The notes under the pieces are model-generated. The model was not told where the DNA came from, did no database searches, and saw only the letters and a program-made list of their open reading frames with translations. A stretch of 35,251 nucleotides of DNA from Myxococcales bacterium (lineage in GTDB: Bacteria > Myxococcota_A > Bradymonadia > Bradymonadales > Bradymonadaceae). Numbering within the stretch: position 1 is the stretch's first letter; every line of letters begins with the position of its first letter. The stretch spans positions 1 to 35,251 of the forward strand of contig SKPJ01000055.1 in assembly GCA_007119595.1 (NCBI GenBank). Direction: 5' to 3'. Shown here piece by piece: positions 1 to 35,251 of this stretch. The translations under genes and the position numbers were made by a program.

Positions 1-2
1 CG

Positions 3-317
3 AAGCCCGGAGGCGAGATCCGCTCTTCCGGCTCCGTGTCGGTCCCGGATTCCCAACTGCAGCTTCGGCGCGAAAAGGATCAACTATCCACTGGCGCGCA
101 GGACCTCCCAAGCCAGGAATCGATGCAAAAGCTGGCTCAAAAAGCGCCGAGAAGCACGTCCAACCGAACCGGCGAGAGAAGGCCGCCACCGCAGATGGAT
201 TCCGCGGAACACGAGGAAGCCGACAGCGACAAAGGCAAGCGCTTAATCCAGCTCGCCGGCGGCGCCGGTTTTGTGCTCCTCGCCGCGTGCTATCTGGCCT
301 TTCGGCTCGCCTGTTAA
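3..317 (+). CDS. C-terminal end of a tail-anchored protein (partial)
   Basis: The reading frame is open from the left edge of the window (frame starting at base 3) to a TAA at 315-317, so the true start is probably outside the window; an internal GTG at 36 would give 93 residues. The visible part is polar and low in complexity, rich in Gln, Lys, Arg, Pro and acidic residues, and looks disordered. It ends in one hydrophobic segment of about 20 residues (LAGGAGFVLLAACYLAF) followed by only RLAC. That is the layout of a C-terminally anchored membrane protein. No domain is recognisable. It could also be a complete small ORF starting at GTG, or a non-coding open frame. The convergent neighbour begins about 100 bases on with no clear terminator between them. 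Confidence 0.45.
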   Translation, partial: KPGGEIRSSGSVSVPDSQLQLRREKDQLSTGAQDLPSQESMQKLAQKAPRSTSNRTGERRPPPQMDSAEHEEADSDKGKRLIQLAGGAGFVLLAACYLAFRLAC

Positions 318-418
318 AAGCTTCGTCGTTCACCTGAAGTGCGGCACCGCCAAGCCCTACCTTCGAGACCTACCTTTGAGTGAAGTGATAAGGCGTCTAA
401 AACGACGACTCCCAATTT

Positions 419-742
419 TCAGGAACCTCCGTCGATACCAAAATCCTCGCGCACCGAAAATTCCGGGTCATCGCCGACCGGAGCTGCATCTCCATTGGAC
501 TGCACAAAGGTCTCCAGCCCTGCAAAGGCCACCGGCTGCTGATTGTATCGAGCCGTCTCTTCATTGGAGAATATATAGCGCACCGCTTTCACCGGACGCC
601 CCTGGTCGTCTTCTCCGGCATTGACCACGTCGGTCCAGCGTTTCAATTCACTCTTTGGCACCAAGGTCTTCGCTTTGTCGAAGCTTCGATATACCTTGAT
701 GAGTTGCTCTTCTTTATCGTATTCGATTCGTTCGCTGCTCAT
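419..742 (-). CDS. Small conserved-looking hypothetical protein, 107 aa
   Basis: Protein of 107 residues starting MSSERIEYDK. The ATG at 742 is preceded on the minus strand by AAGGTG about seven bases upstream, a good ribosome binding site, and the stop is TGA at 419-421. Composition is soluble and mixed, with charged helices (KEEQLIKVYRSFDKAKTLV, KSELKRWTDVV) and no membrane segment or signal peptide. I do not recognise the family. It is transcribed away from the PLP enzyme at 948, so 743-947 should hold divergent promoters, though none is obvious there. Codon use and the Shine-Dalgarno site favour a real gene over the open frames on the opposite strand. Confidence 0.65.
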   Translation of the reverse strand: MSSERIEYDKEEQLIKVYRSFDKAKTLVPKSELKRWTDVVNAGEDDQGRPVKAVRYIFSNEETARYNQQPVAFAGLETFVQSNGDAAPVGDDPEFSVREDFGIDGGS

Positions 743-947
743 AGGAATTCACCTTGTGGATATGTGATTGGTTTCGGTGTGCGGCCACAAACGCCGACAC
801 TGACACGTCATCTCTTCGACTCTTGCACAGCCGGATGACATGCTGGAGATGGTCGTGGTAGTGCTTCCATACGCCGCAGCGCTCATTGCCGCGGTGGGTC
901 GCCAGCGATGAGTAAAACACGGCGCGCGCCGCAATGCCAGTCTGGAC

Positions 948-2039
948 GTGGACACAATACTTATGGAAGAACTCGAATTATTTCGCACCTATCCGTCGAC
1001 GCGCTCGCTGCCGTACACGGAATTGGCCGCCTTGCCAACCCCGACGCAAGAGCTACCGGCACTGGCGACCGAACTTGGGCTCCAAGGCCTGTGGGTCAAA
1101 CGCGACGATCTCTCCTCACCGTTGTACGGGGGCAATAAAGTCCGCAAATTGGAGTTCATTTTGGGCCACGCCCTCTCCGAGGGACACCGGAGCGTGTGGA
1201 CGGTGGGCGCCGTCGGAAGCCATCACGTATTGGCCACTTCCCTGCACTCGCGCAGCGTCGATATTGAACCCCACGCACTGCATTTTCCGCAGCCCATCAC
1301 GGACCACGTTCGCGAGGTCTTGTTGGCGTTGAGCACCGCCCACCCGCAACTGGAGTTGATCAACTCCAAGCACGCCCTGCCCGTCAAAATGGCCCAGCGT
1401 CGCGTCAAGGAGTGGCTCTCGCGGGCCGAAGAGCCCTACTATATCCCGGGAGGCGGCTCCTCACCCCGCGGAGTGCTAGGCTATGTCAACGCCGCCCTGG
1501 AGTTGGCCCGCCAGATCGAGGATGGCGAACTGCCCGTCCCAGATGCCATCTTCGTGGCCGCCGGAACCTGCGGTACCCTGGCCGGTCTCGCGCTGGGTTG
1601 CCGATTGGCCGGGTTGCCGAGTCGCATCATCGGTGTACGAGTCATCGACAAGGTGTTGGCCAATCCCCTGGTAGCCGCCAATCTCGCCAATCGCACCGCT
1701 CGACTTCTGGCGGATTGCGGCATCGACGCACCCAAAATCCGACGCCGGGATATCGAATTCGTTCACGATCAGATAGGCCCCGGATATGGCGAGGAGACAC
1801 CCCAAGGACGGGCCGCCATCGACCTCTTTGACAAATGGGCGGAAATCGAACTCGATCCCACCTACACCGCAAAAGCCTTCGCCGGATTGCAGCACTTCGA
1901 CCGCCAATCCAATCCTGCGATCAACAACGCCCTGTACTGGCATACCCTGAGTAGCGCCGACCTCACTCCCCTCATCGACACCGCAGACATCTCCGATTTG
2001 CCCCAACAATACCGACAGTTCTTTCCCGATCACTCATGA
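948..2039 (+). CDS. PLP-dependent enzyme of the ACC deaminase / D-cysteine desulfhydrase family
   Basis: Fold-type II PLP enzyme of 363 residues, close to the usual length for this family, which deaminates 1-aminocyclopropane-1-carboxylate or splits D-cysteine to pyruvate, ammonia and sulfide. The Schiff-base lysine is K64 in the motif GGNKVRKLEF. The substrate loop, usually QSNH, reads GSHH. Further on are the glycine-rich phosphate loops (PGGGSSPRGVLGY and GTCGTLAGLALG) and the C-terminal LDPTYTAKA motif. Substrate cannot be decided; the changed SNH loop argues against assuming ACC. The frame starts at GTG 948; an ATG at 963 (MEELELF) is an equally possible start, and neither has a strong ribosome binding site. 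The stop overlaps the next gene by four bases (ATGA), so the two are probably translationally coupled. Confidence 0.85.
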   Translation: MDTILMEELELFRTYPSTRSLPYTELAALPTPTQELPALATELGLQGLWVKRDDLSSPLYGGNKVRKLEFILGHALSEGHRSVWTVGAVGSHHVLATSLHSRSVDIEPHALHFPQPITDHVREVLLALSTAHPQLELINSKHALPVKMAQRRVKEWLSRAEEPYYIPGGGSSPRGVLGYVNAALELARQIEDGELPVPDAIFVAAGTCGTLAGLALGCRLAGLPSRIIGVRVIDKVLANPLVAANLANRTARLLADCGIDAPKIRRRDIEFVHDQIGPGYGEETPQGRAAIDLFDKWAEIELDPTYTAKAFAGLQHFDRQSNPAINNALYWHTLSSADLTPLIDTADISDLPQQYRQFFPDHS

Positions 2040-2533
2040 ATTCTATCCCACGCATCATCTGCCTGTGCAGCGGAAATATCTGTCGCTCTCCAATGGCTGT
2101 CGCACTCTTGCGGCACAAGCTCGAGCGCCGCGATATTTCCGCGCTCGTCGTCTCCGGCGGCACCCTGGGTCTACAGGGCCGCCGGGCCGATAAATTTGCT
2201 CGACAGGCCATCGCCGAACGCAGTGCGGCGATGGGTGAGATCATCGACGAACACCGCTCACAGGGCATTTCACCGCCGATGCTATCCCGCGCCGATCATG
2301 TGCTGGTCATGGCCCCACGCCACGAGCGATACGTACAACAGTCGGCTCCCCAGATCACCGATCGAGTGGTGCGGCTATGGGAGTACGCCGGCGATGACGT
2401 TCAACTCTCCAAGATACCTGATCCCATCGGACAAGATGCCGAAGTCTTTCGCCTTTGCCGAGATCTGATTGAACGGGGACTCAACCAATGGCTCGACGAA
2501 GCATTCGACGTGCCCTCAGCAACCGAGGAGTAG
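2036..2533 (+). CDS. Low-molecular-weight protein tyrosine phosphatase family protein
   Basis: 165 residues, the normal size for LMW-PTP/arsenate-reductase-like phosphatases. The P-loop CSGNICRSP gives the C-x5-R-S signature with nucleophile C11 and R17, and the general-acid motif DP is at D129-P130 (KIPDPIGQD). The order and spacing are those of active enzymes in this family, which remove phosphate from tyrosine or arginine residues. The ATG overlaps the stop of the PLP enzyme, and ruvC starts three bases after its stop, so it sits in the ruv transcription unit. It could counteract a protein kinase, but the kinases in this window lie far away. An arsenate-reductase role is less likely because the additional shuttle cysteines of that group are not evident. 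Confidence 0.85.
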   Translation: MNSIPRIICLCSGNICRSPMAVALLRHKLERRDISALVVSGGTLGLQGRRADKFARQAIAERSAAMGEIIDEHRSQGISPPMLSRADHVLVMAPRHERYVQQSAPQITDRVVRLWEYAGDDVQLSKIPDPIGQDAEVFRLCRDLIERGLNQWLDEAFDVPSATEE

Positions 2534-2536
2534 AGT

Positions 2537-3022
2537 TTGCGTATCATTGGTATCGACCCCGGAAGCCGCTACACCGGATACGGCATCATCGAAAAAAACG
2601 GGCAGAATAGTCGTCATCTGGCCAGTGGTCGGATCAACGCCACCAGCGGCGACTCCTTTGCACACCGTCTCGAAATCATCTACGACGGACTCCAGAAGGT
2701 CCTCGCCGAATACAGTGTGGAACAGGCCGCTGTTGAGACTATCTTCACCGCCTATAATGCCAAATCCACCATCAAGCTTGGACAGGCTCGCGGCGTGGCA
2801 CTACTTGCCCTTCGACACGTTCCGCTGCCGATTCAGGAATACGCCCCCACATTGGTCAAAAAGAACGTCGTCGGCAACGGGCGGGCCTCCAAACACCAGG
2901 TCATCCAGATGGTCAAGTTGCACCTCGACCTTCGCACGAAGCTCACCGAAGATGCGGCGGACGCTCTCGCCGTCGCCCTGTGTCACGGCCAGGCCTCGGA
3001 ATTCAACGAGCAGCTCAAATAA
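2537..3022 (+). CDS. ruvC: Holliday junction resolvase RuvC
   Basis: 161 residues; endonuclease that cuts Holliday junctions symmetrically during recombination and repair, working with RuvAB. The N-terminal MRIIGIDPGSRYTGYG is diagnostic. The four acidic catalytic residues are present: D7, E67 (AAVETIF), D139 and D142 (EDAADALA), matching D7/E66/D138/D141 of E. coli as I recall them. The start is TTG at 2537, supported by a GAGGAG six bases upstream that sits inside the end of the preceding gene. No ATG gives a complete first strand. The gene opens a standard ruvC-ruvA-ruvB order. Nothing is missing or inserted. Confidence 0.97.
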   Translation: MRIIGIDPGSRYTGYGIIEKNGQNSRHLASGRINATSGDSFAHRLEIIYDGLQKVLAEYSVEQAAVETIFTAYNAKSTIKLGQARGVALLALRHVPLPIQEYAPTLVKKNVVGNGRASKHQVIQMVKLHLDLRTKLTEDAADALAVALCHGQASEFNEQLK

Positions 3023-3048
3023 GACTTCTCATCACGTCGGGACATATC

Positions 3049-3645
3049 ATGATTGCACATCTGACGGGCACCCTTCGAACCTCCGAGTTGGACTGGGTCA
3101 TCGTCGACGTCCAGGGGGTGGGCTACGAAGTTCACGTGCCCATTGGCACTGCCGGACGGCTAAGAGAGGACGATAACGGACAGATCTCGCTGTGGATTCA
3201 CACCTCGGTACGCGAGGACTCCATCGACCTTTATGGCTTTGCGCGGCGCGACGATCGACGACTTTTTCGGCGACTGACCAACGTCAACGGCGTCGGTCCA
3301 AGGACCGGGCTCGCCACACTGTCGGAATTGACCCCCTCGGAGGTTGTTTCCGCCGTACATCACGAGGAGATCAAGACCTTTACCCGCGTCAAAGGCATCG
3401 GCAAGAAGACCGCCCAGCGCCTGATCTTGGAGCTAAAAAACAAGCTCGACGACCTCATCATCGAGGCTCCACAGAGCCCGGCTTGCTCCGCCCTCAAGCA
3501 ATACGACGATTTACACTCCGCACTGTTGAACCTGGGCTACCAATCATCCACCATCGACGGCGTCGTCGATGAACTTCGCGCCGAGATCGACGGAGAAGAG
3601 CCCGTAGAAGCCCTTCTCCGACAGGCCCTTCAAATGCTAAACTAA
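3049..3645 (+). CDS. ruvA: Holliday junction branch migration protein RuvA
   Basis: 198 residues from the ATG at 3049 (MIAHLTGTL), which matches the usual RuvA start; a longer frame from 2980 would overlap ruvC and add an unrelated leader. RuvA tetramers bind Holliday junctions and load the RuvB motors. The N-terminal OB-fold domain is followed by two helix-hairpin-helix motifs (NVNGVGPRTGLATLSEL near 79-95 and VKGIGKKTAQRLILEL near 114-129), an acidic linker, and the small C-terminal RuvB-binding domain (LHSALLNLGYQ to the end). A weak CGGGA lies six bases before the ATG. It is followed by a 57-base gap before ruvB. Confidence 0.97.
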   Translation: MIAHLTGTLRTSELDWVIVDVQGVGYEVHVPIGTAGRLREDDNGQISLWIHTSVREDSIDLYGFARRDDRRLFRRLTNVNGVGPRTGLATLSELTPSEVVSAVHHEEIKTFTRVKGIGKKTAQRLILELKNKLDDLIIEAPQSPACSALKQYDDLHSALLNLGYQSSTIDGVVDELRAEIDGEEPVEALLRQALQMLN

Positions 3646-3702
3646 TCCCCATCGAGGGCCCATCTTCGGGAGCCGAATAAAGCCACAGGAAGTATTGCGA
3701 TC

Positions 3703-4722
3703 ATGTCACGAGATCCCACCATCGAATCGACCCGCATCGACGACGATACAAATGTCGAAGAGCACCTGCGGCCACCTAATTTCGATGCCTTCGTGGGCCA
3801 AAACGCGGTAAAGAAAAACCTCCAGGTCATGGCGGAGTCGGCTCTCGTCCGCCAGGCCACCCTCGATCATGTCCTGCTATGCGGTCCACCGGGACTTGGA
3901 AAGACCTCCATGGCCCATATCCTCGCGGAAGAAATGGACGTCAACATCCACGTCACCAGTGGTCCGGCCATGGAAAAACCGGGCGATCTCGCCGGGATTC
4001 TCACCTCCCTGGAGCGCGGAGAGATCCTCTTTATCGACGAATGTCACCGAATGAACGCCGTGGTCGAGGAAAACCTCTATCCCGCCATGGAGGATTTTTG
4101 CTTTGATTTCATCATCGGCGAAGGAGCTCATGCCAAGAGCATGAAGATGACGTTGCAGTCCTTCACGCTGGTCGGAGCCACCACTCGGGCCGGTTTGTTG
4201 ACGGCGCCGATGCGAGACCGCTTCGGCTATGTGGCCCGACTCGACTATTACGCAACCGACGAGCTGACCTCCATCGTCAAGCGCTCGGCATCGATTCTAA
4301 AGATCGGACTCACCGACGATGGAGCCGACGAGATCGCCCGGCGCAGCCGGGGAACCCCGCGAATCGCCAATCGACTCCTTCACCGCGTCCGCGATTACGC
4401 CGTCGTCGGTGACCACGACGTCATCGACTCCGAACTGGCCGATTATGCCCTGGGCCGCCTGGAGGTCGATGGCGCCGGCTTCGACTACTTGGACCGATTG
4501 TATCTGGACGCTCTGGTCGTCAAATTCGACGGCGGGCCAGCGGGCCTGGACACCCTGGCCTCGTCGATCGGCGAGGAAAAAAATACTATCGAAGAGGTCG
4601 TCGAGCCCTATCTACTACAGCAGGGCTATATCCAGCGCACTCCACGCGGTCGGGTCGCCACGGCCAGCGCATTTCGCCACCTCGGCGTGCCCATCAAATC
4701 CTCGCAAAACTCACTGCTCTGA
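3703..4722 (+). CDS. ruvB: Holliday junction branch migration ATPase RuvB
   Basis: 339 residues; hexameric AAA+ motor that drives branch migration with RuvA. Walker A is GPPGLGKT at 61-68. Walker B reads ILFIDECHR, with Cys where most RuvB proteins have Ile (DEIH). Sensor and arginine-finger segments are present (LVGATTRAGLLTAPMRDRFG), then the C-terminal winged-helix domain. An AGGAAG ribosome binding site lies upstream of the ATG. Length and architecture are complete, so the Cys in Walker B is a neutral-looking variant rather than a defect. It ends 18 bases before the folE homologue, suggesting readthrough into the next two genes. Confidence 0.97.
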   Translation: MSRDPTIESTRIDDDTNVEEHLRPPNFDAFVGQNAVKKNLQVMAESALVRQATLDHVLLCGPPGLGKTSMAHILAEEMDVNIHVTSGPAMEKPGDLAGILTSLERGEILFIDECHRMNAVVEENLYPAMEDFCFDFIIGEGAHAKSMKMTLQSFTLVGATTRAGLLTAPMRDRFGYVARLDYYATDELTSIVKRSASILKIGLTDDGADEIARRSRGTPRIANRLLHRVRDYAVVGDHDVIDSELADYALGRLEVDGAGFDYLDRLYLDALVVKFDGGPAGLDTLASSIGEEKNTIEEVVEPYLLQQGYIQRTPRGRVATASAFRHLGVPIKSSQNSLL

Positions 4723-4740
4723 TCCCCCTTGGATCCCACC

Positions 4741-5307
4741 ATGTCAGACCATTCCGCCGAGCTTTTGCGCGCCTATCTGGAATCGATAGGGCTCGACGAC
4801 AGCGACGACCCGCACCTGGCCGAAACACCGCGCCGGGTCACCGAAATGTTCGAGTCTCTCTTCTCCGGGCTACGAAACGAGGCCCCCACCCCAAGTACGT
4901 TCGCACCGCCGAAATCCGCCAGCGATGATCCGGTGGTCATCTCGGCAATTCCGTTTAAAAGTATGTGTGCTCACCATCTGCTGCCCTTTTTCGGCACCAT
5001 CGATGTCGCCTATATTCCGGCGCAGAAAATGATCGGCTTCGGTAGCATCGGGCGCATGGTCGACCACTTCGCCCGCCGTCCTCAGGTCCAGGAGAGGATG
5101 ATTGCCCAACTCGTCGACCACATCGACGACACCATCGCCCCCGAAGGCCTCCTCCTACGTCTACGGGCCCGCCAACTATGCATGGAGATGCGAGGGGCTC
5201 AAAAGTCGGGAGAATTGATCTCCATTGCTGCTCGGGGCAGTCTCACCGACGGCAGGCGACGATCGGAATTACTCCGTCAATTCGAATCGGCCCAACAACC
5301 GCCATGA
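4741..5307 (+). CDS. GTP cyclohydrolase I family protein with altered active-site residues
   Basis: 188 residues from ATG 4741; a TTG at 4729 in frame is less likely. The T-fold GTP cyclohydrolase I family makes dihydroneopterin triphosphate from GTP for folate and related pterins. The zinc ligands are kept: C76 and H79 in CAHH, and C147 in QLCMEMRG. So is RRPQVQER. Three positions differ from the E. coli enzyme as I recall its numbering: E111 of CEHH is Ala (A77), K136 that contacts the triphosphate is Ser (S102 in GFGSIGRMV), and catalytic H179 two residues before the last Cys is Gln (Q145). The protein may use another substrate or be a weak enzyme. Its stop overlaps the next start (ATGA), so it is coupled to the flavoprotein. 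Confidence 0.8.
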   Translation: MSDHSAELLRAYLESIGLDDSDDPHLAETPRRVTEMFESLFSGLRNEAPTPSTFAPPKSASDDPVVISAIPFKSMCAHHLLPFFGTIDVAYIPAQKMIGFGSIGRMVDHFARRPQVQERMIAQLVDHIDDTIAPEGLLLRLRARQLCMEMRGAQKSGELISIAARGSLTDGRRRSELLRQFESAQQPP

Positions 5308-6236
5308 ACGCTCGCGACGAAAGCCCTATTTTGTTGGTGGGAGCCGGCGTTGCCGGGATCACCGCCGCTATTTGGCTCTCCGACTTCGGCGTGCCATTCG
5401 ACTGGATCGACACTCGCCAGACACCGGGCGGGATCCTTCACAAGGTACACAATCGCATCGATGACTACCCTGGTGGCACATTCCAAGATGGTCCGGACCT
5501 CGCCCATGCCTTGAGCACCCATCTTCAACGCCTCGACCTACAGCCACGCCGCGCCACGTTGCATGCCCTGGAGTGCGACGGCTCCGATCTGCGCTGTACC
5601 ATTGGAGATGCCGCTGTCGTGCACCCCGAACACCTACTTCTGGCCACGGGCACACAGTATCGCCAACTCTGTATTCCCGGTGAACAGCGGGGATTGAAAG
5701 AGGGAAGGATAAGCCAAAGCGCCACCGCCGACGCCCCGCGCTTTCGCGGTCGCCACGTCGCCGTCGTCGGCGGGGGCGACTCCGCATTTGAGAATGCATT
5801 GATCCTCAGCAAATATGACTGTCGGGTCACCCTCTTTGCGCGGAATCCGAACTTCAAAGCTCGACCGGCGTTCGTCGATTCCGTCACCGCCGCTCCCGGC
5901 ATCACCATTGCTCCCATTCCCAGCGAAGTGACTCGCGTCGAACTTCTCGACGACGGCTGCCGCCTCCACGTCGACCAACGGGGCGCGCAGATCACCTGCG
6001 ATGTAGCGGCCCTATTCGTGCGCATCGGAGTCGATCCCGCCCTTCCCGAGGGCAGCACCGTTCTCGACCGCGACAGACGGGGATTTCTTCGCACTGACTC
6101 AGACGGACGCACCTCGCATCGCCGAATCTTTGCGGCCGGAGATATTGTGGCTACACCTTTGCGATCGGTGGCCACCGCCGTCGGCGCCGGAGCTCGCACC
6201 GCCAGGGCGCTCGCTGTCGAATACGGTGCGATTTGA
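5304..6236 (+). CDS. Thioredoxin-reductase-like FAD/NADPH flavoprotein lacking the CxxC redox motif
   Basis: 310 residues from the ATG at 5304, which overlaps the folE-like stop; a longer open frame from 5178 lies over that gene and is not used. FAD-binding VGAGVAG is at 12-18, the NADPH-binding VVGGGDSA at 154-161, and the C-terminal FAD segment AAGDI with a following helix is present, so the two-domain reductase fold looks complete. The active-site CATCD of thioredoxin reductases is replaced by SATAD at 139-143, so neither redox cysteine remains while the flanking residues do. It therefore cannot reduce thioredoxin by the normal route. Possible roles are a ferredoxin/flavodoxin-type NADP reductase, an oxidase, or a reductase for a small molecule such as a pterin supplied by its neighbour (inference). 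Confidence 0.85.
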   Translation: MNARDESPILLVGAGVAGITAAIWLSDFGVPFDWIDTRQTPGGILHKVHNRIDDYPGGTFQDGPDLAHALSTHLQRLDLQPRRATLHALECDGSDLRCTIGDAAVVHPEHLLLATGTQYRQLCIPGEQRGLKEGRISQSATADAPRFRGRHVAVVGGGDSAFENALILSKYDCRVTLFARNPNFKARPAFVDSVTAAPGITIAPIPSEVTRVELLDDGCRLHVDQRGAQITCDVAALFVRIGVDPALPEGSTVLDRDRRGFLRTDSDGRTSHRRIFAAGDIVATPLRSVATAVGAGARTARALAVEYGAI

Positions 6237-6254
6237 CCGCTCAAACTCCATTAT

Positions 6255-6270
6255 GTTAGTAATCGCTAAC
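6255..6270. promoter_or_regulatory. Palindrome upstream of accC, possible operator
   Basis: The sequence GTTAGTAATCGCTAAC has 5-bp perfect arms (GTTAG/CTAAC) around a 6-base centre. It lies 18 bases after the flavoprotein stop and about 40 bases before the biotin carboxylase start, the right place for an operator. Its layout resembles TetR-family sites, but this is inference from symmetry only; a short palindrome can occur by chance. No regulator gene is adjacent. Confidence 0.3.
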
Positions 6271-6309
6271 AAGCACTGAGACACTCGCTACCCGCACAAG
6301 GGAGACACC

Positions 6310-7656
6310 ATGTTCGATACGATATTGGTCGCCAATCGAGGCGAAATTGCCGCCCGCATCATTCGCACCTGTCGCGAGATGGAGATCCGAACCATCGCCG
6401 TGTACAGCGAGGCCGATGTCGAGGCTCCGCACGTGGCGGCTGCTGACGAAGCCGTCGAGATTGGTCCCGCCCACGTCACCAAGAGCTATCTCAACCAAGA
6501 AGCCATTCTGGAAGCCGCAAAATCGCACGGCGCCGATGCCATCCACCCCGGCTACGGGTTGATGAGCGAAAACCCGGAGTTTGTGCACGCCGTCGAAGAG
6601 GCTGGAATTGTATTTATCGGGCCCCGGCCGGAGGTCATGGAGTTGATGGGCGACAAGGCACGGGCTCGCGATTTCGCAGAAAAAGCGGGTGTACCCGTCG
6701 TTCCCGGCTCAGACGGCCCCGTCGAAGACGAGGAACAAGCTCATGCGATCGCCGAATCGCTGGGGTATCCGGTCCTCGTCAAAGCCTCCGCCGGTGGCGG
6801 TGGAATTGGGATGAACCTCGCCAAAAACGAAAAAAAGCTCGCCAAGGCGATTCAGACCTCCATTCGGCGGGCCAACTCCGCCTTCGGGGATCCCTCGTTT
6901 TATATTGAGAAATACATCCAGAATCCGCGGCATATCGAAATCCAGGTATTGGCCGATGACCATGGTAATGCCATTCATCTCTTCGAACGCGAATGCAGCG
7001 TCCAGCGCCGCCACCAAAAGGTCATCGAAGAAGCCCCCTCCCCGGCTTCAAAAACCTTCGAGGGATTGCGCCAAGAAATGGGCCGGGCTGCCCTGAATCT
7101 CGTCGAAGCCAGCGAATATACAAACGCCGGAACCGTGGAGTTTATTGTCTCTCCCAACGGCGACTTCTACTTTATCGAGATGAATACTCGCCTTCAGGTC
7201 GAGCATCCGACCACCGAGATGATCACCGGTCTAGACCTGGTGGAATGGCAGATCCGTATCGCCGCCGGGGAATCGCTGACTCTCTCCCAGCAAGACCTGG
7301 CCATCGACGGTCACTCCATCCAATGCCGGCTGTACGCCGAAAACCCGGACAAGCGTTTTATGCCGGCTCCGGGCGCCATCACCGACTGGGTCGAGCCATC
7401 GGGCGAGGGCATCCGAGTCGATTCCGGCGTCAGCGCTGGACTCAAGGTAACGCCCTACTACGATCCCCTCATCGCCAAAGTGATCACCCACGGCGCCGAC
7501 CGATCCGCCGCCATCGAGCGCATGAAACAGGCACTTGCCGAGTTTGAAATCGGTGAATTGACCACCAATCTCTCGATGCACCTGACCGTCATGGATCACG
7601 AAGACTTTCGCTCCGGCGACGTCCACACCGGATGGCTCGAAGAGGAATTCAGTTGA
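6310..7656 (+). CDS. accC: Biotin carboxylase subunit of an acyl-CoA carboxylase
   Basis: 448 residues, the standard length for the biotin carboxylase subunit, which carboxylates biotin on the carrier protein using ATP and bicarbonate. The N-terminal FDTILVANRGEIAARI, the ATP-grasp glycine loop GGGGIGMN near 162, the ECSVQRRHQKVIEEAPS segment and the EMNTRLQVEHPTTEM active-site motif near 289-302 are all intact. It could serve acetyl-, propionyl- or another acyl-CoA carboxylase; the next gene supplies a separate small biotinyl protein, and no carboxyltransferase gene is in the window. The ATG follows GGGAGA. A palindrome 40 bases upstream may regulate it. Confidence 0.95.
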   Translation: MFDTILVANRGEIAARIIRTCREMEIRTIAVYSEADVEAPHVAAADEAVEIGPAHVTKSYLNQEAILEAAKSHGADAIHPGYGLMSENPEFVHAVEEAGIVFIGPRPEVMELMGDKARARDFAEKAGVPVVPGSDGPVEDEEQAHAIAESLGYPVLVKASAGGGGIGMNLAKNEKKLAKAIQTSIRRANSAFGDPSFYIEKYIQNPRHIEIQVLADDHGNAIHLFERECSVQRRHQKVIEEAPSPASKTFEGLRQEMGRAALNLVEASEYTNAGTVEFIVSPNGDFYFIEMNTRLQVEHPTTEMITGLDLVEWQIRIAAGESLTLSQQDLAIDGHSIQCRLYAENPDKRFMPAPGAITDWVEPSGEGIRVDSGVSAGLKVTPYYDPLIAKVITHGADRSAAIERMKQALAEFEIGELTTNLSMHLTVMDHEDFRSGDVHTGWLEEEFS

Positions 7657-7761
7657 TCCCCACGCTGCTGGACGGTGGCATTGGCATGCGGTTGCGGCTG
7701 GAAATTTCACGTAGCCTATGCGATCCATGCCACTGGATTGGTTGGATAGTCGATAATTTAA

Positions 7762-7776
7762 CGGGTGGTTGACCCG
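7762..7776 (+). other. Small hairpin in the leader of the biotinyl carrier gene
   Basis: CGGGT (7762-7766) and ACCCG (7772-7776) form a perfect 5-bp stem with loop GGTTG, ending nine bases before the GGAGG ribosome binding site at 7785-7789. The 139-base gap to accC otherwise holds no clear promoter or terminator. The hairpin may only stabilise the mRNA end or be chance. Confidence 0.25.
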
Positions 7777-7795
7777 GAAGAACTGGAGGTTGGTG

Positions 7796-8014
7796 ATGGC
7801 CGAGAACGTGGAAGCGCACATTACGGGAACCGTCTGGAAGATCGTGGTCGAAGTGGGCGACGAGGTCGACGAAGACGATGATTTGATCATCCTTGAATCG
7901 ATGAAAATGGAGATGCCCGTCGTCGCTCCCATTGACGGCACGGTCGACGAAATTCATGTCGAAGAAGGTGAAGCCGTCGACGAGGACCAACTTCTGATCA
8001 CGATGAGCGAGTAA
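7796..8014 (+). CDS. Stand-alone biotinyl carrier domain protein (72 aa)
   Basis: 72 residues from the ATG at 7796, chosen because GGAGG lies seven bases upstream; a longer TTG frame from 7769 would include that site. It is one biotin/lipoyl domain: the biotinylated lysine is K37 in ESMKMEMPV, with the hairpin partner VAPIDGTVDEIHVEEGEAV following. There is no long Pro/Ala-rich N-terminus as in the classical AccB, so it resembles the short biotin-attachment proteins known from several acyl-CoA carboxylases. It should be biotinylated by BirA and carry carboxybiotin from the upstream biotin carboxylase to a carboxyltransferase encoded elsewhere. Its last 17 bases overlap the convergent murD end. 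Confidence 0.9.
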   Translation: MAENVEAHITGTVWKIVVEVGDEVDEDDDLIILESMKMEMPVVAPIDGTVDEIHVEEGEAVDEDQLLITMSE

Positions 8015-9380
8015 CGAGGGTCGATACGGCCTGCTGAAATCGGCGGCCTCGCTCCTTGTAGCTGGCGAACATATCGTAACTTGAACAGGCCGGGCTCAGC
8101 ACCACTGTGCTGCCCGGCCTGGCCTGTTTATGCGCCATTCGGACGGCCCCCTCGAGGCTATCGGCCGTCATCACCGTGCCGGCCCGTCCGGTTAGGAGAG
8201 CGACCATTCGCTCCTTGATCTCGCCCAAGACAATGACCGCATCTGCGCGCCGCGCTACCTCATCGGCCCACGCCTCGAGTGCCAACCCCTTGTCTCTGCC
8301 GCCAGCGATGACCACTAACGCTCCATCTATACCGCGCAGCCCGGCCTGTGAGGCATGGGCGTTCGTCGCTTTGGAGTCGTCGATATATCGAACTCCATCC
8401 ACGATGGATACGGGTTGCATTCGATGCGGCAGCGGAGAAAATTGCAGCAATCCACTCCCGATCGCCTCCCACCCCACTCCGATTGAATGCGCAACCGCCG
8501 CGGCGCAGGCGGCGTTGAGCTGATTGTGAGGACCGATCAGTGATGTCTCGGAGAAGTCGTCGAACCAAACCCCTTGCCCTTCATCACTGCGCCATCGTCC
8601 AACGCCACGGGCATCGAAAAATACGGCTGCATCGCCGTCGCGAAGCTCTACGGCTCCGATCCCGAAGTAGGTGACCCTCTCTGGGCATTCTTCGCCCAAC
8701 TCTGCACGCAGCGACGCGTCGCCGGCCGGTAAAACGGTCGTTGCATCCTGGGACTGCAATCGAACCAGGCGAAGTTTCGCCGCCGGATACTCCGCAAAGT
8801 CGTCGAAATAATCGAGGTGATCTTCGGCGATATTGGTGATCGCCGCTGTCTGGACCTGCAGATGATGACAACTCCACAATTGATTTGCGCTGAGTTCGGC
8901 GACGACCACTGCCTCGTCGTCGAGATCGTCGACCACATCGCAGAGAGCAGTACCGATATTTCCCGCCACAACATGCTCCCGTCCGGCGGCAGTGAGCATG
9001 GCTCCCACCAAACTGGTGGTCGTCGTCTTTCCGTCCGTTCCGGTGATCCCAACCCACTGAGAGCGACTGGCATCAAACGCCAACTCCACCTCGGAAATCA
9101 CCGGAATACCCCGAGTGCGAGCCTCGTCAAAAACTTGGAGCCCTGGGCGAAGTCCGGGAGATGTGACGACCACCTCTGCATCGCCAATGACATTACCACC
9201 GCCCACCCATTGCACTCGCTCATCGAGGTGTTCGCCCACTGCCCTTAGCGCTTTTTTGCTGCGCGTATCACTGGCCACAACCTGTTTGTTTCGACGTGCG
9301 AGGAGATTCGCCGCTGCCTTGCCGCTCGTGCCGAGTCCCCAGACGGCAAAGCGCTCGTAATCCAGCCAATTTCCGCTCAT
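7998..9380 (-). CDS. murD: UDP-N-acetylmuramoyl-L-alanine--D-glutamate ligase MurD
   Basis: 460 residues from ATG 9380. The Mur ligase adds D-glutamate to UDP-MurNAc-L-alanine in the cytoplasm. The N-terminal nucleotide fold (VWGLGTSGKAAA), the P-loop GITGTDGKTTT at 111-121, the NIAEDHLDYF motif at 183-192, and the C-terminal GGRDKGLALEAW are all present. The start is decided by GAAGGAG (plus-strand 9390-9396), nine bases before ATG 9380; ATG 9389 would directly abut it. The preceding gene's stop (TGA at 9384-9382) leaves one base before this ATG, so translation is coupled. The 3' end overlaps the biotinyl carrier gene by 17 bases tail to tail. All catalytic motifs look intact, unlike its operon partner. 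Confidence 0.94.
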   Translation of the reverse strand: MSGNWLDYERFAVWGLGTSGKAAANLLARRNKQVVASDTRSKKALRAVGEHLDERVQWVGGGNVIGDAEVVVTSPGLRPGLQVFDEARTRGIPVISEVELAFDASRSQWVGITGTDGKTTTTSLVGAMLTAAGREHVVAGNIGTALCDVVDDLDDEAVVVAELSANQLWSCHHLQVQTAAITNIAEDHLDYFDDFAEYPAAKLRLVRLQSQDATTVLPAGDASLRAELGEECPERVTYFGIGAVELRDGDAAVFFDARGVGRWRSDEGQGVWFDDFSETSLIGPHNQLNAACAAAVAHSIGVGWEAIGSGLLQFSPLPHRMQPVSIVDGVRYIDDSKATNAHASQAGLRGIDGALVVIAGGRDKGLALEAWADEVARRADAVIVLGEIKERMVALLTGRAGTVMTADSLEGAVRMAHKQARPGSTVVLSPACSSYDMFASYKERGRRFQQAVSTLVTRSS

Positions 9381-9381
9381 A

Positions 9382-10806
9382 TCAGCCATCTCCTTCGGCC
9401 AGTGGGCCATCGAGCCGGGGTTGTCCGGTCTCCGCCGGCGCCCGCCCCGCTCGAATCGCCAACCGAGCCTGCAACTCGTCTGCTCGATGCAAAAATTCGT
9501 CGTCTCCGAAGAATAGAATTTTGTCTCCCCGCTGTGCCATGGCACTTAGTTCGTCACTCAAGGAGTGCTCCACCGTGCATACCTGCACCTCTCGGCTGTG
9601 AAAGGTTTGCAGCAGATCATCGATGTCTCCACCTGCCTGCGACGGGTCTGCGACGACCACACAATCGCACACTGAAAATGCATCGGATAACTCGCGACGC
9701 ACCGTCTCGTTTAGCGAAACCCTATACGGTGCATATACGGCGATCATTCGTCCCTCGAAGTCGACGCCAGCCGACTCCAGGGCCTGTTCGATACTGGAGG
9801 GATGGTCCACAAAGTTTTTGATGATCGTCACTCCACCTCCTCGGGCAGCGATATAGCGATTTTGCAGTCCCTCATAGCTCTGCAGTGCTTTGATAATGAC
9901 CGGAGTCGATACTCCGATGCGCCGGGCTACCGCAATGGCTCCCATCGCGTTGATCACATTGTGTGGACCGGGCACCACGAGTCCGAACTCTCCGATCTGG
10001 CGATCGCGATGAAATGCCGCAAAGCAGTTCGCCTTCTCATCCCCATCGACCCCGGTTGCGCGGTATTCGACGGGATGCTCCACCCCATATCCCGTAGGCC
10101 GCATGGCCAACCGGCGTACCAGCTCGCGATTGGCCCTGCAGTCCAGATTGACGAACGCCTCCTTGAGTCGCCGGTTCGCCTCCAGGGCGGCGGTCATCAC
10201 CTCCACCCAATCTCGCGGCTCCCGAGCGTCGCCAGCGCCGGCGCCGCGAAGATCACTGAGTTCCAAAAAGCTACAGACCATGTAGTCGCACTCCAATACA
10301 TGGGTGGTATCGGAGGGCTCATCGAGTTCGATGACAAACCATTCTCCATCACCATCTCGCGCCTCGACACCCAGGTTGTTGAGCCTTGCGCTGGCGACAA
10401 AGCTGGGGGCCATATCGGCACACTCGAGGATCCAGGCGATCATCGACGTCACCGTTCCCCGCCCGTGGGTACCCGCCACTCCGATGGTACGACGTCCTTC
10501 GGCCAACTCCCCCAGAAGCCGCGCCCGACTCACCACGTCAATTCCGTTTCGCCGAGCGGCGATCAATTCAATATTATCATCGCCCATCGCCGCGTGGCGG
10601 ACCACCAAATCGACATCCCTCACACGATCGATGTCGAAGCCGCTCGACAATTCGATCCCCATCCCCGCCAGATCCGCCATTGCCGCACTACTCCAATCGT
10701 CGGAGCCCGACACTTCGATTCCCCGATGATGGAGGATGCGCGCAATACCGGGCATACCGCTTGTGCCAATGCCGGGAATGTGCATCCGCATGCCTTCTCT
10801 CAACAT
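9382..10806 (-). CDS. MurC/Mpl-like Mur ligase homologue with a defective P-loop (probable pseudoenzyme)
   Basis: 474 residues with the three-domain layout of a Mur ligase. The N-terminus MHIPGIGTSGMPGIARIL is like the MurC UDP-sugar domain, and SRARLLGELAEGRRTIGVAGTHG leads into the ATP loop. There the canonical GTHGKTTTT reads GTHGRGTVT (112-120): the phosphate-binding Lys is Arg116 and the Mg-binding Thr is Gly117. The usual TNIEADHLD stretch after the acidic motif (here ELDEPSD) is absent, replaced by SFLELSDLRG. The third domain keeps only echoes of DDYAHHPTEI (NFVDHPSSIEQAL). It is probably unable to make a peptide bond with ATP. ATG 10806 has a GAGG site. It is coupled to murD, so a regulatory or substrate-sensing role in peptidoglycan synthesis is plausible (inference). 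Confidence 0.82.
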   Translation of the reverse strand: MLREGMRMHIPGIGTSGMPGIARILHHRGIEVSGSDDWSSAAMADLAGMGIELSSGFDIDRVRDVDLVVRHAAMGDDNIELIAARRNGIDVVSRARLLGELAEGRRTIGVAGTHGRGTVTSMIAWILECADMAPSFVASARLNNLGVEARDGDGEWFVIELDEPSDTTHVLECDYMVCSFLELSDLRGAGAGDAREPRDWVEVMTAALEANRRLKEAFVNLDCRANRELVRRLAMRPTGYGVEHPVEYRATGVDGDEKANCFAAFHRDRQIGEFGLVVPGPHNVINAMGAIAVARRIGVSTPVIIKALQSYEGLQNRYIAARGGGVTIIKNFVDHPSSIEQALESAGVDFEGRMIAVYAPYRVSLNETVRRELSDAFSVCDCVVVADPSQAGGDIDDLLQTFHSREVQVCTVEHSLSDELSAMAQRGDKILFFGDDEFLHRADELQARLAIRAGRAPAETGQPRLDGPLAEGDG

Positions 10807-11196
10807 AAGTACCTCGCGTTCGCTTCTCGAACTTCAGACGGTCCCTTAAACGCTTCGTATGGGAGTTTCTCCGCACCCTGTCGGGTCGAATATCACATGG
10901 ATGGGTCCCCCACCAACCACGACCCGACGGGTACCCCACACAAAGCGTGAGAAACGGCCTTCAGAATCCCGTGACTGCCCCCGGCATTTCTATTTCCTGC
11001 TGCACAACCACTACAAAAGGACCTTGCGCGCTTTGCCATCCCAACACCCGATGCGTTACCTTGACGGATTAGATGCAGACTGAAATTTACACCCATTGTG
11101 TCGCCAATCATCAAATATCAGCGATCAACGAACTCCTCGGCACGTTCTGGCAATCACAGATCGGGCCGTATAGAACTCAAAAAAAAGAGGTTAATC
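10807..11196. other. 390-base divergent intergenic region
   Basis: This stretch separates the Mur-like gene (-) from the CBM9-like lipoprotein gene (+) and should hold both promoters. The open frames in it are short, have poor starts and look non-coding. It contains a long inverted repeat (see next entry). A weak TTGACG at 11061-11066 is the only -35-like hexamer that stands out, and no good -10 sits 17 bases after it. A run of A and the AAGAGG ribosome binding site lie at its right end. Confidence 0.5.
10877..10931. repeat. 12-bp inverted repeat with a 31-base loop
   Basis: CCTGTCGGGTCG (10877-10888) pairs with CGACCCGACGGG (10920-10931) over 12 positions with a single G-U pair. There is no T-tract after it, so it is not an ordinary terminator for either flanking gene, which in any case both point away from it. 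It may be an operator for a dimeric regulator or a structured transcript. It lies 71 bases upstream of the Mur-like gene start and about 265 bases upstream of the lipoprotein gene. Confidence 0.5.
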
Positions 11197-12630
11197 ATGG
11201 GCTCCGCTACCCTTCGACTCACCACCGTGTTCAGTGTGACACTTTTCTTATTGACGTCCTTGTCTTGCCAGCGCGTGGAGCAATCCCAGATTGAATTGAC
11301 CCAGAGCCAGTGGCAGGACATTCAACAACATATGCCCGACGAACGCCCCTCCCCGGAATACGAATTGGGCGTGGAATACGTCGATGAAATCGAGCTCATC
11401 GGCCTCGATATCGACGGTGAATTCATTCAGGGGGAGTCCGTGGAGTTGACCTGGTATTGGCAGGCCCTTGAGGATGTCGATCAGGATTGGCAGATCTTTG
11501 TCCACTTCGATTCCGAAGAAGAGCCCTTTCGCCAGAACCTGGATCACTATCCCCTGGGGCAGATAACGGATAATACCTTTCGCACCTATCACTGGGAGGA
11601 AGGGCATATTATCGCCGACCGCCAGCGCTTCGTGTTGAGCGAGGATTATCCCGTCGGAGATGCCGTCTTCTACGTCGGACTATTTCGCGGCGAACAACGC
11701 TCACCGGTGAGCAATGATGCCACGGCCACCGAAGACAATCGCGGCATCGGTCCCACCGTAGAAATCAAAGCCGGAGATGGCGAAGAATCGGCGGCCGACA
11801 CCTCAACCGACACGGAAGTTACCCACCAACACACCCTTCCACGGCTCGCCGAGGAGCACCTCGAGGAATTCGAACTGAACGGGCGTCTGGACGACGCCTT
11901 CTGGGGAGACGTGCCATCTCTACGGCTTGAGCCGCTGGCACCCGGATATGCTCAGGACTCCATAGTGCAAGCCGCCTACACCGAAGAGCACCTCCTGATC
12001 AGTGCTCGCCTCATCGACGCCAATCTGGAGCTCCTCGATGAAGATGAGGTCACAACCGGTCCCGAGATGTGGAAAGGAGACGCCCTCGCAGTCTACCTCG
12101 CTCCCACCGGCGCTGACGGAGCCTACGTCGAGATCCTGGTCAGCCCCTTTGGCGAGCTCCACGGAATCGCTTTTGACGCTCCGCCCTCCAGCGAGGCTCC
12201 GCCGTCCAGTGGCGACGACACACGTCAGCAGGACTCCGAGCGCGGACGTTCGTGGAACCCCGACGGGCTCGAAGCCGCAACTCACCGCAGCCCCGCAGAC
12301 GCAGACAATACCTTTTGGAGCGCAGAACTGCGCATCCCCTTCGCCGAACTTCCCGACGCCGCCGGTGCTCCGGACGAGCGCGATATGTGGCATGTCAACG
12401 TCGTTCGCTTTGATCGCCCCGGCCAAGAGCAACACTTTGCCTACGGTTGGCCCGACACGGCGCGCCACGACCATCATCGGGTAGACCAATTCGGACAGTG
12501 GACCTTCGGGTCACTTGTGCAAGATGCACCGACCGTTCAGCAATTTCGGGCCGACGATCAACGACTCCCCGAGCAAATCCGAAAACAGATCGAACAGCGT
12601 CGATCGGGCTCCCCCGAGGGCACGGAATAA
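11197..12630 (+). CDS. Lipoprotein with a C-terminal CBM9-like (DOMON-type) domain
   Basis: 477 residues from ATG 11197, supported by AAGAGG six bases upstream; the earlier ATG at 11098 would bury the signal peptide. The signal is MGSATLRLTTVFSVTLFLLTSLSC with lipobox LSLSC-like LTSLSC, so the mature protein is lipid-anchored. Residues about 58-185 form a beta-rich domain (VELTWYWQALEDVDQDWQIF...VFYVGLFRG). After an acidic Thr/Ser linker, about 222-435 resembles family 9 carbohydrate-binding modules: LNGRLDDAFWGDV, AAYTEEHLLISARL, WSAELRIPFAEL and HVNVVRF in the usual order. A role in binding envelope or external polysaccharide is inferred. The C-terminus is charged and probably disordered. 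It seems to be a single-gene unit. Confidence 0.82.
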   Translation: MGSATLRLTTVFSVTLFLLTSLSCQRVEQSQIELTQSQWQDIQQHMPDERPSPEYELGVEYVDEIELIGLDIDGEFIQGESVELTWYWQALEDVDQDWQIFVHFDSEEEPFRQNLDHYPLGQITDNTFRTYHWEEGHIIADRQRFVLSEDYPVGDAVFYVGLFRGEQRSPVSNDATATEDNRGIGPTVEIKAGDGEESAADTSTDTEVTHQHTLPRLAEEHLEEFELNGRLDDAFWGDVPSLRLEPLAPGYAQDSIVQAAYTEEHLLISARLIDANLELLDEDEVTTGPEMWKGDALAVYLAPTGADGAYVEILVSPFGELHGIAFDAPPSSEAPPSSGDDTRQQDSERGRSWNPDGLEAATHRSPADADNTFWSAELRIPFAELPDAAGAPDERDMWHVNVVRFDRPGQEQHFAYGWPDTARHDHHRVDQFGQWTFGSLVQDAPTVQQFRADDQRLPEQIRKQIEQRRSGSPEGTE

Positions 12631-12775
12631 GGCGCCCCTGATCGCCTTCGGAAGACCACACACCGTCTTGCGGTAAATCGAATCACAGCTTTATCCATCG
12701 GGAATGAAACGCTATTGTAGCACCATTGAACACACTTGAGTTCATCCGCCCACATCGTCGTAAGCGAGCAAAGAT

Positions 12776-12976
12776 ATGAGTGACAAGCGAAAGCAGAGTC
12801 TGTACTTCCCGAAGCGCTATCTCGAGGAGATTCGCGCAGAATCATTACGACAGGACCGCTCGATGTCGTGGGTTGTCCAAAAGGCCTGGGAGATCGCACG
12901 GGAAACCGTCAAGGAGTTTCCGGCTGCCAATGATTTCATTCCTGGGGAACCGGCGACGACAGAGGAAGACGACTGA
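12776..12976 (+). CDS. Small ribbon-helix-helix-like protein (TIGR04563-like), copy 1
   Basis: 66 residues, MSDKRKQSLYFPKRYLEEI followed by RQDRSMSWVVQKAWEIAR. A basic N-terminal strand, then two helices with a conserved RQDRSxSW turn, resemble ribbon-helix-helix DNA-binding proteins and the short family I recall as TIGR04563, common in Myxococcota. The target is unknown; antitoxin-like proteins share this fold, but no toxin gene is next to it. A second copy lies at 29649-29837. The 145-base upstream gap has no convincing promoter. A strong terminator follows 24 bases after the stop, so the gene appears monocistronic. Confidence 0.82.
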   Translation: MSDKRKQSLYFPKRYLEEIRAESLRQDRSMSWVVQKAWEIARETVKEFPAANDFIPGEPATTEEDD

Positions 12977-13000
12977 AAAACGGTGGTTAAAAAACAAAAA

Positions 13001-13038
13001 CCGCTCGAGCACGTAACGGTGCCCGAGCGGTTTTTTTT
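13001..13038. terminator. Strong bidirectional rho-independent terminator
   Basis: The arms CCGCTCG (13001-13007) and CGAGCGG (13024-13030) pair perfectly and continue inside with CAC/GTG, followed by eight T at 13031-13038. On the other strand the A-rich run 12988-13000 supplies a T-tract. It therefore serves both the RHH-like gene (+) and the convergent lipoprotein gene that ends at 13065 (-). Confidence 0.93.
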
Positions 13039-13064
13039 GATCGACGTAACCCCCATCAGTCTTG

Positions 13065-15035
13065 TTATTCCTCCGACTCTTGTTCTCCGTCCTCGTCGCT
13101 ACCTTCGTCGGATTCCCCGTCTTCGTCGGTGACCTCTTCGTCATCCATTGGCTCCCAATCACCGTGCACGCGCACCTGGGTTGCCGAATGCGTTCCGCTC
13201 AACCCTCCGATCCGCAGCGCGTCCTCTCCCTCTCGGGTGACACGCCAGACGTCCAGATTCGATGTCGCTCGACCGGCCGACGCGACCGGTGTCGTCGCCT
13301 TGAAAATCAGGTCATTTCCGCCCGGCGACAAACGCACATTTTCTATGTAGACGTTGCAGTCATCCTCCGCGAGTTGTCCCGCCGAACCGCAGTTGACTGC
13401 GTGATAGTCATCTCCATCGAAATTGCCCCAGATCTCCTCGTATTCTCCGGTTGTCAGATCGCCGGCGACGATCGAGGTGCGTGGAATATTGGCCTCCACC
13501 TGCGTATCGGGATTGGCCGCACTGGACACACAGTCTCGCTTGCCGACGAAATACACCCGCTGATCCGGTCCAAAGGTCAGCGGCGCGTTAGCCTGCGTAA
13601 ACCGAAACGAGCCATCGTCGCGTGTCACCTCACATCCCCCGTCATGACCGGCGTCTGACTGGTCCGGCAATCCCACGACGATCCGCTGCGGCTCACAAAC
13701 TCCCTGGTCGAAATTTTCGGTCGCCGAATCACAGCGGTTGACCGGCCCACACCCGTCGTGATCGGTACAGGGCTGCCCGAGGGTATCTGCATATTCCATG
13801 TCGATGACGTGGACCGTCGGCTCAATGGCCACACAGCGGTCCTCCGATCCACAGGCGTGCCCCGGCTGCGAGCAATCGCTGTCAGTGCTGCACTGTTCGT
13901 GATCGTTGGGTCCGTTCGTTATATAGGCAATAAAGCGCCCGTCATCGGAAAACCCGGCGCGGGTTGTGCCCAGATATAAACTGCCGGCCTCGCCGGGGCG
14001 ATTCGTACCGTCCAAGAACGCGTTGGCCATCGTTCCGTCGTCTAGATTTTCGGCTCGTATATCGAGGGACTCCAATCCGATCGGATCGAATTGAACCGTC
14101 ACATTGCTGGCGGGATGATAATCCCAGGATCGATTCTTTGGCTCCGCATCCAGCGCCTCCAGGGTTGCCACTTCCTTTTCAGTGCCGTCGTAGGTCATAT
14201 AAAACCCGGTGCGAAATCCTCCCGAGGGACGCTCGTAGGCCACACCGTCACCGCGGATCCAGGGGCGCGCCACGGACTCAGCGATACGGGATGCCGATCC
14301 TTGAACCGCCGGAGGGTCACCTTCGATGGGAGCGGAATAGATATCGTAGCCATCGGCGACACTCTCGACGGCGATAAAGTGCGTTTCGTCCTCGCTGATG
14401 GCGCATCGATGCATCTCGTGACAATCGATATCGCCGGTATCGACCATAACTCGCTCCTCCCCCACGCCGGGCACATAATGAAGCTCGGTCGTCGCGTCGT
14501 CGCCGACGACCCAATCGGCCACATAACTGACTCGATAGTCCTCAGATTGTGCCTCTTCCGGCGGATCGCCATAGGGGCCCAGGGGATCGGGGACGCATTC
14601 GCCGTCATCGCAGATAAACCCGTCCGCACAATCATCGCTCTCCTCACATTGTGTGGGGCCTTCGACCACTACGCAGACCTCATTGTTTTCACAATACATA
14701 TCGACCGGGCAGTCCGCTTCCTTGTCGCACGAGACTTCGCCGTCGGGTTCAATGCATATCTCTTCTTCTGTGTCGCAGAGCATGAGGGAATCGCAGTCGT
14801 GTCGTTGGGAACACGGCTCTCCGTCGACGCAGATCTCGTCCTCACAGACCATCCCCGCCTCGCAATCTGCCCGCTCCGTGCACGGTGGGGGCCCCGGGTC
14901 CACTTCTTCTTCCTCTTCGGAGCATCCCGCCAGTACCAGCCCCACCATCGCGAGGGCGAGGATCCCGAGTTGGCCGATCGCCATTCGCCCTATCTTTGCT
15001 TTGCGTGTTCTCACGTCCGTACTCCCTGAGTTCAT
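13065..15035 (-). CDS. Large cysteine-repeat lipoprotein with a propeller-like body
   Basis: 656 residues from ATG 15035; ATG 14984 is possible but leaves the signal peptide without basic residues. The n-region RTRKAKIGR, a hydrophobic stretch and lipobox VLAGC mark a lipoprotein, followed by acidic EEEEE. Four tandem units of about 30 residues follow with the pattern C-x4-DC-x5-C-x4-5-C (CTERADCEAGMVCEDEIC, CSQRHDCDSLMLC, CDKEADCPVDMYC, CEESDDCADGFIC), typical of Myxococcota surface proteins and probably disulfide-bonded. Two more units interrupt the middle of the protein (CSTDSDCSQPGHAC and CTDHDGCGPVNRC). The rest has repeated strand motifs (SEDETHFIAVES, FSDDGRFIAYIT, SPGGNDLIFKAT) like TolB-type propeller blades. 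The tail is highly acidic. Ligand unknown. Confidence 0.85.
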   Translation of the reverse strand: MNSGSTDVRTRKAKIGRMAIGQLGILALAMVGLVLAGCSEEEEEVDPGPPPCTERADCEAGMVCEDEICVDGEPCSQRHDCDSLMLCDTEEEICIEPDGEVSCDKEADCPVDMYCENNEVCVVVEGPTQCEESDDCADGFICDDGECVPDPLGPYGDPPEEAQSEDYRVSYVADWVVGDDATTELHYVPGVGEERVMVDTGDIDCHEMHRCAISEDETHFIAVESVADGYDIYSAPIEGDPPAVQGSASRIAESVARPWIRGDGVAYERPSGGFRTGFYMTYDGTEKEVATLEALDAEPKNRSWDYHPASNVTVQFDPIGLESLDIRAENLDDGTMANAFLDGTNRPGEAGSLYLGTTRAGFSDDGRFIAYITNGPNDHEQCSTDSDCSQPGHACGSEDRCVAIEPTVHVIDMEYADTLGQPCTDHDGCGPVNRCDSATENFDQGVCEPQRIVVGLPDQSDAGHDGGCEVTRDDGSFRFTQANAPLTFGPDQRVYFVGKRDCVSSAANPDTQVEANIPRTSIVAGDLTTGEYEEIWGNFDGDDYHAVNCGSAGQLAEDDCNVYIENVRLSPGGNDLIFKATTPVASAGRATSNLDVWRVTREGEDALRIGGLSGTHSATQVRVHGDWEPMDDEEVTDEDGESDEGSDEDGEQESEE

Positions 15036-15431
15036 CTTTATTGTCGCCCATCTCCGTCCCAAACGACTTGGCCACTCCATGACGCGGTGATTCATCATCC
15101 ACACCGGTTGTTGCGCGGAGGTGACACAACCGGCGTACTATAAGTTGATGATGAGTGCGTATCAAGTACGCCTGTGCGCGTCAGACAAAGACAAACACCC
15201 TATGCAACCCATCGATCATTTCTCCCTTCAGAGTTACCCTATCGATGGGTGCGATGCGATCTATGATCGCCAATTTTTCACCGGTGACCCGGAAGAACCG
15301 AAGGAGGTGGATCACCCAGCAAAGGGAGGCTGGTTGAACCAATAAGCCAACAGGGCTTAGAATACCTCCAGACACCGATTTGGGCGCTCCTATCATCGGG
15401 CTGCCCCGGCACTTTACCCCCTTCTCAAGGC
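15036..15431. other. 396-base intergenic region with multiple hairpins
   Basis: Divergent promoter region between the Cys-repeat lipoprotein (-) and the zinc-ribbon membrane protein (+). Short open frames at 15121-15345 (+) and 15181-15396 (-) have no ribosome binding site worth the name and no family resemblance, so I do not call genes. The right half, 15204-15369, is unusually rich in inverted repeats (next entry). Confidence 0.5.
15204..15369. ncRNA. Candidate structured RNA or leader element (class unknown)
   Basis: Successive inverted repeats are visible. ACCCATCGAT (15207-15216) pairs perfectly with ATCGATGGGT (15241-15250), extended by GC/GC across one bulge. GCGATC-TAT-GATCGC (15256-15270) is a perfect 6-bp hairpin. 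TCACCGGTGA (15278-15287) is a palindrome, whose GGTGACC half can alternatively pair with GGATCACC (15309-15316) through one bulge. CCAGC/GCTGG pair at 15316-15333. TAAGCC/GGCTTA close a 5-base loop at 15343-15359. GGAGGT (15303-15308) and ACCTCC (15364-15369) could close a multi-branched junction around the last two. No known riboswitch core was recognised. It ends 62 bases before the 15432 start. The strand is not certain, and some helices are mutually exclusive. Confidence 0.4.
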
Positions 15432-17501
15432 ATGGTCATCACGTCGCTCAACCACGCGAATAGATTCCCGACACGCCGGTTCACGCAAGGGCGACTTGGC
15501 GCTCTATTGCTGGCGTTGCTCTCCGGGATTGCAGTCTCTGCAATGATGAGCCCGCCGGTCCATGCCGGGGAGCCGAGCATTGAGAATATGCTGGAGTCCA
15601 TGGGACGTTCAGATGCCCCGGACGCCACCGCCGCTCTTCCGGAACCGACGACCAGTGACGTCAACCTCTCCGTGCAGTGGCGGTTGTGGAATCGCGTCCT
15701 TTCCAACGGGGAACCGGGCCTATCGGAGTTGGAGACACTGCACGCCGACGCTGTCAGTCTGGGTCGTCCAAGCCTTCCACATCACCAACTCGCGGTCTTG
15801 CACACCGCACAACGAGGTACCCAGCACGGACTTACCGACCAGGAAATCCTGCGTCTTCAACGAGCCGCCTACGATCTGGCGCCACATCTTCCCTATGCCC
15901 AATTCGAAGTCACGCGTTGGGAAATCGAGCACTCTCCCTCGACGGCGTACCGCGCAATCCCGCCCTATCTGCTGGGCCTACAGCTCAGCTACCAATGGCT
16001 CGATACCCGTATCGGTTGGGCTCTCAAGTGGGCATTGATCTTCTTTCTCGCCATCGGATTGATCTTCGCCGGATTCCTGCTCGCTCAACTGCTGCGCTAT
16101 TTTGGAATTGCTGCCTACGATGGCACCCGAGTCCTTCCCAGCGGGTTTTCCAGCACTCAGACCGTGATTTTATTGGTCGCCCTCGTCCTGGTGCCCGGTT
16201 TGATCATCCAATCGCCATTGCTGTCGATGCTGCTTTTATTGGCCATCGTCACCCCCTTCCAACAGCTCAATGAGCGAATGGTAGCCTGCGTATTTTTCCT
16301 CTTCATCGCCGCTCTTCCCTGGGCCGACGAGCAACTTGGTGAATTGTTGAATTATCCGGGAAGCGATGCTCAACGGATCCTCCATGCCCATTATCACGGC
16401 TGTGACTCCGAGTGCCGCCCATGGCTGGAGCAACTCGCCGCCGATGAAGAAGATTACGGCGTGGCCCAATACACGGAGCGCGTCGATCGATTCCGTTCCG
16501 GCAAACAGGCCGATATGGAGGCCCTTCATGCATGGTTTCAGGACCACGACCCCGAACAGTACCAGGACCTGGCCTCCCATTGGCTCAATCTGGAGGGTGC
16601 GATTCTCATCGCCATCGGCAAGTCCGATGAAGCCCTCGACATACTCGAAGAATCGGCGACCGCCGATCCCACAGCCGCCGCCCCCTGGTTCAACCAGATG
16701 CGGGCCTTACAAGTCCAGAATCAACGCGATGAAAGCCAGGATGCATTGAAACTCGCATTCGCCCGCGATTTTGAGACCGTAACCCGCAAACTCTCATTCT
16801 CCCGCCAGGATCCGCACAGCTTTTTAATGATGACCCACCTTGACGGCGACCGCATCTGGCAGGCCTACACGCCTACCACCGAGGAAGCCCCGAGTCTGAT
16901 CACTCCCTTTTGGACCGTCATTGCCGGCGAGAAGGTCCGCCTCTCATGGGCTCTGTGGTTGGGCCTCGGTGGTATCCTGCTGTTGATCGTCACGCTTCCG
17001 CCCTATTTAAGTCGCCGCGTCAGTTCTCCGTGCCCCAAATGTGGCCTCGCTCGCGACCCCGAGGACGCCGAGCAAACGGGTCACCACCACTATTGTGCGC
17101 CCTGCTATAAGACCTTCGTATCCGGCGCCACAATGGACTACCACGCCCGGGTTCATACCGAGACCATGTTGGGTCGGCGCGACCGAGTGCAGCAAATACT
17201 TCGCCGTATTTTCTCCCTTCTCACACCGGGGGTAGGTCATATCCTCGGCGGCCACGCCATTCGCGGCGTACTCGCGTTCAGCGCACTGATCACCGGTGCA
17301 CTGATCCTGTTATACCCCATGGGTCCCTTCGGGGCCTGGCGAGGCCCCTTCGAGCTCTTCTTCGAACACTGGGGTGGTCAGTCGGTTATGGCCTGGATCC
17401 TGATCTCCATCGGCGCCTCCGTGGGACTCAATGGAGTGCTGCGCGGCGTGGAATCCACACGGGGCCGGACATCCAAACCCAACGACAAGGATGCGCCATG
17501 A
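15432..17501 (+). CDS. Multi-pass membrane protein with TPR-like and zinc-ribbon regions
   Basis: 689 residues. A signal sequence (about 1-45, ending PVHA/GE) is followed by a helical extracytoplasmic region. Membrane segments lie around 200-222, 243-263 and 264-275, and possibly 283-297. A helical TPR-like stretch spans about 340-450 (LNLEGAILIAIGKSDEALDILEESATADPTAAAPW, in two pieces). Another membrane helix is at 505-522. A zinc ribbon has C534-x2-C537 and C555-x2-C558 with HHH between. Two final hydrophobic segments come next (VLAFSALITGALILLYPM and VMAWILISIGASVGL). I do not recognise the family. The stop overlaps the next start (ATGA). Location just upstream of phoH is conserved-looking but unproven. 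The ribosome binding site AAGG is only one base from the ATG, so the start is uncertain. Confidence 0.8.
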   Translation: MVITSLNHANRFPTRRFTQGRLGALLLALLSGIAVSAMMSPPVHAGEPSIENMLESMGRSDAPDATAALPEPTTSDVNLSVQWRLWNRVLSNGEPGLSELETLHADAVSLGRPSLPHHQLAVLHTAQRGTQHGLTDQEILRLQRAAYDLAPHLPYAQFEVTRWEIEHSPSTAYRAIPPYLLGLQLSYQWLDTRIGWALKWALIFFLAIGLIFAGFLLAQLLRYFGIAAYDGTRVLPSGFSSTQTVILLVALVLVPGLIIQSPLLSMLLLLAIVTPFQQLNERMVACVFFLFIAALPWADEQLGELLNYPGSDAQRILHAHYHGCDSECRPWLEQLAADEEDYGVAQYTERVDRFRSGKQADMEALHAWFQDHDPEQYQDLASHWLNLEGAILIAIGKSDEALDILEESATADPTAAAPWFNQMRALQVQNQRDESQDALKLAFARDFETVTRKLSFSRQDPHSFLMMTHLDGDRIWQAYTPTTEEAPSLITPFWTVIAGEKVRLSWALWLGLGGILLLIVTLPPYLSRRVSSPCPKCGLARDPEDAEQTGHHHYCAPCYKTFVSGATMDYHARVHTETMLGRRDRVQQILRRIFSLLTPGVGHILGGHAIRGVLAFSALITGALILLYPMGPFGAWRGPFELFFEHWGGQSVMAWILISIGASVGLNGVLRGVESTRGRTSKPNDKDAP

Positions 17502-17950
17502 CTGCACGGCCCACCACGGACTCATCGGGCAGCGACGGCCCCGATGAGGACTCCTCAAAAAAAGACGGTGCCAAGACCAGCCTGGCAACACTGATCTTCC
17601 ATCACAGCATTACTGTGTTGATCCTGCTTCTCTTTGTCGTTCTCGGCGCCTGGGGCTATCTCAACCTGCACACCACCGAGTTTTTCGGAACCATCGATCG
17701 CGCCGCCCTGGAAGCCCAGCTTCAACCGACGCTGGAGACCGCTCAGCAGCAACGCCTCCACCATGCCCTCGAGGTATACGCTCTCCTCCACGACCGCTAC
17801 CCCTCTCAATTTGGTGAATTGGTCAACGCGGGATTGTTATTGCCTTCTGATCCGTATTATCCGAGAGGGCCCGACGGGTGGCTTTATGAGCCACATAGTG
17901 AGGGCTTTACGCTCGAGATGCGCTCCCACGAGGACTCGCACAAAGAGTAG
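17498..17950 (+). CDS. Single-pass membrane protein with pseudopilin-like C-terminal part
   Basis: 150 residues. A polar, acidic N-terminus of about 30 residues precedes one membrane helix (about 36-55, SITVLILLLFVVLGAWGYL). A helical part (LEAQLQPTLETAQQQRLHHALEVYALLHDRYP) then leads to LLPSDPYYPRGPDGWLYEPHSEGFTLE. The segment around LHDRYPSQFGELVNAGLL and the DPYY...GWLYEP strand recall the soluble part of GspG-type pseudopilins, but there is no N-terminal prepilin peptidase site, so it is not a pseudopilin as such. It overlaps the preceding membrane protein by four bases, so the two proteins probably act together. Function unknown. Confidence 0.75.
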   Translation: MTARPTTDSSGSDGPDEDSSKKDGAKTSLATLIFHHSITVLILLLFVVLGAWGYLNLHTTEFFGTIDRAALEAQLQPTLETAQQQRLHHALEVYALLHDRYPSQFGELVNAGLLLPSDPYYPRGPDGWLYEPHSEGFTLEMRSHEDSHKE

Positions 17951-18000
17951 TCGTCGTAGTGCAGCATCCGTTATCAACGCCATTCCAACGAGGTATCCGA

Positions 18001-18966
18001 TTGAGTCAGTCCGATTCACGCCAGCTTAGTTTTCCCGAATCCGAAGTCGCCCGCTATATCTACGGTCATCGAGACGCATTTCTTCGGCTGATCGAACAAG
18101 AATTGGATGTGCGCCTCGGCGCTCGTGGCAAAAATGTACACGTCGAGGGCTCTTGCAGTGATGTCGAGATCGCTTCCCGCGTACTCCAAGAATTGTACGC
18201 CCTCGGCGAACAGGGCTACCACCTGAGCTCCATGGACGTGGGGCGAGCCATCAATATCCTGAGCCGGGATCTGGACACCGACCTGGTAGCGATTTTTTCC
18301 GATGAGGTATTTTCCTCCAAACACGCTCAGGTCATCTCGCCCAAGGGGCTGTCTCAGAAGACCTATGTCGACGCCATAAGAAAAAACGACGTCGTCTTCG
18401 GCGTCGGGCCGGCCGGTACAGGCAAGACCTATCTGGCGATGGCCATGGCTCTGGCAGCCTATTTCGACAAAAACATCAAGCGCATTATTCTGACTCGACC
18501 GGCTGTGGAGGCCGGAGAAAGCCTCGGGTTTCTGCCCGGCGATCTCGCCGAAAAGGTCAATCCCTATCTGCGCCCCTTATACGACGCTCTCCACGATATG
18601 GTGGAGGTCGAAAAGGCCAATGATATGCTCGAGCGCGGCACCGTGGAGGTCGCTCCCCTGGCCTTTATGCGCGGCCGGACCCTCAATGATGCGTTTATTA
18701 TCTTTGACGAAGCACAAAATGCGACATCGGCACAGGTCAAGATGTTTTTGACTCGTATCGGATTTAATTCCAAAGCAGTCATCACCGGCGACATTACGCA
18801 GATCGATCTCCCCTCTCACCGCCAGAGCGGTCTGGTGGAGGCCGTCGAATTGTTGCAAGATATCACGGGGATCGCATTTTGCCGATTTACCCGCCACGAC
18901 GTAGTGCGTCACCCGCTGGTCCAAAAAATCATCGCCGCCTACGATGAAAATAAACCGGATCGATAA
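18001..18966 (+). CDS. phoH: PhoH family ATPase
   Basis: 321 residues from TTG 18001, chosen because GAGG lies seven bases upstream; a GTG at 17959 gives 14 more residues but has no site. PhoH-like proteins are cytoplasmic P-loop ATPases linked to RNA metabolism. An N-terminal RNA-binding-like domain (about 1-100) precedes Walker A GPAGTGKTYLA and Walker B FIIFDEAQN, with ITGDITQIDLP following as sensor. The domain is complete. Many genomes have phoH followed by an HD-family membrane protein and ybeY; here neither follows, and the upstream genes are the two membrane proteins at 15432-17950. A 50-base gap separates it from the latter, so it may be co-transcribed. Confidence 0.94.
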   Translation: MSQSDSRQLSFPESEVARYIYGHRDAFLRLIEQELDVRLGARGKNVHVEGSCSDVEIASRVLQELYALGEQGYHLSSMDVGRAINILSRDLDTDLVAIFSDEVFSSKHAQVISPKGLSQKTYVDAIRKNDVVFGVGPAGTGKTYLAMAMALAAYFDKNIKRIILTRPAVEAGESLGFLPGDLAEKVNPYLRPLYDALHDMVEVEKANDMLERGTVEVAPLAFMRGRTLNDAFIIFDEAQNATSAQVKMFLTRIGFNSKAVITGDITQIDLPSHRQSGLVEAVELLQDITGIAFCRFTRHDVVRHPLVQKIIAAYDENKPDR

Positions 18967-18971
18967 TTGAC

Positions 18972-19006
18972 TCCTTGGGACTGCCGATCATTGGGTCCTT
19001 GGGACT
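18972..19006. repeat. 11-bp direct repeat between phoH and the kinase locus
   Basis: TCCTTGGGACT occurs at 18972-18982 and again at 18996-19006, 24 bases apart start to start, roughly two turns of the helix. It lies upstream of the promoter-like sequence at 19037 and could be a tandem activator or repressor site; it could also be a simple duplication. Confidence 0.4.
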
Positions 19007-19036
19007 TCAACCATAGTGATCTGTGGCCTTGTGGTG

Positions 19037-19045
19037 TGCTAGGAT
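19037..19045 (+). promoter_or_regulatory. Possible extended -10 promoter for the kinase locus
   Basis: TGCTAGGAT has the TG-n-TAnnaT form of an extended -10 element, 62 bases before the 19108 start. No good -35 lies 17 bases upstream. The tandem repeat at 18972-19006 is just upstream, as an activator site would be. Low confidence. Confidence 0.3.
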
Positions 19046-19046
19046 G

Positions 19047-19072
19047 CCCGTGCGCCACGGGAATTTTGCTTT
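19047..19072 (+). terminator. Weak terminator-like hairpin after phoH
   Basis: CCCGTG (19047-19052) and CACGGG (19056-19061) form a perfect 6-bp stem with loop CGC, followed by AATTTTGCTTT. It may end phoH transcription. It overlaps the expected start of transcripts from the promoter candidate at 19037, so the two readings compete. Confidence 0.45.
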
Positions 19073-19107
19073 CCGGCACCGAATCCCCCCCCTAGGAGCC
19101 CTCGTTC

Positions 19108-22100
19108 ATGACAGGTTATCGCGCCCTCGCCGTAGTCGTCGTCGCCGTCGGCTTCGCCGGCTGTAGCTGGACGCAGGCCCCTCAGGCATCCGATGATTTC
19201 TCTCTTGTCTGGACGATTCAGGAACCGACACGCACTGTCTCGAAGGGAGAGTTTTATATAACCGACGGAGGCTATTGGGCCTATAAGCCACACGACCGAG
19301 ACACGGTCCGCGGCGAGATCTCGACTGGCGAGCTCACCGTTCTCAAATCCGAGCACAATCGACACTATTTCGCCGTTGTTGAAACCGCTCGCTGGGGCTA
19401 TCGGCTTCAACGACTCGACGACCGACCGCTCCAAAATGTGCTCACAGGTGATCTCCTTGTACTCAATGCAAAAACGCTGGAAGAGCACGATGACCTCTGC
19501 ATCATCTCTGATGTGGATGACCTCGACGAACGATGTGGGCTGTCCCACCGCCATCGGCGTTGGGACCTCTTCGAGATAGACGATTCCGAAACGCAGAGCG
19601 ATGCGCCGCCGTCGATCCGGATTCGCGGCGACTACGCAGATTTCGACCACCGCGAGCATTTCCCGGTTCTGCGAAATGGTATCGCCGGTGGTGACATCCT
19701 GAGTACCTGGTGGGAAGGCGATGCCGACGCCCATCATGGCCCGCCGATGCTCGCCATTCGGACCAGCCCCCAGACGGAGAGCACCTTGCGGGCGACCGTG
19801 GCCTACGACGATTCCTGTGGGTCCCCCCCGTCGCCGTCACCACTCGTTGAAGTCGCCGCCTATGATTTTGACGCCCGGGATATCTCGCTGCCCACCTCAC
19901 CACATCCAATCACCATCGAAGATGCCGCACTGCGCCTGGGGGTCGACACTATTTTGACCTGCCATGCTGACACTGCTTCCCTGCTGGTGCCCATGCTCTC
20001 GCGCCCCCTGCTATACGACGCAGACGACGTCTACTTCGCTCCCCCGGCGATCGGTGTGAGCCCCAGAATGCTCGACGGTGCCTCCCCCGCCTCGATAGCC
20101 GCCTGGACGCGGGCCGGCGCCCTCACGGCCGTCGGCGACTTTTCCGGCGCCGCATTTTGGGTCGAACAGGCCGTCTCCGGGGAACAGGAGCACAAAACAC
20201 TCGATGAATTGGCATTGACAACGATGCCCCTTTTGACCGCCGCCGGTCGACCGGAACTGGCTATGCATATCGGCTCCCGGGTCACCCGAGGCTCCTGGAA
20301 TCCGGAGAATATCCCGGACTACCTCGATGGACTCATCGTTTTGCTGGCCCACTTCGGCGACCACGAAGATCTGCAGAGCCGCGTCGAGCGACGCCAACGA
20401 CTGGCCGGACAGCGTTTCGATTCTCATCGGGTCGGCTGGTACAAGTGGGCCGATCTACGCCAGCAATTGGCGGAGCAACACAGCTCCTATGCCGTCGGCC
20501 ACGAACAAATCATCGCCTCCCTCGAAGATCGAGGCCTCGAGGGGTGGACGTTGGCGGTCTGGGCCACACTGGTAAACAACGACGTGGAGCTTCCCATCGT
20601 CGATGATCCTGACGAGCTAGACCCGCGTTTCTCGGACTTTGAAGTCCAGGCATTTTGGCGTGCTTCACGCGCTCTTCCATCGATCGACAACTGCCCTGGT
20701 GGTGCCACCGATCCCGAATGCCAGCCCACCAGCTACGGCTGGTCGAAAACGCAGCGTTCGACCGGCGACGACATCGTCGAGCGACTCCGCACACTGGCGC
20801 CCATCGCACTCCGCGGGGGCTTTGCCGAGCCCTCCTTTCCCGAAGGGGCAGCGCGCGTAAACGACGGTGCTCAAAAGACGGCCTACTGGCTCGCCTCCGC
20901 CGCGCTGGTACCGCCCGGGGAGTTTCCCACTCACGTCGATCGACTCATGGATTCGCTATTGGCGCAATTCGAGCACGATGCACACTCCCTCTGTGATGAT
21001 CTCCCGCAGTGGCAGGCCCGGTTTGAAAACGCCGCAGCCCGTACCCGATCTCCCTCACTTGATCGCTCGAGAACGCGATGGATTACGACAATGGAATGGT
21101 GGACCGACCACGGATTACAAGGGCTCTGCGATGGGCCGGAAGTATTTTTGACGGCCCTTGAAGATCACGGCTCCACATCGAATCCTTGGACCCGCCAAAC
21201 CCTTCCCTTTCTGGAGTATCAGCTCCTGGAGCACTCCGCCGTGCTCTCCGACACCTCCCTTTTTGCTCGTGCCACAGACCTTGCTCGCTCTCTCGGCGCC
21301 GACGACACCTGCACCCTGTGGAGCCTCGGCGTCAGCATCGGCGCCATTCGAGCCGGCTATTTTGATGCCGCCGAGTCTCATCTGGTAAGCGCGTCGAATT
21401 GTCTGCAATCTGATAGTCCCTACGTAGAGGCTCGAAATCTGGTCGCTGCCTATCTCGATTTTGAGCGTGGCGGCGGCCGCACCATCATTCGCGACGGCGG
21501 CGTCGAGCAAGCCATCGCCACAGCCACTCGTCGCCGCATCACCGATACCGATGCCTGCGTTGGATTACGACCCATGGGATTCCAGCTCGAACAGCAGCTC
21601 CCCCCATCGGTGATGCGCATCGCAGCGCGAATTCAGCTCGAACCGGCGCCCCATGATTCCTTTGCCCTGAGTACGGCAAGCCGGCTTGTCGCTGAGGCCC
21701 ACGCAGCGTATTTATCGGGCCTGCGAGACCTCCATCGTGGTCAGTTGCATACATCGGCCAGAGCGCTGCAGCAAAGCCGAGCCAACCTGCGACGAATCGG
21801 AAATCTTCCCGGACTCGCCCGCATCGGATTTCTGGACCAAGTCGTATTCGATGGCAATCTCGATGCCGTCGCCGAAAATGGGGATTTCGATCTCCCGAAA
21901 GACCACGACACAATTGAGATGATTCGCAGTGGCGAGACCTATCGAGTCCTCGCTGAAATCCTCCCATCTCACGCAGTCGATGACGATATCCCCCTCAACG
22001 CGCTAATTGCGGCCCTACTCATCGATGGTCAGGACTCCCACATCGCCGAGCGATTCGATGGAAAACTCGTCGACCTACCAGCCCTATGCGATGCGGAGGA

Positions 22101-22212
22101 AATCCTCTTCGCCCAGCAAGAGCCTCCACCATCCATCGAAATCAATGGCGAAGAAGCAGCGCTTGAAGATGAGACCGACGAGCCGGTAACCGAAGAAGCT
22201 ATCGTTGAATAG
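19108..22212 (+). CDS. Large lipoprotein, 1034 aa, unrecognised
   Basis: The signal peptide MTGYRALAVVVVAVGFAGC gives a lipobox at residue C19, and TAGGAG lies nine bases before the ATG. The first 250 or so residues are strand-rich and include several Cys; the remainder alternates Ala/Leu-rich helices (SIAAWTRAGALTAVGDFSG, GVSIGAIRAGYFDAAESHL, AHAAYLSGLRDLHRGQLHT) that look like degenerate TPR/Sel1-type solenoid units. The C-terminal 40 residues are acidic. I do not recognise the family. The kinase gene begins 12 bases after its stop, so an envelope-located partner or sensor for that kinase is a reasonable inference. No frameshift was seen. Confidence 0.82.
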   Translation: MTGYRALAVVVVAVGFAGCSWTQAPQASDDFSLVWTIQEPTRTVSKGEFYITDGGYWAYKPHDRDTVRGEISTGELTVLKSEHNRHYFAVVETARWGYRLQRLDDRPLQNVLTGDLLVLNAKTLEEHDDLCIISDVDDLDERCGLSHRHRRWDLFEIDDSETQSDAPPSIRIRGDYADFDHREHFPVLRNGIAGGDILSTWWEGDADAHHGPPMLAIRTSPQTESTLRATVAYDDSCGSPPSPSPLVEVAAYDFDARDISLPTSPHPITIEDAALRLGVDTILTCHADTASLLVPMLSRPLLYDADDVYFAPPAIGVSPRMLDGASPASIAAWTRAGALTAVGDFSGAAFWVEQAVSGEQEHKTLDELALTTMPLLTAAGRPELAMHIGSRVTRGSWNPENIPDYLDGLIVLLAHFGDHEDLQSRVERRQRLAGQRFDSHRVGWYKWADLRQQLAEQHSSYAVGHEQIIASLEDRGLEGWTLAVWATLVNNDVELPIVDDPDELDPRFSDFEVQAFWRASRALPSIDNCPGGATDPECQPTSYGWSKTQRSTGDDIVERLRTLAPIALRGGFAEPSFPEGAARVNDGAQKTAYWLASAALVPPGEFPTHVDRLMDSLLAQFEHDAHSLCDDLPQWQARFENAAARTRSPSLDRSRTRWITTMEWWTDHGLQGLCDGPEVFLTALEDHGSTSNPWTRQTLPFLEYQLLEHSAVLSDTSLFARATDLARSLGADDTCTLWSLGVSIGAIRAGYFDAAESHLVSASNCLQSDSPYVEARNLVAAYLDFERGGGRTIIRDGGVEQAIATATRRRITDTDACVGLRPMGFQLEQQLPPSVMRIAARIQLEPAPHDSFALSTASRLVAEAHAAYLSGLRDLHRGQLHTSARALQQSRANLRRIGNLPGLARIGFLDQVVFDGNLDAVAENGDFDLPKDHDTIEMIRSGETYRVLAEILPSHAVDDDIPLNALIAALLIDGQDSHIAERFDGKLVDLPALCDAEEILFAQQEPPPSIEINGEEAALEDETDEPVTEEAIVE

Positions 22213-22224
22213 AGGGATCCATTG

Positions 22225-24150
22225 ATGTCGGAAGCGAGCGTTCGCTCAAAGGCGCAACGATCACTACAAACGCTGCGAGGTGAGCGTTACGAAGTGATCG
22301 AGCAACTCGGCAAGGGAGGCATGGCCACTGTATTTCGGTGCAACGACGCCAAGCTCAACCGGCCTGTAGCGATCAAGATTCTTCACCAACATCTTATCGG
22401 TGAGCCAAGACATCACTCCCGATTTCTGCGCGAAGCGGAATCCATCGCACGCCTCGACCATCCCGGCATCGTCGATATCTACGATATCCTGGAGATAGAA
22501 GCCGAATTCCTCGCCATCGTCATGGAGTATATCGACGGCCCCTCCCTGGCAGAAATTATCGAATCCTCGGCACCGATTCCTCCCGAACTGGCGGCCACAA
22601 CATTAGTGCCCGTGCTCGATGCACTGCATACCGCCCACGAGCAAGGGATCATCCATCGCGATATCAAGCCCGGCAATATTTTGCTGGACACCACTGGAAA
22701 ATCGCGATTGACCGATTTCGGGATCGCTCATGTAGCCGACGATTCAGTGCTGACGAAACCGGGCTCACTGATCGGCAGTCCGGCGTTCATGTCCCCCGAG
22801 ATGGCCGAAAGCAACCCCGTAGATCGGCGGGCCGACATTTTTTCAATGGGCATCGTGGTTTATTTGATGGTCACCGGGGAGACTCCCTTTGCGGGAAAGA
22901 CCGCCCCCACGGTGTTGCGAAATATCGCCGATGGCCGATGTGAGCGCGCCGACCTGGTACGCGGCGCCGTCGGGCGCCACTTCGCCGATATACTCGGCGA
23001 GCTTATGGAAACCGATCCCAACGATCGTCTGGATTCCGCACGCCTTGTAAGCGCCCGATTCACCGAGTTTCTCGAGCAAACCATGGGCGATGATCGGCCA
23101 GATATAAAGCGATGGATCAGCAATCCCAAAGCCTACCCTTCAGCTCTGGAGTCTGAACTCTCCGAACAAATACTGCAACGTGCCAAAGATGCTATCGAAC
23201 GAGGCGATCACCATCAGGCATTGCCGCTACTGGAGCGCCGTATCGCCATCGACCCTGCAGATCGGCATGCCACCGCATTGCTCCACCGCTTACACGACGA
23301 TCCACGGTGGTGGAGCGCAAAGCTCGTTGCGGTGACCGCAACCCTACTGCTCGCTGCAGTTGCCGTGGGCTATATCTCACTTGGCAATACCGACGATACC
23401 GAGAGCGCCATGGATGAGACGGCGACAGATCCGGAAAGTGAATATCCGCTCCAGGTGGAGTCCCGGTCGCTCCATCCCACCGCACATGATGGAATTCGAT
23501 GGGCTAGTTTGGCGGGTCATCACACAGGCGATGAGACCAAGGACATAGCCATCAGTACAACCCTTGCGATAGCCGAAGGACGTGGCGAAGAGACAAACTC
23601 ACCGGCGAATCCCGATGAAAGGCTGGAGCCCGCCGATGAAACACTTCCAGACGGCGCCGCGCAGCAAGCCGTCGAGGATACGAAGCACGTTCAGTTTCGA
23701 GTCATCCCAGCCTCGGCAACTTTGGCCATCGGCGATATCGAATTGGACGCCATGCAGGCCGCTCGTGGTGCTGAGCTCCCCCATGGTGTCCATCGACTTA
23801 TTGCACGCGGACCAGGCGCGAAATCGTATCAACAGCGCCTTATCGTCGGTCCCGAGACCAGCGGCGATCAAACCATTGTTCTGTACTGGAAAGATGGATA
23901 TATTCGCCTCGTCGTCGATCGCGATGCTCTGGTGTGGATCGACGATGATACGGGCCCGACATCCGTCGACGCCGGCGACGATCACCTGCTAGCGATTCCC
24001 TTCGGTCGCGCCGACCGTGTCAGTAACGAACGCGAGGTAGAGCTTCGCATCGCTGCGCGAGACGATCTACAGCGCTCCACTCGAAAAACCGTGCGTGTGC
24101 GCCCAGAAACCGAAACTCCCATCGCTGTGACCCTCCATGAGGAGAGATGA
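22225..24150 (+). CDS. Transmembrane Ser/Thr protein kinase with PEGA-like C-terminal region
   Basis: 641 residues from ATG 22225; a TTG at 22222 is in frame. All kinase motifs are intact: glycine loop GKGGMATV 29-36, K51 in VAIKIL, HRDIKPGN with D146, DFG at 164-166, and SPE for APE at 190-192. The kinase domain ends near 285, a TPR-like helical linker covers about 310-360, and one membrane helix lies at about 365-386. Beyond it an acidic, Thr-rich stretch leads to beta-rich repeats that resemble PEGA domains (VQFRVIPASATLAIGDIEL; DGYIRLVVDRDALVWIDD). This is the common Hanks-type receptor layout with an outer sensing region. It sits between the large lipoprotein and an overlapping membrane protein gene. 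An FHA-containing regulator two genes on is a candidate substrate (inference). Confidence 0.93.
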   Translation: MSEASVRSKAQRSLQTLRGERYEVIEQLGKGGMATVFRCNDAKLNRPVAIKILHQHLIGEPRHHSRFLREAESIARLDHPGIVDIYDILEIEAEFLAIVMEYIDGPSLAEIIESSAPIPPELAATTLVPVLDALHTAHEQGIIHRDIKPGNILLDTTGKSRLTDFGIAHVADDSVLTKPGSLIGSPAFMSPEMAESNPVDRRADIFSMGIVVYLMVTGETPFAGKTAPTVLRNIADGRCERADLVRGAVGRHFADILGELMETDPNDRLDSARLVSARFTEFLEQTMGDDRPDIKRWISNPKAYPSALESELSEQILQRAKDAIERGDHHQALPLLERRIAIDPADRHATALLHRLHDDPRWWSAKLVAVTATLLLAAVAVGYISLGNTDDTESAMDETATDPESEYPLQVESRSLHPTAHDGIRWASLAGHHTGDETKDIAISTTLAIAEGRGEETNSPANPDERLEPADETLPDGAAQQAVEDTKHVQFRVIPASATLAIGDIELDAMQAARGAELPHGVHRLIARGPGAKSYQQRLIVGPETSGDQTIVLYWKDGYIRLVVDRDALVWIDDDTGPTSVDAGDDHLLAIPFGRADRVSNEREVELRIAARDDLQRSTRKTVRVRPETETPIAVTLHEER

Positions 24151-25015
24151 CCTGGCCGCATTCGCGTTGTGCCTGGCGGGTGCCGCACTTTGCTTTCTTT
24201 TGCCTCTCACGGTCTCCGCTGAAACCTCGGGCGCATCACCGCCCACCGACGATCCTGTCGAAGAAGCCATCCAGGCCCTTCAGGCTGCTGACTTCGAAGC
24301 CCTCGTCCCTATCCTAGAATCCACCGTGACCGGCGATCCCGAAAATCTGGAGCAGCCGGCCAAAGCTCATCTGCTCTTTGCGCTGGGATTGTATTTCGAG
24401 AATTATGACGAGGATGCCGAAACCGAACTCGGCACCAGAGCGGATCACCACATCGAGATCGCCCTGGACTACGATCCCAATCTCGAACTCGATCCGCTCG
24501 TGTATCCCCCTCGCTTCATCGCCCATGTGGAGACCCTCCATCGCGACGAGTTGACGACCTCCGGCAGCGCCCAGCCTCTGGAGAACACCCGTATTTTCTA
24601 CTTCGAGCGTCACGTCGAGACCCGATCCCGGCTACCGCTATATCTTCCCGGCGGCATCGGCCAATTTTATAACGAATCCTATTTTCGGGGCGCTACCTTT
24701 GCTTTATTGCAGGTTCTCGGGTTGGCGACCAATGCCGCTGCGTATTGGACCGTCGAGTCGATGCGACAGTCGTCGGGGCATATCCCCTCCGATGACTTAG
24801 GCCGGGCTCACCGTTGGCGCCGAGCCCAGATGATCGGGATCGGGACCTTCCTCGGTGGCTGGGTACTGAGCGCCGTGGAGGCCCACCTGAGCTTCAACAG
24901 ACAAACCGTGCAAATTCGAAGCCTCGACGCACCCCCGGCAGAACTCGATCCTTTTTCCCACGGGGAAGTTGGTCTACAGCGCTCCATACTACTACGATGG
25001 ACCGTGCCGTTTTAA
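24137..25015 (+). CDS. Exported/membrane protein, possibly DUF5683-like
   Basis: 292 residues; the ATG overlaps the last 14 bases of the kinase gene. A basic start and hydrophobic segment (RRDDLAAFALCLAGAALCFLLPLTVSAE) form a signal peptide with a likely VSA/ET cut. A helical TPR-like part (about 40-130) ends with LELDPLVYPPRFIAHVETL, as in proteins that measure accumulated repeats. Then come LPLYLPGGIGQFYNESYFRGATFALLQ (split here into its two halves, LPLYLPGGIGQFYNESY and FRGATFALLQVLGLATNAA) and a second hydrophobic segment (GIGTFLGGWVLSAVEA). The LPGxGQFYN...xxG pattern recalls DUF5683-type membrane proteins. Function unknown; tight overlap implies a role with the kinase. Confidence 0.78.
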   Translation: MRRDDLAAFALCLAGAALCFLLPLTVSAETSGASPPTDDPVEEAIQALQAADFEALVPILESTVTGDPENLEQPAKAHLLFALGLYFENYDEDAETELGTRADHHIEIALDYDPNLELDPLVYPPRFIAHVETLHRDELTTSGSAQPLENTRIFYFERHVETRSRLPLYLPGGIGQFYNESYFRGATFALLQVLGLATNAAAYWTVESMRQSSGHIPSDDLGRAHRWRRAQMIGIGTFLGGWVLSAVEAHLSFNRQTVQIRSLDAPPAELDPFSHGEVGLQRSILLRWTVPF

Positions 25016-25055
25016 CGACAATCCACACTCTCCCGACACACGGGTTCGCTCCGAT

Positions 25056-26855
25056 ATGTCCTTTCTGCAAATTCTCAATGAGGAAGACGAAACCTCCTCC
25101 ACCTATGTGCTGCGCCGATCCATCACCTCCATAGGAAGCGACCCAAACTGCGATCTCCGTCTTGAAGGCGCAGACCTGACCGATCTCCACGCCACCATCA
25201 CCTGTGAGGGCTCTCAATTTTCGCTCCGACCAAGCGGTCGCAAAACAGCGGTGATGGTCAATGGAAAGAAGGTTCGACGCCAACGAGTCCTCGAGCATGG
25301 CGACAAAATTGAGCTTGGGGGCCTGCAATTGAATTATTGCCTTCTCGGACAGCCACCGGCCTCCGACGACGACACTTCCCCAACACAACAGCGAAGACTG
25401 GAGGGTCTGGAGCAGATTCATCGACTTTCGCTAAACCTCTTACGCGTCGATGCACTCGATCCGCTGCTCGAAGACCTCATCGACTCCGCCATCCAATTGA
25501 GCGGTGCCGACAAGGGCTTTTTGGTTCTCCTCGATGGGGATACGTGGTCCCTCCGTGTCGCCCGCAATGTGGATGCTGAGACCCTCGTCGAACAGGGACG
25601 TCATCTCTCGGACTCCGTGTTGAGCCGTGTGATGCAAACCCGCGAACCCCTGATCGTCGCCGACGCCCGTACGGACGCCCAATTCAGTAACGCCCAGTCG
25701 GTCATTGATCTCGAATTGTGCAGCGTCCTCTGCGTCCCCCTCCTCGATCGCGGCGAACTACTCGGCGTTCTTTATCTGGGAAATGATCGCGTCACCTCAC
25801 AATTCGATGAATTGGATCTGGACCTTCTCTCCATCTTCGCCGCCCAGTTGAGCCTCCTCATATCCAACGCAATCCTTCTCGACACACTGCGCGAGGACAA
25901 ACGCTCGCTTCAACAACAGGTCGCCCAGCGCCGCTTTGGTTCCCTCATCGGCGCCAGTGACGCCATGCAACCGATCTTCCACAATATCGAGCGCGTCGCC
26001 CCCACCGACATCACCGTCCTCATCACCGGTGAAACCGGCACTGGCAAGGAGTTGGTCGCTGAAGAGATTCACCGCCGAAGCCCTCGCTGTGACGGTCCCT
26101 TCGTAACCCTCAATTGCGGCGCCATCCCGGAAAACCTGCTCGAAAGCGAGCTCTTTGGCCACGAAAAAGGGGCATTTACGGGAGCCAGCGCCAAAAAAGA
26201 TGGCAAATTTCACGTCGCTCACGGGGGAACGATTCTGCTCGACGAAATGGGAGAGATGCCACAGGCGCTTCAGGTCAAGTTACTGCGCGTATTGCAACAG
26301 CGGACCATCACCCGCGTCGGCTCCAATGAAGAAGAACCGGTCGACATTCGGGTTCTGGCCGCTACCAACCGGGACCTACGCCAGCGGGTCGCCGACGGTG
26401 AATTTCGAGAGGATCTCTTCTACCGCCTCAACGTCGTCGAAATCCCGCTCCCCCCCTTGCGTGACCGCGGCGAGGATATCGTCCTCATCGCCCGATATCT
26501 CATCGATCGGATCTGCGACCAAATGCAGATCACACCCAAGAAATTGAGCCCACACGCTCTGCAGGGAATCAAGAAATTCGACTGGCCCGGCAACGTCCGC
26601 CAACTTGAAAACCGGCTCAAAAAAGCCCTCGTTCTCGCGCGAGGTGCTGCCATCAGTCCCGACGATCTCGGCCTACCCCTCGATACATTGCCCGAGATTC
26701 AGCCGTTGGCCGAAGCCAAAGAGGAATTTGCCCTCGAGTACATCCTAAAGGTTCTGGAACACAACGACGGCAACCGTTCTCAGACCGCCCGCGATCTCGA
26801 CGTCGATCCCCGCACCATCTTTCGCTATCTCGAAAAGGCCCCCTCTTCATCGTGA
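25056..26855 (+). CDS. FHA-GAF sigma54-dependent transcriptional activator
   Basis: 599 residues from ATG 25056; no strong ribosome binding site is visible. An N-terminal FHA domain (about 1-95) keeps H45 and N69 (VNGKKV) but has GSDPNCD where the usual phosphothreonine-contacting GR motif sits. A GAF domain covers about 127-280. The AAA+ domain has Walker A GETGTGKE (325-332), the sigma54-contacting GAFTGA (372-377), Walker B LLDEMGEM and the arginine-finger region. The C-terminal Fis-type helix-turn-helix is NRSQTARDLDVDPRTIFRYL. It should activate RNA polymerase carrying sigma54. FHA fusion and the nearby kinase suggest control by phosphorylation, as known for FHA-type activators in Myxococcus. 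Its target promoters are not obvious in the window. Confidence 0.94.
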   Translation: MSFLQILNEEDETSSTYVLRRSITSIGSDPNCDLRLEGADLTDLHATITCEGSQFSLRPSGRKTAVMVNGKKVRRQRVLEHGDKIELGGLQLNYCLLGQPPASDDDTSPTQQRRLEGLEQIHRLSLNLLRVDALDPLLEDLIDSAIQLSGADKGFLVLLDGDTWSLRVARNVDAETLVEQGRHLSDSVLSRVMQTREPLIVADARTDAQFSNAQSVIDLELCSVLCVPLLDRGELLGVLYLGNDRVTSQFDELDLDLLSIFAAQLSLLISNAILLDTLREDKRSLQQQVAQRRFGSLIGASDAMQPIFHNIERVAPTDITVLITGETGTGKELVAEEIHRRSPRCDGPFVTLNCGAIPENLLESELFGHEKGAFTGASAKKDGKFHVAHGGTILLDEMGEMPQALQVKLLRVLQQRTITRVGSNEEEPVDIRVLAATNRDLRQRVADGEFREDLFYRLNVVEIPLPPLRDRGEDIVLIARYLIDRICDQMQITPKKLSPHALQGIKKFDWPGNVRQLENRLKKALVLARGAAISPDDLGLPLDTLPEIQPLAEAKEEFALEYILKVLEHNDGNRSQTARDLDVDPRTIFRYLEKAPSSS

Positions 26856-26931
26856 CAACCCACTGTGACATTTTTGTCCTGTTCACGTTGCCACCCGCCC
26901 CCCTTCTCCACCACTGTGGAGCCATCAACCC

Positions 26932-27453
26932 ATGAAACCCCTCCGTCGGGCCTACAAATTGGCATTGGCATACTTCGTGCTTTCTCTATGGAGCGCTGGA
27001 TGTATGAGTCCAACCCTCGAGGAGGATCCGTCCGACGTGAATCAACCGCCCCACATTGCCGCTGAATTTCTCACGCCCGCTGAAGACGTAATTCACGTCG
27101 AGTCTCCCGATGTGGTTTCCTTGGCCGTGGAGTCACTGCTCGACCCCAACGCCGAGCAAGCGCTTTACTACGCCTTTATCGGAGAACGAAGCGGGTTGAT
27201 AGAACAGGCCGCGGCAAGCCCCCAACCGACGAATGAGCGTTATCGAGGCCTTTTCTATCTTTTCGACCGTGCCGCAGTTCAGGTTGATCCCTGCGGCGAA
27301 CGCCTGCGAGGCCATGACGGCGAACTCATCCGCCTTTTCGTCACGGATCGGCCCTTTCAACGGGTCACCGATCGCGGTGTCAAAATCGACGACGAGGGAT
27401 ATCTCGACAGCCATCGCTGGTTATTGCGCTTTCGCCCCCAATTATGCCCATGA
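26932..27453 (+). CDS. Small lipoprotein
   Basis: 173 residues. MKPLRRAYKLALAYFVLSLWSAGC is a textbook lipoprotein signal with lipobox WSAGC (C24). The mature part begins MSPTLEEDPSD and contains a strand-helix mix with only two further Cys (CGERLRGHDGELIRLFVTD and the C-terminal RPQLCP), which could form a disulfide. No domain recognised. The 76-base gap after the activator has no sigma54 site that I can find. Its stop overlaps the next lipoprotein gene by four bases, so the two are a unit, probably forming or decorating one envelope structure. Confidence 0.8.
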   Translation: MKPLRRAYKLALAYFVLSLWSAGCMSPTLEEDPSDVNQPPHIAAEFLTPAEDVIHVESPDVVSLAVESLLDPNAEQALYYAFIGERSGLIEQAAASPQPTNERYRGLFYLFDRAAVQVDPCGERLRGHDGELIRLFVTDRPFQRVTDRGVKIDDEGYLDSHRWLLRFRPQLCP

Positions 27454-29060
27454 TGCGTACCACTCAATCTTCGGCAGCACCGCGTGTTATCGGGTTGGGA
27501 GTCCTATTCTTCCTCTGTATCGGATGCTCCGACTCCACCGATCCCGGCGGCACCGATCCATTTGTGGATCAGCCGTCGACGGCCCACGTTCCGTGCATCG
27601 CTGATAGTGAATGCTCCGACGACGAAACCTGCCGACACAATCTGTGCAGCCTTTCGGCTCCAACATCGCCTGTAGAGTACGGCCTACTTATTTCACCGCC
27701 CAATGGCGCTCCCGTACCAGCTCAGCGAATTTCGCCACAATCCCATTCTGCCACCGACGCCGACTTCGTCGTCCCTACCGTCGAACCCATCGCCGGGACG
27801 GCCCACGACCCGGACGGCGAACCCGCGCCCGATGGCACCCTTGTCATCGACCCGGTCGACGCCCCTGCCCTATCGACAACCCAGGTCCCGATCCGAAACG
27901 GAGACTTTGAGTTTCATCTCGTCCCCGGTGAGTATCGACTCACCTACATCGTCGACGATAGCGAGTGGCCCCGAATCCCGCTTCAGAGACGGGACTTTTC
28001 CGATCCACCGCAAACCATCGACATTCAGATCCCCCATCTCCACCAGTTGCGAATCGTCTCCGGAGAACTCACGCGAGAGGCACTGGAATTACTCGATCTT
28101 CTCTCGGAGCCGGTGACGGGAGCAATGATAGTCGCTCGTGGATCCGAAACGGGATACCGTTCCACCACCGCCATCACTGATGACGAAGGTCGCTTCCAGC
28201 TGCGCCTTCCTCCGGGCGACGATGTCTTCGATATTCTCATCTCTCCGGGACCAGACAATCAGCTCGTCCCCCGGCTGTCCCTCGCCGAGGAAATCACCCC
28301 CCAGACCACTGAACTTTCGCTCTCGCTGGGGGAATTGGAACTCGATCTCGTTACCCTCTCCCTACAACTCGATGCCGAGCCCATCGACGACCATCGGGTT
28401 CGTTGGCGAGACTACCGGGTCGAACTGCATCGGTCGCTGGAGACTGGTCAACTTCGGATCACTCCGTCCATCGACGAAGATGGACGCGCTGAAATCGAAG
28501 TGATCGCCGGAATCTATGACATTGAGGTCATTGCTCCTGCTGGAGCCCCGTGGAGTTCTACCAGCCAACAATTGAGCCTCCTCGACCTGAGCTCGGCGGT
28601 GGAGATCGAACTTTCTGCACGTCCCACGATCGATGGATTCGTCTCCACCGAAGACGGTGAGGCCGTCGCCGGCGCCCTCGTTGATATCACCCCACCGGAG
28701 TCCAGCCAGCCATCCCCTCCGCCAGTACACACCGATCCGTCGGGACGCTTCGAATTTCGCCTCGACCCGGGTGACTATCGAGCCTCCATCCGCCCACCGA
28801 TCGCTTCGGGCTTACCTCGAGTCGATACCGACTTCTCGGTAACCAGCGATACCGAGGAATTGAACCTGACCCCCGTGGTTCCCCGCGGCTTCGTCGCCAC
28901 TGGCACCATCAGCACCGATACCGGACAACCCCTTTCCTATACCTCGGTCAACGCCTATCGCATCGATGAAGATGGACAACTCCAACTCCTCGGCGATGCA
29001 CTCACCACCTCCGACGGAACCTACGGGCTCGTCTTCGACCCACAACGTGTCCACCCCTGA
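27450..29060 (+). CDS. Lipoprotein with carboxypeptidase-regulatory-like beta-sandwich repeats
   Basis: 536 residues from ATG 27450, which overlaps the previous stop (ATGA); ATG 27444 and 27453 are alternatives. The lipobox is LCIGC. Just after it a short Cys cluster, CIADSECSDDETCRHNLC, matches the repeat unit of the 13065 lipoprotein. The body is a series of Ig-like sandwich units with the signature D-x-G-x-F-x-(F/L)-x-L-x-P-G-x-Y: NGDFEFHLVPGEYRLTY, DDEGRFQLRLPPGDDVF, DPSGRFEFRLDPGDYRAS and a final TSDGTYGLVFDP. These are the carboxypeptidase-D regulatory-like fold found in surface and transport proteins. The last unit is cut short, which may be natural. Ligand unknown. Confidence 0.85.
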   Translation: MMRTTQSSAAPRVIGLGVLFFLCIGCSDSTDPGGTDPFVDQPSTAHVPCIADSECSDDETCRHNLCSLSAPTSPVEYGLLISPPNGAPVPAQRISPQSHSATDADFVVPTVEPIAGTAHDPDGEPAPDGTLVIDPVDAPALSTTQVPIRNGDFEFHLVPGEYRLTYIVDDSEWPRIPLQRRDFSDPPQTIDIQIPHLHQLRIVSGELTREALELLDLLSEPVTGAMIVARGSETGYRSTTAITDDEGRFQLRLPPGDDVFDILISPGPDNQLVPRLSLAEEITPQTTELSLSLGELELDLVTLSLQLDAEPIDDHRVRWRDYRVELHRSLETGQLRITPSIDEDGRAEIEVIAGIYDIEVIAPAGAPWSSTSQQLSLLDLSSAVEIELSARPTIDGFVSTEDGEAVAGALVDITPPESSQPSPPPVHTDPSGRFEFRLDPGDYRASIRPPIASGLPRVDTDFSVTSDTEELNLTPVVPRGFVATGTISTDTGQPLSYTSVNAYRIDEDGQLQLLGDALTTSDGTYGLVFDPQRVHP

Positions 29061-29078
29061 GCTTTTTATTTACTTCTT

Positions 29079-29531
29079 CTATTCACCGTCGGGTGCCGGC
29101 CGGTCATCCATCTCCGGCGGAGTTGCCTCACCCCTGAGCCGTTCCCGAGTCCGCGTCAACAGATGGTATAATTCGTGCTCATCGTCCTGGCATCGTACAC
29201 GCCAGCGCCGATGACGCTGCTCCCACCGCCCATCGTATTCGCCTTGTTCCCCCGCCAGATAGATCAGATCTCCCGCCTCTTCGAGACAGTCCAGCTCGGC
29301 GGCTTCACCCGCCACGGGCATTCCGGTAAACGGATCCCAGATCCGATCATTTTGAACTCCCTGAATCGCCCCGACCACCATGGGGCCGAAGATGGCGAAC
29401 CCCGCCCCGAACAACAAAACATATAATATCCGACGGCTGATTTTGTGAGCCCGATCAAATTTCTCTTGCGCCGCCTCCAGTTCCTCATCTACCGGTGTTG
29501 CGCTCTCGCTTTTCTCACCATTACTAGTCAT
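29079..29531 (-). CDS. Small single-pass membrane protein, unrecognised
   Basis: 150 residues from ATG 29531; a longer frame from 29600 lacks a site. The polar N-terminus is rich in Glu and Lys. A membrane helix lies about 34-56 (RILYVLLFGAGFAIFGPMVVGAI). The C-terminal part is charged, with two Cys (LDCLEEAGDL, VRCQDDEHEL) and a helix carrying many Arg, and ends with acidic PPEMDDRPAPDGE. It converges with the lipoprotein gene 18 bases away, with no terminator seen. No family recognised. Confidence 0.68.
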   Translation of the reverse strand: MTSNGEKSESATPVDEELEAAQEKFDRAHKISRRILYVLLFGAGFAIFGPMVVGAIQGVQNDRIWDPFTGMPVAGEAAELDCLEEAGDLIYLAGEQGEYDGRWEQRHRRWRVRCQDDEHELYHLLTRTRERLRGEATPPEMDDRPAPDGE

Positions 29532-29648
29532 CGCAATTCCATCGGCTATCGTACTCCACGGTACGGACAACCCGCACAAATAGTCGAAGGCGGCCAGCAA
29601 AGCAACGCTCGCTGACCGCCTGGCTGTGATCCAGAACCATTGTCACGC

Positions 29649-29837
29649 TCAGGCCGATGCTTCGTAATCATCGACGTACTCATCGACGCCCGGCATCGAT
29701 TGCAGCCGCTCTCGTGCGATCTTCCAGGCCACCTCCATAATCCAACTCAGAGATCGATCCTGACGGAGCGCTTCTTGTTTCGTTTCGCTGACTACCTCTT
29801 CCGTAAAATACAAGGTCATCTTCTTTTTGGCTGCCAT
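29649..29837 (-). CDS. Small ribbon-helix-helix-like protein (TIGR04563-like), copy 2
   Basis: 62 residues from ATG 29837, supported by AAGGAG seven bases upstream; a longer frame from 29879 would run through that site. MAAKKKMTLYFTEEVVSETKQEA then RQDRSLSWIMEVAWKIAR matches copy 1 at 12776 over the strand, the RQDRSxSW turn and the second helix, while the C-terminal tails differ. It is the second member of this short family here, so they likely act at related or different sites, perhaps as regulators. The 261-base gap to 30099 is divergent and has no clear promoter. Confidence 0.82.
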   Translation of the reverse strand: MAAKKKMTLYFTEEVVSETKQEALRQDRSLSWIMEVAWKIARERLQSMPGVDEYVDDYEASA

Positions 29838-30098
29838 CGTATTCTCCTTCGAGCCACAAATTGACCAACACCGATTCACCTCACTAACTTCGCCGGATGT
29901 ACTCTTGTGTCATCCACTGTAAGTGCATGTCCTACATCCACCGCCACTATACGGTATTCCACCGCCCCGTCAAAAAATTAAAGGAGTTGTTGAGGTCTGC
30001 ATCCCACATGCCTTCCATAAGATCCGCCTACACTTTGTTGGAACGATTGATATCATCGAGCTGTTATTCTCTCCTAGATCTCGGGACACTCACCACAG

Positions 30099-30983
30099 AT
30101 GTCACTCAAAACCCTTAAACCATTACTTGAGAAAATCATCGAGCACTGCTCGCACCTTGAGCGGCGCGACAATGATCCCGTGGGCCTGGTTCACGCCTAT
30201 GACGAGGACGCCGATCGCGAGGTCGCGGCCCTCTTTTCCAGTTGCCTGGCCTACGGGCGCGTCGAATTATTGCGCCCGGCAATTCGGCGCGCACTGACCC
30301 CCCTGGGAGCAAGACCGGCTGAGTTTCTCCGCACCGCGACGATCCCGGATCTCGAAAACCTATGGCCTGACTTCACCTATCGAATGACACGCGGGCCGGA
30401 CCTTCTAGACCTGGCATGCGCGCTGCGCTCCACATTGCAAAATGAAGGAAACCTGCAAGCGCTCTACCTTCAAGGGAAGGACAGCGCAGAACCGGTCGCT
30501 CAGCGCGACGAGCATCTGCGCCTGGCATCGCGATTCGTAAGACGACTTCGCAGTCGGCGCAGTCGTTCGAAAATGGTGCGGGGATTTCGCTACCTGCTTC
30601 CGGATCCCGCCGACGGTAGTGCCTGCAAACGCCTCCATCTCTTTTTTCGCTGGGTCGTACGGGGACCGGATATCATCGACCTCGGCATTTGGGACAAGGT
30701 CAATCCCTCGGCGATCATCATGCCTCTCGACACACACACCAGCAGGCTCTGTCGCTATCTGGGGCTTCTCCAACGCAAGAGCGTAGACGGAAAAGCAGCC
30801 CGGCAGGTGACCCAACAGCTAGCCTCCTTTGAATCGGCGGACCCCTTGCGCTACGACTTTGCTCTTTGCCATCTCGGAATCAGTGGTCGATGTATTCACC
30901 GTTACTGCGCCGAGCGATGCCCGGATTGTCCGATTCAACCGGCCTGTATTCTCATCGCCGACGGGAGTTCAACTGGAGTTTAA
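30099..30983 (+). CDS. TIGR02757 / DUF2400 family protein
   Basis: 294 residues, the usual length. Conserved blocks are in order: DPVGLVHAYDEDADREVAA, LAYGRVE, LLPDPADGSACKRLHLFFRW, PSAIIMPLDTHTSRL and DPLRYDFALCHLGISG. The C-terminal CAERCPDCPIQPAC, with an earlier Cys, resembles the iron-sulfur clusters of helix-hairpin-helix DNA glycosylases such as MutY. The family is thought to be related to those enzymes, but its activity is not established. No catalytic assignment is made. It is a single gene flanked by divergent and convergent neighbours, ending 20 bases before the membrane-protein gene on the other strand. Confidence 0.9.
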   Translation: MSLKTLKPLLEKIIEHCSHLERRDNDPVGLVHAYDEDADREVAALFSSCLAYGRVELLRPAIRRALTPLGARPAEFLRTATIPDLENLWPDFTYRMTRGPDLLDLACALRSTLQNEGNLQALYLQGKDSAEPVAQRDEHLRLASRFVRRLRSRRSRSKMVRGFRYLLPDPADGSACKRLHLFFRWVVRGPDIIDLGIWDKVNPSAIIMPLDTHTSRLCRYLGLLQRKSVDGKAARQVTQQLASFESADPLRYDFALCHLGISGRCIHRYCAERCPDCPIQPACILIADGSSTGV

Positions 30984-31003
30984 GTGCTGAGCCTGTACAA
31001 AAC

Positions 31004-31246
31004 TCATTTCGACAACAATTCGATGGCCTCGACCTGAATCAATTCGATTCCGGCGATCGCCTGCACGATGACACCGACAACCCCGAGGTTGATCGCAAAG
31101 CACAGAGAGAATACGACAACCAACTCAAACCAGCGCCGATTCGGGGAAACCATAGCCGTCAGCGCAAGACTGACAAAAAAACTGATCGACGCCACCCAGG
31201 CGATCAGTTCCGGATATACAGTGGTAACGAGGACTAGGGATTCCAT
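31004..31246 (-). CDS. Small membrane protein with two to three helices, unrecognised
   Basis: 80 residues, starting MESLVLVTTVYPELIAWVAS. Hydrophobic segments lie about 8-34 and 39-65 and the sequence is mostly membrane. It begins inside the last 13 bases of the CPBP protease gene, so it is translationally coupled to it and may be an accessory subunit. The start has only a weak GAGAA upstream. No recognised domain. Confidence 0.65.
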   Translation of the reverse strand: MESLVLVTTVYPELIAWVASISFFVSLALTAMVSPNRRWFELVVVFSLCFAINLGVVGVIVQAIAGIELIQVEAIELLSK

Positions 31247-31926
31247 GGCGCATTCTCGTCGTCGCTTCCGTGGAGGTCCCGACGGCTTTCTTCATCGTCT
31301 GGCTCCGAGGAAATCGGCCGAAATCCCGAGTCACTGGCGATATGCCACAGGTTGAAGAAATTAATCGTAAAATGAGCAATCACTGGGGCGATGATATTGC
31401 CAGTATAAAGGTAAATCACTCCAAAGCAGACGCCCAGTACTACGGCCATGATGGTCCAGGGCAGAAACTTTTTGCGATCCGGACCGATATGGATGAGTCC
31501 GAATATCACGGATGCCACGATCAGTCCCAACCAATCGCTTCCAAATAACAGATCGCTCAATGCCTGTTGCAAAAACCCTCGGAAGAAGACCTCCTCGGCC
31601 ACTCCGCTGGTTACGGCAAAGATCAGGACCTGCGTCGGTGTCAGATCTCCGAGTATCTTTCGAAACTCCTCCCCCAACACCCGGGCCCACTCCGTGGTGT
31701 GCTCCAGAATCCGACTGGCAATGACGGTTCCGATGCCCAGGCCGACCCCGAGCAAGACGTCGAGCCACAGCGCCGTCTCCCACCGATCGTGCCACTCCAA
31801 TAGGTCGAGATCGAGCCACCATGCACCCAATATCCACGCGACTGCCAACAGCACGCCGTAAAACACCACGGCCATCACCGTCGAGATTCCCGGTGAGGGT
31901 GCTGGTTGTTGATGATTCTCGCTCAC
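31234..31926 (-). CDS. CPBP family intramembrane glutamic endopeptidase
   Basis: 230 residues, several membrane helices. The CPBP (Abi/CAAX protease-like) motifs are present: EE at 111-112 with R116 in GVAEEVFFRG, a His in GLIHIG (H146), and HFTIN (H185), which form the putative active site facing the membrane. The N-terminus is a short soluble stretch and the C-terminus is acidic and disordered. It is in an operon after a hypothetical gene whose stop overlaps its start by four bases. The family includes prenyl-protein processing and self-immunity proteases; which applies is unknown. Confidence 0.9.
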   Translation of the reverse strand: MSENHQQPAPSPGISTVMAVVFYGVLLAVAWILGAWWLDLDLLEWHDRWETALWLDVLLGVGLGIGTVIASRILEHTTEWARVLGEEFRKILGDLTPTQVLIFAVTSGVAEEVFFRGFLQQALSDLLFGSDWLGLIVASVIFGLIHIGPDRKKFLPWTIMAVVLGVCFGVIYLYTGNIIAPVIAHFTINFFNLWHIASDSGFRPISSEPDDEESRRDLHGSDDENAPWNP

Positions 31927-32393
31927 GATGAGGGCTCCTCATCTTGTTGCTCTAAGAGATCGGTGGCCTGCTCTTCGAGTTCCGGATGTCTTTGCCGGCC
32001 GCGAAACCTCACCGTCGCCGCCTCAAACGGATATAGTCGCCAGTCAATATGGAAGCGAATCCGGCGCTGACTGCGAAAATACTCCTCGAGTCGATCGGCT
32101 AAAAATTCGATCGCACCCAATAATCGCCCACGGGACGTCGTTGCCTTCACAAAGTGGTCGTCCTGATCTTGCACGATCATGGCCGCTTCCAGATCGAGGC
32201 GAAACGTCCCCCCTGGTAGCTGCATCGACAGCTGGGCGTACACGAAGTCTTGCTCGTCCTCCACACTGAGGCGAAGCCTTTCACCGGGCCGAAAATAGGC
32301 CCGAAATCGGGTCTTGAGTCGACGTTCAATCTGGCGCAGCGCCTTTTCGGTAACCACCACAAATGGATCGTCACCGGATTTGGGACTCGTCAT
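31923..32393 (-). CDS. Hypothetical protein, 156 aa
   Basis: 156 residues from ATG 32393, chosen because AGAGGA lies six bases upstream; ATG 32399 would be too close. A soluble, arginine-rich protein: an N-terminal helix (VVVTEKALRQIERRLKTRFRAYF), a strand-rich middle (LRLSVEDEQDFVYAQLSM, FRLDLEAAMIV) and a helical part (LGAIEFLADRLEEYFRSQRR) followed by FHIDWRLYPFEA. No family recognised. It lies between tsaE (40-base gap) and the CPBP gene (four-base overlap), so it is co-expressed with both. Confidence 0.75.
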   Translation of the reverse strand: MTSPKSGDDPFVVVTEKALRQIERRLKTRFRAYFRPGERLRLSVEDEQDFVYAQLSMQLPGGTFRLDLEAAMIVQDQDDHFVKATTSRGRLLGAIEFLADRLEEYFRSQRRIRFHIDWRLYPFEAATVRFRGRQRHPELEEQATDLLEQQDEEPSS

Positions 32394-32433
32394 GATCATT
32401 CCTCTACCGTTGGTTTGGAGATCGTCGACTGGT

Positions 32434-32979
32434 TTATTGTTGAAGCGACGAGGCATCGAGAGCCTCCACCCGCTGATTCCATGTTTTATCGGTCCATATC
32501 CGCACCTTGCGACGTTCGCCGTCGCGGACCAGCTCCACGATCAGACCGTGGCCGGGCCATGCCCCAGCGATGCGATCGAGCCATTCCACACAGGTAACAC
32601 CGCGACCACCATCGAGATAATCCCAATATCCGATCGATTCCAACTCCGCCCACCCCTTTAGACGATATAAATCGATATGAAAAATGGGAGGCGTCGTCTC
32701 ATAAACCTGAACCAGCGAATAGGTGGGACTGGTGGCCTGCCAACATCCGTCTTCATCCACCGCACTTACCACCCCCTGCATCAACGTCGTCTTGCCAGCC
32801 CCCAGGTCTCCCACGAGCCCCATAAACGCACCGGCACCGAGTTGCTTCCCAATCCACGCCCCCAGCCGGCGTGTCGCTTCTTCCCCATCCAACTCCACAA
32901 TCACCACCGGCTCAGGGTCAAGTCCTGGATATTCCTCGGGCCGAACTCGCCAATTGTTCTCTGCCGACAGACCGCTCAT
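32434..32979 (-). CDS. tsaE: tRNA threonylcarbamoyladenosine biosynthesis ATPase TsaE
   Basis: 181 residues from ATG 32979, which overlaps the stop of the preceding gene (ATGA); the longer frame from 33198 runs over that gene in another frame. TsaE is the P-loop ATPase that works with TsaB and TsaD in making the t6A37 modification of ANN-decoding tRNAs. Walker A is GDLGAGKTT at 57-65; SPTYSLVQVYE, HIDLYRL and VEWLDRI are the other family motifs. The length is slightly longer than the usual 150-160 because of an N-terminal extension of about 25 residues. Translation must be coupled to the pseudokinase, an unusual link for this housekeeping gene. Confidence 0.94.
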   Translation of the reverse strand: MSGLSAENNWRVRPEEYPGLDPEPVVIVELDGEEATRRLGAWIGKQLGAGAFMGLVGDLGAGKTTLMQGVVSAVDEDGCWQATSPTYSLVQVYETTPPIFHIDLYRLKGWAELESIGYWDYLDGGRGVTCVEWLDRIAGAWPGHGLIVELVRDGERRKVRIWTDKTWNQRVEALDASSLQQ

Positions 32980-35036
32980 TGTACGTAAAATGGATATTCG
33001 ACGCCCCGCTCTTCGATCGCTCCGTGCTCTGGAAAACGCATTGCCCGAAAGCGCTCGATCAGGCATTGCCCGACGGGACGGTTCTGATATTGCTGCTCCT
33101 TTAGGCTGACCCCGCCGGTCGTACCGGTGGGCCGGATGAAGAACTTGATCGTCACCCCGCGAAACGAGCGATTGGTGTTGACTTCCTTCATGATACAATC
33201 GCGCAAGGCCGCAAAGTCGGAGGTAATGACCTGATTGATCTCCTGATCCGTCAGATGATGGTCCGTACCTCCGTCAGCGCTCATATCTATCACCGTGGGT
33301 TCGTCCTCTTCGGCGGGACGTTGTGCCGGCTGTTGCGTTCCTCCACGCGCGCCCGACGGGCGTGAAGGGGCGCTGGAGGCTGCCTGTGCCAGTTGTCGGG
33401 CTACTTCTTCCTCACTGGCCTCCGGATTGAAGATACTTTCCATGACATCCGGATCGACCTCCATGGTCTGAAATTCAGTCGGCGGCGGAGAAAAATGATA
33501 ATCCAAGGACGCAAAGGCCTGATCCATGGGAATCGGCTCTGGATCGGGCTGCTGAAGCCAGAACCAACCCATGGCTACTAATACGACCAGACCGGCGATA
33601 ATTCCTACCACCAGTGCTGCCTTTCCACCCTTTTTGGCCTTTCGTTTCAATTCTGCGCGCCGTTCCGCCTCCAGGCGAAGCCTCTCCTCCCGTTGGGGAA
33701 TATACTCCTGTACGGGCTCGCGAAAGACCTCGATTTCTCCGAGCGGTTGCCGCTCCTGGGTGGTTCTGTCCAATACCTTGGAGTGCTCATCGATTTCATC
33801 TGCGTACAACTGCTCGAGGATCTCCTCGACAGTAAACGGCCCGTAATCCAGTCCGTCCTTTTGTACCAGATAGCGATCATCGTTGGAGTCACTGCCCGCC
33901 GATGTGCCTATATCGTCGGGATCGAAGAGATCGAATAAATCGTCGTCCTCGCTGTCGTTGCTCTCCTCCACGGCTGGTTTAATCGGAAGCGCTCCCGACG
34001 GTGGCGGCCCTTGCAGCTTCGCACCGGCGTCGCGGGCGATCTCCTCGAACTCCCGGCGAAATACTTCCACCGACTCCGGTCTCTGCGCGGGATCTCGCGT
34101 CAGACATCCCGATACCAAGCTGAATAAAGATGGCGGATACTGTGCCAGCGCATCGACCGCCATGTCATGGGCCGCCTTGCGATCACTGGGCAGTCCGGTG
34201 GGACTCAACAATTCGGCAGCGATCATTCCAAGACTGTAGAGATCGGCCCGAGGAGTCAGTGTCGACGGGTCCTCGGCCGCTTCCGGTGCCACGTAGATAC
34301 TGTCCACAAACGGGCCTTCACCCCGCCCATACAAATAGGTACCCACGACCCGGCCGAAGCCCAGATTTCCCACTTTTACGTGGCCTACGCCGGTGACGTA
34401 AATATTATAGGGCGTCAATACCCCGTGACTGATCTTGCGCTGGTGAACCCCCTCCAGAGCATCGCAGGAATGGGCCAACACCGTAAAAGCATCGCGCAAA
34501 CTCAGAGTGCGCCCTTCCTCTCGTCGTTTGGCCACCAGTTGCGAAAGAGTGGCACCCTCCACGTATTCCATGGCGATGAAAATATCGCCGTCCTCGGTGC
34601 GTCCCATCCCCACCGCCCCGATCAAATTTGGATGATCGATGGAGCTGGCGACACCGATCTCAGAGCGCAGCTTGGCAAACCCCTCATCGCCGGGATAGGG
34701 CATCTCCAACACCTTAACCACCACCGGACTCTGGGTCGCTCGATCGTTGCACAGATAACTGATCGCCCCACCGGAACTGCCGAGAAACCGCTCTACGAAA
34801 AATCGCTTTCCGACACAATCACCGGTTTTCAGTGCCGTCTTTTCCGGTATGTGGCGACTTCCACGAACCCCAGGTGCCTGCCGTTGTACTGCTGGTTTTG
34901 GAGGCGGTCCGGGAGGGCCGGAACGTCCCGGCGGCTTCGGCGGACTCTTTGGCGGCCCCTTCGGGGAAGCGCTTTTCTTAGCACCCCTATTCGGCGGCTC
35001 GATGGTGATCTGCGGTTTGTCTGAGGAGTCAGTCAT
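32976..35036 (-). CDS. Pseudokinase-GYF-TM-AgmX/PglI-tail protein
   Basis: 686 residues. A Pro-rich disordered start (about 20-55) leads to a Hanks-type kinase fold (about 75-335) in which K108 and the APE at 250-252 remain. The catalytic loop HRDxKxxN reads HGVLTPYN (204-211), lacking the catalytic Asp, and DFG reads NLG (224-226). The glycine loop is SSGGA. It is thus a pseudokinase. An acidic linker (about 355-385) precedes a GYF_2-like domain (YLVQKDGLDYGPFTVEEIL...), then a basic helix, one membrane helix (about 473-494), a Pro/Gln-rich part, and a C-terminal domain (about 600-686) with paired Cys, LRDC...GQCLIERFRAMRFPE, like the AgmX/PglI C-terminal domain. It shares its operon with tsaE. 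Confidence 0.92.
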   Translation of the reverse strand: MTDSSDKPQITIEPPNRGAKKSASPKGPPKSPPKPPGRSGPPGPPPKPAVQRQAPGVRGSRHIPEKTALKTGDCVGKRFFVERFLGSSGGAISYLCNDRATQSPVVVKVLEMPYPGDEGFAKLRSEIGVASSIDHPNLIGAVGMGRTEDGDIFIAMEYVEGATLSQLVAKRREEGRTLSLRDAFTVLAHSCDALEGVHQRKISHGVLTPYNIYVTGVGHVKVGNLGFGRVVGTYLYGRGEGPFVDSIYVAPEAAEDPSTLTPRADLYSLGMIAAELLSPTGLPSDRKAAHDMAVDALAQYPPSLFSLVSGCLTRDPAQRPESVEVFRREFEEIARDAGAKLQGPPPSGALPIKPAVEESNDSEDDDLFDLFDPDDIGTSAGSDSNDDRYLVQKDGLDYGPFTVEEILEQLYADEIDEHSKVLDRTTQERQPLGEIEVFREPVQEYIPQREERLRLEAERRAELKRKAKKGGKAALVVGIIAGLVVLVAMGWFWLQQPDPEPIPMDQAFASLDYHFSPPPTEFQTMEVDPDVMESIFNPEASEEEVARQLAQAASSAPSRPSGARGGTQQPAQRPAEEDEPTVIDMSADGGTDHHLTDQEINQVITSDFAALRDCIMKEVNTNRSFRGVTIKFFIRPTGTTGGVSLKEQQYQNRPVGQCLIERFRAMRFPEHGAIEERGVEYPFYVQ

Positions 35037-35119
35037 CTTTCATTATCTCATCTTGCGCTGATCGCGACATAATTTTGATATCACATCGCAACGGGATGCC
35101 TTCCGGTTATTCGACGCCG
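35037..35119. other. Short intergenic region upstream of the pseudokinase
   Basis: 83 bases between the end of the acidic-protein gene and the pseudokinase start on the minus strand. No promoter, terminator or strong ribosome binding site stands out; only AAAG lies directly before the ATG. The two genes are likely co-transcribed, but an internal start cannot be excluded. Confidence 0.4.
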
Positions 35120-35251
35120 CTACTTGCTCGCCGGCTCCACTTCCACATCGAACGTCGCATCCTGTAAATCAACTCGATCATCGTCATCACCGACGTCCTG
35201 TGCCAAATCCATATCGATCTCAATTGGTCGTCGATCTTCGACCGGAAGATC
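35120..35251 (-). CDS. C-terminal end of an acidic protein (partial)
   Basis: An open frame enters from the right edge of the window and stops with TAG (plus-strand CTA at 35120-35122), giving 43 residues: an acidic, hydrophilic tail (IEIDMDLAQDVGDDDDRVDL, then ATFDVEVEPASK). It is the 3' end of the gene preceding the pseudokinase on the same strand and may encode part of the same signalling module. Nothing more can be said from the fragment. Confidence 0.6.
   Translation of the reverse strand, partial: DLPVEDRRPIEIDMDLAQDVGDDDDRVDLQDATFDVEVEPASK

Follow-up and report, generated by a model that had tools for sequence, protein, structure and literature searches.

A MurC that is probably dead and displaced by a second copy is partly conserved beside murD in a genus of the Bradymonadales

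The window, a 35,251-nucleotide stretch (contig SKPJ01000055.1) from the fragmented MAG of a Myxococcales bacterium (614 contigs, 88% complete), carries directly upstream of murD a MurC-type gene that appears to have lost its catalytic residues and to have been retained as a protein. MurC catalyzes the first step at which an amino acid is added to the cell wall precursor, and MurD the next. We give a probability of about 0.6 to the reading that it encodes the lineage's resident MurC, displaced, dead, and kept as a nonenzymatic protein coupled to MurD. The parts of this reading differ in strength. Displacement and loss of catalysis are very probable from alignments and gene content, a noncatalytic function at the protein level would be likely, and MurD or another Mur enzyme as the partner is a tentative suggestion that may well prove wrong.

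The degenerate MurC (P0001) is a full-length protein of 474 amino acids, encoded on the minus strand from position 10806 to 9382. In NCBIfam profile searches it scored 223 bits against MurC (TIGR01082), under the equivalog cut-off of 335, and 144 bits against Mpl (TIGR01081), under the cut-off of 389. By sequence, the solved structures nearest to it are those of MurC proteins, and with Pfam the N and M domains scored above the cut-off and the C domain under it. The AlphaFold model (pLDDT 87.6) keeps the three-domain Mur ligase fold, with Haemophilus influenzae MurC (1p31) as its top PDB match (TM 0.84), which confirms the proposal of a sequence-only reading of this DNA that the protein is full-length and has the MurC fold. 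In the MurC tree it branches, with 100/100 support, inside the window family's clade of KGT-type MurCs, so called here after the P-loop of this type, and its place directly upstream of murD is the same as that of the KGT-type gene elsewhere in the family. No relatives were found in viral contigs. On the other side lies a divergent lipoprotein-like gene (11197..12630, plus strand) for which a Pfam search gave no match and whose homologues lie upstream of the degenerate gene in several relatives. Three further open reading frames of the window, 13065-15104 (minus), 15432-17501 (plus), and 19108-22212 (plus), encode proteins of 679, 689, and 1,034 amino acids that matched nothing in Pfam; for the first two, some relatives have homologues close to the murC-murD locus.

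To locate the active site, we used the residues given in structural work on MurC and Mpl (PMC3060825) and mapped them via Escherichia coli MurC. Residues 112 to 118 (10453..10473, minus strand) read GTHGRGT rather than GTHGKT, so that Arg116 (10459-10461) replaces the P-loop Lys, as the sequence-only reading had stated. The Mg2-binding His (His199 in E. coli) is replaced by Asp185 (10252..10254, minus strand). The TNIEADH stretch is also gone, as had been noted, with CSFLELSDL in its place, and the ribose Asp351 is replaced by Asn331, Tyr352 by Phe332, and Tyr410 by Ser389. Glu160 (E. coli Glu174, Mg1), Glu163, Asn286, and Arg317 are kept. Comparison within the genus (g1, the window's species plus G001 to G004, whose habitat we take to be soda-lake sediment) shows Arg at the position of Lys130 in four species, one of which (G002) is represented here by its N-terminal fragment, and Ser in G004. 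Tyr352 and Tyr410 are lost across the genus and His355 in four of its five species; Glu177 is lost in four of the five, the window's copy keeping the equivalent Glu163. The amino-acid-binding loop of the resident MurC is lost in the dead copies. Ligand-binding columns were not lost preferentially compared with other invariant columns (P = 0.19), which counts against the reading favored here, and invariant columns are broadly relaxed in these copies.

Gly117 had been read as a second mark of decay, in place of the Mg-binding Thr. The residue is as described, but its interpretation was rejected because all 20 intact MurCs sampled across the class (Bradymonadales and relatives) read GTHGKGT. Since Gly117 is common to all 20, it is ancestral, and on the alignment the real losses are the P-loop Lys and the Mg2-binding His. 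The GKGT type of loop is also found in FolC, including the FolC of the window's own genome (GTNGKGT).

KGT-type MurCs mostly score above the MurC cut-off (342 to 387 bits where measured over the whole length). The usual state in the class is one KGT-type MurC plus one Mpl-like protein, and within the window's family it is seen in three genomes that each consist of a single contig. This gene content suggests that the KGT-type protein is most likely the working MurC of the class. In the window's family and several other lineages its gene immediately precedes murD; in others, murD was not seen adjoining it. In Lujinxingia vulgaris (L109:3001-4413) and its relatives, whose copies are intact, CNFLELDHL replaces TNIEADHMD, KDYxSHPT replaces DDYxHHPT, and Tyr/Leu stand where canonical MurC has the L-Ala-binding His/Arg. 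The amino acid specificity of KGT-type MurC may thus differ from that of the canonical enzyme. Some members of the class depart from the usual state. A possibly intermediate case, G012 (L085/L115), has an intact P-loop Lys and an altered UDP-binding glycine loop (GIDQVG), and no second MurC was found in its genome (86% complete). The MAG isolate 2_bin.46 has two KGT-type copies (L132 and L133), each followed by murD. The genomes of family f5 (G028, G034, G037, G040, G042, G046, and G048) each have two MurC/Mpl-type proteins, all under the MurC cut-off.

Degenerate murD-adjacent copies occur in the five species of g1, in G015, and in G018, and in the family and class surveys they were confined to lineages with an additional GTHGKTT MurC. 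This second MurC is present in all genomes with a degenerate copy except the window's own, scoring 474 to 517 bits against TIGR01082 in G001 to G004, 510 in G015, and 366 in G018. The second copies of g1 and G015, present in five of these six species, form one clade in the MurC tree and match canonical MurCs from elsewhere in the Myxococcota at about 50% identity; within the window's family this type is confined to them. G009 is the only other genome of the family with a second GTHGKTT MurC, and its resident copy, which is of the KGT type, looks intact (the two genes lie at C148:32316-33725 and C151:24655-25980). The second copy of G018 differs from the g1/G015 type. The MurD tree groups G018 with G006, whose MurC is intact, and so indicates that decay happened at least twice; the MurC tree places G018 with g1, probably as a long-branch effect. 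Only relations within the family were used from the MurD tree, with the outgroup rows G021o and G036o set aside as probably not MurD because the MurC loci from which they came had no separate murD match where checked.

The sequence-only reading had named intact P-loops in orthologues across the clade as grounds for its refutation, and in part this is what the comparison shows. Elsewhere in the family the P-loop Lys of the orthologue is intact and this protein is usually the only MurC, which makes the dead state a recent, genus-level one. The earlier claim of a dead ligase holds within g1, where a MurC-type protein that has very probably lost catalysis is conserved across the genus. A clade-wide sensor family was ruled out on the same grounds.

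Identity within g1 is about 43% for the degenerate MurC and about 63% for MurD, whereas intact relatives show the opposite ranking (about 70% for MurC and 45% for MurD). The reading frame is open in all five species, and synonymous sites are saturated. With fourfold-degenerate sites matching at or close to the level expected by chance, a protein left to drift neutrally would have been erased. Conservation is concentrated in two places. Residues 208 to 247 (RLKEAFVNLDC...RPTGY; 10066..10185, minus strand) have a mean pairwise identity of 0.715, a value as high as which was reached in 0 of 2,000 column permutations. The C-terminal tail, QPRLDGPLAEGDG (9385..9423, minus strand), is disordered in the model and conserved in the dead copies, with an identity of 0.56 compared with 0.31 for the N domain, 0.35 for the C domain, and only 0.19 for the stretch after residue 386. 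Its motif, QPxxDGPLxEGD, can be recognized in three intact relatives (G006, G009, and G019), and its codons differ at synonymous positions. Where two species share an amino acid, they share its codon at a rate of 0.41 in the block and 0.40 in the tail, compared with 0.44 in murD. This codon reuse, which does not exceed that of murD, indicates that the constraint acts on the protein. Judged from these comparisons, the degenerate MurC is retained by protein-level purifying selection that continued after its catalytic residues were lost. Residues 208 to 247 align with the H7-beta11 loop and the next strand of E. coli MurC, and the loop contains a PFYG motif that contributes to the interface of the E. 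coli MurC dimer (PMC3060825). The E. coli pocket that receives the loop lies in the N domain, which the degenerate copies of two species lack, and the block may be conserved merely as part of the fold core.

The downstream murD (7998..9380, minus strand) is intact, with GTDGKTT and 369 bits against TIGR01087 (cut-off 212), and the stop codon of the degenerate gene (9384-9382) ends one base before the murD ATG (9380-9378); both observations agree with what had been noted from the sequence. The genes overlap in G003 and G004. The likely murD Shine-Dalgarno sequence, GAAGGAGA (9389..9396, minus strand), lies within the tail codons, which, together with the abutting or overlapping start, makes it probable that translation of murD is coupled to that of the degenerate gene. 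This arrangement is also what would be expected if the gene were decaying and kept only as a translational leader that supplies the murD Shine-Dalgarno sequence, with a protein that does nothing, and the broad relaxation of invariant columns and two losses of the N-terminal domain fit that explanation as well. However, a leader that functions without its translation product would not need 380 to 474 codons, amino acid identity in the block and tail is 0.56 to 0.72 while synonymous codons are free to vary, and dN/dS is 0.15 to 0.35 where computable, at saturated synonymous sites. A mere leader is therefore unlikely.

A second alternative is that the protein is still an enzyme, in which the Arg-containing P-loop and the other changes alter ligation without abolishing it, and that it supplies the MurC activity of the window's genome. 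No second MurC was found in that assembly, equivalents of Glu174, Asn296, and Arg327 are retained in all dead copies, along with Thr132 where the region is present, and the window's copy has Glu163. Such retention might allow nucleotide binding without catalysis. Continued catalysis is nonetheless very unlikely, given the loss of the Lys, the Mg2-binding His, and the amino-acid-binding loop. The replacements of His199 vary between sister species (D, E, V, G, and L), as expected for unconstrained sites. Moreover, a canonical MurC is present in all four sister species, and the window's genome is 88% complete. The missing second MurC nevertheless counts against displacement, as does contig C204, the expected place of the gene, which has the flanking genes of the second murC of G001 and G002 without a murC. 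A kinase-like homologue flanks the second murC in G003 (L080), and the window itself encodes a protein kinase domain protein (Pkinase) at 32976-35036 (minus strand).

The sequence-only reading had also proposed that the protein senses a UDP-MurNAc intermediate, that is, that it would act as a sensor or regulator binding UDP-MurNAc or its derivatives without catalysis. The retained fold and some of the nucleotide-site residues would be compatible with this. The evidence from the UDP-binding domain itself (residues 1 to 105; 10492..10806, minus strand) goes the other way: constraint on it is weak, most dead copies have a degraded glycine loop, and G001 and G002 lack the domain entirely, where a lipoprotein-like homologue lies directly upstream of the shortened gene. 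The new starts in these two species differ ('MVKEHNPKIFDQLAKSGTRVVAVIGTHGRGT' and 'MTTPDAIDATDITIAVTGTHGRGT'), which suggests two separate deletions. These losses argue against a UDP-MurNAc sensor, which was discarded as the main reading and is now highly improbable. An assembly or sequencing artefact, for which the 614-contig MAG might give grounds, is scarcely credible, because four other g1 assemblies show these losses with the gene in an identical context, and a single read error is excluded by the CGG codon of Arg116, from which even the nearer Lys codon differs at two positions, and by the Arg of three sister species.

We favor a displaced MurC kept for a noncatalytic role, which could have arisen as follows. 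In the ancestor of g1 and G015, a canonical GTHGKTT MurC, presumably acquired by horizontal transfer, would have become fixed elsewhere in the genome. The resident MurC would then have lost the P-loop Lys, the Mg2-binding His, the amino-acid-binding loop, and usually the acidic Mg-support residue, the second copy probably having come first and decay after. The old open reading frame may have stayed because murD translation depends on it and also because its binding surface and tail continue to serve some purpose. Protein-level selection on the block and tail fits a noncatalytic binding role. The partner would most likely be MurD or the replacement MurC, although this is uncertain. Scaffolding of MurD had also been proposed in the sequence-only reading, and a scaffold or partner role of this kind may apply, with support that is indirect. 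Physical associations among Mur proteins have precedents: MurG is reported to associate with MurE-MurF in Bordetella and with MurD, MurE, and MurF in Thermotoga (PMC6420597). A more specific possibility, that the dead MurC is an obligate noncatalytic subunit of MurD or a Mur assembly, bound through the former dimerization surface and the C-terminal motif and provided by coupled translation, is conceivable but rather doubtful. No report of dead MurC copies or Mur ligase pseudoenzymes was found in the literature, coverage of which was incomplete.

Compared with known systems, the degenerate protein is closest to MurC (UDP-N-acetylmuramate--L-alanine ligase, TIGR01082, EC 6.3.2.8), its top match in both sequence and structure. 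It shares the fold and domain order and descends from a MurC that was intact and belonged to this family, and it differs in its score under the cut-off and in the three catalytic losses. The KGT-type MurC of L. vulgaris is its orthologue, with the same place beside murD and the same tail motif. L. vulgaris and the other intact KGT-type members keep equivalents of the Lys, Glu177, and His199, and they are about 70% identical to one another versus 40 to 47% to the dead copies. Mpl, the murein peptide ligase (TIGR01081), is a related Mur ligase that also uses UDP-MurNAc; it is a separate protein in the window's genome (C220), and the degenerate MurC falls outside the Mpl clade. In E. coli, a murC(Ts) mutant can be complemented by overexpression of Mpl (PMC3060825), so the Mpl-like protein could in principle stand in for MurC. 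Dead paralogues that regulate an active enzyme, such as the prozyme of trypanosomes with AdoMetDC (PMC5201418), resemble the case described here in being catalytically dead homologues kept by selection. For the prozyme, complex formation and activation are proven, whereas the partner of the degenerate MurC is putative and its neighbor is the next enzyme of the pathway.

Instead of GKTT, the intact MurCs sampled across the class have a GKGT loop of the FolC type and form a subfamily. Nature seems to have run an experiment here on the replacement of an essential enzyme, with lineages in which the resident MurC is the sole copy and intact, in which both copies are intact (G009), and in which the old copy is dead yet partly conserved. 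Should MurD prove to be bound by the retained surface and tail, these would offer a genetic handle on the proposed Mur ligase complex. If the subunit reading is true, then on at least two independent occasions an essential enzyme would have been replaced and its predecessor left in a structural role.
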